This document shows, one piece after another, positions 1-64,000 of a DNA stretch of 64,000 bases (positions are counted from its first letter, which is position 1; the number at the start of each line of letters is the position of its first letter). Source of the DNA: Spirosoma sp. SC4-14 (lineage in GTDB: Bacteria; Bacteroidota; Bacteroidia; Cytophagales; Spirosomataceae); the NCBI RefSeq assembly GCF_037201965.1, contig NZ_CP147518.1, positions 557,001 through 621,000 of the forward strand, read 5' to 3'. The position numbers and the translations under genes are program-made. The notes under the pieces are model-generated. The model ran no database searches. It saw only the letters and a program-made list of their open reading frames with translations, and was not told where the DNA came from.

Positions 1-312
1 GAAGAAATTGCGTTTACAATGAAGCTCAAGCCGGGCGTTGAAGCCGAGTATAAACGTCGTCATGACGAAATCTGGCCCGAATTAGCGAGCGCCCTAACCA
101 AAGCAGGTATCTGCGATTATTCTATTTACCTCGATTCATCAACCGGAACGCTGTTTGCTGTTCAGAAACGGCTTGATGGACATACTGCCGACCAATTGCC
201 CGAACTACCCGTTATGCAACGATGGTGGCTCTATATGGCTGATCTGATGGATGTTAACCCCGATAATTCACCGGTTGTTCAACGATTAGAGCAAGTGTTT
301 CAGTTGGAATGA
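1..312 (+). CDS. rhaM: L-rhamnose mutarotase, 5'-truncated by window edge
   Basis: The enzyme interconverts the alpha and beta anomers of L-rhamnose, feeding rhamnose catabolism in the cytoplasm. The frame is open from base 1 (EEIAFTMKLKPG), and family members normally carry a few residues before this point, so the start lies outside the window and the ATG at 19 is internal. Seen: the RRHDEIWPEL motif near the N-terminus with the active-site His, and the WWLYMADLM segment typical of the C-terminal half. The visible 103 residues nearly match the usual family length of about 105. It converges on the next gene across a shared hairpin. Family assignment is firm; whether it sits in a rhamnose operon cannot be seen. 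Confidence 0.9.
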   Translation, partial: EEIAFTMKLKPGVEAEYKRRHDEIWPELASALTKAGICDYSIYLDSSTGTLFAVQKRLDGHTADQLPELPVMQRWWLYMADLMDVNPDNSPVVQRLEQVFQLE

Positions 313-331
313 TTTGTTGAAACCATAGTAA

Positions 332-370
332 AACGCGCCCATAAGAGAAACCGTCTCCTATGGGCGCGTT
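332..370. terminator. bidirectional hairpin terminator
   Basis: A 12-bp perfect inverted repeat (332-343 with 359-370, core GCGCCC/GGGCGC) is extended by an inner GAGA/TCTC pairing. It lies between the convergent mutarotase and DUF5602-like genes, so it probably ends both transcripts. Confidence 0.7.
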
Positions 371-381
371 CGGTACCTAGC

Positions 382-1128
382 TTACTGGCGGCTTTGTAAC
401 CCATCCAGGATAACTTCATATTGCTTTTCAGCGGCATTGTACACATAATGGTATTCGGTTGGATAAAGACCGGCTACCTGAAATTTTTGGGGTTGTTTTA
501 TGGCAATCCGTTCGTCGTTTACTTTTTTCAGGAAATCGAGCGTAAACATTGGTTCCAGGAACGTTACTTTCCCATCCAGCGCCCCGTAAATGAATGTTGT
601 TGTAAAGGGCTTTCCCTGAAATTCTCCACTGGTAGGGTCAATCCAGTGGACACCCATCTGAGGAATACCATTATCGCGAATATGGCCCTGTGGTATATAA
701 GCCATATCCGGATTTTTAGTAAAACGAGGGTCGTTGGGCTTAATGCCATCGCGTTCTTCATTCGAGGTGTAGTAAAAGTGACAATCGAAGTGAGGAACAT
801 TATAAACGCCATCGGGTTCATGTCCATGAGGCATCCAGCCAAAAGCAATGTGCTTAATCAGCGTTTTATCGGCTTCTTTGGGCGGATATAGAATCCAGTG
901 AGTCATTTCTGTTGATAAACTGCTGAGGGCAGCTTCCGAAATAGCAACCCCTACCTGCGTTGGATTGCCCTGGGCATCGACCCGGACGAACGTACGGATT
1001 GTTCCGTTACCCGCTCTGGCCGATTCGCCATACCTGGTGATAGGGGCTGGTTTCTTATTGCTTTGAGGAGCATCGTTGGGACCTAGTAAGGTCGTTGCGG
1101 CTACAATAACCAGTGCAAATAGGTTCAT
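382..1128 (-). CDS. Secreted DUF5602 / TTHB210-like protein
   Basis: A 248-residue protein with a hydrophobic N-terminal segment (MNLFALVIVAATTLLG) that looks like a Sec signal peptide. I chose the ATG at 1128; a longer open frame upstream only reads through the neighbouring remnant. The body has conserved-looking His and Asp patches (GWMPHGHEP, PHFDCHFYY, MGVHWIDP, TTFIYGALDGKVTFLEPM) that I associate with the TTHB210-like/DUF5602 family, whose biochemical role is not known to me. The His-rich patches could bind a metal, but that is inference. It lies 14 bases after the sialidase-like remnant, suggesting the two once formed an operon. A C-terminal remnant of a paralogue lies about 550 bases upstream, on the opposite strand. 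Confidence 0.6.
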   Translation of the reverse strand: MNLFALVIVAATTLLGPNDAPQSNKKPAPITRYGESARAGNGTIRTFVRVDAQGNPTQVGVAISEAALSSLSTEMTHWILYPPKEADKTLIKHIAFGWMPHGHEPDGVYNVPHFDCHFYYTSNEERDGIKPNDPRFTKNPDMAYIPQGHIRDNGIPQMGVHWIDPTSGEFQGKPFTTTFIYGALDGKVTFLEPMFTLDFLKKVNDERIAIKQPQKFQVAGLYPTEYHYVYNAAEKQYEVILDGLQSRQ

Positions 1129-1142
1129 TGTGAGTTGATTGT

Positions 1143-1680
1143 TTATGGTTGAAAAAAAGGAAATTGCATTAGGGTAACACTCGATTCCTGACCTTTCCAA
1201 ACCTGGTAGGCGATTAGCAGGCCATTGGATGTTGGAAGCAGAACCGGTAAGGAGGTGAGTTCGCCTGCCTTGCTCAGCGGTATGGTATGCGATTGGCCGC
1301 TTGCCGTATAGGTTCGCACCATAGTTTGGCGATAGGCGTCGGGAGCTTCGCCTATCAGTTCTTCCCAAACCATTGCCATCCGCCCGTCGGGCCATCCCGT
1401 AATCTGTGGATGCGTCCGTTGGGCTCCGGCAGTTAGTTCTGGCGTTTGGGGTTTGTCGAGTTGGGCAAGCCGGATACCTTCGCTGCCACTTGCGCCCGAA
1501 TACCAGGTAGCATATACGGTCTCATTGCGGGCAAATAGTTGTGGACCCGAATGTGGGCAGGCGTTGATTTCCCAATGATCGTGACCCAGTAGCTGAGGTT
1601 TACTGAACGATTGCCCGCCGTCCGTTGAAACCACAAAGCTTACATCCCGAACCCCAGGGCCTGTCTGAGTAGGTACCCAG
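1143..1680 (-). pseudogene. 5'-truncated sialidase/BNR-repeat protein remnant
   Basis: The last roughly 180 residues look like the C-terminal part of a sialidase-family beta-propeller. There is an Asp-box (STDGGQSF), and further propeller-like strands around ETVYATWYSG and DGRMAMVWEE. Upstream of WVPTQTGPGVRDVSF the open frame continues to base 1841, but that stretch is merely the antisense of a DUF5602 remnant and does not resemble a sialidase. No signal peptide or true start is visible. I therefore call it a gene remnant broken near base 1680; the exact break is uncertain by about 15 bases. An expressed chimeric ORF remains formally possible. Confidence 0.65.
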
Positions 1681-1859
1681 TCTTCTACGAGCCAATGATT
1701 ACGGTCGATTATCTGAAAAAAGCCGTTCATGAGCACTTTACTGTCAAACAACCACAGAAGATCGCACCCTCGGGGTATTATCCCGGTGAGTATGCAATCC
1801 GGTACAATAGCACCGACAAGCAGTATGAAGTGGTACTGCAAAAAATGGCAAAATATTAG
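1680..1859 (+). pseudogene. C-terminal remnant of a DUF5602-like paralogue
   Basis: In the plus-strand frame ending with TAG at 1857-1859 the translation contains EPMITVDYLKK, VKQPQK, GYYPGEY and KQYEVVL. These align in order with EPMFTLDFLKK, IKQPQK, GLYPTEY and KQYEVIL at the C-terminus of the intact gene at 382-1128; roughly half of the 56 residues are identical by eye. There is no start codon or N-terminal part, and homology stops abruptly near 1680, where the sialidase-like remnant on the other strand also stops. It is a dead gene end beside an old rearrangement junction. Confidence 0.7.
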
Positions 1860-1874
1860 TCAGTAGGGCCATAA

Positions 1875-1919
1875 AAAGAGGGGGAGAGGTATACACTTGA
1901 TATACCTCTCCCCCTCTTT
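1875..1919. terminator. hairpin terminator, 19-bp perfect stem
   Basis: Arms 1875-1893 and 1901-1919 are perfectly complementary around a 7-base loop; the stem is G-rich on one strand and C-rich on the other and flanked by A/T runs. It separates the 3' end of the esterase gene from the 3' end of the DUF5602 remnant. Confidence 0.75.
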
Positions 1920-1950
1920 ATAATTGTATTCTGAAGCGTCGACGTTGTGT

Positions 1951-3024
1951 TTACCGTTTCGACAGATGTTGTGAGAAGAATGGGAGCATTTTCTGCTCAA
2001 TTCGTTCGGCAATGCGATTGATGTGGTTGCCTTCATATTCTTCGTACGAATGGGCAATCTGATAGTTAGTTAAAATCTGATCCAGTATTTTATTGCTGGC
2101 GGCAATACTCTGATCGCGATTTCCGGCATCAAAGGCGAATGCTTTTAACTGCTTAATGTTTGTAATGTATTGATCGATTATGGCTAAAGGAGCATTGGCC
2201 GTCCATTTGGCTGTAACCATAGGCTGAGGCTGCCCATTTTCAAAAGGTAAATCGGAATAAAAAGGTGGTTTTGTCGGATTAGGTGACCAGGCTGCTGCCG
2301 ACGCAAACATGGCCTGCGTCATGAAATCAGCTTTTTCAATATCCTCAGGGCTTTTTATGGCTTCCAGCTTGGCCATCGTTTCGGGAGTAGGTACCTGGCT
2401 GGTATTGGGTGTCATGCAGCAGGGGCTTAGCAAATACAGGCTGGAAAAAATTTCCGGATGTTTTTGTCCAATCCGAATAGTACCGTAGCCACCCATCGAA
2501 TGGCCTGCCAATCCGCGACTGGCCACTTTCGGAATGGTTCGGTAATGCTGATCGATATAACTAACCAGTTCGTTGGCTACAAAATCTTCCCAGTTGCCAG
2601 TCGTAATGGAGTTGGAGTACATACTGCCCCGGCAGCGGGTATAAGCGTTAGGCGTTACGATAATCATTTCCTCCAATTGCCCGCCTGCAAAAGCCTTGTC
2701 GACCACAGCAGGCAGGTTGATCCAATGTTTGGTAATGCCATACCATTGGGCATCGTTATCGGTAAACCCATGCAGGAAATAAACCACCGGATACCGACGC
2801 TTTGCATCGCGTTTATAGCTGGGTGGCAAATAGATAGATACGTCGCGGTCGGGAGAATCGCCTTCCAGATTGCGTTCCAGCCCTTTCCCATGCACTTTAA
2901 TCCGCTCGACCGAGCCGCGTAGTTCATTCTGGCAACGAGCCGGAGGTATAGTTAAGCAGCTAAAAAGACCGATAAAACACGCCAAACGCCGGTAGAAGCT
3001 GAACTGGTTGGTGGCCCGATTCAT
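1951..3024 (-). CDS. Secreted esterase, alpha/beta-hydrolase (esterase D family)
   Basis: A 357-residue putative esterase (PF00756-type). The N-terminus (residues about 12-32) is a signal peptide ending near PPARCQ, so the enzyme is exported or anchored via that Cys. Seen: [10 protein letters not shown] (oxyanion region), the nucleophile elbow GHSMGGYG with the catalytic Ser, and a late EGNHINR segment offering the catalytic His. [11 protein letters not shown] is the usual N-terminal strand of this family. Likely substrates are acyl or feruloyl esters of carbohydrates, but nothing nearby fixes the substrate. It probably forms a single-gene transcript ending at the 1875-1919 hairpin. Confidence 0.85.
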
Positions 3025-3087
3025 GATGTATTATTGGTTAAGGGGTTTACCCAAAAAAGGCTTACGGAGAAACGATATACTATTCGG

Positions 3088-4104
3088 CTAGACCATCGGC
3101 TCGTTTATCCGGCTATTTTTTTTCCGGATCAGTACCGGTACAATCAGAAAACTGAGGCTGCTGAACAGTAACGCAAACCCTGTCTGCACAGCATGCATAA
3201 ACGTAGCCATTGCTATGCTTTCATCTTTAGGAAGGCCATACAGCAGCAATACCCGGCTCACCAGATAGTGGTATGTGCCCAGCCCTCCCTGAGTGGGTAC
3301 TGCCATACCTCCAAGAGAGCTAATGGTAATTATGGAAAGGGCCGCTGTTGGGGGTAAATAGATCGTTTTATAAGAGGCAAAAAATAGACTGTACGTGGTT
3401 AGGTAAATCAGTAGGTAACTAACCAAGGTTAAACTAGCGAACAAGCCTGGCTGCTGGAGCTTCCGAATACTCATAAAGCCCTGTCCAATATTACCAAAAA
3501 GCGATACTAACTTAATTAAAACGGTATGTTGTCGAAACGTTTTTTGCTGGAAAAGCCAGTAAAAAAAAACTGCTAAAAGAAAGCCGAACGTGATAAAGCC
3601 AGTTAGTAGGCCTGTATAATTAATGGAAGTAGCTCGACTAATGACTGGCGACAGTAGCTCGAAGAAGTAGTGGCCTATTCGCTTGAATTCAACCAGAAGT
3701 GTTAATCCAATGAGTATACCAAGCATAAGCAGATCAATAACACGTTCGGCAACTACAGAACCGAATCCATGTGCTACGGGTATGTTGTCTGTGCGTTGCA
3801 GAGTACCACAACGTGTAAGTTCGCCTGCTCCCGGAACTATAAGACTAGCCATTGTGCCAGCCAGAACAGCTATGGTAGCCCTGTATAAAGAAGGTTGATA
3901 GCCAATGGCTTGTAGTGTTAGTTGCCAGCGAGCTGCCCGAACAACATTATATAAAGCAATAAGAATTCCGGTCAGGACTAGCCATCTATAGTTGGCCTGA
4001 CGAAACTGAGCGCCAATATCAGTAAGAGAACTGTCTTTGAGCGCATAAAAAAGCAGAGCAATCGCGAGCCCTATAGGAAAAAAGCGCCTTAACAGTCGCT
4101 TCAT
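3088..4104 (-). CDS. Flippase-like integral membrane protein (LPG synthase TM / UPF0104 family)
   Basis: A 338-residue protein with about eight hydrophobic segments and the family signatures AARWQLTL, GAGELTRCGTLQRTDN, VVAERVIDLLMLG and GGMAVPTQGGLGTYHYL. These match the lysylphosphatidylglycerol-synthase transmembrane/AglD-like family, often found with polyprenyl-phosphate glycosyltransferases. I place the start at the ATG at 4104 (MKRLLRRFFPIG) rather than an upstream TTG. It diverges from the DPM1-like glycosyltransferase 146 bases away, consistent with a role in envelope glycolipid handling. The transport activity itself is inference. Confidence 0.8.
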   Translation of the reverse strand: MKRLLRRFFPIGLAIALLFYALKDSSLTDIGAQFRQANYRWLVLTGILIALYNVVRAARWQLTLQAIGYQPSLYRATIAVLAGTMASLIVPGAGELTRCGTLQRTDNIPVAHGFGSVVAERVIDLLMLGILIGLTLLVEFKRIGHYFFELLSPVISRATSINYTGLLTGFITFGFLLAVFFYWLFQQKTFRQHTVLIKLVSLFGNIGQGFMSIRKLQQPGLFASLTLVSYLLIYLTTYSLFFASYKTIYLPPTAALSIITISSLGGMAVPTQGGLGTYHYLVSRVLLLYGLPKDESIAMATFMHAVQTGFALLFSSLSFLIVPVLIRKKNSRINEPMV

Positions 4105-4250
4105 ATATTGAATCAATAAAAAGATGCAAGATAAATAAACCTATTGACACTGTATGGTACAAAATTTGGAGTATAGCTATTGTCAGTTTAAATTTGAGTA
4201 GATTCCATATGGGCAAAGCTAACTTTTATGGCTTTTCTATTCCATTACCC

Positions 4251-4973
4251 ATGAAAAGCACTCCGGGTATATTAGTTATTGTGCCGTGTTACAATGAAGA
4301 AGAAGCAATTACAGGCGTCGTATCAGAAATTAAGCATATCCGTGAGAAATATAATCTGAATTTAGACATTCTGGTGGTCAATGACTGTTCTACCGATAAT
4401 ACTCTATCGGTTATCCGACAGCTTGATTGTCTCTATCTGGATTTGCCAGTCAATTTAGGAATTGGTGGGGCAATGCAGGCTGGTTATCGATATGCGTTTC
4501 GAAATGATTATACTATGGCTGTGCAGATGGATGGCGATGGGCAGCATCCGGCCAGTGAACTGATTAAAGTTATTCAACCCGTGCTGGACGAGCAGGCTGA
4601 TGTAGTAATTGGTTCTCGTTTCCTTGAACGAAATGGTTTTCAGTCGTCCTTTACCCGACGGTTAGGTATTCGATACTTTCGTTGGCTGAATCACTTATTA
4701 ATCCAAAAAACAATTCACGATAGTACATCTGGTTTCCGGGCGTTCAATCGTCGAACTATTGCTATTGTTAACCGCTATTATCCTGATGAATATCCAGAGC
4801 CAGAAGCTATTGTTCAGTTCGGGCTAAACCGGTTGCGTATCGTTGAGGTACCTGTAATCATGCGCGAACGTCAGGGCGGAACATCATCCATAACTTTTTT
4901 CCGGGCCTTATACTATATGTTCAAGGTAACAATGGGTACGTTATTTGTTTATATCCGCTTACGCAAACCATGA
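4251..4973 (+). CDS. Polyprenyl-phosphate glycosyltransferase, GT2 (DPM1/GtrB-like)
   Basis: A 240-residue family 2 glycosyltransferase at the inner face of the cytoplasmic membrane. Seen: VPCYNEEEAI (nucleotide-binding start), VNDCSTDNT, MDGDGQHP (metal-binding DGD motif) and GSRFLERNGFQS, then a C-terminal half with RERQGGTSSI. These match enzymes that move a sugar from a nucleotide onto polyprenyl phosphate. ATGs also exist at 4194 and 4209, but family members begin close to the first beta strand, so I prefer 4251. It is followed 7 bases later by a DUF2304 gene, a common pairing, and then by a large membrane protein that could use the lipid-linked sugar. Confidence 0.85.
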   Translation: MKSTPGILVIVPCYNEEEAITGVVSEIKHIREKYNLNLDILVVNDCSTDNTLSVIRQLDCLYLDLPVNLGIGGAMQAGYRYAFRNDYTMAVQMDGDGQHPASELIKVIQPVLDEQADVVIGSRFLERNGFQSSFTRRLGIRYFRWLNHLLIQKTIHDSTSGFRAFNRRTIAIVNRYYPDEYPEPEAIVQFGLNRLRIVEVPVIMRERQGGTSSITFFRALYYMFKVTMGTLFVYIRLRKP

Positions 4974-4980
4974 TCAGGCT

Positions 4981-5382
4981 ATGGAATCCCTACCGATAAC
5001 TATTCAGATACTTAGCCTGTTAGGAGCAATCAGCTTTATGATTTTCATTGCCCGACTTATTGTAAAAGGACGGCTTCGGGAAGAGTATTCCTTTATCTGG
5101 ATTGCGTGTACAATCATTCTGATTGTGTTTTCGATCTGGAGAACAGGCTTAACGCAGATTTCTCTTTTGCTGGGTGTCTATTATCCGCCATCGCTCATTT
5201 TTCTGGTTGGTCTTTTTGCCATCATTGGCTTTCTTGTCCATCTATCAGTAGTTATTTCCAAATTGCAGCAGTCGATAAAAGATCTAACGCACGAAGTGGC
5301 TTTTCTGAAAAAAGAACTAGACGACAAAAAAAGCCTTGAATTGGTTGTAAGCCAGGAAACCAGACCTACAACAAATTCCTGA
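4981..5382 (+). CDS. DUF2304 membrane protein
   Basis: A 133-residue protein with three hydrophobic helices (ITIQILSLLGAISFMIF, FIWIACTIILIVFSIW, SLIFLVGLFAIIGFLVH) and a C-terminal coiled coil (residues about 90-125, KLQQSIKDLTHEVAFLKKEL). This matches DUF2304, a small membrane partner of DPM1-like glycosyltransferases. The start at 4981 follows the upstream stop by 7 bases; a longer frame from 4945 would overlap the glycosyltransferase. It probably helps hold the enzyme at the membrane; no catalytic motif is visible. Confidence 0.8.
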   Translation: MESLPITIQILSLLGAISFMIFIARLIVKGRLREEYSFIWIACTIILIVFSIWRTGLTQISLLLGVYYPPSLIFLVGLFAIIGFLVHLSVVISKLQQSIKDLTHEVAFLKKELDDKKSLELVVSQETRPTTNS

Positions 5383-5454
5383 AAAGCTACTTTGGTCTTA
5401 TCAGCTCTTTTGCAGCAGGTTGCTAATTGTAAAAAATACTGTTAAACAAACGTC

Positions 5455-5484
5455 TTTGTATTGATCAATAGCAACTTATTTTTG
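5455..5484 (+). promoter_or_regulatory. Bacteroidota-type promoter for the 5506 gene
   Basis: TTTG at 5455-5458 and TATTTTTG at 5477-5484 fit the -33 TTTG / -7 TANNTTTG consensus of the Bacteroidota housekeeping sigma factor with an 18-base spacer. Transcription would begin near 5491, giving a very short leader before the ATG at 5506. Confidence 0.5.
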
Positions 5485-5505
5485 CTATAACTTTTTACCT
5501 GCCCA

Positions 5506-7599
5506 ATGTCAAAAAAGAAAAAAGCCGTTGTTACAAATCAACCCGGTAAATCACAAACGGCCCCGAAACCAAGCTTACAATCTGCTGTAAAAGATACCGC
5601 TGTTAAACCAGCACCAGCCACGGGCCCTTTGGCCGAGCCTATCGATGCTGGTTTTGAATTGATTCGCTTTGACAAACGGGTAAAATGGTTAATGGGAATT
5701 CTGGTGGGCCTATTCCTATTGTTGACGCTGGCTAAAATTCACTTCTCCTCAATACCCTACTGGAATCAGGTTATTCCAGATGGCTCTAACCCGAAACGGG
5801 GACTCATTGCTGGTACGCCACGTGCTATTCGGATGGATGAATGGGCCGCCATGTCGCCGTTTATTCTTTCTCAGGCTAACAACAAGTTTCCAGAGGAAAA
5901 CCCTGCCATTGGTGGAGGCAAACCAGGGCTGGTGGCTTATCTGCCGATCAGCCATTTTGTAACTGTCTTTCGGCCAAATTATTGGGGATTTACGTTTCTG
6001 GATACCGAACGGGGCTTTGCCTGGAATAGCGTTTTTTATCCTTTGTTTAGCTTTCTGGTAGTGACTCTGTTATTTCTGGCTTTAACAAAAAACCAGTTTT
6101 GGTTATCCGTATTTGGTGCGTTCTGGCTAGTCTTTTCTCCCGCAATGGCTTGGTGGTCGTTTTCGCCATTAGGCCACGTGTTTTCGGGATCAATTATCTT
6201 GCTGGCATCTTTTTACATTTTTTATGCCAGGAAGCTACAAACACTCCTGATTGCGGGGGTTGTGTTTGGGTGGGCGGTCATAACCTTTGCGCTTAATTTA
6301 TACCCTCCTTATCAGGTACCCTTTGGGTATCTTCTTGTATTCCTGCTTATTGGCTTTGTATGGCGTAATTACCAAAAAGAACTATTGTTTGATCATGTCG
6401 TAGCCAAAATAGTAACTCTTGGTATTGCCGGGCTTGCCATTGGGGCAATTGCCTATGCCTATTATGTTGATGCTAAGCCAACGATCGACGTCATGTCGAA
6501 TACAGTATATCCCGGCAAGCGCAGTGATTTAGGCGGAACAGGTTTTATCGCTAATTGGCTTTCAGAGTATTATTCGGGCTGGCTGCTCCGTGATCAACGT
6601 TTTCCGAAGGCCTGGTTGAATATTTGCGAGCTATCGCATGGAGTTACCTTCATGCCAGTTATTGCTGTTTCATCCGCTATCTATTTCGTAAAGACAAAAA
6701 AAATTGATCCGTTACTTACGATTGTTCTGCTCTATTCAATTGTTTTACTGATCTGGATTGAGTTTGGATTTCCGGCGTTTCTGGCCAAAGTAACCTTATT
6801 GGATGTTAGCCCCGCCCGTCGTACGCAGGTACCCCTTGGGCTAACGAATATGGTATTGGCTGTTCTATTTCTGGCTTATAGCCGAGGTCGCCTGGTTGCT
6901 TTATCTGTTAATAGTAAAATGGCATTGGCTGCATTTGTTGTTGTGTTTATGGTGTATGCCGCCTGGCTCAATATTTCAGATTCCGATGGGTTCTACAAAG
7001 CCTATCAGTTGCTTATACCAACGTTATTCTTTATTGCCCTTAATTACATGATGTTGCCCAGCGTTACATTCCCGACAAAAGCTGTCTGGATAAGCGGAAT
7101 GCTGGCTATATTCACATTGCCTAATTTGGGTATCAATCCGCTTTCGGTTGGCCTGTCGCCTATTACTGAGCATGTGCTATACCAGAAAGTAAAACAGATT
7201 CATGACCAGGAGCCCAAAGCCCGGTGGGTTGTTATTGGAAGCCAGTATATTACCTATTTAGTAACGGCAACTGGAGTTAACCAATTAAGTGGTATCAAGT
7301 TCATGCCCGATTATAAGACCATGCGTGTTCTTGACCCAACGGCAAAGCGTGATTCGGCTTATAACCGTTATGCCCATACGGTGTATGCGTCATACATCGA
7401 TGGTCGAGATTCGACCATATTTATGCAGACGTTTGAAGATGGTTATACGGTAGCGCTGGATCCCTGTTCGCCCAAGCTTAAGAAATTGGATGCGAAATAC
7501 TTTATTTTTGAGAAAACGCCCCAGCCAGTTGAAGTGCGTTGTATGACTCTGGTCGATAAATTAGGTTCAATAGAAATCTATAAACGTAACGATTTTTAA
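5506..7599 (+). CDS. Large polytopic membrane protein, probable GT-C-like envelope enzyme
   Basis: A 697-residue protein with a Lys/Pro-rich cytoplasmic N-terminus (residues 1-55), then about 12-14 transmembrane helices and a soluble C-terminal domain of about 120 residues. The first large extracytoplasmic loop holds PRAIRMDEWAAMSP, an acidic motif where GT-C glycosyltransferases place their catalytic acid; I recall this loop motif in an unnamed family found beside GT2/DUF2304 pairs. GT-C activity is inference. It has its own promoter and follows the GT2/DUF2304 pair by 123 bases. Alternatives are an O-antigen polymerase or ligase. Confidence 0.6.
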   Translation: MSKKKKAVVTNQPGKSQTAPKPSLQSAVKDTAVKPAPATGPLAEPIDAGFELIRFDKRVKWLMGILVGLFLLLTLAKIHFSSIPYWNQVIPDGSNPKRGLIAGTPRAIRMDEWAAMSPFILSQANNKFPEENPAIGGGKPGLVAYLPISHFVTVFRPNYWGFTFLDTERGFAWNSVFYPLFSFLVVTLLFLALTKNQFWLSVFGAFWLVFSPAMAWWSFSPLGHVFSGSIILLASFYIFYARKLQTLLIAGVVFGWAVITFALNLYPPYQVPFGYLLVFLLIGFVWRNYQKELLFDHVVAKIVTLGIAGLAIGAIAYAYYVDAKPTIDVMSNTVYPGKRSDLGGTGFIANWLSEYYSGWLLRDQRFPKAWLNICELSHGVTFMPVIAVSSAIYFVKTKKIDPLLTIVLLYSIVLLIWIEFGFPAFLAKVTLLDVSPARRTQVPLGLTNMVLAVLFLAYSRGRLVALSVNSKMALAAFVVVFMVYAAWLNISDSDGFYKAYQLLIPTLFFIALNYMMLPSVTFPTKAVWISGMLAIFTLPNLGINPLSVGLSPITEHVLYQKVKQIHDQEPKARWVVIGSQYITYLVTATGVNQLSGIKFMPDYKTMRVLDPTAKRDSAYNRYAHTVYASYIDGRDSTIFMQTFEDGYTVALDPCSPKLKKLDAKYFIFEKTPQPVEVRCMTLVDKLGSIEIYKRNDF

Positions 7600-7620
7600 A
7601 GCCACTCACAACCGGAATTG

Positions 7621-8802
7621 TCATTGAGTTACGGGCAGTTCTGGATGCGAATTGTCTATCTGATTCAGCAGGTCTTTATACAGACTACTGTGTGCCCGAA
7701 TCATGGCTTCGTTGGTGAATTTTTGAGAAGGAAGCCCTAGTTCTGATGAGGTGGCCATCTTTATAATACCTTCTGCCAATGCATGGCTATTGGCTGGCAT
7801 TGTCAGGTAGACTTTACCGCTAACTACTTCGGGGATAGAGCCAGCCGTGGTTGTTACTACGCTGGCAGCCAATGTGCAGGCTTCAATTGCCGCATAACCA
7901 AAGCCTTCTGCCAACGATGGGATGACTACGCAGTCAACGCTCTGAATATAAGCAAAGAGGTCAGCTTGTGACTGACGATCCAGCACTGTAAGCGAAGCAG
8001 GTAAATTGAATGACTCCAATCGTTGAACAAGTAGCTCGCGTAAAGAAATAAAGTTCGGTGCGGATGGAAAAATAAAAACGAAACGAGCATTGGGTAAGTT
8101 ACTGACCACAGTAGGAACTGCCTCAATCAGATAGTCAAACCCTTTCGAAATGCCCGGTCGGCCAAAGCCTAATATAACATAATCCTTCTCTTTCCAGTTT
8201 TTAGCCTGCCGGAAAGCGTTTTTCTGAGGAGCTGTTAAGCGTAGCCGCTCCATCGATTCATAATCAACACCAGGGTAAATACGCTCAGCAGGTACGGACG
8301 GAAATAATGCCTTATAATCCCGAAGCGTACTGTCGGAAATGCAGATTACCCGGTTGAAGGGGAAAAGAAGCAACGTTCGTTCAAATAGCCGAAAGAGGCT
8401 GGCTTTTAGGGCTGTCTGGCCACTTAGGTTGTACCATTTTTTGTCCCATACTTCATAAATCGTTAAGACGGTTTTCTTTCGGGCAATTAACCCAGCCAGC
8501 CAGGCCAGCGGGATAGAATTGTACGTTGCTGTGTGAATCAGGTCATGTTGCTTTGCCAGTTGAATAGCTTTCCAGATTGCCCAGATCGTGAAAAAATAAC
8601 GCTGAGCAAAAGGCGGAACCCGTTGCCGCACTATCTGAACACCATGATACATTTCCTGATCACGATACTCCGGAAAGTTTTTCGGTGTGAGCACTGTTAC
8701 CTTGTGGTTAGCTTTGGCCATCCCTTCGGCCAGATTCTGAAATAACAGTTCCGCGCCACCAATGTGCGGGTAATAATTGTCTACTATATACAGAATTCTC
8801 AT
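7621..8802 (-). CDS. Glycosyltransferase family 4
   Basis: A 393-residue GT-B enzyme with the N-terminal NYYPHIGGAE signature and a C-terminal donor-binding domain containing ILGFGRPGISKGFDYLIEA and the E-x7-E element in EGFGYAAIEA. It is the last gene of the polysaccharide operon, 17 bases after the GT2 gene, and converges on the 697-residue membrane protein with only 21 bases between stops. It should add a sugar to a growing lipid-linked glycan on the cytoplasmic face. Donor and acceptor cannot be read from the sequence; the CDP-sugar made by the operon is one candidate donor. Confidence 0.85.
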   Translation of the reverse strand: MRILYIVDNYYPHIGGAELLFQNLAEGMAKANHKVTVLTPKNFPEYRDQEMYHGVQIVRQRVPPFAQRYFFTIWAIWKAIQLAKQHDLIHTATYNSIPLAWLAGLIARKKTVLTIYEVWDKKWYNLSGQTALKASLFRLFERTLLLFPFNRVICISDSTLRDYKALFPSVPAERIYPGVDYESMERLRLTAPQKNAFRQAKNWKEKDYVILGFGRPGISKGFDYLIEAVPTVVSNLPNARFVFIFPSAPNFISLRELLVQRLESFNLPASLTVLDRQSQADLFAYIQSVDCVVIPSLAEGFGYAAIEACTLAASVVTTTAGSIPEVVSGKVYLTMPANSHALAEGIIKMATSSELGLPSQKFTNEAMIRAHSSLYKDLLNQIDNSHPELPVTQ

Positions 8803-8819
8803 TGGTAGCGAACAGTCAT

Positions 8820-10061
8820 TTAATTGACAGACGAATAACGAGCAGACAGTTCTCCGAAAAGCATTTGTTTCATTTTAATCCAGGTAGAACTATTGAGCCA
8901 GAATTTTGCCGGGTTTTCATAAACCGTTCGGTAAAGTTGGCAAGCTTCGTAGATATTAGTTACCCCATAATCAGCAGCGTTGATCAATAAAAAAGGATAG
9001 GCATACCGCTGGAGATCATAAAGAATGATATTGGATAATCGGCTACGGGAGCCATTAATAAGCCGTTCAATTTGCTCAGTATCAAGATGATTAACGTCGG
9101 CAATATGGCGGGTGGCGCTAATAATACTATCGCGTTGCGGCAAAAACTTTGTATTGGCTTCTTTAATGGCTGTTCTGATAAAAGGCAGCCAGTTGAAAGC
9201 TAATTGCTCGTCGGCGTTCAGCCCTGCATCGAAGGATTGCATAAAGCTCTCCGCAATCAGATAACTGTAAGAAGGACAATAGCGCAGTGCCTGATGAAAG
9301 GGTATATTGGGTTCACTGGCAAAGGTATCCATCGACTTACTATTTGTATTGTAATTGAACTGAGACATGCCAGTGCTGTGGGAAGAAGCTCCCGAGAGCC
9401 TTAGCCGCCGGTTAGACAGTACATAAGGGCCAATTGTATTTGCCAGTGCAATACCCGAATAGATGTCGGGAATTTGCGAACGAAAAAACGTTTTAGTAAT
9501 GCGTTTAACCTGATTTACGGCTTCCATACTAACAAATGAGTTGTAGATGAAGGGTAGTTTCAGGTAATCTTCCCGGCAAGTCAGTACGCGGTTTAGTTCA
9601 TCCTTCCCTTGTTTAATTATGGTTCCTCGCTGAAAGCTGACTTTCATGAAATTGGCCTGTTGGCGATTGAAATATGAAGGCCATAGATAAAAGTCGGGAG
9701 CTGGATTCATGTTGACAGCCTTCAGGCCCGTTGCCTGAATAATGTCGTCGGTATCCCGGACCGAATTGGGCAAAAGACCGTCGTCATCGCCCAGATATGT
9801 TACAAATCCCTGGTCGCTTGCCTGAGAGAGCGCAAATTCCCAATTGTGAGACATACTTAACCGCTGGCCAGTATTAACATAGCGGATTCGGGAGTCGTCA
9901 AACGATTCAACAACTTCGCGTGTGTTATCCTGACTAAAATTGTCTGAAACCAGAATAGTCAATTTGTCATAGTCCTGAGAAGTGCAGGTACGAAGGGCAT
10001 GAAGCAACGTATCGGCCCGTTCGCGTGTGGGTATAATAACGGTGTATTGTTGCTGTTCCAT
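8820..10061 (-). CDS. Glycosyltransferase family 2
   Basis: A 413-residue GT-A enzyme. Seen: VIIPTRERADTLLHAL, SDNFSQDNT and the metal-binding GDDDGLLP motif around residue 100; the remaining 300 residues are a family-specific helical region without recognisable motifs. It sits in the eight-gene operon, 25 bases after the CmcI-like gene. Likely role: transfer of a hexose in O-antigen or exopolysaccharide assembly. The donor is not determinable. Confidence 0.8.
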   Translation of the reverse strand: MEQQQYTVIIPTRERADTLLHALRTCTSQDYDKLTILVSDNFSQDNTREVVESFDDSRIRYVNTGQRLSMSHNWEFALSQASDQGFVTYLGDDDGLLPNSVRDTDDIIQATGLKAVNMNPAPDFYLWPSYFNRQQANFMKVSFQRGTIIKQGKDELNRVLTCREDYLKLPFIYNSFVSMEAVNQVKRITKTFFRSQIPDIYSGIALANTIGPYVLSNRRLRLSGASSHSTGMSQFNYNTNSKSMDTFASEPNIPFHQALRYCPSYSYLIAESFMQSFDAGLNADEQLAFNWLPFIRTAIKEANTKFLPQRDSIISATRHIADVNHLDTEQIERLINGSRSRLSNIILYDLQRYAYPFLLINAADYGVTNIYEACQLYRTVYENPAKFWLNSSTWIKMKQMLFGELSARYSSVN

Positions 10062-10086
10062 AACGGTTGTTTAGCCCATATTTAGC

Positions 10087-10824
10087 CTATTTTACTCGTT
10101 TCAGATAGCCTTCCGGAGCCACAGAAATCAGCAATTTGTTATCGATGGTATGATCAATTTCGAAATCGTCAGTTTGTTTCAGGAATTCCCAAACAGCTGT
10201 TTTAGGGTTATTGCCTTTATCCCACGGGCGATCGTACATCTTTTCGGGCATATCTTCGACAATGGTATCGAATGCGATCAAATAGGACCCTGGGGTCACA
10301 AAGGGCGAATAAAGTTCAAGTTCGCGCAGAACGTGCTCGTGCGTGTGGTTAGAATCCAGACAAACCATAACCGTTTGTTTCCCTTCGGTCAGCTTGCCGA
10401 CTTCATCTACCAGTGCTTCGTCAATAGCTGATCCCTGAAAAAGCGTAATCCGTTTGAACATAGGATGCGTTTCAATTTCATGCCGGTTATGCGCCCGAAT
10501 ATCAATATCGATGCCAACTACTTCGCCTTTCCCAATTAATTCAAGCAGAGAAGCGTAGTAGATCAGGGAGCCGCCGTGAGCAATACCTGTTTCAATAATT
10601 AAATCGGGTTGAATACGCCAGATAAGCTCCTGCATCGCAATCATATCCTGCGGATATTGGATAATCGGCCTGCCCATCCAACTAAAGTTATAGGAATATT
10701 TTTCGCGGTTAGAGGCTATATTAAAGGCCTGTGCGGCTTCTACTAAATCGGTTTTTTGCGGATACGAAGCAATTCGTTCGGTACATTCCTGCTTAAATGC
10801 TTCGATAGGGTTAGTGGGAATCAT
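10087..10824 (-). CDS. CmcI/rhamnosyl O-methyltransferase-family protein
   Basis: A 245-residue member of the family grouping cephalosporin hydroxylase CmcI with rhamnosyl O-methyltransferases (PF04989-type). Seen: IIETGIAHGGSLIYYASLL (SAM-binding loop), VVGIDIDIRAHNR (acidic end of strand 2) and VMVCLDSNHTHEHVL (metal/catalytic Asp-His region). Its start overlaps the epimerase stop by 14 bases, so the two are translationally linked. In a sugar operon an O-methyltransferase acting on a deoxyhexose is the best guess; hydroxylation is unlikely. Confidence 0.75.
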   Translation of the reverse strand: MIPTNPIEAFKQECTERIASYPQKTDLVEAAQAFNIASNREKYSYNFSWMGRPIIQYPQDMIAMQELIWRIQPDLIIETGIAHGGSLIYYASLLELIGKGEVVGIDIDIRAHNRHEIETHPMFKRITLFQGSAIDEALVDEVGKLTEGKQTVMVCLDSNHTHEHVLRELELYSPFVTPGSYLIAFDTIVEDMPEKMYDRPWDKGNNPKTAVWEFLKQTDDFEIDHTIDNKLLISVAPEGYLKRVK

Positions 10825-11680
10825 AATTAGTCAGTGTGTTCAGTTTGTCCGTACTACCCCAGAAAGCAAGTGGTTCATAATCGGGATAGGGGTAATATCC
10901 CAAATTAAGCGATAGGTGGTAATGATGCTCCTGCATAAATTGTTCCACTAATGCGCGAACTGCTATTGGTTGACCACTGCAACAGTTAATAACACCGGTT
11001 ACGCGCTGTTGTAGCGCCACTTCTGTGATGGTATGGGCTACCTTGCCCACGGGTAAATAGTCGCGAAGCTGCTCTCCTTTCGACATATTGAAGATCGGAT
11101 CATTCCGTAAGGCAGCAGCTTCGACTTGTGCCAGCAATGATTTTGGGTTTTGACCTTTACCGTACATATAGAACAATCGAATCCATTTAAAATATACTGA
11201 CCGGTTGTTGAGGAAAAGAGTCAGCGCTTTTTGTAGCGAATCTTTGGCAAGTCCGTAGGCTGTGGTAGGAGAGGTTGGCAAATTCTCCGATAAACAACCA
11301 CTTTGTAATCCATATTCCAGACAAGTTCCGGTCACTGTTAGGTCAGTTAGGCCATGCCTGATCAGGTTTGTCAGGAACTGATAATGCTGGAGCCAGTAAG
11401 TCTCAATGTGAGCCATTGATTTATAATCGGGTAACCCTTGCCATGCAAGATGGATAACGAGATCAGGTCGACCGAAATAAGTAAAGAGGTTTTCTCCGGA
11501 AAAATCGGCACTGATATCAAAGGGGACAAACGTTACTGCCTGGGACCATTTGGTGGGTAGGGGCTCAGTGCGGGCGGTTGCAATAACCTGCACCAAGTTT
11601 GTCGCTAACAAGCGTTCAATAAGATAGTGCCCCACAAAACCCGTTGCGCCGGTAACTAGCACTGTTTTTAGGTTGTTCAC
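10811..11680 (-). CDS. NAD(P)-dependent sugar epimerase/reductase (SDR)
   Basis: A 289-residue extended short-chain dehydrogenase with the Rossmann signature VTGATGFVGHYL and the catalytic YGLAK (YxxxK). The start is a GTG at 11680 that overlaps the C-methyltransferase stop by four bases (GTGA); the longer upstream frame is not needed. By position it should act after RfbG, the RfbC-like epimerase and the C-methyltransferase, most simply as the 4-ketoreductase that finishes the CDP-sugar. An alternative is a C4 epimerase of the RfbE type. Confidence 0.75.
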   Translation of the reverse strand: MNNLKTVLVTGATGFVGHYLIERLLATNLVQVIATARTEPLPTKWSQAVTFVPFDISADFSGENLFTYFGRPDLVIHLAWQGLPDYKSMAHIETYWLQHYQFLTNLIRHGLTDLTVTGTCLEYGLQSGCLSENLPTSPTTAYGLAKDSLQKALTLFLNNRSVYFKWIRLFYMYGKGQNPKSLLAQVEAAALRNDPIFNMSKGEQLRDYLPVGKVAHTITEVALQQRVTGVINCCSGQPIAVRALVEQFMQEHHYHLSLNLGYYPYPDYEPLAFWGSTDKLNTLTNYDSH

Positions 11681-12903
11681 AGTATGGTTAATTCTGGAAT
11701 CGCCACAACAAACTGCCCACCCCATTCACGAATATACGCTAACTGCTGCATAATTTCGTCGCGTAGATTCCAGGGTAATAAGAGCACATAATCGGGTTTA
11801 TGATTTTTTAGTACGTCTTCCTGCACCACTGGTATATGACTGGCGGGGAGAAATTTATTCTGTTTGGCGGGGTTGGCGTCAACAACATAGTCGATAAAAT
11901 CGTTTTTGATACCACAAAAATTTAGCAATGTATTGCCTTTGGCAGCTGCTCCATAGGCAACTACGGTCTTTTCGGCCCGTTTTTGCTGGATCAGAAAATC
12001 AGTAAGGTTGAGTTTCACAAGGAGCGCTTTTTGCTGAAATCCTTCGTAAAACGAACGTGTAGTCATTCCGGCCTGGATTTCCTTATCCAGCATGGTCGCT
12101 ACATTCGGGTCGATAGATTTGCTGTTATCATTCGAATGACAGGCAAAAATCCGAAGTGAGCCACCGTGGGTTGGTAGCTCTTCTACATCAAACATGATCA
12201 GGCCCTGCGACTCAAAAATCTGCTTTACAGTGCCAAAGGATAAATAGGAGAAGTGTTCGTGATAAATGGTATCGAACTGATTGTTTTTAACTAATTGAAA
12301 TAAATGGGGAAACTCCATCGTAATAACGCCGGTGGGTTTGAGAATCATCTTCATACCACCCACTAAATCAATAATATCAGGTACGTGAGCGAGCACATTG
12401 TTACCTAGTAAAAGATCAGCCTGTTTCCCTTCAGCAACCAGTTCCTGAGCTAGCTCGGTACCAAAAAAGCGCGTAATCGTTGGAATGCCCTTCTGAATAG
12501 CCAATGCTGCTGTATTGGCTGTGGGTTCTATACCGAGTACGGGAATCTGCTTTTCAACAAAATATTGCAATAAATACCCATCGTTGGACGCAATTTCGAT
12601 CACCTCCGATTGAGGAGTCAAGCCAAACTGTTCGGTTACCTTGTCGACATACTGTTTGGAATGAGCAAGCCAACTGGTCGAAAACGACGAAAAGTAGACA
12701 TATCCGTTGTCAAAAATGGCATCTGATTTTTTATATTCATCAATCTGTACCAAAAAGCAGGATGAACAGGTATAAACTTTCAGAGGATAAAATGTTTCAG
12801 GTTCATTCAACTGCTCATGTGTTAGAAACGAGTTTGATGCAGGTGCGTTGACCAGATCAATAAATACATCCTGAAGGGGAGTTTTACAGAATCGACAATT
12901 CAT
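11677..12903 (-). CDS. Sugar C-methyltransferase (TylC3/NovU-like)
   Basis: A 408-residue, three-part enzyme. The N-terminal zinc-binding domain has four Cys (CRFCKTPL near residue 3, CSSC near 47). The middle SAM-binding domain has EVIEIASNDGYLLQYF and EHFSYLSFGTV, and the C-terminal domain has VAYGAAAKGNTLLNFCGI and PDYVLLLPWNLRDEI. This architecture belongs to methyltransferases that add a methyl branch at C3 of nucleotide-linked 4-keto-6-deoxysugars. Seven bases separate it from the RfbC-like gene. Target: probably the CDP-4-keto-6-deoxyhexose made by RfbF and RfbG, which is inference from the operon. Confidence 0.85.
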   Translation of the reverse strand: MNCRFCKTPLQDVFIDLVNAPASNSFLTHEQLNEPETFYPLKVYTCSSCFLVQIDEYKKSDAIFDNGYVYFSSFSTSWLAHSKQYVDKVTEQFGLTPQSEVIEIASNDGYLLQYFVEKQIPVLGIEPTANTAALAIQKGIPTITRFFGTELAQELVAEGKQADLLLGNNVLAHVPDIIDLVGGMKMILKPTGVITMEFPHLFQLVKNNQFDTIYHEHFSYLSFGTVKQIFESQGLIMFDVEELPTHGGSLRIFACHSNDNSKSIDPNVATMLDKEIQAGMTTRSFYEGFQQKALLVKLNLTDFLIQQKRAEKTVVAYGAAAKGNTLLNFCGIKNDFIDYVVDANPAKQNKFLPASHIPVVQEDVLKNHKPDYVLLLPWNLRDEIMQQLAYIREWGGQFVVAIPELTIL

Positions 12904-12910
12904 AGTGGTG

Positions 12911-13462
12911 TTAAACGGTTAAGCCGACGAATTGGCCGTTCAGGAGCGGATGAGTTGCGTCTCGTTCTGAAAGGTCGGTGATGGGTAAAGGCCAGGAAAT
13001 GCCAATTCGAGGATCGTTGTATCGAATACCGCCTTCGTTTCCTGGAAAGTAGTATTCGCTATGGCAGTAAATAAGCTGACAGTTTTCTGTAAGGGTTTGA
13101 AAGCCATGCGCAAAGCCTTTGGGGATGTAGAGCATCTGTCCATTTTCGTGCGATAACTCGGTACCAAACCAGTTCCCGAAGGTGGTTGAATCAGCCCGTA
13201 AGTCTACAATAACATCAAACACGCACCCAGCAATACAACGCACGAGTTTGACCTCGCTGTAGGGTGTGTACTGAAAGTGGAGCCCTCGCAGAGCGCCTGC
13301 CTGATGTGTCATTGAATGATTATGTTGCACCCAGTCGCCCTGAAGACCTACCTGCTCAAAATCGCGTTTACAGAAGGTACGGGCAAACCAGCCTCGATGA
13401 TCGCGAAAAGGAGCAAGCTGGATCAGATACGCACCCAATAAAGGAGTTTCAGTAAACGTCAT
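12911..13462 (-). CDS. rfbC: dTDP-4-dehydrorhamnose 3,5-epimerase-like protein
   Basis: A 183-residue cupin-fold epimerase with LRGLHFQ (catalytic base His), KGFAHGFQTL, a Tyr-rich YCHSEYYFPGNEGG segment and ISWPLP. Overall length fits RfbC/RmlC. Its start overlaps the RfbG stop by four bases (ATGA). Because the upstream enzymes make CDP- and not dTDP-linked sugar, its real substrate is probably a CDP-4-keto-6-deoxyhexose, so the classical product name may be misleading. Confidence 0.85.
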   Translation of the reverse strand: MTFTETPLLGAYLIQLAPFRDHRGWFARTFCKRDFEQVGLQGDWVQHNHSMTHQAGALRGLHFQYTPYSEVKLVRCIAGCVFDVIVDLRADSTTFGNWFGTELSHENGQMLYIPKGFAHGFQTLTENCQLIYCHSEYYFPGNEGGIRYNDPRIGISWPLPITDLSERDATHPLLNGQFVGLTV

Positions 13463-14556
13463 TGCGTCCAGATTAAATTGGCCTGTCGGGCCGTTTCAAT
13501 ATAGTGCTCCAGATCCTGATGCGATAAAATTTGCCGTTGCTGATACCATCTCCTATACCAGCCAATCGTACGAGCAATGGCAGTTGGCGTATCCCAAACA
13601 GGCCGCCAGGCCAGTTGAGCATGCGCTTTAGTACAATCGAGACTCAACAAATGGGCTTCGTGGGGATTCGATTCAAACGAAAATTCGTTGCAATCAATAG
13701 CTGGCCAAATTTGCCGGGCCAGCCGAATTACTTCCCGGACAGGAAGCACATCGTTGCTGTTAGGGCCAAAGTTCCAGCCATCGGCTACATTGGTATGACC
13801 TTCCAGCAACCGTTGTCCAACCAGCAAATAACCCGACAAAGGTTCCAGCACATGTTGCCAGGGGCGAACGGCTAATGGGTTTCTGATAATTACCTGATGT
13901 CCTGATACAGTGCTTTTTACCAGATCGGGAATGAGTCGGTCAGTTGCCCAGTCACCCCCACCAATTACATTACCGGCGCGTCCGCTGGCAATCAGCACCT
14001 GATGCTTTTGTCCATAATGCTTATGGTTGAAATAAGAGCGTCTATAGCTACTCGTAATCAATTCAGTACAACCTTTCGACACACTGTACGGGTCGTATCC
14101 GCCCATTCGTTCTGTTTCGGTTAATGGATGACCATCTTCGGGGTTTTCGTAACATTTATCGCTGCTGATAATGACTACGGCCCGTACCGATGGCGTATGA
14201 CGTACACATTCGAGTACTTTGGCCGTACCCAGGATATTGGTATCGAGCGTTTCGATCGGATGCTGATACGAATAACGAACCAGTGGCTGGGCAGCTAAAT
14301 GAAAAACGATTTCAGGCTGATGCTGATCAAATACGGCCTGCATAGCAACCTGCTCCCGAATGTCGCCCAAATGATGAGCTATTGGCAATGAGAGCAGACT
14401 CCAGTGGTTAGGCTCTGTAGGGGCTGGAAGAGAGTATCCCGTAACAATGGCGCCCATTTTTTGCAGCCAATAGGTCAGCCAGGACCCTTTAAAACCTGTA
14501 TGTCCCGTAATTAGGACCGATTTTCCCGTATAAACTTTTCCGAACAAGTGTGTCAT
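13459..14556 (-). CDS. rfbG: CDP-glucose 4,6-dehydratase
   Basis: This enzyme converts CDP-D-glucose to CDP-4-keto-6-deoxyglucose. The protein of about 365 residues has SVLITGHTGFKGSWL (NAD-binding GxxGxxG), FHLAAQPLVRYSY, the catalytic YSVSK and GNVIGGGDW, all typical of RfbG. I prefer the ATG at 14556, just after a GGTGA element and 5 bases past the RfbF stop; an upstream ATG at 14577 would overlap rfbF by 16 bases. It works directly after RfbF. Confidence 0.92.
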   Translation of the reverse strand: MTHLFGKVYTGKSVLITGHTGFKGSWLTYWLQKMGAIVTGYSLPAPTEPNHWSLLSLPIAHHLGDIREQVAMQAVFDQHQPEIVFHLAAQPLVRYSYQHPIETLDTNILGTAKVLECVRHTPSVRAVVIISSDKCYENPEDGHPLTETERMGGYDPYSVSKGCTELITSSYRRSYFNHKHYGQKHQVLIASGRAGNVIGGGDWATDRLIPDLVKSTVSGHQVIIRNPLAVRPWQHVLEPLSGYLLVGQRLLEGHTNVADGWNFGPNSNDVLPVREVIRLARQIWPAIDCNEFSFESNPHEAHLLSLDCTKAHAQLAWRPVWDTPTAIARTIGWYRRWYQQRQILSHQDLEHYIETARQANLIWTQ

Positions 14557-14561
14557 ACTAC

Positions 14562-15332
14562 TCACCAGATTTTCCATTCGGCGGTCCCCGTATTCCAGGC
14601 CGTTTCGAGTTCCAGTTTATCGCGAAGGGTATCCATTGGTTTCCAAAAGCCCGTATGTTTAAACGCCATTAGCTCGCCTTCGCTGGCTAATGTTTCCATT
14701 GGATAACGTTCCCAGGTTGTATCATCGCCAGAAATGTAGTTGAAAACATCGGGCTCACAAACAAAGAAGCCACCGTTGATCCAGGCTCCATCGCCTTTCG
14801 GTTTTTCCAGAAATGATCGTACTCCATTCGCATCATTAACATCTAATGCCCCAAATCGGGCTGATGGTTGTACTGCCGTTAATGTACAACGTTTGCCGTG
14901 AGCCCGATGGAAAGAAACCAGATCTGAAATGTTAATATCTCCTACCCCGTCCCCGTAAGTGAGCAGGAACGATTCTTGACCAATATGATGGCTAACCCGC
15001 TTTATTCGCCCGCCCGTCATGCTATTAATGCCCGTATCGACAAGGGTAATTTTCCAGGGTTCTGCATGCGAATTGTGGACTTCTACCTGATTCGTAGTAA
15101 GATCTATTGTGACATCGGATTGATGCAGGAAGTAATTAGCAAAATACTCTTTAATTATATACCCTTTATAGCCAAGGCAAACAATGAATTCATGAAACCC
15201 GTATGCCGAATAAATTTTCATAATATGCCAGAGGATGGGCATACCACCGATTTCGACCATCGGTTTTGGGCGGACGACAGTTTCTTCACTAAGACGAGTG
15301 CCTAATCCACCGGCAAGAATAACAACTTTCAT
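14562..15332 (-). CDS. rfbF: Glucose-1-phosphate cytidylyltransferase
   Basis: The enzyme makes CDP-glucose from CTP and glucose 1-phosphate, the entry step of CDP-deoxysugar synthesis. The 256-residue protein has the nucleotidyltransferase signature LAGGLGTRLSEET with RPKPMVEIGG, then YGDGVGDI and WINGGFFVCEP. Length and motifs match RfbF closely. The start is the ATG at 15332; an upstream ATG would add 11 unrelated residues. It is the first gene of the eight-gene minus-strand operon ending at 7621; I found no convincing promoter in the 131 bases before it. Confidence 0.93.
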   Translation of the reverse strand: MKVVILAGGLGTRLSEETVVRPKPMVEIGGMPILWHIMKIYSAYGFHEFIVCLGYKGYIIKEYFANYFLHQSDVTIDLTTNQVEVHNSHAEPWKITLVDTGINSMTGGRIKRVSHHIGQESFLLTYGDGVGDINISDLVSFHRAHGKRCTLTAVQPSARFGALDVNDANGVRSFLEKPKGDGAWINGGFFVCEPDVFNYISGDDTTWERYPMETLASEGELMAFKHTGFWKPMDTLRDKLELETAWNTGTAEWKIW

Positions 15333-15463
15333 AGATAGGAGTTTAGGGCTATTTTGAAATAACAAGTTACTAAGAGGGGGCTACAAATATCATGCAAACA
15401 TCACATAGTTGAGTTAAATGAAGAATGGATTTAATACATCCCCTGATTAGGTCAATTCAATAG

Positions 15464-17206
15464 TCAGGCCGTAAAGGATACTTTCAGCGGCTTGTATACC
15501 TTCGTTGAACCCGTCTGAACACACAGCCATAACGCATAATGGCCCGGCCGCAGAGCCTTTTTGTCGAAAATACAGGAGAATCCGGGCTGCGAATACCGAC
15601 GACCAAGCAACTTATCGTCGGGGTCATCCCAGGCGTGGCGTTGGGTATCAATAGCGTAACAAGCCGATTCCGAACGGGCAATGATCTGTATTGCTGCTGA
15701 ACGGGAAAGTGTTCCTGTAAGTGAAGCAGTAGCCCGATAGATAATTAGAAAATTGCCGGTTTCGTAAGGCGTTACATCAGTCGTGACCGTATTTGAAGCT
15801 ATCAATTGAGTTGGATCGCACGGCTGAGGCAGGCTTGTGAGTTCGCTGAATGTTGTTGCCGGAACGTGGTAAATGCCTTTTTGAAGGGCATCGAAAAAAA
15901 TAGATCGGGCAATCTCCTGATTGCCCCAGTGTAGGGATAACTTGGCCGGGTCGGCATTGTAAAAAGCAGTGCTATAGCTCAACTCCCGCGTTCGGTCCTC
16001 AATTCGTCGGCGGTTGTCCTGATTGGTTGGCGATACGTAGACCAGTAGCGCTATTCCCAGGTAGCCAATAAACACACCGATTTGTAGCAGATGGTGCCTG
16101 ACCGTTTCCAGTGCCAGCACCGACTGTGTAGCAAATAGCATCACAACCACAATGCCATAGCGAGGGGTTGCCGCCTGCCCAATACCCATGCCCGACCGGG
16201 TAGCCATAAGCGACAGACAAGTCAAATACAGAAACAGCAGCCAGCCCACAATAGCCAGATGGTTAACTAATCGTTTCGCATACCATAAATACCCAACCAG
16301 ACCTATTGATATTAGTAGCGACAAGGCTCCGAACAAGACATTTAGCGTTGGTCGGCCCGGCCCCAGCAGCATTCCTGTTAGGGTGAAAAAGTATCGGATA
16401 GCACGGCCCGTATGATTAAGCAGCGAATCGACAACATCTGGATGGTAGGGCGGACGAATATAGCCCCAGAAGTAAAAGGCTATGGCTAGAGCGGCTACAA
16501 TAAGCCACACGGCTAACCGTCGGTACGATTTTGTGAAAAGTAATAATGGGGCACCAGCCAGAAAAGTAAACAGGCCATTGCCGCTCGTGTAGGTTGCCAG
16601 TACGGCTGCTGCACAGGCAAGCACAAAATCAGTCCGATTGAACCTGGTGAGTTTGTAAAGGCTCAGCATAGCAAACGGAATGACATAGAGATTCTGCAAG
16701 GCAGCCATACTCCAGGTCGACAGCTCCCAGTATTGGAACAGAAAAAGCGAATAGGCAACAGGAAGTAAATAAACGAGCTTTTGAAAGAGCGTAAACTGCC
16801 GAAATGCCGCTTTGTAAAAAAGAAGACAAATCAACACCAGCGATAGATTGCCAATCAAAATCAGGTGGCGAAAATTTAATTCGCCAAACAGATTATAATC
16901 GGTCAGAAAAATCAGGCGGTCGAAAACAATACGATGTTCATTATACTGCGAAAAAATGAGTTTCAGTTTTTCGCCAACGGATAGCTTTCCAAATGTATAA
17001 TCGGAAATAAAGCTCAGTGCACTGTTGAAATCGTCTTCTACCGGGAAATTATAGGCATTTTCGTAAATTACTTTGTAGTAGATAAAGGCAGGGAGGACCA
17101 GCAGGAAAATTACCAGCGCATACAGATACGATGAAATAGGCTGGGGTTTTTCAACGGCCCGTAGAAATGGAGGGAAGGAAACAGCTTTGGCCGTAAATAG
17201 TGCCAT
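15464..17206 (-). CDS. Polytopic membrane protein, possible GT-C glycosyltransferase
   Basis: A 580-residue protein with 10-12 hydrophobic helices over residues about 25-400 and a soluble, beta-rich C-terminal domain (residues about 440-580). The first extracytoplasmic loop contains NFPVEDDFNSAL, placing an acidic pair where GT-C enzymes carry the metal-binding catalytic acids, followed by QYNEHRIVFDR. I do not recognise a named family. Position upstream of the CDP-sugar operon supports an envelope-glycan role; whether it shares that operon's transcript is unclear (131-base gap). Confidence 0.6.
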   Translation of the reverse strand: MALFTAKAVSFPPFLRAVEKPQPISSYLYALVIFLLVLPAFIYYKVIYENAYNFPVEDDFNSALSFISDYTFGKLSVGEKLKLIFSQYNEHRIVFDRLIFLTDYNLFGELNFRHLILIGNLSLVLICLLFYKAAFRQFTLFQKLVYLLPVAYSLFLFQYWELSTWSMAALQNLYVIPFAMLSLYKLTRFNRTDFVLACAAAVLATYTSGNGLFTFLAGAPLLLFTKSYRRLAVWLIVAALAIAFYFWGYIRPPYHPDVVDSLLNHTGRAIRYFFTLTGMLLGPGRPTLNVLFGALSLLISIGLVGYLWYAKRLVNHLAIVGWLLFLYLTCLSLMATRSGMGIGQAATPRYGIVVVMLFATQSVLALETVRHHLLQIGVFIGYLGIALLVYVSPTNQDNRRRIEDRTRELSYSTAFYNADPAKLSLHWGNQEIARSIFFDALQKGIYHVPATTFSELTSLPQPCDPTQLIASNTVTTDVTPYETGNFLIIYRATASLTGTLSRSAAIQIIARSESACYAIDTQRHAWDDPDDKLLGRRYSQPGFSCIFDKKALRPGHYALWLCVQTGSTKVYKPLKVSFTA

Positions 17207-17578
17207 TGAGCGAATTAGTAGAAATTTGACCCGGTAAGTATAGTTCTTTATCTAGTTTCAGACAAGGAAAAGAGCCTGTACGGTAATTGGCCCAGGTTTA
17301 TAAATAGCCCGTTTCGTCGGCTACCCACAATTGGCAAGGAAGCTGAAATAAGACACAAAGCAGATTCATTTGGGTTCTATTTAGATTTCACCCCGATTCT
17401 TACAAAAAATCTATAATTTGCTCATTAACAGTTCGGTAACATCATATGTGTTGAAGCAGAACCTCTACGTTTCAAATTGCGTTTGCCAGACATACTGTTC
17501 CTGCTCCAAATTGCCTTTCACGCTGTCTTTTATCAGACTGTTATGTAAATTTGTACCCTATATAGAAGCTATCTTTCA
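17207..17578. other. Intergenic region upstream of gcvP
   Basis: A 372-base gap between divergent genes. TAAATTTG at 17546-17553 fits the Bacteroidota -7 element for gcvP, but the -33 position offers only CTG. I see no folded riboswitch-like structure, repeat or credible ORF here. Confidence 0.45.
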
Positions 17579-20491
17579 ATGAAGTTAAACCTTCGTTATC
17601 AGGAGTCATTTGAAGACCGCCATCACGGTCAGTCAGATGCGGCTCTGGCCGACATGCTCCAGACCATTTCATCGACCGGCCTGCCGGTCAACTCCATCGA
17701 CGAACTGATTGACCAAACGGTCCCGGCTACGATTCGGCTTCCCCGCCCTCTCAATCTGCCAGCGCCCAAATCAGAAACTGAATTTCTGGCGGATTTCAAA
17801 AAAGCGGCCAGCCAGAACAAAATCTTTAAATCGTATATCGGCACCGGCTATTACGACACCATTACGCCAAACGTAATTCTGCGTAACATTCTCGAAAATC
17901 CGGCGTGGTATACGGCCTACACACCCTATCAGGCCGAAATTGCACAGGGACGCCTGGAAGCACTACTCAATTTCCAGACTGTTGTGTCGGATCTGACGGG
18001 TATGGATATTGCCAATGCATCGCTCCTCGACGAAGCTACCGCTGCGGCCGAAGCGATGCACATGCTCTATGCCATGCGTCCGGCCACTAAAAAAACGGCA
18101 GCTACGTTTTTTGTATCAGATCAGTGCCATCCGCAAACCATCGATGTGCTGATAACGCGTGCTACTCCTGTCGGGATTAAGGTGCTTGTTGGTGATCATC
18201 GTACCGCCGACCTGACCAGTGGCGATGTTTTTGGCCTGTTGCTTCAATATCCGGCTTCAGAAGGTGCCGTATTCGATTATACCGATCTGATTGCGGCTGC
18301 TCATGAAGTAGGCATTACAACAGCAGTAGCTGCCGATCTGCTCGCGCTAACGATGCTAACTCCTCCCGGCGAAATGGGGGCTGATGTAGTGGTTGGTTCG
18401 GCACAGCGGTTTGGCGTGCCCATGGGCTACGGTGGACCTCATGCGGCTTACTTTGCTACTCGTGACGCATTTAAACGTCAGATTCCGGGTCGTATTATCG
18501 GGGTTTCGCTGGATGCTGAAGGAAAACCCGCTTTACGCATGGCGCTGCAAACGCGTGAACAGCACATCCGGCGCGAAAAAGCAACCTCAAACATCTGTAC
18601 GGCGCAGGTGCTCCTGGCTGTTATGGCCGGAAGCTACGCCGTCTATCACGGCCCCAAACGGCTGCGGACTATTGCCGAGCGTGTGCATGGGCTCACCAAA
18701 GTGTTTGCAACAGCACTGCGCTGGAGCGCTCATGAACTAAAGACCGAACATTTTTTTGATACCGTTACGGTAAAAATCGGGGATGTAGAATCGTTGAAAA
18801 AATCGGCAAGAGCAGCTCACATTAACCTGCGTTATTTGCCCGATGGGGAGCATGTTAGTGTATCGTTCGACGAAACCAAAACGCTGGACGATGTGCTTGA
18901 ACTGCTGTCGATTTTTGGTGTTAAGGCCGATCTGGATGCGATTTTGGCTAATCTGGAAATTTCGTGGCCCGAACGGCTTATTCGCCAGTCGGACTACCTG
19001 ACTCATCCGGTGTTCAATACGCACCATACCGAGCACGAAATGCTGCGTTATCTGAAATCGCTGGAAGAAAAAGACCTCTCGCTGGTTCATTCCATGATTT
19101 CGCTCGGAAGCTGTACGATGAAGCTCAATGCTACGGCCGAAATGATTCCAGTAACATGGCCAGAGATTGGCAAGCTGCATCCATTTGCCCCGAAAGACCA
19201 AACACTGGGTTATCAGCAACTCTTCAGCGATCTGAACGACTGGCTCTGTGAAATCACGGGTTTTGCCGCTATGTCGTTACAACCAAATTCGGGCGCTCAG
19301 GGCGAATATGCGGGGCTGATGGTGATTCGGGCCTATCACGAAAGCCGGGGCGATTCGCATCGTAATGTCTCGCTGATTCCGCAATCGGCCCACGGAACCA
19401 ACCCGGCCAGTGCCGTAATGGCGGGCATGAAAGTCGTGATCGTAAAATGTGATGAGCGTGGGAACATCGACGTGGCCGATCTGAAAGCCAAAGCCGAACA
19501 ATACAGCAATGATCTGTCGTGTTTGATGGTAACCTATCCGTCGACCCACGGCGTTTTTGAAGAAAGTATCGTTGAAATGTGCGATATAATTCATCAGAAC
19601 GGTGGTCAGGTCTATATGGATGGTGCCAATATGAACGCTCAGGTTGGCCTTACATCGCCCGCAACGATTGGGGCCGATGTGTGCCACCTGAATCTGCATA
19701 AAACGTTCTGTATTCCTCACGGTGGTGGCGGTCCGGGCATGGGCCCTATCGGGGTTGCAGCACATCTGGTGCCTTTCCTGCCCGGTCATGCGCTCGTACA
19801 TACGGGTGGCGATCAGGCCATTCACGCGGTTTCGGCCGCACCCTATGGCTCGGCTAGCATCCTCACTATTTCGTATGCCTATATTGCGATGATGGGGGGC
19901 GAAGGACTCACCAATGCAACAAAACGGGCTATTCTGAACGCTAACTATATCAAAGCACGTTTGGATGGTCATTACGAAACGCTCTATTCGGGTCTGAACG
20001 GCCGGGCTGCTCACGAAATGATTGTCGATTGCCGTCCGTTTAAACAGGCTGCTGGTGTTGAGGTGGAGGATATTGCCAAACGGTTGATGGACTATGGCTT
20101 CCATGCGCCAACGGTTTCGTTTCCGGTGGCTGGCACAGTCATGATTGAACCAACCGAATCGGAGTCGAAAGCCGAACTCGACCGTTTCTGCGATGCCCTG
20201 ATTGCTATTCGGGAAGAAATTCGGGAGATCGAAAACGGTGTAGCTGACCGGATAAATAACGTACTGAAAAACGCGCCACATACCGCCACGGTAGCCCTTG
20301 CCGATGCCTGGAATCGTCCGTACAGTCGTGAGAAAGCCGTGTATCCGTTGCCTTACGTGCGGGCTCGTAAGTTCTGGCCCAGCGTTAGCCGAATCGACTC
20401 GGCCTATGGCGACCGTAATCTGGTTTGTTCCTGCGTACCGACCGATGCCTACGCTACCGAAGTGGCCGAAGAAGTTGGGGCCGAACAATAG
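17579..20491 (+). CDS. gcvP: Glycine dehydrogenase (decarboxylating), P-protein
   Basis: The P-protein of the glycine cleavage system decarboxylates glycine with PLP and passes the aminomethyl group to lipoyl-GcvH. The 970-residue length is that of the fused, homodimeric form. Seen: the N-terminal half with [18 protein letters not shown] and [13 protein letters not shown], and the C-terminal half with [23 protein letters not shown] and the PLP lysine in HLNLHKTFC (K708), followed by a Gly-rich loop. It is single-gene here: neither gcvT nor gcvH is nearby, as is usual in Bacteroidota. It ends at a strong hairpin. Confidence 0.97.
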
Positions 20492-20512
20492 GCGTAAATA
20501 CTATAGCAACAC

Positions 20513-20574
20513 AGGAAAGCCCCTTTGGGTAGACACAGATTGGCTTTCCTGTGTCTACCCAAAGGGGCTTTCCT
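20513..20574. terminator. bidirectional terminator, 25-bp perfect stem
   Basis: Arms 20513-20537 and 20550-20574 are perfectly complementary around a 12-base loop. It lies between the convergent gcvP and pirin-like genes and reaches to within 2 bases of the latter's stop codon. Confidence 0.8.
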
Positions 20575-20575
20575 C

Positions 20576-21262
20576 TTAAAGAGTAACCTCTATTAACAGC
20601 AGGATCGCGTCGTTCGATAAGGCTTCAAATTCTATTGTTGAACTCGCAATGTTTGTTAAGGCCAACCCATCGCGGGCGTGGAGCAAACGATTCTGAACTT
20701 CAAAAACACCGCTGACAACGAAGACAAATACACCGTTTTCTGGATTCATAATCGGGTAGTAATCATCGTGGCGGCCATCGAATTTGCCAATAAAACCGAT
20801 ATTGTCGTCCGACGAAAAAATTGTAAAGAGGGTATTTTTCTGCCCTAAATTAAATGCCCACCGTTGATCTGATAAATTTGGCTGGTTTCTGGACAGCCAA
20901 ATCTGAATAAAATTGATCAGCTCGACTCTATAAGGATTTCGGACTTCATAGCTCATCCCGGCATCCAGCGAAAGTACCTGTACCTCGCCTGCTTCAACAA
21001 AATCGTTAGTTTGCAGGGTTTTATATTCGAGCCCGCCAACAACAGGCAGTAGCAAAATATCGGTTGGCTCTTCGACGGTCAGACTGAATTCGGCGCCGGC
21101 TTTTAGTGAGTCGTCGTTCAGGAGCCGAAGCGAGCCAAAGGGTTTGCGACTTTCGTCGAAATATGGGCCAAAATTGAAGCTATGAAAGCTTTGAAACGAG
21201 CCGAGCGTAGAATGGCCTCGCTGATCGGCTAAATAAATCCGGGCTTCTGTCTTGGTGTCCAT
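20576..21262 (-). CDS. Pirin-like (YhhW-type) cupin lacking metal ligands
   Basis: A 228-residue protein that follows the pirin layout: RGHSTLGSFQSFHSFNFGPYFD, then FGSLRLLNDD, FIQIWL and a second cupin half. YhhW-type pirins carry HPHRD plus Glu and His metal ligands in the first barrel. Here the corresponding stretch reads TVEEPTDI and the later ligand region is YEVRNPY, so no metal site remains visible. It is therefore unlikely to be a quercetinase and more likely a binding or structural paralogue. It lies 5 bases after the 174-residue unknown gene, so the two probably share a transcript. Confidence 0.65.
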   Translation of the reverse strand: MDTKTEARIYLADQRGHSTLGSFQSFHSFNFGPYFDESRKPFGSLRLLNDDSLKAGAEFSLTVEEPTDILLLPVVGGLEYKTLQTNDFVEAGEVQVLSLDAGMSYEVRNPYRVELINFIQIWLSRNQPNLSDQRWAFNLGQKNTLFTIFSSDDNIGFIGKFDGRHDDYYPIMNPENGVFVFVVSGVFEVQNRLLHARDGLALTNIASSTIEFEALSNDAILLLIEVTL

Positions 21263-21267
21263 GCTGA

Positions 21268-21792
21268 TCAGGCATTATTGCTTTCCTGAAATGACGTAAT
21301 GGTGAGGTTGGATTGTATGGCAATCATGTCGGTGTCGATACTATTTCCGTTTTTTAGGGCTTCGCGATGGTCGCCATAGGCTACAAGCAGGAGGTTACCA
21401 ATGGTGTCGATCCAGGTTATTGGTTCGCTATAAAACGTAATGGCAATCTTATGTGCGTCTTTATTGGCTACGTGCGACTGGATGATCTCAAAGTTAAATT
21501 GCGAAAACGGCACGTGGAGCTGTCCTGCCTGGTTAGCAATATCTGGCATGATCGTGTTGAGCTGTCGAATGTATCCAATAGCAGCCCGACTGGTCATGCT
21601 GTGGAGCTTTTCGGCGTTAGGAATGTGCTCGATCAGTTCCTGAAAGGTACTGTACTGGCCGTCTGGGTTGAACGACTGAGCCTGCATGAAAAACTCCATA
21701 TACGTATCTTCGAACACATACTTTTCCCATAATTTCTGCGACGATGCATCAATCACCTTTCGGTAACTCAGCCGAATAATACCTTTCCCCAT
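21268..21792 (-). CDS. Hypothetical protein, 174 residues
   Basis: I do not recognise this protein. It has no signal peptide or transmembrane segment and looks like a small globular alpha/beta protein (FNFEIIQSHVANKDAHKIAI, ITWIDTIGNLLLVAYGD). Good coding character in one frame and the tight 5-base spacing to the pirin-like gene support it being real. A hairpin separates it from the dioxygenase gene upstream. Confidence 0.55.
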   Translation of the reverse strand: MGKGIIRLSYRKVIDASSQKLWEKYVFEDTYMEFFMQAQSFNPDGQYSTFQELIEHIPNAEKLHSMTSRAAIGYIRQLNTIMPDIANQAGQLHVPFSQFNFEIIQSHVANKDAHKIAITFYSEPITWIDTIGNLLLVAYGDHREALKNGNSIDTDMIAIQSNLTITSFQESNNA

Positions 21793-21807
21793 GATTTGAT
21801 TAGAAAA

Positions 21808-21838
21808 AAAGGCTTCAGAAAAATCTCCCGAAGCCTTT
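21808..21838. terminator. hairpin terminator
   Basis: AAAGGCTTC (21808-21816) pairs with GAAGCCTTT (21830-21838); on the minus strand the stem is followed by a T-run. It should end the dioxygenase transcript before the 174-residue gene. Confidence 0.65.
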
Positions 21839-21851
21839 CCGACCAGATTAC

Positions 21852-22607
21852 TTATGCACTTACTACAATTGTATGCGTGAGGGTATACCCACCAGAAAGG
21901 CTACCCGATACGGTAGCTAACTCAGTCGTAAATCCGTCCGAAAATACGTTGTCGCTTTCGTTCTTCGTGTCTTGAGCTCCTTTGGTATAACCATACGACT
22001 GCCCGGTTGTATAAACCGTATTTGTAATATCGTAAGGGAAAGCAATCTGGGTAACCAACAACGATTTACCCGAAGAGTTGTAGATATGCACGTGAATATG
22101 CGGAGCCCGTCCTGAGTACCAGCCAGGGAAAACAGAAGTGAACGATACCAGACCGTTTGAGTCGGTTGTCTGACGGCCACGCAAAAAATCGACACTAGTA
22201 AAATTTACACTTTGCATACCCGTTCCGCCGTATTCGGAGTAATAGCCATCTTTATCGCAATGCCAGATGTCGACCAGGGCACCCGATAGGGCTGCACAAC
22301 TACTGTTCGCATTTTTGATGGTGATATTAACGGTAAACGCAACGCCAGTCCGATCGTCGCGAATATCGTTGCGAACGAAGTTGGCTGGCGATTTGGTTGG
22401 GAAAGGACCTTCTGTTTCGGTTGGTGTAACTGAACAGTTGCCGGACGAACTCCCGTTGGTCGAGCCCGTTGAGGTGCTCGTGCCATCGGTCGATGTGGTG
22501 GTGGTTGGATCGACTTCGGTGCTTTTGCATCCGTTTACAGTTGGCATAATAGCAGCTATGCCTAGTAGGCTACCAAAACCTCGTTTCAAAAATTCTTTGC
22601 GCTCCAT
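21852..22607 (-). CDS. Secreted intradiol ring-cleavage dioxygenase-like lipoprotein
   Basis: A 251-residue member of the protocatechuate 3,4-dioxygenase family. The N-terminus has a signal segment with NGC near residue 27, consistent with a lipoprotein, then a Thr/Ser/Gly linker (residues about 35-55) tethering the domain. Iron ligands look intact: Tyr in DGYYSEYGG, Tyr in PGWYSGRAPHIHVHIY and the two His of HIHVH. TETEGPFP is the family's N-terminal signature. Extracellular catechol or lignin-type aromatic cleavage is the likely activity. No aromatic catabolic genes lie nearby. Confidence 0.85.
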   Translation of the reverse strand: MERKEFLKRGFGSLLGIAAIMPTVNGCKSTEVDPTTTTSTDGTSTSTGSTNGSSSGNCSVTPTETEGPFPTKSPANFVRNDIRDDRTGVAFTVNITIKNANSSCAALSGALVDIWHCDKDGYYSEYGGTGMQSVNFTSVDFLRGRQTTDSNGLVSFTSVFPGWYSGRAPHIHVHIYNSSGKSLLVTQIAFPYDITNTVYTTGQSYGYTKGAQDTKNESDNVFSDGFTTELATVSGSLSGGYTLTHTIVVSA

Positions 22608-22923
22608 TGTATTGCTGAAATGATTCTTTGAGAAAATAAATTAGCAGGGAACCAGACCACCCGGAATGTGCTATCGATTAAATTCTGCTTAATTACCTTA
22701 ACGCAGTGACAAACACCCTTCGTTGCAAAGGCTATCAGACTTGTCGGTAAATAGGGTAAATGTGTCGGTAAATGGCAGAAGTACGTAACGACCTGTGGTA
22801 ATCATTTGCCTTCGGCCTCACTGGTATGCATATGGCGTAACCAGACCTAAAAGGTTAAAAAAACTTTTTAGGTCTCACCTGAGGGAATTAGCTAAGTACT
22901 AATGACCAATCAACTAATGGCTA
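22608..22923. other. Intergenic region between LytTR operon and dioxygenase gene
   Basis: A 316-base gap. Apart from the hairpin at 22843-22875 I see no ORF, repeat or clear promoter; it should hold the dioxygenase promoter on the minus strand. Confidence 0.4.
22843..22875 (-). terminator. terminator of the LytS/LytTR operon
   Basis: Arms 22843-22856 and 22862-22875 pair at 13 of 14 positions around an A-only loop. It lies about 50 bases past the response-regulator stop. Confidence 0.6.
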
Positions 22924-23634
22924 TCACCCGCCATATTGCTGGAAAAAGTTGGTTTCGTAACTACCTCCGATTGGAATTTCGTGACCTGGCAGCAATATCG
23001 TTTTGTTTCGTACGGCTTCAATACGGTTCATAGGAACAATAAAAGACCGATGCACCCGAATAAAACGCTCGGAACTATGGCCAGTTTCGGGAAGTTGCTG
23101 AAGTATTGCCTTCATCGTCATACGGCAAACTACCGGTTTGTCCTGCTCACGATGAATTTTAATATAATCGTCCAGTCCTTCGATATATAGAATGTCGGAG
23201 AGTGGAATCTGATAAAGCCGATAGTCGGCCCGAACATACAAACAGGCAGGTTTTTCCTGCTCGTTCTGGAATTGCCTGAACTGATAGGCATCACGGGCTT
23301 TGCTGGCTGCCTGTTCAAACCGCTCAAACGTAAAGGGTTTTAGCAGATAATCGACGGCATTGAGCGAGAACCCTTCAACTGCATATTGGGCATAAGCGGT
23401 GGTGAAAATAACCAGGGTTGGTTGCGGCAGAATTTTGTGAAAATCGAGCCCTGATATGGCAGGCATGTTAATATCCAGAAACAGCAAATCGACCGGAAAA
23501 CTGGCCAAATAATCGAGGGCTTCGTGGGCTCGGAAAAACGTTTTTTGTAGATCAATAAAGTCAATTCGATTGCAGAAGTTACTGAGTACCCGAAGGGCGG
23601 GCGGTTCATCATCGACAGCAATGGCTCGAATCAT
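22924..23634 (-). CDS. LytTR-family response regulator
   Basis: A 236-residue response regulator. The receiver domain has acidic pocket VDDE, the phospho-acceptor Asp in LLFLDINMP (D54), TTAYAQYA and the Lys of YLLKPF. The C-terminal LytTR DNA-binding domain follows (residues about 130-236: ILYIEGLDDYIKI, FIRVHRSFIVPMNRI). It overlaps the sensor kinase stop by four bases (ATGA), so the two are co-translated. Targets are not visible; LytTR regulators in Bacteroidota often control nearby envelope genes. Confidence 0.9.
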   Translation of the reverse strand: MIRAIAVDDEPPALRVLSNFCNRIDFIDLQKTFFRAHEALDYLASFPVDLLFLDINMPAISGLDFHKILPQPTLVIFTTAYAQYAVEGFSLNAVDYLLKPFTFERFEQAASKARDAYQFRQFQNEQEKPACLYVRADYRLYQIPLSDILYIEGLDDYIKIHREQDKPVVCRMTMKAILQQLPETGHSSERFIRVHRSFIVPMNRIEAVRNKTILLPGHEIPIGGSYETNFFQQYGG

Positions 23635-24716
23635 GCAAGTGTCAGATAAAGATCTACCGTAAAATCATTAGGTTCATCTCGAATCAGCAATTGGTGTTTA
23701 TCTGGATAAACCAGGCTAAGTCTGGCTTGGGTGTTGCTAAGACCAATACCACTCGTGCTGATCGTATCCTGCGAAATATGCACCTTTTTATTATAAACGT
23801 GGCAATAGAGCGTCGTTTTTTCTACTGATAACGCTATTTGTATGTAGGCGTCTTCGCTCGGATTCACACCGTACTTGAACGCATTTTCGACGAATGAAAT
23901 CAAAATCAATGGCGCTATTTGTAAGCCATTAGCGAAGCCTTCAACCGAAAAATCGACCCGAACCGTATTATCCAGCCGTAACTTTTGTAGGGCAACATAA
24001 TGGCTGATGTGTTCCAGTTCTTTACCTAGTGGAACCTGATTGAGTGTAGCATCCTGAATAACGTAGCGCATCAGCGACGACAGTTGCGTAATCGCTTCGG
24101 GTGTTCGGTCCGACTGTTCAATAGCCAGCGAATAGATCGTATTTAGCGTATTAAACAGAAAATGTGGATTAATCTGTGCTTTCAGGTACGACAGTTCTGT
24201 ATTCAATTTTTCGCGTTCGGTTTCGCGCCAGCGATTATTGATGCGAATCGCAATCGACAGCAGAAAACTTGCCAGAAACAAAAAAAAGGTTTGGCTGATT
24301 TCGGGCGGCAAACCCGGCTGGTCGGAACCGGGTTTGGGAAACTGACCAGCCGGGCCAGGCGGATGATCGTCGTTTTGGGGCGGTGGTGGTTGATTGGAAG
24401 GCTCAGGCCGATAGGGTCGAATTCCTCTTCGATTAACCTCGACCAGTGTTTGTTCGACCAGAATAAAACAAAGCAGGACGCTCAGTCCATACGGAAGATA
24501 GCTTCTCTGAAAGAATAGTCGTGGAATCAGGTAATAGTAATTGACATAGAAGAACGCAATGGTAAGCAGGTAGGACAATACATTCCGTTGTTCATGCGGA
24601 TTGGTTTTTAGCTCGGCCAGCTTTGCAAACCCGTTGGTTGCAAATAAATAGGGTAAGGCCAGAAAGGTTAGGGAGCCAAACAGATGAATAAGTATGAGCG
24701 AAACGTTCCTGTTCAT
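23631..24716 (-). CDS. LytS-type sensor histidine kinase
   Basis: A 361-residue kinase with four hydrophobic segments, a Pro-rich stretch (residues about 102-138, rich in PPPP and PGP) before the last helix, and the His_kinase signature LKAQINPHFLFNTLN with the phospho-accepting His at about residue 185. The N box ISFVENAFKYGV and GIGLSNTQARL complete the ATPase. I chose the ATG at 24716 (MNRNVSLIL); a frame from 24752 would add 12 unrelated residues. No sensory domain beyond the membrane region is seen. Confidence 0.88.
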   Translation of the reverse strand: MNRNVSLILIHLFGSLTFLALPYLFATNGFAKLAELKTNPHEQRNVLSYLLTIAFFYVNYYYLIPRLFFQRSYLPYGLSVLLCFILVEQTLVEVNRRGIRPYRPEPSNQPPPPQNDDHPPGPAGQFPKPGSDQPGLPPEISQTFFLFLASFLLSIAIRINNRWRETEREKLNTELSYLKAQINPHFLFNTLNTIYSLAIEQSDRTPEAITQLSSLMRYVIQDATLNQVPLGKELEHISHYVALQKLRLDNTVRVDFSVEGFANGLQIAPLILISFVENAFKYGVNPSEDAYIQIALSVEKTTLYCHVYNKKVHISQDTISTSGIGLSNTQARLSLVYPDKHQLLIRDEPNDFTVDLYLTLA

Positions 24717-24875
24717 ACGAAATGAGAAAGAAGGAAAGTTACGTAAACCCATTGTTGCCTGATAGTAATCTCGGTAAATGGTCAGAATTTGCCGGTAAAG
24801 AAAGTGTTAGGATTGGGGTATGCCACACTTTTCTGGCGCAACTTAATGGTGAAGTTACCCGTATAGTAAAAAATA

Positions 24876-24907
24876 AAAGCGGTCTGTATTTCTACACAGA
24901 CCGCTTT
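24876..24907 (-). terminator. terminator downstream of atpC
   Basis: AAAGCGGTCTGT (24876-24887) pairs with ACAGACCGCTTT (24896-24907), with T-rich sequence following on the minus strand. It lies about 20 bases past the atpC stop. Confidence 0.7.
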
Positions 24908-24927
24908 CAACCAATATAGTAAACTGA

Positions 24928-25173
24928 TCAGGCTACAACCGCTTCGGCCAGAACCAGAACTTTATTTTGCAATACTTCAATAACACCACCGTCAACGGTG
25001 AATGTTTGCTGACCCGAAGGAGATTGCACAACAATAAGGCCCCGATCGAGCGTGCTTACCATTGGAGCGTGGTTGTTGAGAACCTGAAACTGTCCCTGGC
25101 TACCCGGAAACGTAACAGCGGTTGCTTCGCCCGAAAAGACCTTACGGTCAGGAGTGATTATGTCTAAGGTCAT
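24928..25173 (-). CDS. atpC: F1 ATP synthase epsilon subunit, short form
   Basis: An 81-residue epsilon subunit with the N-terminal beta-sandwich signatures TLDIITPDRKVFSGEA and FQVLNNHAPMVSTL. The C-terminal helical hairpin found in E. coli epsilon (about 139 residues) is absent; such short epsilons are usual in Bacteroidota. It belongs to the central stalk of F1. Unlike the typical atpD-atpC pair, it is separated from atpD by another gene and a hairpin. Confidence 0.93.
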   Translation of the reverse strand: MTLDIITPDRKVFSGEATAVTFPGSQGQFQVLNNHAPMVSTLDRGLIVVQSPSGQQTFTVDGGVIEVLQNKVLVLAEAVVA

Positions 25174-25179
25174 GCTATT

Positions 25180-25240
25180 GAATGATAAATGATGAATGAT
25201 GAATGATTTTTTAAACGCATTTATAACTCATCATTCATTA
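25180..25240. repeat. AATGATG-type short repeats with inverted copy
   Basis: Tandem AATGATG/AATGATAA units (about 25180-25207) face an inverted TCATCATTCATT copy at 25228-25239, able to form a weak A/T-rich hairpin between the secreted-protein gene and atpC. Confidence 0.45.
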
Positions 25241-25244
25241 TTTT

Positions 25245-25907
25245 TTATAAGACTCCTTTTACGAAATTAAGTACGCTGCCAATTTGTGTTTTGGCCGCTG
25301 GTTCGGCCGCTTTGGCAACCAAACCACCCTGATCGAGCTTACCAACCGTTCCTAAGGCTGTTGAGATGAGCGATTGCCCTGCCGACTGGCTTCCACCAAG
25401 TCCCGATAAGGCTCCCCCTATTCCCTTTAAGCCGCTCGTTAGCTGGCTTGCTTTACCCAGTAGCGAACCTGCCGCTACAAGGCTTTCCAACTGACTGCCA
25501 CCCGAAGCAAGCTTTGCCAGGCTAACTGCTTTTCCTAACACACCATTGCCCAGCGCTCCTGTCGGAATGAGTGGCAATAATGCCTTTAGCTTGCCTGCCT
25601 GAGCCAGCAGTTTGTCTTTAAAGGACGTTGGCTGATTCTGCGCCTGCGATTCCAGACCAGCAATACCAGCCTTTAATTCCTGTGTGGTTGTCGACTTATC
25701 GCCTTTGCTCAGGGCTGCCACTGCCTTATCCAGATGCATATCTGTCGAATTGTCCTGCACTAAAGCTGGCTCGAATTCTGTTTCAACAGTAGTTACAGGG
25801 CCTGTTTGGATACGTAGAGTTTTGGCCTCAGTAGTAACATTGGTTACAAAGAGCAAACTCAGCGATGGTAGTATTACTCCGAGTCTGTATCTAATCGACG
25901 TTTTCAT
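25245..25907 (-). CDS. Hypothetical secreted Gly/Leu/Ala-rich protein
   Basis: A 220-residue protein with a signal peptide (residues 1-28, ending near TEAKT). The first third is acidic and polar; from residue about 95 it is low-complexity and rich in Leu, Gly, Ala and Ser (for example SQLTSGLKGIGGALSGLGG), suggesting amphipathic helices or a membrane- or polymer-associated chain. I recognise no domain. It lies between atpD and atpC but is separated from atpD by a hairpin, so it is probably not part of ATP synthase. Confidence 0.6.
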   Translation of the reverse strand: MKTSIRYRLGVILPSLSLLFVTNVTTEAKTLRIQTGPVTTVETEFEPALVQDNSTDMHLDKAVAALSKGDKSTTTQELKAGIAGLESQAQNQPTSFKDKLLAQAGKLKALLPLIPTGALGNGVLGKAVSLAKLASGGSQLESLVAAGSLLGKASQLTSGLKGIGGALSGLGGSQSAGQSLISTALGTVGKLDQGGLVAKAAEPAAKTQIGSVLNFVKGVL

Positions 25908-25962
25908 AAAACTTATTAGGTTTTGTTTTAAAACTATTAGACGACAGAGTAATAATTGGTCT

Positions 25963-26000
25963 CCCGTATACGATTAATTGTTCATTAAATCGTATACGGG
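25963..26000 (-). terminator. hairpin after atpD
   Basis: CCCGTATACGAT (25963-25974) pairs with ATCGTATACGGG (25989-26000). It follows the atpD stop by 7 bases on the minus strand and would stop or weaken read-through into the secreted-protein gene and atpC. Confidence 0.65.
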
Positions 26001-26006
26001 AAGAGA

Positions 26007-27626
<1,620 letters not shown>

Positions 27627-27848
27627 TCATTTTCTGGTTGATGAAAACCGGAATGGGTTTGGCAATAAGGTTTTTAGGTTTTGAATTGGCAGAATAGAGC
27701 AAAAACCAAATTTGTACAAAAGCCAGAATACAGAAAAATTTAGCTATAGGATCAACCCTTTCCCGAAGAAATGGGTCTATTTGTTCAGAAAGGAAAATAA
27801 GGAGTCAGTTGGGCTGTAATGGATTCCTGCTTTATATCTATACAGAAT

Positions 27849-27879
27849 TTTGTTGACAACATTTGCACGGGTAGGTTTT
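27849..27879 (+). promoter_or_regulatory. Promoter of the lipoprotein/MNIO locus
   Basis: TTTG at 27849-27852, a 19-base spacer and TAGGTTTT at 27872-27879 fit the Bacteroidota consensus at all but the last base. Predicted transcription start is near 27887, about 70 bases before the lipoprotein ATG. Confidence 0.45.
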
Positions 27880-27956
27880 GTCTAAATATACTGTGAATGA
27901 AACGCCTTACTTATTTTCGATCGGTTTTCAGCGGATTCATAATAAACTGCAATACA

Positions 27957-28112
27957 ATGAAACTTTCCAAAGCTCTTCTCCAGACCATTGCGGTGGCTGT
28001 TGCCGTTACAACGGTTAGTTCATGTGCTAAAACCAAAACAATTAAACCGAAAGAAGCCAAGGCCGAAAAGCAGGAAATTCCTTACAACTGTCCTGCCTGT
28101 GGCATGGGTTAA
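27957..28112 (+). CDS. Small lipoprotein ending CPACGMG, candidate MNIO precursor peptide
   Basis: A 51-residue protein from the ATG at 27957; the frame also opens at 27897, but the later start gives a clean signal peptide. Residues 1-22 form a Sec signal with lipobox VSSC, so mature protein would begin at lipidated Cys23. A Lys/Glu/Ala-rich linker (residues 24-43) follows, then the C-terminus YNCPACGMG with two further Cys spaced CxxC. The stop is 42 bases before a DUF692/MNIO enzyme, whose family modifies Cys-containing precursor peptides. I infer this is its substrate and that the C-terminal Cys are the target. CxxCGM also resembles copper-binding Cys motifs (as in NosL). It could instead be a plain metal-binding lipoprotein. 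Confidence 0.7.
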   Translation: MKLSKALLQTIAVAVAVTTVSSCAKTKTIKPKEAKAEKQEIPYNCPACGMG

Positions 28113-28154
28113 CAACTGCCTTGCAATCAGAAATCTGTTTGTTTAGAAACATAT

Positions 28155-29291
28155 ATGGCGGTTATTCGGTCGTCTATTGCCTGCAATCTGGAGTCGAATG
28201 TATTGGCAGCGTCGATTCCTTTGTTTGAGTCGGAGCGCGTTCAGGCTATTGAGTGGTCGTTCGATACGTTATACCAGCAGGAGCAGCTACCCGAATGGTT
28301 TATTGAATTACTGACAGCATTCGGTCGCGAAAACCGTTTAATTGGTCATGGTGTTTTCTTCTCTCTTTTCTCCGGGAAATGGTTGCCGCAGCAGCAGGAA
28401 TGGCTTGTTTGGCTTAATGCTGTGTCGAATCAGTACACCTTCGATCATATCACCGAGCACTTTGGGTTTCTGACCGGAAAGGATTTTCATCGGGGGGCAC
28501 CACTTAGCGTTCCGTTTACGGCATCAACGCTGGCTTTAGGGCAGGATCGACTCCGCCGATTGCAGCATGCCTGCCAGTGCCCGGTTGGGCTCGAAAACCT
28601 GGCCTTCGCCTATACGCCCGACGATGTGAAAATGCACGGCGAATTTCTGAACCGATTGCTGGAACCCGTCAACGGTTTTATTATCCTTGATCTGCATAAT
28701 TTCTACTGCCAGCTCCATAATTTCAATCTGGCGGTCGATGAATTACTTCGATTATACCCACTCGATCGTGTTCGCGAAATTCATCTGTCGGGTGGGAGCT
28801 GGAGCGAATCGTTAAGTAAACCCGAGCAAAAAATCAGGCGTGACACACACGATGGAGCCGTACCTGCATCGGTTTTCGAATTACTGGAAACAGCCATACC
28901 ACTTTGCCCGAATCTTCGCTATGTAGTGCTCGAACAACTAGGAGTCAGTCTGGCTACCGAAACCAGCCGGGCACAGTTTCAGCGCGATTTTTTCAGGATG
29001 GATGCCATTATCCGGGCCTGTGAACAGCAGCGGAATAAAACGGATCTGCAATTGTTTAGCCCTGGGTTCTTGTTCAATTTCGATCAGACTCCGATAGAAG
29101 ATGATGACCTACACGAGCAGCAGAGAGAGCTTTCGCAGATTCTGGAATCGGCCGATGATTACCAACAGGCGGCCGATCAACTGGCCAAATCCAGTCTGGC
29201 CAATTCCGACTGGCATATAGAATTATGGGAGCCGCACATGCTCGAAACGGCTATTGCCATTGCCCGGAAGTGGAAAAATGGATTTACGTAA
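28155..29291 (+). CDS. DUF692/MNIO-family multinuclear iron oxidative enzyme with C-terminal extension
   Basis: A 378-residue member of the DUF692 family (MbnB, TglH, ChrH, BufB), TIM-barrel enzymes with two or three irons that rebuild Cys residues in precursor peptides. Motifs in order: GHGVFFSL (H65), FDHITEHFGF (D97, E101, H102), GLENLAF (E147), ILDLHNFYCQLHNF (D179, N182, H188), EIHLSGG (H210), RDTHDGAVP (D230, H232) and VVLEQLG (E260); all expected ligand positions look occupied. The usual family length is about 270-300, so residues about 280-378 are extra. This part includes LHEQQRELSQILESADDYQQAADQL, helical and faintly like the start of DUF2063-type partner proteins. No separate partner gene follows. 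Family call is strong; the chemistry done here is unknown. Confidence 0.88.
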   Translation: MAVIRSSIACNLESNVLAASIPLFESERVQAIEWSFDTLYQQEQLPEWFIELLTAFGRENRLIGHGVFFSLFSGKWLPQQQEWLVWLNAVSNQYTFDHITEHFGFLTGKDFHRGAPLSVPFTASTLALGQDRLRRLQHACQCPVGLENLAFAYTPDDVKMHGEFLNRLLEPVNGFIILDLHNFYCQLHNFNLAVDELLRLYPLDRVREIHLSGGSWSESLSKPEQKIRRDTHDGAVPASVFELLETAIPLCPNLRYVVLEQLGVSLATETSRAQFQRDFFRMDAIIRACEQQRNKTDLQLFSPGFLFNFDQTPIEDDDLHEQQRELSQILESADDYQQAADQLAKSSLANSDWHIELWEPHMLETAIAIARKWKNGFT

Positions 29292-29418
29292 GTAGGAGAG
29301 CTAGTCGATTTTGTTCGATAAATCAAATTAATAGGCTGATTCGGAAATAGTTTAGAACACAGCTAGACTTTGGTGGTTAATTTAGGGTAAAGAACATACC
29401 ACCAACACCTAACTGGGA

Positions 29419-31011
29419 ATGCTTCAACAACGTTCGAGTGGCCTGCTGCTTCACATTACATCGCTTCCTTCGGCGCATGGCGTCGGTGATTTAGGGCCGG
29501 AAGCCTATCGCTTTGCCGATTTTTTACACGCATCCGGACAAACCTATTGGCAGATTCTTCCGCTTTCACCAGTCGACCCTGGGGCCGGGTTTTCGCCCTA
29601 TAGCAGTCCATCGGCTTTTGCCGGAAACCCGCTGCTGATTAGCCTGGAAAAGCTGGTTGAGGAAAATTTGTTGAATCAGGACGATTTGTCGGTATTCAAT
29701 GAACTACCCATTCGCGACGTGTCGATTAGTGAAGCGCCAACAGTGTCTAGTGATTCGGCATCGAGTGTGCTGGCAGGGCCACTTATTATTGCTCCCTCTA
29801 CACTTCATGCGGCCTGGATCAAAAAACGACCTTTGCTGCAACTGGCTGCCGAAGCTTTTCTGCAGAATGCAACACCTGCCCAGCGAAGCGATTATGAGCG
29901 GTTTTGCGGCTGGCACGCGGAGTGGCTAAACGATTATGCGCTGTTTACGGCCATGCAGGAACAAACAGGCGAATCGACCTGGATACGCTGGCCGGAAGAC
30001 GTTGTCCGGCGTGACCCCGACGCGCTGGCCAGAGAGACGACGTTGCTCAGGGAGCAGATTGAGGTGACCAAAGTGCTGCAATACTTCTTTTTGCGGCAGT
30101 GGAACGAACTGGTTGCGTATTGCTACGAACGGAAGATTCACATCATTGGCGATATCCCTATTTATGTGCAGTTCAATAGCGCCGATGTCTGGGCAAATCC
30201 GCACCTGTTTAAGCTTGACGATAATTTTCAACCTTTGTATGTAGCCGGAGCTCCGCCCGATTATTTTAGCGAATATGGGCAGCGCTGGGGCAACCCCATT
30301 TACAACTGGGCAGCGCATGAGCAGACGGGCTTTGCCTGGTGGATTCATCGAATACGGCATCAAATGTCGCTCTATAGCCTGACCCGGCTCGATCACTTCC
30401 TGGGCTTTGCCGTTTATTGGGAAATACCCGCCAGCGAACCAACGGCTAAAGTTGGTGAATGGGTAAAGGCACCCATAGAGTCCTTCATGCATGCCATGTA
30501 CCGCCAGTTTGTCCACCTGCCTGTTATTGCCGAAGATTTGGGTACACGTACGGCCGATTTACAGCCCCATTTGCGGCATTATGGCATTCCGGGTATGCGG
30601 GTGATTCAATTTAGCTTTAGCGACGACTTGCCCACATCGACTCATGCGGTTCATAATCATACCGAAAACGTGGTGGTTTATTCGGGAACGCACGACAACA
30701 ATACAACCCTGGGCTGGTATCATGAAGCACCCGAAGAAACTCGCCAAAAACTCGACGATTACTTCGGTATACCCATAACCAGCGACAATGTGGTCGATCA
30801 GGTTTGCCGATTAACGATGCAGTCGGTGGCTCGGCTGGCCATTATACCTGTGCAGGACATTCTGAAACTGGACGAAGCGAGCCGGATGAATACGCCCGGA
30901 TTTGGTGGGCGGAGCTGGCAATGGCGGCTATTGCCTGGCCAACTGACCGACGATGTAGCTGAGCAACTACTTAAATTAACCAAAATGACGGGTAGAGCCG
31001 AAGGTTCGTAA
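29419..31011 (+). CDS. malQ: 4-alpha-glucanotransferase
   Basis: Amylomaltase of family GH77, which transfers alpha-1,4-glucan segments in maltodextrin and glycogen metabolism in the cytoplasm. The 530 residues include RSSGLLLHITSLPS, SPYSSPSAFAGNPLLI, the nucleophile Asp in TRLDHFLGF, the acid/base Glu in VIAEDLGT and SGTHDNNTTLGWY, all intact. It follows the MNIO gene by 127 bases and is probably transcribed separately. It converges on the aldo/keto reductase across a hairpin. Confidence 0.95.
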   Translation: MLQQRSSGLLLHITSLPSAHGVGDLGPEAYRFADFLHASGQTYWQILPLSPVDPGAGFSPYSSPSAFAGNPLLISLEKLVEENLLNQDDLSVFNELPIRDVSISEAPTVSSDSASSVLAGPLIIAPSTLHAAWIKKRPLLQLAAEAFLQNATPAQRSDYERFCGWHAEWLNDYALFTAMQEQTGESTWIRWPEDVVRRDPDALARETTLLREQIEVTKVLQYFFLRQWNELVAYCYERKIHIIGDIPIYVQFNSADVWANPHLFKLDDNFQPLYVAGAPPDYFSEYGQRWGNPIYNWAAHEQTGFAWWIHRIRHQMSLYSLTRLDHFLGFAVYWEIPASEPTAKVGEWVKAPIESFMHAMYRQFVHLPVIAEDLGTRTADLQPHLRHYGIPGMRVIQFSFSDDLPTSTHAVHNHTENVVVYSGTHDNNTTLGWYHEAPEETRQKLDDYFGIPITSDNVVDQVCRLTMQSVARLAIIPVQDILKLDEASRMNTPGFGGRSWQWRLLPGQLTDDVAEQLLKLTKMTGRAEGS

Positions 31012-31033
31012 TTTTAGACAAGATGCTGGAATG

Positions 31034-31063
31034 GCCCGCAACGATCAGAACATCCTTGCGGGC
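31034..31063. terminator. bidirectional hairpin terminator
   Basis: GCCCGCAA (31034-31041) pairs with TTGCGGGC (31056-31063), followed by a T-rich stretch, between the convergent malQ and aldo/keto reductase genes. Confidence 0.6.
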
Positions 31064-31070
31064 TCGTTTA

Positions 31071-32063
31071 TTATACCAGTTCGAGCTGGCCGATTTGCTG
31101 ATTGATGACGTTCAGCTCATCGGGTGAGAGGGTAACGGCAATGGCTTTTGCATTCTGAACGGCCTGTTCGGTATTGCGAGCGCCAACCAGGGCTGCCGTA
31201 ATGCCGGGTTGCTCAATGGTCCATCGGATAACCAACTGGCTCAGGCTGGCGTTTTTTTCGTCGGCCAGGGGTTTTAGCGTTTCCAGAAAAGCATCGACTC
31301 TGGCAATATTCTCCGGCTTAAAGAAACGATAGTTGACTCGGTGATCGCCTTCGGCAAACTGATGGCCCGGTTTAATTTTTCCGGTTAGCAGCCCGCGTTC
31401 CATTGGGCTATAGGCCAGAATCCCTTTTGTGTGTTCAAGGCAGTAAGGAACCACTGCATCATTTATGGCCTGATTCAACATACTGAACGGAACCTGATTT
31501 GATGCCAGCTTAACCACCGTTTCGGCCTGTTGCATTTGCTCAACAGTATAATTACTAACCCCCGCCTGACGGACCTTGCCCTGTTCGATCAGACGCAAAA
31601 CGGCTTCCATGCTTTCGTCAATAGGTGTCGATTTGTTGGGCCAGTGCATCTGGTAGAGATCAATGTAGTCGGTGCCCAGGCGTTTGAGGCTATCTTCGCA
31701 TTCTTTCATAATGCTTTCCTTACCCGTATAACGATAAATGTCGATGGGATTGCCTGCATTGTCCTGACTTTTGAAGCCAAAATCGCCTTTGGCCAGATCC
31801 CAACGCATACCGTATTTAGTCAGAATCTGTACCTTGTCGCGCGGGAGGTCTTTAATAGCTTCGCCTACAATTTCTTCGCTGGTACCCTGCCCATAAACTG
31901 GAGCCGTGTCTATGGAGGTTACGCCTAAATCATACGATGCCCTGATGGCGTCGACGGCCTCTTTACGTTCGGTACCGCCCCACATCCAGCCACCAGCGGC
32001 CCAGGCTCCAAATGTGATAACCGAAAGTTGTAAGTCAGAATCGCCCAGTTGTCTGTAGTTCAT
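31071..32063 (-). CDS. Aldo/keto reductase
   Basis: A 330-residue NADPH-dependent aldo/keto reductase, beginning at the ATG at 32063 (MNYRQLGDSDLQLS). Seen: the catalytic tetrad region SIDTAPVYGQGTSEE with the Asp and Tyr, ILTKYGMRW with the Lys, YQMHWPNKST with the His and a late VGARNTEQ cofactor loop. The sequence resembles the YajO/Tas or IolS group. Substrate unknown; it stands alone as a single gene. Confidence 0.9.
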   Translation of the reverse strand: MNYRQLGDSDLQLSVITFGAWAAGGWMWGGTERKEAVDAIRASYDLGVTSIDTAPVYGQGTSEEIVGEAIKDLPRDKVQILTKYGMRWDLAKGDFGFKSQDNAGNPIDIYRYTGKESIMKECEDSLKRLGTDYIDLYQMHWPNKSTPIDESMEAVLRLIEQGKVRQAGVSNYTVEQMQQAETVVKLASNQVPFSMLNQAINDAVVPYCLEHTKGILAYSPMERGLLTGKIKPGHQFAEGDHRVNYRFFKPENIARVDAFLETLKPLADEKNASLSQLVIRWTIEQPGITAALVGARNTEQAVQNAKAIAVTLSPDELNVINQQIGQLELV

Positions 32064-32262
32064 GTGTGATTGATAAATGATGAAATCCTTCCTGTAAAGT
32101 GAAAATAAGCTCACTTTGTTGCTACCCAGCGTTTGCAGAAAGGAAAGAGTACGCTGATATTCGCCGATAAAAGCGGAAGTTCGCAGAAAAATAATTTTCT
32201 GATCGTTTTTAAGCCGGAAATTCCTGCGAACACTAACTATCTGTCACTGACGTTTCTATTGC

Positions 32263-35200
32263 ATGTCATCTTTATTTTTCTGGTCGGCGTGGAGCCGGAA
32301 TACCCGGTTTTCCTACGTTGCTAGTCTTCTTTGTGTTCTGGGTAGTCTGATTCTGTTTCTTATAGCCTGGATACGGGGTTTGCATAACGTGGTTCGGTGG
32401 GACGTCCTGAGCGAACTGAATGAGTTGCCCACTACCTTTCGAACGTTTTCCGATGGGCTGTTCAATTTTCCGCTCCGGGCCAAAGCCTATGCCGTTTCCG
32501 AACAGTTTGTCGCATCGGCTATGCAAATCGAACCGGCGGTAGCAACAATTTTTCTGATTGGAGTCTGTGTTGGCTTTGTGTTGCTGATTAGCGCCCTAAC
32601 GCGTTTCGACCGGGTTCGGTATTTGATCAGTATGGCCATTCTGATTCTGGGGCTGGCATTTTTCCGGTGGGAAATGCTCGAAATTCCAGGCCTGGGCGGA
32701 AACTATCTGTTCCTGATTCTTGCCTTTTTGTTTGGCTCTGTCAGTTATTATTTCCACGCGTTTCGGGCCGATCATCCCATTACAATCCGATTGGCAGCAT
32801 TCGGATTGCTGACCCTTGTTGTTGTTGTGCTATTGAGTATTCTGACGCCAGTCGCTTTTCCGGCTATGATTGTGGTGAGTTATGGCTTGCCCGTATTGCT
32901 GGTTATCAGTATTGGATTTATCTTTTTTATCGCTCCCGAAATTATTGCCGGACTGGTCTGGATTACGTCGGCTGGCCGGTCAGAAACCAATGCCGTTCAG
33001 GTTGGCCAGCGCCGGGCATTAGGGATCAACAATTTTCTGTTCGTAAGTTTTTTGTATCTGATCAATCTGGTACTTATCTGGCTGAAAAACACTAAATACA
33101 TCGATTGGGATGTGCTGTCGATTAGTCCGTTTATTGTGTATCTGGTGTCGGTAACGCTGGGGATATGGGGTTTCCGCCGGCTGCTGGATCAGCAGGAAAC
33201 CGTTTCGTTTCGCGACGCAGGCGCGTATCTGTATGCCGGGCTGGCCTTGCTGGCAACCCTAACGATGGCTTTTGCATTTGCCACAGCTAACGACCCACTG
33301 GTGGAGATGTTTGAAGATGTTATTGTATACACACATCTGGCAATGGGTTTGTGTTTTGTGATCTATACTGTCATTAACTTCTACCCAATTTATCAGCAAA
33401 ATCTGCCCGTTTATCGGATACTATACAAACCCAAACGCCTTGAACTTAGCCTGTTCCGTATCATTGGTGTCTTTGCGATTGCGGGGCTGCTGGCGTCGGG
33501 TGGCCTGATTACGTTTAGGCAGGGGGTTGCGGGCTACTACAATGGCCTGGCCGATTATTATACTGCTAGTCAGGAATCGGCATCGGCCAATGCGTTCTAT
33601 AATCTGGCGCTGGAGCAGGAGTTTCAGAACCATAAATCAAACTACTCGCTGGCTTCGCAGGCGCTGGCACAGAATAACCAGACGGCTGCCGCTTTTTATT
33701 TTCAACAGGCCCTTCTGAAACAACCTAATCCGCAGGATTATGCGGGTCTTAGTCAGGCCTATCTGCAAACTGACTTATTCTTTGAAGCCGTGAAGGCGCT
33801 GCAACGTGGTTTGCGGGCTTTTCCGCATAGTGGCGAATTGCAGAATAATCTGGGGTATCTCTACGCCCGAACGAGTGTTGCCGACTCGGCCTATTATTAC
33901 CTCAAATCGGCTACCGACAATGCTGGTCGACGGGAAGTGCCGGAGTCGAATTTGCTGGCATTTTATGCGCGAAATCCGCGCGTATTGCTGGCCGATTCGA
34001 CGCTGATGGAGCATACCGATAAATTTACCTACGAGTCGTATCAGGCGAATGCACTGGCTTTGCGGATGGTAGCGCAGACCGATACTACTCAGCCCATTAC
34101 CCCCGAATGGCTCAATACAGACTTGGTTAATCAGGGGTTAAGTGTAGGCCGATTTGCCAGTCTGTATAATTATTCACTCAGTGCTCAACGGCCCGATACA
34201 AGCCTGGCCAGAACACTACAGCGGCTAATTCGCGAACCGGCCAATCAGGATTTTGGTGACGATTTGTTGCTGGCCCGTGCCGTAGCCGAATATGACCGGC
34301 ACAACCACACCGACGCCTTCAACCTGATTAGCGAACTGGCCGAAGGTGACCAGCAGCATGGAGCATCCTATCGTTCTCTGACCGGTATGTGGCTAATGGA
34401 GCAAGGTCTGTACCGGCGGGCGGCTGAACAATTTGGCTATAATGCAGATACAACGTCAATATATTATCGGGCACTGGCATTCACAAAGGCCAACGATCTG
34501 GCACTGGCGCAGGGGCTTTGGGAAACGGCCTCCAAAGCAGACCCGGCCATAACAATGCTGAAGCAGGTTCTATATGAGGAGCGGAAGCCAGAAACCGATC
34601 TGGAAAAGGCCTTTTATGTACTCTACCGAGTCGACGACCGAAACCGGGGAGCCTACTGGGAAACCATTCAGAACCCGAGTCTGAAAACGGTAGCGGGAGT
34701 GGCCTTAACAAACGATTTTCTGGATCAATTGCAATGGCGCAATGCGCAACTGGTACTGGCCGGGCTACCCGACTCTGTGCAGGTTAGTCCGTTGGCTACC
34801 TCCATGCGCACCGTAGCTGCCATTCGGCTGGCCGCGTTCCGGCGGAGTGTTGGAGCAGCCGAAGCCATGGCTCAAAAAGCAGTTTTGCCCCAGTTTGAAG
34901 CCCAACGCGATTACTGGCTTGGGCAAACGTATGAACGTACCCGCCAGCTTGCCCAAGCGCAGACGTTTTATCGCCAGGCGGTGCAACTTGCCCCGCTCAA
35001 TGCGCAGATCGTGTCGGCAACGGCGCAGCTACAGGCGCAACAGAAACAATCCAGAGAGGCTTATGATCTGGTTGTTCGGGCGTTGCCGTTCAACGAAGAT
35101 AAACCCGAACTACTCAAAACCTACATCAGTTTGTGCCTTGATCTGAGCCTGCGCGACTATGCCGAAACAGGTCTTACAAAGTTGCAGGCTGCCGCAACTC

Positions 35201-35283
35201 CTGCCGATTATCAGGCGTTTCTGACAATTTATCAGGAAAAACTGGCGTCAATCGAAAACAGCCGCCAAAAATTCGTGCAATAA
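32263..35283 (+). CDS. Large membrane protein with C-terminal TPR repeats
   Basis: A 1006-residue protein in two halves. Residues about 15-420 hold 10-11 transmembrane helices with no recognised catalytic motif. Residues about 430-1000 are tetratricopeptide-like helical repeats (for example ASANAFYNLALEQEF, QTAAAFYFQQALLKQPN, GELQNNLGYLYARTSVADSAYYYLKSA), presumably extracytoplasmic or cytoplasmic scaffolding. I do not recognise the combination as a named family. It is followed 107 bases later by a small protein gene. Confidence 0.75.
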   Translation: MSSLFFWSAWSRNTRFSYVASLLCVLGSLILFLIAWIRGLHNVVRWDVLSELNELPTTFRTFSDGLFNFPLRAKAYAVSEQFVASAMQIEPAVATIFLIGVCVGFVLLISALTRFDRVRYLISMAILILGLAFFRWEMLEIPGLGGNYLFLILAFLFGSVSYYFHAFRADHPITIRLAAFGLLTLVVVVLLSILTPVAFPAMIVVSYGLPVLLVISIGFIFFIAPEIIAGLVWITSAGRSETNAVQVGQRRALGINNFLFVSFLYLINLVLIWLKNTKYIDWDVLSISPFIVYLVSVTLGIWGFRRLLDQQETVSFRDAGAYLYAGLALLATLTMAFAFATANDPLVEMFEDVIVYTHLAMGLCFVIYTVINFYPIYQQNLPVYRILYKPKRLELSLFRIIGVFAIAGLLASGGLITFRQGVAGYYNGLADYYTASQESASANAFYNLALEQEFQNHKSNYSLASQALAQNNQTAAAFYFQQALLKQPNPQDYAGLSQAYLQTDLFFEAVKALQRGLRAFPHSGELQNNLGYLYARTSVADSAYYYLKSATDNAGRREVPESNLLAFYARNPRVLLADSTLMEHTDKFTYESYQANALALRMVAQTDTTQPITPEWLNTDLVNQGLSVGRFASLYNYSLSAQRPDTSLARTLQRLIREPANQDFGDDLLLARAVAEYDRHNHTDAFNLISELAEGDQQHGASYRSLTGMWLMEQGLYRRAAEQFGYNADTTSIYYRALAFTKANDLALAQGLWETASKADPAITMLKQVLYEERKPETDLEKAFYVLYRVDDRNRGAYWETIQNPSLKTVAGVALTNDFLDQLQWRNAQLVLAGLPDSVQVSPLATSMRTVAAIRLAAFRRSVGAAEAMAQKAVLPQFEAQRDYWLGQTYERTRQLAQAQTFYRQAVQLAPLNAQIVSATAQLQAQQKQSREAYDLVVRALPFNEDKPELLKTYISLCLDLSLRDYAETGLTKLQAAATPADYQAFLTIYQEKLASIENSRQKFVQ

Positions 35284-35390
35284 GTTAGCTTTGTTAGAAA
35301 TAGATTTTTCGTTCGTAGCTGGGCAAGGGGTCAAACCTTATCCTGGAAACAAAAGTATCTGCACGAGTTCAATCTAACCTGAGCTGGAGT

Positions 35391-35918
35391 ATGGATCGGA
35401 AATTAAGCTGGCTGAAAGAAGCCTTTAGCCGCGATGTGGTGATTGTGCAGGACGGGCAGATTGTGGGTGGAATGCACCGCAATTTTGCCAGCCGGGATGT
35501 AGAGGCCAGCCTGAAAAGTACACATTTACAATTCGATGTTCAGGGCTTTATTGTGCATTCGGTCAAGATTTACGATCTGAATAACAATAACCAGATTGTT
35601 GGCCAGATCGATTTTTCGTTTGGCAAACGGGCCGAGCTGAAGTTAACCACGGGCGAAAGCTATCTCTGGAAACGCCATAATGTGTTGATGCGCGAATGGG
35701 ATATGATTCGCGAAAGACCCGATGGCTTTCCCGAAAAAGAAATCGTCAGTTATGAGCTGACCCGCAAGTTTTTTCAGGATGCTGGCGATATTGAAATTAA
35801 TGAAGAGATACCCGCCACCACCATTCATCTTGTTGTACTGACCGGATTATTTATTCGAAATTATTTTCAGCGTCGTCGCCGTCTTGTTGCCGGAGCAGCG
35901 GTTGTTGCTTCCCGATAA
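35391..35918 (+). CDS. Hypothetical protein with C-terminal hydrophobic helix
   Basis: A 175-residue protein I do not recognise with certainty. The body alternates short beta strands (RDVVIVQDGQIVGGM, FIVHSVKIYDLNNNNQIVGQIDFSFG, AELKLTTGESYLWKRH), which recalls the LURP-one/tubby-like fold, then a hydrophobic segment near residues 145-157 and an Arg-rich QRRRRL tail. It precedes the LolD-like ATPase by 15 bases and is probably co-transcribed. Confidence 0.5.
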   Translation: MDRKLSWLKEAFSRDVVIVQDGQIVGGMHRNFASRDVEASLKSTHLQFDVQGFIVHSVKIYDLNNNNQIVGQIDFSFGKRAELKLTTGESYLWKRHNVLMREWDMIRERPDGFPEKEIVSYELTRKFFQDAGDIEINEEIPATTIHLVVLTGLFIRNYFQRRRRLVAGAAVVASR

Positions 35919-35933
35919 TCTCCTTTATGAGAC

Positions 35934-36656
35934 ATGAATATTATTGAAACCCGGAATATTGCCAAACGGTACGTAATGGGCGCCGAAGTTGTGGAAGCGC
36001 TGAAGTCTATTACCATCAGCATTCAGAAAGGCGAATACGTAGCCTTTATGGGCCCGTCGGGGTCTGGGAAATCTACACTGATGAATATTGTTGGGTGCCT
36101 CGATTCACCAACGTCAGGGCAATATATTCTTAATGGGCAGGACGTTAGCGGAATGGGCGAAAACGAACTCGCCGAGGTTCGCAATAAAGAAATTGGCTTC
36201 GTTTTCCAGACCTTCAACCTGCTGCCCCGTCAGTCATCGCTCGAAAATGTAGCTTTGCCCCTTATTTATGCCGGTTATAGCAAAGCCGACCGCACAGAAA
36301 AGGCAATGCAGGCGCTCAAAAACGTTGGGTTAGAGAACCGCGCGGGCCACCGGCCCAATGAACTGTCGGGGGGGCAGCGGCAGCGGGTGGCCGTAGCGCG
36401 TGCACTGGTCAATGACCCCAGTATTCTGCTGGCCGATGAACCAACCGGCAACCTCGATACGAAGACTTCATACGAGATTATGGACCTTTTCGATCAGATT
36501 CATAGCAAAGGAAATACGGTAATTATGGTGACACACGAAGAAGATATTGCCGAATATGCCCACCGGATTATCCGCCTGCGTGATGGCCTGATCGAAACTG
36601 ATCGTGTTAACACCAATATCCGTAAAGCCAATGCCCTGATGCAGTCGCTGGAATAA
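35934..36656 (+). CDS. ABC transporter ATP-binding protein (LolD/MacB-like)
   Basis: A 240-residue ATPase with Walker [11 protein letters not shown]-loop [10 protein letters not shown], signature [15 protein letters not shown], Walker [13 protein letters not shown] and H-loop VTHEED. The sequence falls in the MacB/LolD/FtsE group that drives MacB-type permeases handling lipoproteins, peptides or efflux. No permease gene is adjacent, so the partner must be elsewhere. Confidence 0.9.
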
Positions 36657-36733
36657 GCTATACGGAAGTAGATTTGATAGCAATGGCTCTTCCTACTATT
36701 TAGTAGTATATTGAGCCGTAATCCGTTAAACCT

Positions 36734-37225
36734 ATGCTTCGTAATATCCTTATTGGCCTATTGGTAGTGCTGGTGCTTATTCAGTTTATCCGGCCCGAGA
36801 AAAACCAGTCTAGTGGGCCATCGCCTAACGACATTGCCACAAAATACACAGTTCCGACCGATGTGCAGCACGTGTTGAGCCGGTCTTGTTACGACTGCCA
36901 TTCCAACAATACAACTTATCCGTGGTATGATAATATTCAACCCATAGCGTGGTGGCTGGCCCATCATATTGAGGAAGGGAAAGACGAATTGAACTTCTCC
37001 GAATTTGCGACCTATTCGCCCAAAAGAGCCAGACATAAGCTGGAAGAAGTAGGAGAGGCCGTTACGGACGGCTGGATGCCGTTAGAGTCGTATCTCTGGA
37101 TTCATCACGATGCGAAACTTAGCCCGGAGAATGCCAAACTCATCGCCAATTGGGCTAGTCAGTTGCGGAACCAGATTCCGGCACCAGCCGATGAAAAAGA
37201 AGAACATCATCACGAAGAACATTAA
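36734..37225 (+). CDS. Heme-binding domain protein
   Basis: A 163-residue periplasmic protein with an N-terminal membrane anchor or signal (residues 3-19) and a haem-binding domain: CYDCH (C52, C55, H56), followed by NNTTYPWYDNIQPIAWWLAHHIEEGK and a second conserved stretch WMPLESYLWIHHDAKLS. The CxxCH should bind heme covalently. A His/Glu-rich tail (EEHHHEEH) ends the protein. It converges on the heme operon. Confidence 0.85.
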   Translation: MLRNILIGLLVVLVLIQFIRPEKNQSSGPSPNDIATKYTVPTDVQHVLSRSCYDCHSNNTTYPWYDNIQPIAWWLAHHIEEGKDELNFSEFATYSPKRARHKLEEVGEAVTDGWMPLESYLWIHHDAKLSPENAKLIANWASQLRNQIPAPADEKEEHHHEEH

Positions 37226-37230
37226 GTTGA

Positions 37231-37297
37231 GTGTCCACATAGACACAGAGGCCACAGAGAAATTAAAACTCTGTGGCCTCTGTGTCTATGTGGACAC
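37231..37297. terminator. bidirectional terminator, 29-bp perfect stem
   Basis: Arms 37231-37259 and 37269-37297 are perfectly complementary around a 9-base loop, between the convergent heme-binding protein and hmuS genes. Within each arm the motif CACAGAG/CACAGAG recurs. Confidence 0.8.
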
Positions 37298-37307
37298 TAG
37301 CAACTGT

Positions 37308-38333
37308 TTAAACCGCTACAATCTGGTTCACAACCTCCTGCCATTCTTTCATTTCGGGAACACCTGGTTTGCGTTTGCCGAATACCAGTGCAATGCTGTT
37401 GCCGTCTTTATCAAACAGGTCAAGACCCGTTACAATACCGTCTTTGGTTGGTTTGCGGGTTACCCAAATGCTGTTAATGGCATCTTCGCGCAGGTGCATA
37501 TTGAATTCAGGGTCAAGCACATTATACCACGGTCCCATACTTACCAGTTTTTTGATGGGCCCCGTATGAATCTGAATACAGCCCGGACTCGACGCGAAAA
37601 TCATAATCGATAACTGCCGTTCGGCTACGGTTTCGAAAATGGTTTTAAGCTGGTCTATAGAAATTAGCTTCGAGTGTCCGTTTGGTGCCAGCCGGATACC
37701 CTGCTCTCGGGCGAGTTTGTATTTGCGTAGGAGACCGAAAAATTCATGCGTATCCTGCATGGCCAGCCATTCTTGCTGAAAGGCCAGTATATCAATGGCG
37801 TCGGTTGCGTTTTCTGCTTCTTTTTCGGGATAGGGAATCGTTACAAGATCCGATGTTTGATCGATAGCGAGGTATTTTTGAACGAGTGCTTCATAAGCTT
37901 CTTCGTTCGATTGATCGGTCAGGTAGATCTTGTGGACGGCTGTGCCATCCTGATCGAAGAACTGAAGGCTTTTGCGCCCATTTTCGTTAACGGCAAAGCC
38001 AAAATGCCAATGCGACATAAACAGGCGCAGGTCAATATCGGGGCCGAGTACCAGACCAGTCTGCTCATTGAACGACACTTTTTCGTAAACGCCTTTGCGT
38101 TCGTGAACAATGTGGTCGTTGCGGGTCAATGCCATCACATAGCCTAAGGTTGGCACGTCTTTGAGCAATGGGCGAAAATCGCTTTCCAGGCGCTGAACGG
38201 TTTCGCCCAGTTGCGTAGCCAGCAGATCGGCTTCGCTAACGTCGAGCTGTTGGGCAGCATCACGGATTCGGGTTTTCGGGTTTTCCTGTTTGAGCGCTTC
38301 CCAGCGTCCGCGGAGGCTTTGTGTTGTAATCAT
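37308..38333 (-). CDS. hmuS: Hemin-degrading factor
   Basis: A 341-residue cytoplasmic heme-handling protein of the HmuS/HemS family with the characteristic tandem repeat (residues about 40-165 and 200-335). Seen: LGYVMALTRNDHIVHERKG, FMSHWHFGFAV, QFFDQDGTAVHKIYLT and later IFASSPGCIQIHTGPI and FNMHLREDAI. The start is the ATG at 38333. It is the last gene of the heme operon, 4 bases after hmuV, and should receive imported heme and release iron. Confidence 0.92.
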   Translation of the reverse strand: MITTQSLRGRWEALKQENPKTRIRDAAQQLDVSEADLLATQLGETVQRLESDFRPLLKDVPTLGYVMALTRNDHIVHERKGVYEKVSFNEQTGLVLGPDIDLRLFMSHWHFGFAVNENGRKSLQFFDQDGTAVHKIYLTDQSNEEAYEALVQKYLAIDQTSDLVTIPYPEKEAENATDAIDILAFQQEWLAMQDTHEFFGLLRKYKLAREQGIRLAPNGHSKLISIDQLKTIFETVAERQLSIMIFASSPGCIQIHTGPIKKLVSMGPWYNVLDPEFNMHLREDAINSIWVTRKPTKDGIVTGLDLFDKDGNSIALVFGKRKPGVPEMKEWQEVVNQIVAV

Positions 38334-38337
38334 TGGT

Positions 38338-39147
38338 TTATGGATGGTTTGGGCGGTTACTTGTATAGAGTTGGTTTTTTTGAGGAACAATCATGGGGCA
38401 TTCCATTTCGGGATGCTCAACGAGCCATACGTTTAAATCAAACACGCGCTTTATAGTATCGACCGTAATTACATTCTGAGGATGTCCGATAGCTTCAATG
38501 CGCCCGGCTCGCAACATAACGATCTGATCGGCATACTGGGCGGCCAGGTTGAGGTCGTGCAAAATCACTACAATGCAAAAGCCTTTCTGTGTAAACTCGC
38601 GGGCTAGTTCCAGCATTTGGTGCTGGTGCAGGAGGTCGAGGCCGGTGGTAGGTTCGTCTAAAAACAGAATGCCTTCGTGGACATTCCAGATTTGGGCCAG
38701 CACGCGAGCCAATTGTACGCGCTGCTGTTCTCCACCCGACAACGTTGTGAAAACGCGGGAAGCAAACTCCCACATCCCCACTTTCTTAAGTGCCATTTCG
38801 GCAAGAGCATAGTCGAGTTCTGATGGATGAAGTTCAAAATGCGGATAGCGACCCATCAGAACCAGTTCGCTGACCAGAAATGGGAAGGCAACGGCATTCT
38901 GCTGCGGCAAAACGGCCCGAAATTGCGCGAGATCTTTTTCTGAATAATGCTGAAGCGGCTTATTCCGAAGCCGAATTTCGCCCATAGAGGGCTTAAGTTC
39001 GTGTGTGCATAACTTGAGTAGCGTTGATTTGCCAGCGCCATTGGCCCCCACAATGGCTACTAACTCGCCCGAATTAGCCCTGAACGAAACCCTGTCCAGC
39101 AATTGTCGATTGCGGATTTGATAGGATATGTTGTTGACTTCCAGCAT
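38338..39147 (-). CDS. hmuV: Heme ABC transporter ATP-binding protein
   Basis: A 269-residue ATPase with Walker A GANGAGKST, Q-loop LPQQNAVAF, signature LSGGEQQRVQLARVL and Walker B ILFLDEPTTGLD. It matches HmuV, and its place 12 bases after hmuU fixes the substrate as heme. Confidence 0.93.
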   Translation of the reverse strand: MLEVNNISYQIRNRQLLDRVSFRANSGELVAIVGANGAGKSTLLKLCTHELKPSMGEIRLRNKPLQHYSEKDLAQFRAVLPQQNAVAFPFLVSELVLMGRYPHFELHPSELDYALAEMALKKVGMWEFASRVFTTLSGGEQQRVQLARVLAQIWNVHEGILFLDEPTTGLDLLHQHQMLELAREFTQKGFCIVVILHDLNLAAQYADQIVMLRAGRIEAIGHPQNVITVDTIKRVFDLNVWLVEHPEMECPMIVPQKNQLYTSNRPNHP

Positions 39148-39159
39148 CTGATGGATAAT

Positions 39160-40275
39160 TTAAATTGTTGTTTGACGCCGTTCGCGTAAGAGAATCCATA
39201 AAAAGACCGGTGTACCAACCAAGGCCGTCAGAATGCCAATCGGTAGTTCGGCGGGAGCTACAATGGTTCGGGCGAGCGAATCGGCAAGGGTTAGCACAAC
39301 GGCCCCGCCCAATGCTGATCCGATCAATACTCGTCGGTGGTCAGATCCGATTGCCATCCGAATCAGATGCGGAATCACCAGTCCCACAAAACCAATGATT
39401 CCGGCAACAGCCACCGAAGTGCCGACGGCCATCGTCGAAAAAATAATGACCTGCCGTTTTAGCGCCGTTATATTGACGCCAAGCATAACTGCCTGACTTT
39501 CGCCCAGTGCCAGCAAATTCAGTGATTTAGCCAGTTGGGGAATGCCCACCAGCGCCAAGATGGTGAAGGGCAAAATGGCTAGTACCGACGTCCAGCTAGC
39601 TCCCCCCAGGCTACCCAGAGTCCAGAACGTGATGGTGCGAAGCTGCTCGTCAGTGGCCAGGTAGGTTATGATGCCCGTTAGCGCCCCCGACAGTGCATTG
39701 ATCGCAATACCGGTGAGGAGCATGGTCGTAATCAGGTCTTTACCGGCCATGCGGGCAATTCGATAGACCAGAAACGCTGTAGCGCAGGCACCCGAAAAAG
39801 CCACGATCGACAAAGCATACATACCAAAAATGCCGGTCAGCGTCTGGAAAAAGGTAACTTCCAGAACAATCATCAGGACTGCCGCCAGCGATGCACCCGA
39901 CGAAATGCCAATCAGACCCGGATCGGCCAGCGGGTTGCGGAAAAGTCCCTGAATAGCAGCACCGGATATGGACAACCCAGCTCCAATCAGAACCGCCAGA
40001 CATACTCTCGGTAATCGGATGGCCAGCAGAATTGCTTCTTTCGTTGCATCGACCGCTACCGGATAGCCCAGCGACCGGGCAAAAATCAGCCCTATCTCAT
40101 ACGGTGAAACGTATAGCGCCCCAATTCCTACCGATACCACTATGGTCAGCAACAGAGCACCTATCAATAGGGGCATCAACCACGGTTTAGACACCGTACT
40201 GATTGTTGGTTTGGGGGTTGGGCGTACACTTGACACCGGATTAACAGTTGCTGCGGCTGTATTCATTGCACTCAT
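39160..40275 (-). CDS. hmuU: Heme ABC transporter permease (FecCD family)
   Basis: A 371-residue permease with about nine to ten helices and FecCD signatures RLPRVCLAVLIGAGLSISGAAIQGLFRNPLADPGLIG-type loops, GFVGLVIPHLIRM and PAELPIGILTALVGTPVFLW. The first 35 residues are a polar Pro/Thr-rich cytoplasmic tail. Its ATG overlaps the hmuT stop by four bases. It forms the inner-membrane channel for heme with HmuV. Confidence 0.93.
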   Translation of the reverse strand: MSAMNTAAATVNPVSSVRPTPKPTISTVSKPWLMPLLIGALLLTIVVSVGIGALYVSPYEIGLIFARSLGYPVAVDATKEAILLAIRLPRVCLAVLIGAGLSISGAAIQGLFRNPLADPGLIGISSGASLAAVLMIVLEVTFFQTLTGIFGMYALSIVAFSGACATAFLVYRIARMAGKDLITTMLLTGIAINALSGALTGIITYLATDEQLRTITFWTLGSLGGASWTSVLAILPFTILALVGIPQLAKSLNLLALGESQAVMLGVNITALKRQVIIFSTMAVGTSVAVAGIIGFVGLVIPHLIRMAIGSDHRRVLIGSALGGAVVLTLADSLARTIVAPAELPIGILTALVGTPVFLWILLRERRQTTI

Positions 40276-41144
40276 ACTTTGGGTTTCCGGGAGATCTTCT
40301 GCGCTAATTCCTGCAAGGCTTTGCCTAAGCGAGGAGAAAAACCGGTTAACAAATGACCGTCCATTGTGATAATATGGCCGCTTTTGCCCGCATTGGTCTG
40401 GGCAATACCCTGTACTTTGGCCAGACCTTCTACTCCCCCCAAACTTTCCAGTCCGCTATCAAAGAGCAGAATCACATCAGGATTAGCTGTAACGAGGGCT
40501 TCGGCCGTGAGCGGTTTGTAATTTTCGAAGCTGGATGTAGCATTAACACCTCCCGCCAGATCGATCATCTTATCGACCTGCGTTCCCCGACCCGAAACCA
40601 TCATGGTGCCCGTGCCCCGCGCATAGATAAATAGCACCTTTGGCATATTGGGAGCTTTTTTGAGCTGGGCCAGATCGGTATCCAGCTTTTTTAACAACGG
40701 TTTTGCTCGCGAACCTACCTGGCATGTCGTAGCTATATCCTGAATGAGCTTTCGCGTACCGACCACACTATATTCCTGCTGGAATATAATGACTTTGATG
40801 CCTGCCGATTTGATCTGTTCGATCACTTCTGGCTTTGTTCCCGCATTTTCTGACGTCAATACGAGCGTTGGTTTAAGCGAAATAACACCTTCGGCCGAAA
40901 TAGTCCGGTTATGGCCAACTTTGGGAAGCTTCTGTACGAATTCAGGATACGTGCTGGTTACGTCGACGCCGACCAGGTGCGATTGTAGTCCCAAATCGCA
41001 AAGAATTTCGCTGACCGTACCATCGAGCGAAACAATTCGAATGGGGTCGCCTTCTGGACTTTTACCGGCATTTGCTGGCTGAAGAGTTGCCAGAAAGCTA
41101 GCAGACCAAGCCAGCCACAGGAAGATAGCAACTTGTTTTTTCAT
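40272..41144 (-). CDS. hmuT: Periplasmic heme-binding protein
   Basis: A 290-residue PF01497-type binding protein with a signal peptide (residues 1-26). Seen: RIVSLDGTVSEILCDLG, LVGVDVTSTYP, PTLVLTSENAGTKPEVI and GKALQELAQKI. It carries heme from the outer-membrane receptor to HmuUV. It follows hmuY by 58 bases that include a hairpin. Confidence 0.9.
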   Translation of the reverse strand: MKKQVAIFLWLAWSASFLATLQPANAGKSPEGDPIRIVSLDGTVSEILCDLGLQSHLVGVDVTSTYPEFVQKLPKVGHNRTISAEGVISLKPTLVLTSENAGTKPEVIEQIKSAGIKVIIFQQEYSVVGTRKLIQDIATTCQVGSRAKPLLKKLDTDLAQLKKAPNMPKVLFIYARGTGTMMVSGRGTQVDKMIDLAGGVNATSSFENYKPLTAEALVTANPDVILLFDSGLESLGGVEGLAKVQGIAQTNAGKSGHIITMDGHLLTGFSPRLGKALQELAQKISRKPKV

Positions 41145-41168
41145 GGTGATTCTCGTTTAATGAGGAAA

Positions 41169-41196
41169 TGTCGAACCGTTCCAGGACGGTTCGACA
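41169..41196 (-). terminator. hairpin between hmuY and hmuT
   Basis: TGTCGAACCGT (41169-41179) pairs with ACGGTTCGACA (41186-41196) in the short hmuY-hmuT spacer. No strong T-run follows, so it may act as an attenuator or 3' stabiliser that lets surface genes be expressed above the transporter genes. Confidence 0.5.
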
Positions 41197-41202
41197 AATG
41201 CG

Positions 41203-42585
41203 TTAGGACGCTTGCTTAACCAATTTGAATTCAAGCGTTGGCTTGCCCCGTTCGCCACCATCCTGCGAAGCGAAACTGATAAACCGGAGTTTATAAAAGT
41301 TCCCTGCGGCATCCTTAATGACGTAGAAGCGGTCAGTTTTGACGCCAACGGTTCCGGTTGTTGCACGCCAGTTTGCACCAATCACATGCTTATCGCTACT
41401 GAACGCAGTAGTGGCAATATTGCTTTCGGCGTAGGCCTCATAGGAAACCGTGCTGGTTAGAATTTCAGCGGCCGTTACGCCAGCGAGTGAGTTGATATAC
41501 ACCTGATCGGCGAAGTAGTACGGAATGTCGTTGGTACCATCGCTGGTTTTGTAGATTGCGCCGGTCCATTCAATATCCCAACGTGTTTTAGCCGGTTCGA
41601 CATCGACCAGTGCGCCTGAGTCGAACGAAACGTATTTAAAATTGTAGGCCGCATCTTTCGAAATCGAAACCGTTTTAAATGTGGTTTCTTGAACACCGGC
41701 ATACTGTAGCGTGTAACCAGTGGTTCCGTTGCGTAATACCCGGATTTTTATCCAGCCTTTGGCTGGCGTTGAACCGCCTGTTCCCCGATTGATAATGTAA
41801 ACCTTATTATCGGCATCGGTAGCCGAGATAGCCGGAATCACCGTTTTGGTAATGTCGCCCGATACATCATCGACTAATTTCAGACCCGATGGATCGAAAC
41901 CGAGCGTGAGTGCAAGGCCAGTTGTATCGGTGGCTGTTACCTGGGTTAAATCGGTTTTGTTCAGCGCAATAGCGGTTGCTCCGGTCGTATTATTGAGCAT
42001 TACCCGAAAATCATCGCCTGAGTAAAAGCCCAAATCCCAACCCGATCGTTTGACCGACGTAGCCGCATTGTTGCTCAGATCGACAAACACGGAGTTTATG
42101 GCGCTGGAACCGCCCGGCCCGCCATCGAGCGTAAGCGCCGTTCCCGCCGACACAATAGATGTAAATTTGACTGTGAGCTGTTTTGTGTCTCCTATCAGAA
42201 CGGGGCTGGTGGCCGATGCGATCGAAAAAGCAATGGTTTCGGTACCGCTCAGGAAAATATTGCTGGCTTTCGTCAGCGTAAATGAGGTTTCGTTGCTACC
42301 GGCTGGAACCGTAAGCGAAAGAACATTACCGGTGGCAGCCGGAGTGGTTGTGAATTCGGTGCCATACGTAACGCCGGTTGGCGTTAGCTGAACAGTTACA
42401 GGTGTTGCTGCATCAACGGCTCTGGACAATTTCAGACTGATGGTTGCTTCCTGAGTGGCGGCATCAATGCCTTGTTCGGCACTTTCAAACTGCACTACAT
42501 TATCGGGTAGTGGTGGGTCGCTTTCTTTACAGGCGTTTAAAGTGCCAACGGCCATAAGGAGTGCGAATACGATTGCTTTTTTCAT
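41203..42585 (-). CDS. hmuY: HmuY-family heme-binding lipoprotein, extended
   Basis: A 460-residue outer-membrane lipoprotein (lipobox LNAC, Cys19). Residues about 30-150 are a Calx-beta-like repeat (ATQEATISLKLSRAV, TVPAGSNETSFTL); residues about 160-460 carry the HmuY-like domain (FVDLSNNAATSVKRSGWDLGFYSGDDFRV). Porphyromonas HmuY is only about 216 residues, so the N-terminal module is extra. It should take up heme at the surface and pass it to HmuR, encoded 68 bases upstream in the same operon. Confidence 0.85.
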   Translation of the reverse strand: MKKAIVFALLMAVGTLNACKESDPPLPDNVVQFESAEQGIDAATQEATISLKLSRAVDAATPVTVQLTPTGVTYGTEFTTTPAATGNVLSLTVPAGSNETSFTLTKASNIFLSGTETIAFSIASATSPVLIGDTKQLTVKFTSIVSAGTALTLDGGPGGSSAINSVFVDLSNNAATSVKRSGWDLGFYSGDDFRVMLNNTTGATAIALNKTDLTQVTATDTTGLALTLGFDPSGLKLVDDVSGDITKTVIPAISATDADNKVYIINRGTGGSTPAKGWIKIRVLRNGTTGYTLQYAGVQETTFKTVSISKDAAYNFKYVSFDSGALVDVEPAKTRWDIEWTGAIYKTSDGTNDIPYYFADQVYINSLAGVTAAEILTSTVSYEAYAESNIATTAFSSDKHVIGANWRATTGTVGVKTDRFYVIKDAAGNFYKLRFISFASQDGGERGKPTLEFKLVKQAS

Positions 42586-42653
42586 GTTGTATAAACTAGT
42601 TGCGAGAATGTGCCTGATTTCATTGAGTAGTTCTAAGGAGGTTCGTAGGCGGG

Positions 42654-44960
42654 TTACTTTTTATACCACTGGAAGCTGAGTCTGAGAAAGTAAGACCGGC
42701 CATAACTGACCGGAGCCGGGCCGCTGGCGCTATGCGCGCCACCCGTATCGGGCGATGTGTTAGCCAGGCGGGTAATGTTGAGCAAATTCTTGGCGCCTGT
42801 CGTAAGCGTCAAATACTTTGTCAGGGGTTTGGTGAGTGTAACGTCGGCCCAATGGAAGGCGGCTAGTTCGGTTAGCGTTGCCGATGCCTGGTTATCGGCG
42901 GTTACTGTGGCCAGATAGCTTGGGCGTTTGCCCGAATATTTATAGAAGAGACCAAGCTTAGTATCGAACTTGCGGAAGGTGTAGGTAAGGTTCGTGGTTA
43001 CTTCGGGCGACCACATAAACGTTGGCAATTGCCCGTCGGTATAGGTTGTTGTGTCGGGTGTTGCGAGAAGGTTATTGTAGCGGCCAATATAGGAGAAGCC
43101 CACTGTAGCCTGTAAGGCGTTCCAGGTGAAGACATTCTCCAGCGTCATACCCGTCGTTTTGAATTTATCGATGTTGATGGTCATCGAAATGCGCGGGTCG
43201 GCGGGATCGATCCCGTAGCTGATCAGGTTATTGAAATCGTTGTAGAAAAAGGCAAGTGTCGATTTCACTTTATGGCTGGCCTGCCAGACCAGCGATCCGT
43301 TGTAACTGTTTGAGGTTTCTGCCTTAAGGTTTGGATTGCCAATGATTGAATGGCTGGCATCGAAGAAGTTGAAATACAATTCGCGTAGTGCGGGCGAACG
43401 AAAGCCTCGGGCATAGGCTAACCGTAGGTCGAGAGCAGGTGTGAGTGCAAATTTGGTGTTAAGGGAAGGAATAGTCGGTGGTGCATCATAAACCGAGTTC
43501 TTAATGAAGCGTAAACCCGGCCGGATGCTGATGCGGGAAGTTGGATTAAGCGTTGACGAAACAAATAAGGCAAAATCGTTGATGGTTGGCGCGCCTGAAA
43601 TGCGGGCTCCCGAAGCCGCATCCAGGTTGATGTCGATGCCGGGCTGGAGCGAAACGGCTGATGAAATTTTGTAGGAAGCTGTTGCGCGGTAGGTCTGACT
43701 GGCAAATTTAGATAGGTCCTGTTCTCCTTCTCCCAGTGAAAGCGTTCGCCGACCAGTCGGTAGATCCAAAATTGTCGTTTGCGTACGGCGTTGGTAATCT
43801 GTATAGGACACCTGCCCATTGAGTTGCAGTCGGTCGTTGATTTTCCAGTCGCTTTGCAATTGGTGTACATACCGATAGGTAATATACCTCTGGTCGCGGG
43901 CCTGATGCGTGTTTGCATTTTCTGCTCCCTGACTTAGTAAATCTTCTTTGAGTGCGTCGAGCCGATAGTAAATATTCAGATTATCGGTACGGTAGCCAAT
44001 CTTACCATGACCAAACAACTGATTTTTAGGTAGCCAGTCTTTTACGCGTCCTGTCGATAGGCCCTGCCAGCCACCAAACGTGTTGTTGGTAATCCCGGCC
44101 GATGTATTCCAGCCTTTTTGCTGCCAGGTAACACCAACGTTCTGCATATGCAATCCCTGACTGGTAAGCAGCTTGTAGTCTTTATTGGCAGTTTCTTCCT
44201 GAATTCGGGCCGTAACGCCCAGCCGCTCGTTACCCGGTTTTTTCGTGATAATGTTAACGACACCAGCCAGGGCATCGGAGCCATACGATACCGACATCGG
44301 GCCTTCTACAATTTCAATCCGCTCAATGCTGTTGATGTCGATCTGGTTGAGGCTCTCGCGGGTGTCGCCCCGGTCGACCATTGGTAAGCCATCGAGCAGA
44401 ATTTTTACGCTGCGTCCCGACATGCCCATTAGCTGCACATCAGTTGTGCCTAGTGTCAGGTCGTTTGAGAAGCGAAAGCCCAGTTCGTTGTTCAGTACGC
44501 CCATCACATTGGTCGCTGCCCTCAAACGAATGCGTTCGCTGTTGATGACCCGCACATTGTAGACCGATTTTTTGAGCGATTGCGCTTCATACTGCCCCGT
44601 TACTACTACTTCATTCAACTGAGTATTAGCGGCCTGTAAACGAATGGAAATATGCAGGGTTTTATTGCCAGATATTGAAACTACCTGCCGGACAGACTCA
44701 TAGCCAACGACCGATAGCTGCACAATATGTTTTCCGGTAGCGAGCCCTGCTAGTAAAAACTTACCATTTTCATCGGCTGTTGTGCCTATTTTACTATCTA
44801 TGACCCGAACCGTGGCAAAAGCACCCGGCGAGTTGTTGCTCAGCGTAACCGCCCCTTCAACACGGCCTGTTTCCTGCGGTGGTTGAGCCTTTAGGCCGGG
44901 AGCTATTAATCCGATCGATACACTCAGTTTCCATAGAGAACGGATATATAGGTTTATCAT
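42654..44960 (-). CDS. hmuR: TonB-dependent heme receptor
   Basis: A 768-residue outer-membrane receptor. After the signal peptide comes a carboxypeptidase-regulatory-like domain (residues about 30-110), then the plug (NEVVVTGQYEAQSLKKSVYNVRVI, VKILLDGLPMVDRGDT, IEIVEGPMSVSYGSDALAGVVNII) and a 22-strand barrel ending SYFLRLSFQWYKK. The FRSP.LRELYFN segment in the barrel is typical of heme receptors. It is the first gene of the heme operon, with an iron-box-flanked promoter. Confidence 0.93.
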   Translation of the reverse strand: MINLYIRSLWKLSVSIGLIAPGLKAQPPQETGRVEGAVTLSNNSPGAFATVRVIDSKIGTTADENGKFLLAGLATGKHIVQLSVVGYESVRQVVSISGNKTLHISIRLQAANTQLNEVVVTGQYEAQSLKKSVYNVRVINSERIRLRAATNVMGVLNNELGFRFSNDLTLGTTDVQLMGMSGRSVKILLDGLPMVDRGDTRESLNQIDINSIERIEIVEGPMSVSYGSDALAGVVNIITKKPGNERLGVTARIQEETANKDYKLLTSQGLHMQNVGVTWQQKGWNTSAGITNNTFGGWQGLSTGRVKDWLPKNQLFGHGKIGYRTDNLNIYYRLDALKEDLLSQGAENANTHQARDQRYITYRYVHQLQSDWKINDRLQLNGQVSYTDYQRRTQTTILDLPTGRRTLSLGEGEQDLSKFASQTYRATASYKISSAVSLQPGIDINLDAASGARISGAPTINDFALFVSSTLNPTSRISIRPGLRFIKNSVYDAPPTIPSLNTKFALTPALDLRLAYARGFRSPALRELYFNFFDASHSIIGNPNLKAETSNSYNGSLVWQASHKVKSTLAFFYNDFNNLISYGIDPADPRISMTINIDKFKTTGMTLENVFTWNALQATVGFSYIGRYNNLLATPDTTTYTDGQLPTFMWSPEVTTNLTYTFRKFDTKLGLFYKYSGKRPSYLATVTADNQASATLTELAAFHWADVTLTKPLTKYLTLTTGAKNLLNITRLANTSPDTGGAHSASGPAPVSYGRSYFLRLSFQWYKK

Positions 44961-45015
44961 GATGATGAATCTGGCTATTGAGTAGAGGAAATTTGTTGTA
45001 AGCTTAACTCTATTC

Positions 45016-45038
45016 TTATTTAGACTTATTAAAAATAA
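45016..45038. promoter_or_regulatory. Iron-box-like operator 1 of hmuR
   Basis: TTATTTAGA, 5-base spacer, TAAAAATAA: an inverted repeat matching the complement of the left arm at 7 of 9 positions. It overlaps the predicted hmuR transcription start. Confidence 0.55.
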
Positions 45039-45043
45039 TGATA

Positions 45044-45075
45044 CAAATATAACCGTACTACCTTCTGGAATGCAA
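45044..45075 (-). promoter_or_regulatory. hmuR promoter
   Basis: On the minus strand TTG (45075-45073) and TATATTTG (45051-45044) are 21 bases apart, matching the Bacteroidota -33/-7 consensus; start predicted near 45037. Confidence 0.55.
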
Positions 45076-45077
45076 GC

Positions 45078-45100
45078 TTATTTAGAATTTATCTGAATAA
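45078..45100. promoter_or_regulatory. Iron-box-like operator 2 of hmuR
   Basis: TTATTTAGA, 5-base spacer, TCTGAATAA: arms complementary at 8 of 9 positions. It sits just upstream of the -33 element and has the same left arm and spacing as operator 1, 62 bases away. Confidence 0.6.
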
Positions 45101-45142
45101 ATTGATTGGGAGGAGAGCTGGCTGAGGAGGTATAAACAAAAA

Positions 45143-45163
45143 AAGTCCCGCCAGGCGGGACTT
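45143..45163 (-). terminator. terminator of the Gfo/Idh/MocA gene
   Basis: AAGTCCCGCC (45143-45152) and GGCGGGACTT (45154-45163) form a tight hairpin, followed on the minus strand by seven T; a strong intrinsic terminator. Confidence 0.8.
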
Positions 45164-45188
45164 GAGCGAAATAGGTAAATGCTTGATT

Positions 45189-46304
45189 TTAAGCTTTTAA
45201 TGTAATTTTTCGCCCGGTTTCTGCGGCCTGATAAATTGCCTGTAGCAGTCGGATGTCGCGCAGGCCTTCTTCGCCTGTCACATGATCAGGAAGTTGTTTA
45301 CCGTCGAGCAGTTCTTTGCACACACCATCCATATGCATGGCCTGATGGTTCACTACAGGCTGTTCAATGGGGCCTTTGCTGGTCATTCCTTTTAGTGGTC
45401 CGTAGCCAAAAGCGGGCGACAGTTCGAACCAGCCTTTCTCGCAGGATGCCCGAAGCCGTTCAATACCTGCTGTATAGCTGGTTGTAGAATTCGACACCGC
45501 TCCGCTCGGAAACTGGAATTGCCAGAACATGGTTTCTTCCACTTCCTTGAATTTGTCAGGTTCGGTTTTAGGCGAAAATTGGGCTGTAACCGAAATCGGC
45601 TCTTCGCCCGTCACGTAACGAGCACCCTGTACGGCATAAATACCTACATCCATCAGGGGGCCACCGCCAGCCATTGCCTTTTTCATCCGCCACTGGCTCG
45701 GATCTCCAATACGAAACCCATCGCTGCTCTCGATAAATTTAATAGGCCCGAAAACCTTCTCCTGTCCAAGACGCATCACTTCTTTTGTGAATGGTTCGTA
45801 GTGGAGCCGGTAACCGATAGCCAGTTGTTTATTGGCCTTCTTACAGGCGTCAATCATGTTCTGACACTCTTTAACGGTGATAGCCATCGGTTTTTCGCAG
45901 ATGACGTGTTTCCCGGCTTTAGCTGCCCGTACTACATATTCTTCATGCATCGAATTCGGCAGCACTACATACACAACGTCGATGTCTTTATTATCGGCAA
46001 TACGGTCGAACGTTTTGTAATCGTATATGTTGGCCTGAGGAATGTTGTATTTCTGTTTCCATTCTTCGGCCTTTGCCGGTGTTCCCGTAACGATACCTGC
46101 TAACCGGCAATACTGAGTTTGCTGCAATGCGGGAGCCAGAAGATTTTTGCTATAATAGCCCAGGCCGACTAAGGCAATACCTAGTTTTCGACCCTGATGG
46201 GGTCGAATAGGATTTCCAAAAACATCGGTCAGTGCTGGCAGCGTAAGCGCTGATACACCAAGACCCGCCAGAAAATTTCTACGTGACAGATAGGTTGGTT
46301 GCAT
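45189..46304 (-). CDS. Gfo/Idh/MocA-family oxidoreductase, exported by Tat
   Basis: A 371-residue NAD(P)-dependent sugar oxidoreductase. The N-terminus YLSRRNFLAGLGVSALTLPAL is a twin-arginine signal. Seen: GIALVGLGYYSKNLLAP (Rossmann), VYVVLPNSMHEEYV, GKHVICEKPMAIT with the EKP motif, and MDVGIYAVQGARYVTGEEP. It resembles glucose-fructose-oxidoreductase-like periplasmic enzymes. Natural substrate unknown; single gene with its own terminator. Confidence 0.9.
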   Translation of the reverse strand: MQPTYLSRRNFLAGLGVSALTLPALTDVFGNPIRPHQGRKLGIALVGLGYYSKNLLAPALQQTQYCRLAGIVTGTPAKAEEWKQKYNIPQANIYDYKTFDRIADNKDIDVVYVVLPNSMHEEYVVRAAKAGKHVICEKPMAITVKECQNMIDACKKANKQLAIGYRLHYEPFTKEVMRLGQEKVFGPIKFIESSDGFRIGDPSQWRMKKAMAGGGPLMDVGIYAVQGARYVTGEEPISVTAQFSPKTEPDKFKEVEETMFWQFQFPSGAVSNSTTSYTAGIERLRASCEKGWFELSPAFGYGPLKGMTSKGPIEQPVVNHQAMHMDGVCKELLDGKQLPDHVTGEEGLRDIRLLQAIYQAAETGRKITLKA

Positions 46305-46368
46305 GATAGAGTTGTGTTTAGGTAACTCGCTCTGAAAAGGCCGTCAGATACGTTATCTACCTACACAG

Positions 46369-46400
46369 CAAAGCCTCACTTATTTCGAAGTGAGGCTTTG
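46369..46400 (-). terminator. terminator of the acyl-CoA dehydrogenase gene
   Basis: A 13-bp perfect stem (46369-46381 with 46388-46400, core AAGCCTCACTT) lies 27 bases past the acyl-CoA dehydrogenase stop. Confidence 0.7.
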
Positions 46401-46426
46401 TGATAAATGCTCTGACTTGTTGCTAA

Positions 46427-48238
46427 TCAGAAAATGTATTTATTCTCAGCAATCATAGCATCGGCAATCTGACGACGGGCATCCTTAAGATTCATGGGCT
46501 CAATTTTCGTGAATCGTTTCAGCCCCATCAGCATACCCCGGAGTTCGTCGCCATCGGCAAATGAGGTGATGGCAGCGCGGCCAGCATTATTGATTTTCTC
46601 GACGGCTTCGTGCAGGTACACCAACGCCATCTGCTTTTGTAATATAACTGCTTCTTCGCCTTTGATACCGATCAATTTTTCGACCCGTAGCAAGACTGAT
46701 TCGGCAGCATAAATTTCGATGGCCATATCGGCAATATTCATCAGAATTTCCTGCTCGTCGGAAAGGGTCATCATGAATTTCTGAACGGCAGCTCCAGCTA
46801 CCATCAAGGTTGCCTTTTTCAAGTTCCGGAGTACTTTCTTTTCGGCTACGAAAATACCTTCTTCTTCTTCGGTGTTGAAATCCGGGATCGACATGATTTC
46901 TTTCGCAACAGCCATAGCCGGACCCATCAGATCGAGTTCGCCTTTCATGGCCCGCTTCAGCAGCATGTCTACCACCAGCATCCGATTGATTTCGTTAGTA
47001 CCTTCGAAAATCCGATTGATGCGGGCATCGCGGTAAGACCGATCCATGGGTGCATCGGCCGAGTAGCCCATGCCGCCATACACCTGAACGCCTTCGTCGA
47101 CCACATAATCCAGTACTTCGGAACCGTGAACCTTCATGATGGCACATTCGATAGCAAACTGTTCCAGCGCTTTTAGTTTGGCTGGCCCGTCTTCCATTCC
47201 CTGGCTTTTCAGATCTTCAATCAGATCATCGATGTTTTGTCCGGCGCGATAGCTGGCCGTTTCAGAGGTATACACTTTCAACGCCATTTCGGCCAGTTTG
47301 TGCTTGATGGCGCCAAACTGAGAAATTGCTGTCTTAAACTGTTTGCGCTCGTTGGCATACCGAACGGCGTTGTTGATGACTTCCTTCGATCCGCCAACAG
47401 CCGCAATACCCAGCTTAATGCGGCCAATGTTCAGAATATTAACCGCAATCTTGAATCCATTGCCTCGCTCCGAGAGCAGGTTTTCGACCGGTACTTTCAA
47501 ATCGTTGAAGAAAATCTGCCGGGTATCTGAGCCTTTAATACCCATTTTGTGCTCAGGCTCGTTCATGGTAATGCCCTCGAACGAACGCTCGACAATGAAG
47601 GCCGACAGGTTTTTATCGGTTTGACCGTTCTCTTCAATTTTGGCAAAAACAATGTATATATCGGCAAAGCCACCATTGGTAATCCACATTTTCTGGCCAT
47701 TCAGTAGGTAGTGTTTACCATCTTCTGTCAGTTTGGCTTTTGTTTTACCAGAGTTGGCATCGGAGCCAGAGTCGGGTTCGGTGAGGCAGTAGGCTGCTTT
47801 CCACTCACCACTGGCCAGTTTGGGCAGGTATTTCGATTTTTGATCCTCATTGCCGTAGTAAACAATGGGCAACGTTCCGATACCCGTATGCGCCGATAGA
47901 GCCACCGAGAATGAATGCCCTGCGCCGGTGGTTTCGGCCACCAGCATCGAGGTATTGAAGTTCATGCCAAAACCGCCATATTCTTCCGGTACCGACGTGC
48001 CCAAAAGACCTAGCTCACCGGCCTTATCCATTAACGATGAGATCAGCGCGGGCGATTTTGCGTTATCTATTTCATTAAGTCTTGGCCAGATTTCGCGTTC
48101 CAGAAACTCGCGACTGCTGGCGGCAATCATCATCTGCTCTTCTGTAAACTCTTCAGGAATAAAGACTTGTGACGCTTCGGTTTCTTTAATCAGAAATTCG
48201 CCACCTTTTATGGAGGCTTTTTGTTTCGACGCGATCAT
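46427..48238 (-). CDS. Acyl-CoA dehydrogenase
   Basis: A 603-residue FAD enzyme that makes the first oxidation of fatty-acid beta-oxidation. Seen: YCLTEPDSGSDA, KMWITNGGFADIYIVFA, GFKIAVNILNIGRIKLGIAAVG, YGGMGYS and RIFEGTNEINRM, with the late Glu of EGTNE in the usual catalytic-base region. About 200 C-terminal residues beyond the core form an extra helical domain found in this long subfamily. Two copies of a TATGC-n2-GCATA palindrome lie just upstream of the start and one lies upstream of the thiolase gene, suggesting shared control. Confidence 0.93.
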   Translation of the reverse strand: MIASKQKASIKGGEFLIKETEASQVFIPEEFTEEQMMIAASSREFLEREIWPRLNEIDNAKSPALISSLMDKAGELGLLGTSVPEEYGGFGMNFNTSMLVAETTGAGHSFSVALSAHTGIGTLPIVYYGNEDQKSKYLPKLASGEWKAAYCLTEPDSGSDANSGKTKAKLTEDGKHYLLNGQKMWITNGGFADIYIVFAKIEENGQTDKNLSAFIVERSFEGITMNEPEHKMGIKGSDTRQIFFNDLKVPVENLLSERGNGFKIAVNILNIGRIKLGIAAVGGSKEVINNAVRYANERKQFKTAISQFGAIKHKLAEMALKVYTSETASYRAGQNIDDLIEDLKSQGMEDGPAKLKALEQFAIECAIMKVHGSEVLDYVVDEGVQVYGGMGYSADAPMDRSYRDARINRIFEGTNEINRMLVVDMLLKRAMKGELDLMGPAMAVAKEIMSIPDFNTEEEEGIFVAEKKVLRNLKKATLMVAGAAVQKFMMTLSDEQEILMNIADMAIEIYAAESVLLRVEKLIGIKGEEAVILQKQMALVYLHEAVEKINNAGRAAITSFADGDELRGMLMGLKRFTKIEPMNLKDARRQIADAMIAENKYIF

Positions 48239-48254
48239 GGTAAATAGGGTTTGT

Positions 48255-48266
48255 TATGCGTGCATA
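48255..48266. promoter_or_regulatory. Palindrome 1 before acyl-CoA dehydrogenase
   Basis: TATGCGTGCATA, followed by CTAA. It has the same half-sites (TATGC/GCATA) as the copies at 48302 and 55718 and lies 17 bases upstream of the acyl-CoA dehydrogenase start. Confidence 0.5.
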
Positions 48267-48301
48267 CTAATCAATAACAAATTAAATCATTTTTAAAATA
48301 G

Positions 48302-48313
48302 TATGCAAGCATA
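48302..48313. promoter_or_regulatory. Palindrome 2 before acyl-CoA dehydrogenase
   Basis: TATGCAAGCATA within a longer dyad AGTATGCAAGCATACT, flanked by AAAAT/ATTTT. Its centre is 47 bases from copy 1, near a whole number of helical turns. Confidence 0.6.
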
Positions 48314-48501
48314 CTATTTTTTAATTTTTATACGAATAGTTCTATTTATTGTTTGGTTGCTGCGGCTCGTTCACTCATCCCCTAAAAACTGTTAGTCGTC
48401 TAACTTTTTTCGGTACTCATCGCTTTTGATTTTCTGGTCTGTTCAGGTAAGCACAACTTTGTTGCATCTGACGGCCTAGACGCAGTGAACACAAACAGAC
48501 C

Positions 48502-48842
48502 ATGAAAAAAATGTTCGTTTTGATGCTGGGACTGCATCGTTTACTCAAAACATCATTAATGAAGCGCCCGTTGCTCACGTATCGATAACTAACGACCACA
48601 ATCTTAAACTAGTTGTTGGTCCCGAAGCCGCGAAGGGGATCATTGTGCTCCGCAATCTGGCCGGGCATCAGTTGTATACTAGTACAGGAGATTTATGTCA
48701 GGGCATTAAGCAGAAGTTTATCATTGATGAGCTCGCCACCGGAATGTATCAGGTTGCGGTTATTGCGGTGAACCAGAGTACTATTAAAACATTCGTCATT
48801 GAAGAGCATCCGGCTCAAACAGGCGTTAGCCTTCAATCATAG
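48502..48842 (+). pseudogene. Frameshifted small secreted protein with C-terminal sorting-like beta domain
   Basis: The ATG at 48502 begins a signal peptide (MKKMFVLMLGL), but that frame soon stops. From about 48534 a second frame (open from 48489) continues TASFTQNIINEAPVAHVSI, then KLVVGPEAAKGIIVLRNLAGHQLYTS and FIIDELATGMYQVAVI, to a stop at 48842. The two halves fit one secreted protein of about 110 residues with a DUF3244 or type-IX-sorting-like beta sandwich, broken by a frameshift near 48530. It could be a real pseudogene or a sequencing error. A hairpin follows. Confidence 0.55.
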
Positions 48843-48871
48843 ATCAACATGCCAGAGCTGACTTATTCCGT

Positions 48872-48909
48872 AACCATAAAAACCGGCTAATTCACCGGTT
48901 TTTATGGTT
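48872..48909 (+). terminator. hairpin terminator
   Basis: A 15-bp perfect stem (48872-48886 with 48895-48909) whose right arm contains a T-run, 30 bases past the frameshifted gene. Confidence 0.7.
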
Positions 48910-48990
48910 TAAAAGCTCCTTTATTTAGGAAAATCGCTGGCAGACTGAGACTTACCATTAGTTTTATTACATTGTAGGCTTACCCTATTT

Positions 48991-50100
48991 ATGGATAATC
49001 GGCTCACATCGACTCAGAAATGGCAACTAGCTGTTCGTTTACTGGTACTTTTTTCGCCATTGCTGCTTTATATTAATTTGCCTGAGCAAGCTCGCAATAC
49101 AGCTACGCTGATTCATATAATTCCCTTTTTTCTGGTATTCAGTCTGATCAATCTGCTGCTGTATTACCTCTGGATTAGCGGTATTGACTGGTGCCAGCGG
49201 CAATTATCGAACCGGTTCGGCAGCGATTTCCTGATGCAGTCCGATTGGCGGTCTATTCTATTTACGCTCGCCTTATCGGTTGCGCTGGCCATTCTATTCA
49301 CTCAGTCTCTTGAATTAATTCTACGAGGCTTGGCAGCTTTGGCTAAGCTTATCATTCCCTCATTACCTCAGGAGCGCGATCGATCGCCATTTCCGCCGGT
49401 TGTGTTAACTTATATTCAGCGGGCAAACAATGTATTTTCGATCGTTATTGTGCTAACAGCCTTCTATCTAACCATTAGCGAGCGGTCGTTCAGGCAGTTG
49501 AAGGATGTTCAGCTCAAGGCCGAGCGGCTAGAGAAAGAAGCCCTGTTGAGCCAGTTTGAAGCCCTAAAGAGTCAGTTGAGCCCTCATTTTCTGTTTAACA
49601 GTCTGAGCATTCTTACCTCACTGATTCATGAAGACATTGACCTGTCGGAACAATTTATCAAGCGATTATCTAAAGCATATCGCTATATTCTCGAACAGCG
49701 CGATCAGGATTTGGTGCCGCTCATGACCGAACTGGACTTTATTCAGTCGTACACGTTTCTGCTCAAGATTCGCTTTGAAAACAAATTCGATGTGTTTATT
49801 GATGTTTCTCCGCCTATTCAGAACTCATACCGCATTGCTCCACTGACCTTGCAACTATTGATCGAAAATGCGGTCAAACATAATCGGATGTCGCTCCAGG
49901 AGAAATTGCGGGTACGTGTCTATACGGATCAGGATTGGCTAATTGTTGAAAACCCCATTCAGGTACGCGACCAGCCGGAACCATCAACCGGCGTAGGACT
50001 TGCAAATATTGTTAATCGGTATTCGCTTTTAACGGATCGCCCCGTTTGGTTTGGTGCAGACCAGGGTTTGTTTGTTGTTAAAATCCCACTTATAAACTAA
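48991..50100 (+). CDS. LytS-type sensor histidine kinase
   Basis: A 369-residue kinase with four hydrophobic segments (about residues 15-30, 41-63, 88-108, 148-162), a linker coiled coil (165-190) and the signature LKSQLSPHFLFNSLSIL with phospho-accepting His199. LLIENAVKHN (N box) and GVGLANIVNRY (G box) follow. It pairs with the response regulator 38 bases downstream. No extracytoplasmic sensing domain is visible. Confidence 0.9.
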   Translation: MDNRLTSTQKWQLAVRLLVLFSPLLLYINLPEQARNTATLIHIIPFFLVFSLINLLLYYLWISGIDWCQRQLSNRFGSDFLMQSDWRSILFTLALSVALAILFTQSLELILRGLAALAKLIIPSLPQERDRSPFPPVVLTYIQRANNVFSIVIVLTAFYLTISERSFRQLKDVQLKAERLEKEALLSQFEALKSQLSPHFLFNSLSILTSLIHEDIDLSEQFIKRLSKAYRYILEQRDQDLVPLMTELDFIQSYTFLLKIRFENKFDVFIDVSPPIQNSYRIAPLTLQLLIENAVKHNRMSLQEKLRVRVYTDQDWLIVENPIQVRDQPEPSTGVGLANIVNRYSLLTDRPVWFGADQGLFVVKIPLIN

Positions 50101-50105
50101 AAAGC

Positions 50106-50128
50106 GAAAGAGCCTCATACGCTCTTTC
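50106..50128 (+). terminator. hairpin between kinase and regulator genes
   Basis: GAAAGAGC (50106-50113) pairs with GCTCTTTC (50121-50128) and is followed by TCTTT; a weak terminator or attenuator that could lower regulator expression relative to kinase. Confidence 0.4.
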
Positions 50129-50138
50129 ACTCTTTAAA

Positions 50139-50900
50139 ATGATGAACGTACTTATTATTGAAGACGAAGATCGTACTGCTCGCCAACTAGAGCGAATGCT
50201 CAAAAAGTATGATTCCAGCATACACATTCTGGCCCAATTGCCATCGGTCAGAGAGTCGGTTGCGTGGTTAAGTCAGCATTCGGTTCCTGACCTGATTTTG
50301 ATGGACATTCATCTGGAAGATGGGCTGGCATTCGCAATTTTTGAACAGATTCAGTTGACCACCCCCATTATTTTTACGACGGCCTACGACGAGTATATGA
50401 TTAAAGCCTTCAAGGTCAATAGCATCGACTACCTGCTGAAACCTGTTGATTACGATGAACTCGTTAATGCGCTGGAAAAATTCAAGACGTTGCGGAGCGT
50501 ATCGTCAAGTCCCGATTTAGCGAACCTGCTTCAGGTGATGCAGCAGTTTCGGGAGTCGCCCTTTAAAGAGCGCTTTATGGTTAGTATTGGCACCAAAATC
50601 CGGAGTGTTGAAACGAGCGAAATAGCTTATTTCGTTTCGGAGGAAAAAGCGACTTTTCTGACCACAAAAGAAGGGCAACTACTTCCGCTTGAATATAGTC
50701 TCGATCAGTTGAGTGGTATGCTGAACCCCTCGCAGTTTTTTCGAATAAACCGTCAGTTTCTGGTAGCGCGGACAGCTATTCAGGCGATTCATGTGTATTC
50801 GGCGGGTAAGCTAAAGGTAGAGCTTCGTCCGGTTCCTCGTGAGGAGGTATTTGTGAGCCAGAGTCGTTTATCAGACTTTAAAGACTGGTTGGGTCGTTGA
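50139..50900 (+). CDS. LytTR-family response regulator
   Basis: A 253-residue regulator with a receiver domain (IIEDEDR, phospho-acceptor Asp56 in LILMDIHLEDG, TTAYDEYM, YLLKPVDYDE) and a LytTR DNA-binding domain (residues about 145-250: IAYFVSEEKATFLTT, FFRINRQFLVARTAI). Partner of the kinase just upstream. The outer-membrane barrel gene begins about 117 bases later on the same strand and may be a target. Confidence 0.9.
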   Translation: MMNVLIIEDEDRTARQLERMLKKYDSSIHILAQLPSVRESVAWLSQHSVPDLILMDIHLEDGLAFAIFEQIQLTTPIIFTTAYDEYMIKAFKVNSIDYLLKPVDYDELVNALEKFKTLRSVSSSPDLANLLQVMQQFRESPFKERFMVSIGTKIRSVETSEIAYFVSEEKATFLTTKEGQLLPLEYSLDQLSGMLNPSQFFRINRQFLVARTAIQAIHVYSAGKLKVELRPVPREEVFVSQSRLSDFKDWLGR

Positions 50901-51016
50901 TGGTTTTCATTCGTCGGGCAAAAACCGATGTTTATCCGGTTGTTTTGCGAGCTTATCCTTTTTCTTTTTCAGACGTCGGCGGGCGGTTGCACCTTTGCAT
51001 CGTAAATCAAACACGT

Positions 51017-53596
51017 ATGAAACCGCACATTTTACTAATCGCTGTCTGTTTGCTGGTTAGTTATTTCAGTTCATCCGCCCGTGCCCAGTTCCCGATGGTG
51101 GGTGGTTCATCAACACAAACCAAAGCATTACCAGGCACAGCAGGAGACCAGAGCCCAAAAGGAACGGCCCGTATTTCAGGGATCGTAACGGATTCGGCTC
51201 AGGCCAAAGCTGTTGAGTTCGCCAGTATTGCTCTCTACAATAAAACAACCGATAAGCCTGTGGATGGCACGGTAGCCGACGAAAAAGGGAAGTTTACTTT
51301 GAACAAACTGGTGGCTGGCGAGTACCGCATTCTGGTTAGCTTTGTTGGCTTTCGTAATAAAACAATCGACAATGTTAAGATCGCAAACGGTCAAAGCCTC
51401 GATCTGGGCACTATCCAGCTTAGTTCGAATGTGAAAACGCTGAGCGAAGTAACGGTAGTGGGGCAGGCTACGCTGATTGAAGAGAAAGTAGACCGTCTGG
51501 TTTATAATGCCGATAAAGACATATTGGCTAAAGGCGGAGATGCTACCGATGTGCTGCGCAAAGTTCCGTTGCTAACGGTTGACCTGGATGGAAATGTATC
51601 GGTTCGTGGTAGCCAAAACATTAAAGTTCTTATCAATAACAAGCCGTCGACGATTGTTGCCAGCAGCGTTTCGGACGCGCTCAAGCAAATTCCGGCCGAT
51701 CAGATCAAAACCGTTGAAGTGATTACCAGCCCATCGGCCAAGTATGATGCCGAAGGGTCGGGTGGTATTATCAATATCATTACCAAGAAGAATAACCTGC
51801 AAGGCTTAAACCTCAATATCGATTCGGGTGTAGGAAATCGTGGTTCCATGCTTTCGCTGAACGGAAGCTACCGTAAAGGAAAAACGGGCTTTACGCTGGG
51901 TGGATTTGGACGAGGTGGTTATAATACGCCTACGAAAACCAACCTCGATCAGACGAGTGTTGTGGATGGTGTTTCAACACTTACCCGGCAAGCAGGCAAT
52001 GGCAATTCGTCGTTCCTGTTTGGTCAATATAATCTGGGTTTCGACTACGACATTGCCAAAAATCAAAGCCTGACGGCAGGTGTGCGCTATGGCGTACGGA
52101 ATATGAAAAATAAGCAGGATCTGCTTACGCAACTGTTTACCGACGGTACGCTGGGGTTAAGCTCAAGCCGGAACGTAGATACCAAGAATTTGTCGGGTAC
52201 TGTTGATGCCAACGTTGATTATCTGCACACCTTCAAACCGGGGCAGGAGTGGAGCGTTTCGACATTGTATAGCCGCAACGATCTGACCAATGATTTCAGT
52301 GCAAATCTGCTGAATAGTGTTGGCGAATTGACCGGTCGTCAGAAAAACCTGAACAAGAACGTTAACCAGGAATTTACGCTTCAAACAGATTATCAGACTC
52401 CTATCAAGAAAAACCAGATGCTGGAGTTTGGAGCCAAAGGTATTTTTCGGCAAGTGAATAGCGACTATCGCTATCTGCTTGGCGGCCCAACGGGTGATTT
52501 TACCACCGAAAACAATGGTACGGCCGGTTCGCTGTTGTATCACCAGAACATTGCTGCGGGCTATACTTCATATACGTATACCACCAAAAACCGGTATACC
52601 ATGAAAGGGGGCTTACGCTACGAACACACCTTTATCGATGCCACAAATGGCGACGGTACTAATCTGGGTGTTGGTGATTATGGTGTGCTGGTACCGAGTG
52701 TGAATGTTTCCAAAGCGATTAAAGGGACAACGCTGAAACTTGGATTTAACCGACGCATTCAGCGGCCGGGTCTGCAACAACTTAACCCGAACTTCAATAC
52801 GGCCAACCCACAGAACATTACGGTGGGTAATCCCAAGTTACGCCCTGAACTAACCAATAACTTTGAACTGGGTGTTAGCAAAACCATTAAGAAAACCTTT
52901 ATCAATGCTACCTTCTTTGGCCGAGTTACCAATAATGCCATTACACAGGTACGTCAGCCTTCCGATACACTAGCCGGAGCTATTGTGACAACGTATCAGA
53001 ACATTGGCCATCAGCAGGCATACGGAACCAATATTTTTGCTAATGTTGGCCTGACGTCGAAAATAAACATCGGTTTGTTTCTAAACACCTTCTATACGCG
53101 CCTGACTGGCGAAACGACCGGATCGGACGGCCTGTCAGAAACGGTAACCAACACGGGTATGACCATTGGGGGTGGAACGTTTGCTTCGGCTCAGTTTAAA
53201 AATGGCTGGGGCGCTCAGGGCTTTGCCTTTATGCAGGGCTCGCAGGTGCAGTTGCAGGGTCGCCAGGGCGGGTTTGGATTTTACTCGCTCGGCGTGAAAA
53301 AAGACCTCCCTAATAAGAAAGGAAGTGTTGGCCTGGCCGCCGAAAATTTCCTGGCTAACCGCTGGCATATTCAGACGGTACTGAATTCGACGCAGTTCAA
53401 TCAGGTAAGTGACGTTTACTTGTATAATCGGGGCATTCGTCTGACATTTACCTATAAAATTGGCAAAATGACAGTAGAGGCTCCTCGCAAGAAAGCCAAA
53501 TCGGTTAATAACGATGATGTGAAAACCGATGGAGGTGGCCAAACGCAATCGGGAGGCCAAAGCCCAGCCGGTGGAGCCGGTGGTTCTCGTCCGTAA
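51017..53596 (+). CDS. Outer-membrane beta-barrel (TonB-receptor-like) protein
   Basis: An 859-residue protein beginning at the ATG at 51017, which opens a signal peptide (ending SSSARAQ); the frame runs further upstream over the regulator gene end without credible coding. A carboxypeptidase-regulatory-like domain (about residues 55-135) is followed by a plug-like region (VRGSQNIKVLINNKPST, AKYDAEGSGGIINIITKK) and an OMP_b-brl_3-type barrel ending TFTYKIGKM. A disordered Gly/Gln/Ser-rich tail of about 45 residues follows. Substrate unknown. Confidence 0.85.
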   Translation: MKPHILLIAVCLLVSYFSSSARAQFPMVGGSSTQTKALPGTAGDQSPKGTARISGIVTDSAQAKAVEFASIALYNKTTDKPVDGTVADEKGKFTLNKLVAGEYRILVSFVGFRNKTIDNVKIANGQSLDLGTIQLSSNVKTLSEVTVVGQATLIEEKVDRLVYNADKDILAKGGDATDVLRKVPLLTVDLDGNVSVRGSQNIKVLINNKPSTIVASSVSDALKQIPADQIKTVEVITSPSAKYDAEGSGGIINIITKKNNLQGLNLNIDSGVGNRGSMLSLNGSYRKGKTGFTLGGFGRGGYNTPTKTNLDQTSVVDGVSTLTRQAGNGNSSFLFGQYNLGFDYDIAKNQSLTAGVRYGVRNMKNKQDLLTQLFTDGTLGLSSSRNVDTKNLSGTVDANVDYLHTFKPGQEWSVSTLYSRNDLTNDFSANLLNSVGELTGRQKNLNKNVNQEFTLQTDYQTPIKKNQMLEFGAKGIFRQVNSDYRYLLGGPTGDFTTENNGTAGSLLYHQNIAAGYTSYTYTTKNRYTMKGGLRYEHTFIDATNGDGTNLGVGDYGVLVPSVNVSKAIKGTTLKLGFNRRIQRPGLQQLNPNFNTANPQNITVGNPKLRPELTNNFELGVSKTIKKTFINATFFGRVTNNAITQVRQPSDTLAGAIVTTYQNIGHQQAYGTNIFANVGLTSKINIGLFLNTFYTRLTGETTGSDGLSETVTNTGMTIGGGTFASAQFKNGWGAQGFAFMQGSQVQLQGRQGGFGFYSLGVKKDLPNKKGSVGLAAENFLANRWHIQTVLNSTQFNQVSDVYLYNRGIRLTFTYKIGKMTVEAPRKKAKSVNNDDVKTDGGGQTQSGGQSPAGGAGGSRP

Positions 53597-53642
53597 AAAA
53601 CATCTATATTCACCCAGGTTTTCACTAGTAAATTACGCCTAC

Positions 53643-54359
53643 ATGAACATGAACAAATTTTTGGCTACCACGCTGGCCGCTTTTTTAGCTGTAAATACCT
53701 TCGCTCAAACGGTCGATGAGCTAGTCGACAAACACGTGGCTGCCCTTGGTGGAGCCGACAAACTGGCTGGAGTTAAAACGTTGGTCATTGACCGGTCGCT
53801 TTCCGTAAATGGTATGCAGATCCCCAGTAAAACAATAATGGTTGTGGGTAAAGCTTTGCGGTCAGAATCGTCGGTGATGGGAAATTCGATGATTCAGGTT
53901 GTCGATGGTGGAACAGGCTGGATGGTTCGCCCGGCAATGATGGGCGGTACCGGCGATCCCGAAGATATGCCTGCCGAAATGGTGAAGCAGCAGGTTGGCC
54001 AGCTCGACCCATTTGGTGCACTGGTCAACTATAAAGATAAAGGGAACAAGATCGAACTGGTTGGTAAGGAGAAAGTAGATGGCAAAGACGCTTATCATCT
54101 GAAAGTAACGACTAAAGATGGCGAAGCTTTTGATGAATACCTCGATGCCAATACATACTTGCTTAGCAAACTTGTGCGAAATGTTAATGGTCAAACAGGC
54201 GAAATTGCCTTTAGTGACTATAAGCCCGTGGATGGAATTCAGTTTGCACAGACAATGGAAATTGTAGGCGGACAGATGGGCACACTGACCTTCACGACCG
54301 ACAAAGTGCAAATAAATGCTCCTGTCGACGAAAGCATCTTTAAAAAAGGAGCGAAGTAA
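53643..54359 (+). CDS. LolA-like periplasmic protein
   Basis: A 238-residue exported protein (signal peptide residues 1-19, ending NTFAQ). The mature part, starting DELVDKHVAALGGADKLAGVKTL and going on through SKTIMVVGKALRSESSV, YHLKVTTKDGEAFDEYLDANTYLLSKL and GIQFAQTMEI, has the half-barrel pattern of LolA/outer-membrane lipoprotein-sorting relatives. Lying 46 bases after the barrel gene, it may be co-transcribed with it. Lipoprotein carrying is not established for this branch. Confidence 0.7.
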   Translation: MNMNKFLATTLAAFLAVNTFAQTVDELVDKHVAALGGADKLAGVKTLVIDRSLSVNGMQIPSKTIMVVGKALRSESSVMGNSMIQVVDGGTGWMVRPAMMGGTGDPEDMPAEMVKQQVGQLDPFGALVNYKDKGNKIELVGKEKVDGKDAYHLKVTTKDGEAFDEYLDANTYLLSKLVRNVNGQTGEIAFSDYKPVDGIQFAQTMEIVGGQMGTLTFTTDKVQINAPVDESIFKKGAK

Positions 54360-54373
54360 GCTCTTTTGCTGAA

Positions 54374-54447
54374 CTATCCTTTTTCATAACAGAACGGCCT
54401 TGATTTCTCTGAAGAAATCAAGGCCGTTCTGTTATGAAAAAGGATAG
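54374..54447. terminator. bidirectional terminator, 35-bp perfect stem
   Basis: Arms 54374-54408 and 54413-54447 are perfectly complementary around a 4-base loop, between convergent LolA-like and thiolase genes; the longest hairpin in the window. Confidence 0.85.
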
Positions 54448-54449
54448 TC

Positions 54450-55628
54450 TTAATTCAGACGCTCGAAAATGCCGGCAACGCCCTGACCTCCGCCCACACA
54501 GGCCGACACCATACCGTATTTCTGATCGCGACGGCGCATTTCGTTCAACAGTTGAACCGATAAGCGAGCGCCCGTTGAACCAAGCGCATGCCCGAGGGCA
54601 ATGGCTCCACCGTTTGGATTAATCTTGCTACGATCAAGACCCAACTCCTGAATGACGGCCAGCGACTGAGCGGCAAAAGCCTCATTTAATTCGATTTGTT
54701 CGATGTCGTCCTGCTTTAGTCCCGCTTTTTGCAAAGCGATAGGAATGGCAGCTACAGGACCAATACCCATAATCCGTGGTTCTACACCTGCGGTAGCGTA
54801 GGAAACCATACGAGCAATGGGCTGAAGATTTAATTCGTTCACCAACCGCTCTGACATGACCACAACAAAAGCGGCTCCGTCGGACGTTTGCGACGAATTG
54901 CCAGCCGTTACCGATCCGCCAGCCGCAAAAACGGGCCGCAGTTTACCGAGTGCTTGGGCGTTCGTATCGGCCCGTGGGCCTTCGTCCTGGGCTACCGTCC
55001 ACTGGCGCGTTTTCTTTTTGCCACTTTGGGCATCAAAATAGGTTTCGCTAACGTTGATCGGAACGATTTCGTCTGCGAATTTACCTTCTTTTTGAGCCGC
55101 CAGCGCTTTTTGATGCGATTCGTAAGCAAACTGGTCCTGCGCGTCGCGGCTGATCTTAAATTGTTGCGCTACCTGTTCGGCAGTCAAGCCCATGCCGATA
55201 TAATAGTCTGGGTGCGTTTTTGCGATTTCGTAATTCAGCGCTGTTTTCCAGCCCATAACCGGAACCAGCGACATCGACTCGGTGCCACCGGCAATGATGC
55301 AATCGGCCAGACCGGCATGGATTTTTGCCGATGCAATAGCAATGGCTTCAAGTCCTGAGCCGCAGTAACGGTTGATGGTCATGCCAGGTACACTCTTGGG
55401 GAGCGAAAGTAAAGCAATGTACCGGGCAATCTGCATGCCCTGCTCGGCCTCAGGTACGGCGTTGCCAACGATTAGGTCTTCAACGCGGGCGGGGTCGAGG
55501 TTAGGAACCTGGTTTAGTAAGTGCTTGATAACTTCAGCCGCCATATCGTCGGGGCGGGTGAAACGGAGACCTCCACGAGGGGCTTTACCCACTGCGGTTC
55601 GATATCCGGCTACAATATATGCGTCCAT
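54450..55628 (-). CDS. fadA: Acetyl-CoA C-acyltransferase (thiolase)
   Basis: A 392-residue thiolase for the last step of beta-oxidation. Seen: the acyl-accepting Cys in [46 protein letters not shown] with the catalytic His, and the second Cys in SACVGGGQG. It could also act in acetoacetyl-CoA synthesis. The usual beta-oxidation partner (3-hydroxyacyl-CoA dehydrogenase) is not here, but the gene shares an upstream palindrome with the acyl-CoA dehydrogenase. Confidence 0.93.
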
Positions 55629-55717
55629 ATACTAGACTGTTGATTACTGGTTAAGCAGGAAACTCACTGCAATAACTCATTTTTTGCCGGAATAATTACA
55701 ACGTCAGGCGAAAATAT

Positions 55718-55729
55718 TATGCAAGCATA
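55718..55729. promoter_or_regulatory. Palindrome before thiolase gene
   Basis: TATGCAAGCATA followed by CTATT, identical over 12 bases (and the CTATT flank) to copy 2 before the acyl-CoA dehydrogenase; 90 bases upstream of the thiolase start. Confidence 0.6.
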
Positions 55730-55739
55730 CTATTATTCT

Positions 55740-56606
55740 TTATTGCGTTAGCTGCCGTTGAAAGAACGCCCACGATTCGAGATAAACATTTATATCGTTG
55801 GGGTAATCATGTTTACCGCCAATTACTTTTAGCAACGTAACTTCGGGCTTTCCTGGCTGCTTATAGGTATATTGTTCGATGGTTCTACCATCGGTAGGGT
55901 CAGTATCAGGCAGTTTTTTCTCGGTAGGCTGACCAGTATAGCCTGCCAGATTGGCCCAGTAGTGAAATGTTCGATCGGTAGAGCGGACGAGCCCTAAACT
56001 GATTGTGCCGGTTATAACTTCACCACCATTGTAGGGATTCACTGTATCGTCGGTGCCATTGGTAATCAGAACCGGAATGGGCATCCGCTTTTCGGGACAG
56101 TCGAGATTATTGGTATCGGGCAGGTTGGCGATTATTGCCGAGATAGCCCGAAACTTTTCGGGCATTGTTAAAGCCAGTTTATAGGCCATGTGCCCTCCGC
56201 CCGATGTGCCAATGGCAAATACCTGTTTGGGATTGATCTGATACTGTTTTTCAAAGAAGCTGATCATGCTACCGAAAAACGCGTTTTCGTTTATATCTTC
56301 ATGATTGGCATCTGAATTGGCGGTTTTGCGGCATTCGTTCCAGAATCGTTTGTAACCATCGGGATATACCAGCAGTAGATTTTCCTTCGGCGCAATATCC
56401 TCCAGTTTTTTTGCTCCGTTGCGTATGCCCACGCCGTTGCCTCCTGACCCATGTAGGACAAAAATCAGCGTTGCATTTTTTCGCGCTGGCTTCAGAAAAT
56501 GAAATGTCCGTTGGTGCCCTTCAATTAGTACCGAATCGGTTAGTAGCTGGCTATATGCAGACCCGGCTGCAACCAGCAATAGGAGTAGAAACAAATAACG
56601 TTGCAT
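55740..56606 (-). CDS. Secreted PHB-depolymerase-like esterase
   Basis: A 288-residue alpha/beta hydrolase of the LpqC/poly(3-hydroxybutyrate) depolymerase type with a signal peptide (residues 1-19). Seen: LIFVLHGSGGNGVGIR (oxyanion region), the nucleophile GTSGGGHMAYKLA and a late GGKHDYPND with the catalytic His. Natural substrate could be feruloyl or acetyl esters rather than PHB. Confidence 0.85.
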   Translation of the reverse strand: MQRYLFLLLLLVAAGSAYSQLLTDSVLIEGHQRTFHFLKPARKNATLIFVLHGSGGNGVGIRNGAKKLEDIAPKENLLLVYPDGYKRFWNECRKTANSDANHEDINENAFFGSMISFFEKQYQINPKQVFAIGTSGGGHMAYKLALTMPEKFRAISAIIANLPDTNNLDCPEKRMPIPVLITNGTDDTVNPYNGGEVITGTISLGLVRSTDRTFHYWANLAGYTGQPTEKKLPDTDPTDGRTIEQYTYKQPGKPEVTLLKVIGGKHDYPNDINVYLESWAFFQRQLTQ

Positions 56607-56622
56607 AAGTCAGGAAAAAATA

Positions 56623-56642
56623 AGCCGCTCATTTGAGCGGCT
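56623..56642 (-). terminator. terminator after nuoJ
   Basis: AGCCGCTCA (56623-56631) pairs with TGAGCGGCT (56634-56642), and on the minus strand a T-rich run follows. It lies 37 bases past the nuoJ stop and ends the complex I operon there. Confidence 0.75.
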
Positions 56643-56679
56643 GGAAATCACATAAATCAGAAAACCACATAAATCCTGA

Positions 56680-57234
56680 TCAGAAATGGCGATCGCCTGC
56701 TTCGCGTTTACCAAGCATAACGGCACCAACCATTGCCACCAGAAACAAGACCGACGTAAGCTCGAAAGGAAGAATATAATCGCTGTAAAGCAGATTTCCT
56801 AAATTCTCTACCAATCCGGTTTTAGAACTAAACGTCATTTGATTGACGGTTGGTACCTGTGCACTTTTAGCCCGGAAAATAGTGATCAGCATAACCATGA
56901 GCAAACCGCCAACAATTACTGATGCCATTTTGGTCAGATTGGTTTTCGATTCTTCATCGTCCTTCCGAAGATTCAGGAACATAATCGTAAACAGGAAAAG
57001 TACCATAATGGCTCCTGCATACACAATGATATTTACCGCTGCCAGAAACTGAGCATTCAGCAAAATATAATGTCCCGACAGGCAGAAAAACGTAGCAATC
57101 AAAGCCAGAACGCTGTAGATAGGGTTCCGGGCCGTTACAACGCCAATTGCGCAAAAGATCGTAATGGCCGTTAAGACCAGAAACAGATAGCCGGTAGGCG
57201 TCAGTGTTTTAAAGAAATTTATAACTTCAGTCAT
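56680..57234 (-). CDS. nuoJ: NADH-quinone oxidoreductase subunit J
   Basis: A 184-residue membrane subunit of complex I with five hydrophobic helices, including NPIYSVLALIATFFCLSGHYILLNAQFLAAVNIIVYAGAIMVLFLF-type family sequence and FELTSVLFLVAMVGAVML near the end. Full length. It is the last nuo gene here; a terminator and an unrelated esterase gene follow instead of nuoK. Confidence 0.93.
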   Translation of the reverse strand: MTEVINFFKTLTPTGYLFLVLTAITIFCAIGVVTARNPIYSVLALIATFFCLSGHYILLNAQFLAAVNIIVYAGAIMVLFLFTIMFLNLRKDDEESKTNLTKMASVIVGGLLMVMLITIFRAKSAQVPTVNQMTFSSKTGLVENLGNLLYSDYILPFELTSVLFLVAMVGAVMLGKREAGDRHF

Positions 57235-57269
57235 AGTTCAGGTGAATGTAGAACGATGGGGAAATCAGC

Positions 57270-57836
57270 CTAGGTAGCAGCCCGAGTCAGACTGGGTTCG
57301 GTTGGCGTTGCTTTTACTTCTGAATTGGCTACACGAATGTAACGATCATCCATTTTTTCGACCAGGCGATCTTTTCCATAAATCACTTCGTCGCGTTCCT
57401 GAAAAACAGGTACCATACGATCGTGGCGGAGATAAACGGCCTGTTTGGGGCAAGCTTCTTCACAAAGCCCGCAGAAGATGCAACGCAGCATGTTAATTTC
57501 GTAAACAGCAGCGTATTTTTCTTCGCGATACAGGTTTTCTTCTCCTTTTTTACGTTCAGCCGCAACCATCGAAATGGCTTCTGCCGGGCAGGCAACTGCG
57601 CATAAACCACAAGCCGTACAACGTTCACGGCCCTGTTCGTCGCGTTTCAGAACGTGATGGCCCCGATAAACTGGTCCCAAATACCGCTTTACTTCTGGGT
57701 ATTGAATCGTCGGCTTTTTGCGGAAAAAGTGGCGAATCGTGATAGCCAGACCGCCAACTACGGCAGGCAGGTACATCTTCTCCGCCAGCGTCATTTCCTT
57801 GTTGCTGACTTGTTTTGAGCGATTAGTTAATTGCAT
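57270..57836 (-). CDS. nuoI: NADH-quinone oxidoreductase subunit I
   Basis: A 188-residue peripheral-arm subunit carrying two [4Fe-4S] clusters (N6a/N6b): CTACGLCAVACP and CIFCGLCEEACP, flanked by RGHHVLKRDEQGRERC. I use the ATG at 57836; the frame also opens from a TTG three codons earlier. Confidence 0.94.
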   Translation of the reverse strand: MQLTNRSKQVSNKEMTLAEKMYLPAVVGGLAITIRHFFRKKPTIQYPEVKRYLGPVYRGHHVLKRDEQGRERCTACGLCAVACPAEAISMVAAERKKGEENLYREEKYAAVYEINMLRCIFCGLCEEACPKQAVYLRHDRMVPVFQERDEVIYGKDRLVEKMDDRYIRVANSEVKATPTEPSLTRAAT

Positions 57837-57930
57837 ATCCCCCAACCCCCGAGAGGGTTAATTCGTTTCGTCCATATTATCCCCAAATACTACTGATAAA
57901 ATCCGTAAATACCTCATTGGGGTGAGAGGT

Positions 57931-59091
57931 CTATTGCGGCACTACTTCCCGTTTCGGTGATTTTGCCGTCGACATGGCAGCCAGTACAATCATAACAATA
58001 GCAATCAGCCAGCTTGCATATTTGAAATTATACAGCAGCCCAGCGCCTGTTATTACCACGTTCAGAATCGAAAGTGGAATCAACGTTTTCCATCCCAGGT
58101 TCATCAGTTGGTCGTAGCGAAACCGTGGCAGTGTCCACCGAACCCACATGAAGAAGAAAATAAAGAAGAAAATTTTGGCAAAGAAAACCACAAACTGAAT
58201 TACAGTAGCCAGGTTATGACCGGCAACGACACCCAGTGAGTTTTCGAGCGCATTCCCGACTTCATTCATAAAGGGGTAGTGGAATCCGCCAAAATACAGC
58301 GCCGAGATAAATGCCGACGACACAAACATATTGATGTACTCCGCAAACAGATAGAATCCCAGTTTCATGGAACTATACTCGGTATGATAGCCACCAACCA
58401 GTTCGGTTTCACATTCGGGCAGATCGAATGGAGTACGGTTACATTCGGCAAAGGCACAGGTTAGGAAGATAACAAAGCCAAGGGGTTGGGTGAAAATATT
58501 CCACTCAAAGAAACTGGCCTGTTCATTCACAATGGCCCGAACCGAAAGCGAACCTGTCATCATCAGAATGGCAATCATTGAAAGGCCAAGGGCAATTTCA
58601 TAGCTGATGTTCTGCGATGCCGCCCGAATGGCGCCAAGCAACGAAAACTTGTTATTCGAGGCCCATCCGCCAACCATAATGCCATATACGCCTAGCGACA
58701 CAACGCCAAAAATGTACAGCACCCCAATGTTGATTTCGATACCCTGTACCGGAATTTCGTAATTGACTTTATCCCAGGCAAATCGGATGCTGTCGGCAAA
58801 TGGAATTACTGCACTCGACATTAGCGCCGTGAGCATGGCTAGGCATGGGCCCAGGATAAACAGCCATTTGCTGGCCTGCGACGGAATAAAATCTTCTTTG
58901 AAAAACATTTTACCGGCATCGGCAATTGGCTGCAGCAATCCCCATGGTCCGGCACGGTTTGGGCCAATCCGGTCCTGCAGAAAAGCCGCTACCTTACGTT
59001 CCGCATAGGTCGAATAGGTAGCAATCAGGAGTGTTATCCCAAAAATTACCAGGATAATGATTCCTTTAACTAGTAATACGGTTAGGTCCAT
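57931..59091 (-). CDS. nuoH: NADH-quinone oxidoreductase subunit H
   Basis: A 386-residue membrane subunit at the quinone-binding junction, with about nine helices and the conserved TYAERKVAAFLQDRIGPNRAG, FAECNRTPFDLPECETELVGGYHTEY and RWTLPRFRYDQLM segments, all intact. Confidence 0.96.
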   Translation of the reverse strand: MDLTVLLVKGIIILVIFGITLLIATYSTYAERKVAAFLQDRIGPNRAGPWGLLQPIADAGKMFFKEDFIPSQASKWLFILGPCLAMLTALMSSAVIPFADSIRFAWDKVNYEIPVQGIEINIGVLYIFGVVSLGVYGIMVGGWASNNKFSLLGAIRAASQNISYEIALGLSMIAILMMTGSLSVRAIVNEQASFFEWNIFTQPLGFVIFLTCAFAECNRTPFDLPECETELVGGYHTEYSSMKLGFYLFAEYINMFVSSAFISALYFGGFHYPFMNEVGNALENSLGVVAGHNLATVIQFVVFFAKIFFFIFFFMWVRWTLPRFRYDQLMNLGWKTLIPLSILNVVITGAGLLYNFKYASWLIAIVMIVLAAMSTAKSPKREVVPQ

Positions 59092-59106
59092 TTTTTAAAA
59101 TTTTCA

Positions 59107-59188
59107 GTTTATGGGTTTCAATAGTCGGTGGCTCTGCCTGGCCACAATCCAACTCCTGTAGGGCCATCGACTATTGAAACCCGTAAAC
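59107..59188. repeat. imperfect inverted repeat between nuoG and nuoH
   Basis: Arms 59107-59132 and 59163-59188 pair at 24 of 26 positions around a 30-base loop, in the 115-base nuoG-nuoH spacer. It may tune read-through or protect the 3' end of the upstream message. Confidence 0.55.
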
Positions 59189-59206
59189 TATTTTACTGTA
59201 AACTGA

Positions 59207-60292
59207 TCAAGGTTCGGGGTCCAGCGCTGAGGGTAGCACTTTGGCAAAACGCTCAGGTGGAAGCTGCTGAATTTGTAGCTGCGACGTATCCCGCTCATCG
59301 TGAATGGGTTTGTATTCGGCAGCCGCCAGCCGCTGACCAAAGCTTGGTTTAATCGTATCGCCCCGGTATTTGTTGGCCGAGATAACCGAACTCCGCGAAA
59401 TTTTGGTTGGGCCTTCGATGACCCAGTCGCTGGTTTTTTTCTTTTCGAAGCGGCAGGTGTTGCAAATAAACTCCGTAACCTCATTCCACTCGTTTTTGCG
59501 AGCCGTTACACGAATCACTTCTTCACCGCGCTCCCAGAGCGTAACTTTCCCCGAACAGGTTGGACAATCGCGGTGAGCATCCACTGGTTTCGAAAACCAA
59601 ACCCGGCTTTTGAACCGGTATGTTTTATCGGTCAGCGCGCCAACCGGGCATACGTCGATAACGTTACCCGAGAAATCGTTGTCGATTGCTTTTTCGATAT
59701 ACGTTCCAATTTCGGCGGCATCGCCCCGTCCCAGCACACCATGAACCCGCTTGTTCGTAATCTGATCGGCAGTGAATACGCAACGATAGCAAAGAATGCA
59801 GCGAGTCATGTGCAATTGCACATAGGGGCCCAAATCGTGTTTTTCGAACGTACGACGATCTTCTTCGTAACGAGTTGTAACTTTTCCGTGATCGAACGCG
59901 AAGTTCTGCAAATCGCACTCGCCAGCCTGATCGCAAACCGGGCAATCGAGCGGGTGATTCAGCAGCAGAAATTCGACAATGCCATTCCGGGCATCAACTA
60001 CCTGCGGGTTGGTTGTATTTTCAACTACCATTCCATCCTGAACGGCCGTCAAACACGACGCAACCAATTTGGGCATTGGCCGCGGGTCTTTTGCCGAACC
60101 GGCAGCTACCCGCACCAGACAAGCCCGGCATTTGCCGCCACTACCTTTCAATGGCTGATAGTAGCACATGGCCGGAGGAGCCACCTCGGGGCCAATCTTG
60201 CGGGCAGCCTGTAAAATGGTCGTACCCGGCTCCACTTCGACTTCTATTCCGTCGATAGTGACTTTCAAGAGTTGCGGCTTTACGTCTTCCAT
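59207..60292 (-). CDS. nuoG: NADH-quinone oxidoreductase subunit G, short form
   Basis: A 361-residue subunit with N-terminal 2Fe-2S ferredoxin domain (CYYQPLKGSGGKCRAC and CLTAV), the His-Cys cluster site HPLDCPVCDQAGECDLQ and a [4Fe-4S] site CILCYRC with CPVGAL. A further four Cys occur as CPTC and CNTC (residues about 225-275). The molybdopterin-like domain of the roughly 900-residue E. coli protein is missing; short NuoG is usual in Bacteroidota. Confidence 0.92.
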   Translation of the reverse strand: MEDVKPQLLKVTIDGIEVEVEPGTTILQAARKIGPEVAPPAMCYYQPLKGSGGKCRACLVRVAAGSAKDPRPMPKLVASCLTAVQDGMVVENTTNPQVVDARNGIVEFLLLNHPLDCPVCDQAGECDLQNFAFDHGKVTTRYEEDRRTFEKHDLGPYVQLHMTRCILCYRCVFTADQITNKRVHGVLGRGDAAEIGTYIEKAIDNDFSGNVIDVCPVGALTDKTYRFKSRVWFSKPVDAHRDCPTCSGKVTLWERGEEVIRVTARKNEWNEVTEFICNTCRFEKKKTSDWVIEGPTKISRSSVISANKYRGDTIKPSFGQRLAAAEYKPIHDERDTSQLQIQQLPPERFAKVLPSALDPEP

Positions 60293-60358
60293 ATCTATAG
60301 CGCGGCCAATAAGCCGCGACTCGGTTAACTAATTGAGCGGCTAACTAGCCGCATTACT

Positions 60359-61699
60359 TTATACCAGAGCCATATCGCCCCGATAAACAGCCCCTGGTTG
60401 GGTTGCTTCGGCCGGATGGTCGATGTGCCACTGGAATTCATCGCGGAAATGCCGGATCGCGCTGGCAACCGGCCAGGCTGCCGCGTCGCCCAGAGGACAG
60501 ATGGTATTTCCTTCAATTTTTTTCGATACGTCGACCAGCAAGTCAATGTCCTGCTGATGGCCATGACCGTACTCGATGCGATGAAGAACTTTTTCCATCC
60601 AGCCGGTTCCTTCGCGGCAGGGGCTGCATTGACCGCATGATTCATGATGGTAGAACCGAGAGAAATTCCAGGTATTACGAACGATACAGGAGGTTTCGTC
60701 AAACACAATGAAACCACCCGAGCCAAGCATCGTGCCTGTAGCAAAGCCTCCATCTGACAGCGATTCATACGACATAAGTCGTTTATCTCCATTAGCCAGT
60801 GTAAGCGCCAGATTGGCAGGCAAAATAGGCACTGACGATCCGCCTGCTACAAGTGCTTTAAACTTATGACCAGGCCGGATTCCGCCACACCATTCATCGG
60901 CAAAGATGAAATCTTCGACCGGAACGCCCAGTTCGATTTCGTAAACGCCAGGTTTATTAATATGACCCGAAGCCGAAATCAGTTTTGTGCCGGTGCTACG
61001 GCCAATACCGATTGCTGCATAAGCATCGCCACCATTATTAACAATCCAGGATGTAGTTGCAATTGATTCGACGTTATTAACTACGGTAGGGCACTGGTAG
61101 AGGCCTTTTACGGCCGGGAATGGTGGTTTATTGCGCGGGTTTCCGCGTTTGCCTTCCAGCGATTCGAGCAGGGCGGTTTCTTCACCGCAGATATAGGCAC
61201 CACCCCCTGGCTGAACAACCAGTTCGAGATCATAGCCTGTGCCCAGAATGTTTTTCCCTAAAAAGCCTTTTGCCTTTGCTTCTGCAATGGCTTTTTCAAG
61301 GATATGGATCACATACATCAGTTCGCCCCGAACGTAGATGAACGATTTGTTGGCGCCTAATGCAAACGATGAAATGATCATTCCCTCGATCAATAAATGT
61401 GGAATGGTTTTCATCAGGTAGTGATCCTTAAAGGTGCCCGGTTCCGATTCGTCGGCATTGCAGACAAGGTATCGGGGAACGCCTTCGGGTTTGGCCAGAA
61501 AACTCCATTTCATACCCATTGGGAAACCGGCCCCACCCCGGCCCCGAACGCCCGATTTTTTCACTTCTTCAACAATGGCTTCTGGCGTCATTGTCTTGAG
61601 CGCTTTTTCAACGGCAGTATATCCACCTTGTTTCCGGTATACATCGAAGGTTTCGATGCCTGGAACGTTAATATGCTCGGTTAAAATTTTGGTAGCCAT
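60359..61699 (-). CDS. nuoF: NADH-quinone oxidoreductase subunit F
   Basis: A 446-residue NADH-dehydrogenase subunit binding NADH, FMN and a [4Fe-4S] cluster. Seen: RGRGGAGFPMGMKW, NADESEPGTFKD, GAYICGEETALLESLEG and the cluster motif ESCGQCSPCREG with a later CPLGDAA Cys. Two bases separate it from nuoE. Confidence 0.97.
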   Translation of the reverse strand: MATKILTEHINVPGIETFDVYRKQGGYTAVEKALKTMTPEAIVEEVKKSGVRGRGGAGFPMGMKWSFLAKPEGVPRYLVCNADESEPGTFKDHYLMKTIPHLLIEGMIISSFALGANKSFIYVRGELMYVIHILEKAIAEAKAKGFLGKNILGTGYDLELVVQPGGGAYICGEETALLESLEGKRGNPRNKPPFPAVKGLYQCPTVVNNVESIATTSWIVNNGGDAYAAIGIGRSTGTKLISASGHINKPGVYEIELGVPVEDFIFADEWCGGIRPGHKFKALVAGGSSVPILPANLALTLANGDKRLMSYESLSDGGFATGTMLGSGGFIVFDETSCIVRNTWNFSRFYHHESCGQCSPCREGTGWMEKVLHRIEYGHGHQQDIDLLVDVSKKIEGNTICPLGDAAAWPVASAIRHFRDEFQWHIDHPAEATQPGAVYRGDMALV

Positions 61700-61701
61700 G
61701 G

Positions 61702-62205
61702 TTACTTCGACAACTCGTCAATAATTTCGTCTACACGTTCGTTGGTCAGATTCATGTAGTATTTTTCCCGTATCTGGAATACCGGGCCCATACCACAGGC
61801 TGCCAGACATTCTACTTCTTTCAGCGTAAAACGTCCGTCTACGGTTGTTTGACCGGTATCGATGCCAAGCCGTTGTTTGAGGTGGGCCAGCACATCTTCG
61901 CCACCCATCAGACAGCAGGGACCGGTACGACAATACTCGATAACGTGCGTACCGACTGGCTCCAGGTGGTACATGGTGTAGAAGGTAGCCACTTCATAGA
62001 CCTCAATGGGCTGAATGTCGAGCAGGCGGGCTACATAGTCCATGCCTTCGGGGCTAGTCCAGCCTTCCTGCTCCTGTAGCAGATGAAGCAGCGGTAATAA
62101 TGCCGATTTCTGCCGACCTTCTGGATAGCGGGCAATGATTTCCTGCGCTTTTGACAGACGCTCTGGAGTGAAAACTACCGTCTTATTTTCAACAGTATTG
62201 CTCAT
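61702..62205 (-). CDS. nuoE: NADH-quinone oxidoreductase subunit E
   Basis: A 167-residue thioredoxin-like [2Fe-2S] subunit. The four Cys ligands are seen in EYCRTGPCCLMGG and ECLAACGMGP, and the N-terminal helical part ALLPLLHLLQEQEGW is standard. Confidence 0.96.
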   Translation of the reverse strand: MSNTVENKTVVFTPERLSKAQEIIARYPEGRQKSALLPLLHLLQEQEGWTSPEGMDYVARLLDIQPIEVYEVATFYTMYHLEPVGTHVIEYCRTGPCCLMGGEDVLAHLKQRLGIDTGQTTVDGRFTLKEVECLAACGMGPVFQIREKYYMNLTNERVDEIIDELSK

Positions 62206-62264
62206 AGACTAAAAACTATATATCGCTTAGGCGACCCGGTAGGCAACGTGCCCGACAGGCCCGA

Positions 62265-63497
62265 CTAGGCATCCAACTCACCGGCAATGACGTTCATGCT
62301 ACTCATAATTACAATTGCATCTGACAGGGTTAGGCCTTTGCACATTTCAGGATAGGCCTGATAATATATAAAGCATGGACGCCGGAAATGCAACCGGTAT
62401 GGTGTGCGGCCTCCATCGCTGATCAGGTAAAAGCCCAGTTCGCCATTGCCCCCTTCAACGGCATGATAAACTTCACCGACTGGAGCATCAATTTCACCCA
62501 TCACAATCTTAAAGTGATAAATGAGTGCTTCCATGTTTTTATAGACTTCCTGTTTGGGCGGCAGGTAATAATTAGGCGCATCGGCGTAGTAGGAACCTTC
62601 GGGCAGGTTGTCCATTGCCTGCTGAATAATTCGCAAGCTTTGCCACATCTCTGCATTTCGAACCATAAACCGGTCGTAGGTGTCGCCATTCTGGCCAACT
62701 GGAATATCGAATTCAAAATCCTGATAAGACGAATATGGATTCATTACCCGCACGTCGTAGTCGACACCGGCGGCCCGCAGGTTAGGACCAGTGAAGCCAT
62801 AACTAAGAGCCCGTTCGGCAGAAATAGAGCCAACGTTGATAACACGATCCATGAAAATCCGGTTTCTATTGAACAGGTTTTCGAACTCGCGTAATACTTT
62901 AGGGAAACGCTCCAGCAACTCTTTAATCTTACGAATAGCAGTAGGAGTAAGATCACGCTCCATACCACCGATGCGCCCCATATTTGTTGTCAGACGTGCC
63001 CCGCAGATCTCTTCGTAGATTTCGTAAATATTTTCACGCTCCTGATAGATATACAGGAAACCCGTAAAGGCGCCCGTATCTACACCCAGAATACCATTGC
63101 AAATCAGGTGATCAGCCAGCCGGGCTAGTTCCATCATGATAACCCGAATATACTGCGCTCGTTTAGGAACCTCAATTCCGAGCAGTTTCTCGACTGTCAT
63201 ATGCCAGCCCATGTTATTAATGGGCGACGAACAGTAGTTCATTCGGTCGGTAAGGGTCGTAATTTGATAAAATGGCCGACGTTCGGCAATTTTCTCAAAA
63301 GCCCGGTGAATATAGCCGATGGTTTGCTCGCCCGACACAATTTTCTCCCCGTCCATTTGCAGAACATTCTGGAATATGCCGTGGGTTGCCGGGTGAGTAG
63401 GACCAAGGTTAAGCGTCGTCAATTCATTGACGTACTGTACCGGACCCTGTTCGGCGGGCAGATTTTTGTTTGTTATGTCAAGTTCTTCAGAAACCAT
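62265..63497 (-). CDS. nuoD: NADH-quinone oxidoreductase subunit D
   Basis: A 410-residue subunit that helps form the quinone site. Seen: LGPTHPATHGIFQNVLQMDGE, IGYIHRAFEKIAE, TDRMNYCSSPINN and EGGNGELGFYLISDGG, with C-terminal SMNVIAGELDA. All usual landmarks are present. It follows nuoC by 92 bases that hold an inverted repeat. Confidence 0.97.
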   Translation of the reverse strand: MVSEELDITNKNLPAEQGPVQYVNELTTLNLGPTHPATHGIFQNVLQMDGEKIVSGEQTIGYIHRAFEKIAERRPFYQITTLTDRMNYCSSPINNMGWHMTVEKLLGIEVPKRAQYIRVIMMELARLADHLICNGILGVDTGAFTGFLYIYQERENIYEIYEEICGARLTTNMGRIGGMERDLTPTAIRKIKELLERFPKVLREFENLFNRNRIFMDRVINVGSISAERALSYGFTGPNLRAAGVDYDVRVMNPYSSYQDFEFDIPVGQNGDTYDRFMVRNAEMWQSLRIIQQAMDNLPEGSYYADAPNYYLPPKQEVYKNMEALIYHFKIVMGEIDAPVGEVYHAVEGGNGELGFYLISDGGRTPYRLHFRRPCFIYYQAYPEMCKGLTLSDAIVIMSSMNVIAGELDA

Positions 63498-63503
63498 ATT
63501 TAT

Positions 63504-63578
63504 TTAGCGAATGAGTGAATTAGCGAATGAGTGAATAAATAGCCTAAATAAATTTTCGCTAATTCACTCATTCGCTAA
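63504..63578. repeat. Tandem 16-bp repeat with inverted copies between nuoC and nuoD
   Basis: TTAGCGAATGAGTGAA occurs twice in tandem (63504-63519, 63520-63535) and once fully inverted (63563-63578), with a partial inverted copy at 63555-63562. The whole can fold into a hairpin in the operon's interior. Confidence 0.7.
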
Positions 63579-63589
63579 TTCACCATTAT

Positions 63590-64000
63590 TTATCGTCCAA
63601 ACAATTCGTCAATCTTATCGTGTCGGGTTGCGTCTTCGAGTGGATACTCCTTACGCATAGGATGATAATCCATTTCCTCCATATTCAGGATTCGGCGAAG
63701 GTCGGGATGTCCATCGAAAATTACGCCAAATAAATCGAAGGTTTCCCGTTCCATCCAGTTCGCACTGGCGAAGAGCGAAGTTGCGGTTGGGATGTGAATA
63801 TCATCGGCCGAAAGGTAGACTTTGATGCGTAGCCGGAAGTTGTTGATCAGACTGTGCAGATGATAGACGACACAAAACTCTTTACCAGCCGAGTCGGGGT
63901 AATGTACGGCCGTAATATCCGTTAAGAAGCCAACCTGATAAGTCGGATGATCTTTTAGGTAAGCAATCAGAGGAAGAATTGTGTCTCTGGTTGTCGAAAA
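63590..64000 (-). CDS. nuoC: NADH-quinone oxidoreductase subunit C, 5' part outside window
   Basis: The last 136 residues of NuoC, open to the window edge, so no start is seen. Seen: YQVGFLTDITAVHYPD, VVYHLHSLINNFRLRIKV, SANWMERETFDLFGVIFDGHPDLRRIL and EYPLEDATRHDKIDELFGR. The family signature ERE-x-D-FG is intact. It begins the visible part of the nuo operon. Confidence 0.95.
   Translation of the reverse strand, partial: FSTTRDTILPLIAYLKDHPTYQVGFLTDITAVHYPDSAGKEFCVVYHLHSLINNFRLRIKVYLSADDIHIPTATSLFASANWMERETFDLFGVIFDGHPDLRRILNMEEMDYHPMRKEYPLEDATRHDKIDELFGR

Follow-up and report, generated by a model that had tools for sequence, protein, structure and literature searches.

The two-gene locus in the 64,000-nucleotide stretch of the Spirosoma sp. 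SC4-14 genome analysed here (the window) is very probably, at roughly nine chances in ten (0.92), a stand-alone DybA/DybH-type DAG-RiPP pair. An earlier note had proposed an undescribed class, a claim that is corrected here: the same system, DybA/DybH of Dyadobacter crusticola, has been characterised experimentally according to the accessible portion of a November 2025 preprint (PMC12636315), and the NCBIfam model NF050125 already covers the precursor family. The window thus adds a further Spirosoma example of these lipidated RiPPs. The features of the locus are listed in Table 1.

Table 1. Position, strand and basis of the features at the DybA/DybH-type locus (window coordinates).
Feature	Position	Strand	Basis
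Segment inserted between atpD and malQ, approximate	27727..29418	+	Gap comparison; left border uncertain (about 27676-27735)
Weak ECF-like promoter candidate, 9.5 bits	27750..27780	+	Matrix; 28 of 500 shuffles as high
Weak second ECF-like promoter candidate, 8.7 bits	27854..27885	+	Matrix
DybA-type precursor gene, 51 aa (NF050125 ChrA_rel_RiPP)	27957..28112	+	ORF reading, NF050125 match
Lipobox VSSC, predicted lipidated Cys23	28014..28025	+	Sequence and script rule
CPACGMG tail, predicted modification site	28089..28109	+	Sequence
DybH-type MNIO (DUF692) enzyme with C-terminal helices, 378 aa	28155..29291	+	PF05114, identity, model

The precursor ORF, which translates as MKLSKALLQTIAVAVAVTTVSSCAKTKTIKPKEAKAEKQEIPYNCPACGMG, consists of a signal peptide with the lipobox VSSC, a charged linker of 21 residues (six K/R and three D/E) and the C-terminal sequence CPACGMG. 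ORF reading and the Pfam match of the downstream protein to PF05114 (99.1 bits, cut-off 25) confirm the arrangement given in the earlier note, namely a 51-residue lipobox ORF with this tail and a DUF692 gene that begins 42 bases after it. With 70.2 bits (cut-off 40), the precursor is covered across its length by NF050125 ('chryseobasin-related MNIO class RiPP peptide'). An alternative in-frame ATG at 27897 would give 71 residues; the start at 27957 is favoured because of the NF050125 match and the MK-start in relatives. In the genome of the strain itself (8.1 Mb, two contigs), the window precursor is the sole NF050125 match and the window enzyme the only MNIO found. Substrates encoded in trans are rejected, as this genome holds a single CPxCGxG-stop string, the tail of the window precursor.

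In a profile alignment of the enzyme to TglH (8hci), the residues E147/N148, D179/H181/N182, H210, D230/H232 and E260 align with their counterparts in the TglH motifs, and none of these columns varies in two alignments of the relatives (A1 and A2), which is consistent with the earlier statement that every metal-ligand motif of the family is present. The AlphaFold2 model (pLDDT 89.6, pTM 0.90; 29-sequence alignment) shows strands and helices in barrel-like order, with further helices (317-332, 336-344 and 360-375) after them, and Foldseek ranks TglH (8hci, 8hi7), 3bww and MbnB (7fc0, 7tcr) at the top. The predicted fold is a TIM-barrel MNIO plus C-terminal helices.

According to the accessible portion of the preprint, DybA carries a lipobox Cys and a CPACGMG tail, DybH is active without a partner protein, and the seven-residue tail alone is enough for recognition (PMC12636315). 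The product is 4 Da lighter and is assigned by NMR as a macrocycle plus a hydantoin, and the N-terminus of DybA is triacylated; such lipidated products are named DAG-RiPPs (PMC12636315). The locus of D. crusticola DSM 16708 (L121) is recovered in the scan with A1, and its proteins are orthologous to those of the window, with 58% identity between the enzymes (217/376 columns) and 51% between the precursors (26/51 columns). The two loci agree in gene order, lipobox Cys, tail and the lack of a partner gene; among the ORFs of the segment between atpD and malQ, the precursor and enzyme genes are the only ones of note, and no partner-protein gene lies beside them. They differ in genus, genomic site and linker sequence, and the measured chemistry is that of the D. 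crusticola pair. In a quick tree of 82 rows, the window enzyme falls with those of Spirosoma, Fibrella, Fibrivirga, Larkinella and three uncultured Bacteroidota (support 91, below the mark of 95), while the Dyadobacter rows form a separate group. Two relatives (L113 and L125), whose match continues through a stop (residue 371-372) close to where it finishes, are for this reason left out of the tree; L113 is also left out of A2.

The pairing of the two genes is conserved among the relatives. A contig scan with the single protein returned no loci, whereas the scan with A1 gave 274 confirmed loci, of which the best 80 were kept and named. An upstream ORF with the tail is present in 79 of these best 80 of 274, so the expectation that homologous enzymes would be accompanied by the small ORF is borne out; for the remaining one, a metagenome-assembled genome (L119), there is no precursor within its fetched 7.4 kb. 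The flanks of the same best 80 of 274 loci contain a single CPxCGxG-stop beyond the interval from -600 to +100 relative to the enzyme start, and it belongs to L114. The 91 precursors found in 80 loci, the window included, end in CPACGMG (66), CPGCGMG (13), CPGCGLG (4), CPACGLG (3) or one of five single variants. Only the Pro, Ala/Gly and Met/Leu positions count as independent evidence for the tail, because the search pattern preset both Cys and both Gly; with one precursor taken per locus, Pro is found in 79/80, Ala or Gly in 79/80 and Met or Leu in 80/80. Across 582 of 600 sampled pairs, pairwise identity averages 0.93 in the tail, a value raised by the pattern requirement, 0.58 in the signal peptide and 0.33 in the linker. 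The tail is thus kept while the linker drifts, as had been anticipated. A lipobox-like Cys is called by the script rule in 79 of 80 precursors; in the one miss (L123) the script started from a Met that lies too far upstream, and inspection by eye shows the box.

Co-inheritance is also evident in genome samples. The enzyme occurs in 8 of 36 genomes of the genus and in 6 of 395 genomes of a phylum sample, the own genome being included in both counts. A loose tail pattern matches 57 of the 395 genomes, and by eye only five matches give CPxCG[ML]G directly before a genuine stop; the five genomes concerned are all among the six with the enzyme (hypergeometric probability 8e-11, or 5e-9 without the own genome). 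In an earlier set of 13 enzyme loci, 12 have the tail; this set comprises eight loci of the genus, the own included, and five more of the phylum sample, and its genomes partly overlap those of the named set. Taken on the sequence evidence, the earlier proposal of a two-gene MNIO RiPP-type system with a lipoprotein precursor and the Cys tail as the likely modification site is supported. The sixth enzyme genome (L016/L163) has a split arrangement, with ORFs at 123-371, 401-1279 and 1272-1529: the upstream ORF is divergent and ends in GACGMG with one tail Cys only, the enzyme has 292 residues, and the following ORF of 85 residues resembles, by eye, the missing C-terminal part. This contig may be a contaminant in the assembly. 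Its layout is similar to that of the cyanobacterial MelA1/MelH/MelHc, which shares the tail motif and a published -4 Da change with the present type but differs from the window in its 34 kDa substrate and its separately encoded C-terminal domain (PMC12636315, accessible portion).

Several variations are seen among the relatives. Two precursor genes precede one enzyme in 11 of 80 loci with precursors (L054, L061, L071, L080, L084, L101, L102, L104, L106, L107 and L125). Nine precursors from eight loci (L051, L060, L063, L071 with two, L078, L083, L093 and L100), several of them from Saprospiraceae or unclassified Bacteroidota, have a further linker motif, C-x3-C-x2-(D/N)H, in addition to the lipobox Cys and the tail; this motif could be a metal site or an extra modification site. 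Variant tails lie further upstream of the enzyme in L071 (CIACGRG, 462 bp), L106 (CITCGRG, 1022 bp) and L114 (CPACGRG, 1385 bp); these loci also have a normal tail, and the variant ORFs may be decayed copies or variant substrates.

A comparison of the genomic site reveals that the pair sits in an insert. Of 35 other genomes of the genus, 29 yielded malQ loci for comparison, and atpD (named by sequence) lies beside malQ (named by Pfam) in 28 of them; there the two genes are 259-337 bp apart without an MNIO in between, whereas 1882 bp separate them in the window. The sole compared congener without atpD next to malQ (L153) has a transposase-like ORF, so named by sequence, at 256-1041 upstream of malQ. 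Similarity to the short gaps fades at about 27676-27735 and resumes at the malQ start (29419), somewhere before which the right border lies, and the extra DNA therefore comprises the gene pair with its upstream region. Insertion between atpD and malQ would be a simpler reading than loss in all 28 congeners. In five genomes with the short gap (G006, G007, G010, G028 and G035) the pair is sited elsewhere, and the pairs of eight Spirosoma genomes occupy at least four different neighbourhoods. Additionally, a complete pair is carried on a 330 kb plasmid of Hymenobacter volaticus, near ParA and replication genes, with an enzyme 59.9% identical to that of the window; among 125 matching plasmid records, this one alone has at least 80% enzyme coverage, and it is typed non-mobilizable. 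A search of phage records gave no match.

A widely conserved neighbour is lacking. When ORFs of at least 100 aa are counted around 81 loci (the window and the 80 named relatives, the best 80 of 274), the largest family, SusC/TonB-like by sequence, occurs at 14 loci, and the next two at 11 and 9; a SusC background over 49 genomes, scored on at most 13 candidates per genome, speaks neither for nor against the remark on SusCD in the accessible portion of the preprint. The same text also mentions a prolyl oligopeptidase for the S. endophyticum cluster (PMC12636315; here L158, by sequence). Among ORFs of at least 80 aa, no counterpart of that peptidase is found in the window's neighbourhood or in the other six Spirosoma neighbourhoods compared. 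The words promoter, horizontal and synteny are absent from the main text of PMC12636315, and the insertion site, the varied neighbourhoods, the plasmid copy and the shared promoter-like element go beyond what its accessible portion reports.

The earlier placement of both genes under one promoter is plausible, but no sigma-70-type site is present in 27550-29450 and the best ECF-like match upstream is not significant. When upstream regions of 160 bp are compared, 37 of 91 contain an element of the form CAAC[ACT]-N15-18-[GA]TC[TA], against 2.6 on average and at most 7 in 200 shuffles, 1/91 on the reverse strand and 3/77 downstream; the window's own row in this count is not independent, because the pattern was widened after the window sequence had been seen. 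The boxes of this element (AAC-like and CGTC-like) we take to resemble ECF-sigma promoters. A matrix trained on 40 sequences passes 35 of 39 held-out real sequences versus 7 of 39 shuffled ones, and 75% of all 79 relatives versus 18% of shuffles, rates that overstate its strength because the sequences, being related, are not independent observations; low scores are seen in most Chitinophaga rows. The matrix is also unspecific within the window, where 15 other positions on the + strand and at least 19 on the - strand score as high as the candidates in Table 1 or higher. Matches of 18.5-20.1 bits, far above those candidates, lie at 60058 (+), 5350 (-) and 37453 (-).

The nearest rival is a chryseobasin of the ChrA/ChrH kind, in which the tail would also be S-methylated (+10 Da) and the peptide secreted via signal peptidase I. 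ChrA/ChrH of Chryseobacterium shares with the window the tail motif and the enzyme subfamily with a C-terminal helical domain (PMC10214503, accessible portion), among NCBIfam models the enzyme matches ChrH (NF050165) best, and the accessible portion of PMC12636315 describes one homologue that yields a mixture of -4 Da and S-methylated products, so that the sequence by itself is compatible with S-methylation. However, the window enzyme reaches 373.9 bits and that of D. crusticola 385, both below the ChrH cut-off of 600, whereas L014 and L015, both ChrH-type loci from the phylum sample, attain 663 and 693 and group apart in the tree (97). The window precursor obtains 10.5 bits on the ChrA model NF050124 (cut-off 50), which the L014 precursor passes. 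This split in scores, taken with the precursor scores, assigns the pair to the DybA/DybH type. ChrA is, moreover, longer and without a lipobox, and belongs to a larger operon with an S-methylated product (PMC10214503, accessible portion), whereas the window precursor has a lipobox and the next gene downstream is malQ, not chrI, chrE or chrP. A chryseobasin is thus improbable.

Still less probable is a metal-binding peptide resembling bufferins or methanobactin, although the enzyme superfamily and the Cys-containing tail would suit it and the accessible portion of PMC12452194 reports lipoprotein signals on some bufferins. Bufferins (BufA/BufBC) have in common with the window an MNIO enzyme and a signal peptide on the precursor, but carry a thiooxazole on an internal Cys and involve a partner protein. 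The window enzyme scores 80.5 bits on the BufB model NF050167 (cut-off 310) and 12.5 on the MbnB model TIGR04159 (cut-off 325), and the product of the orthologue is described as lacking the thiooxazole or oxazolone absorbance of the methanobactin or bufferin kind (PMC12636315, accessible portion). Binding of copper or another soft metal, which the earlier note raised as a possibility, is unsupported by these data. An ordinary zinc-ribbon-like lipoprotein that merely lies beside an unrelated MNIO would account for the zinc-finger and rubredoxin-like matches in the Pfam/NCBIfam profile search, all of which are sub-threshold. The recurrence of the pair in 79 of the best 80 of 274 loci, the confinement of the tail string to enzyme genomes in the 395-genome sample and the presence of both genes in one insert make it the least credible of these explanations.

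For the preferred DybA/DybH-type pair, the chemistry and lipidation demonstrated for D. crusticola (PMC12636315, accessible portion) suggest how the product would be made. By homology, the iron enzyme would act in the cytoplasm, where it would oxidise the CPACGMG tail by four electrons with O2 (-4 Da). The tail would then contain a hydantoin ring and a macrocycle linking its two cysteines, with one free thiol and no methyl group. Sec export and diacylglycerylation of Cys23, the lipidation site predicted by the script rule, would follow, then cleavage before Cys23 by signal peptidase II and, probably, N-acylation. The mature peptide would stay anchored in the membrane, its charged linker carrying the modified tail at the far end.

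The authors of the preprint call the function of DybA/DybH unknown (PMC12636315, accessible portion). With no widely conserved neighbour and varied sites, the product may work alone at the membrane, and our guess is a role in the envelope for which no gene nearby is required. The lack of a conserved neighbour, the occurrence of the pair as a unit in varied places and the recurring ECF-type element point to a self-sufficient role in the envelope. A broader view, which we hold only tentatively and consider rather unlikely, is that DybAH pairs are autonomous, nomadic envelope modules that move across chromosomes and plasmids without a partner, often with an ECF-type promoter of their own, are induced by envelope stress and act alone. 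If this is true, these bacteria would make a lipidated macrocycle on envelope stress that acts without a neighbouring transporter or protease.
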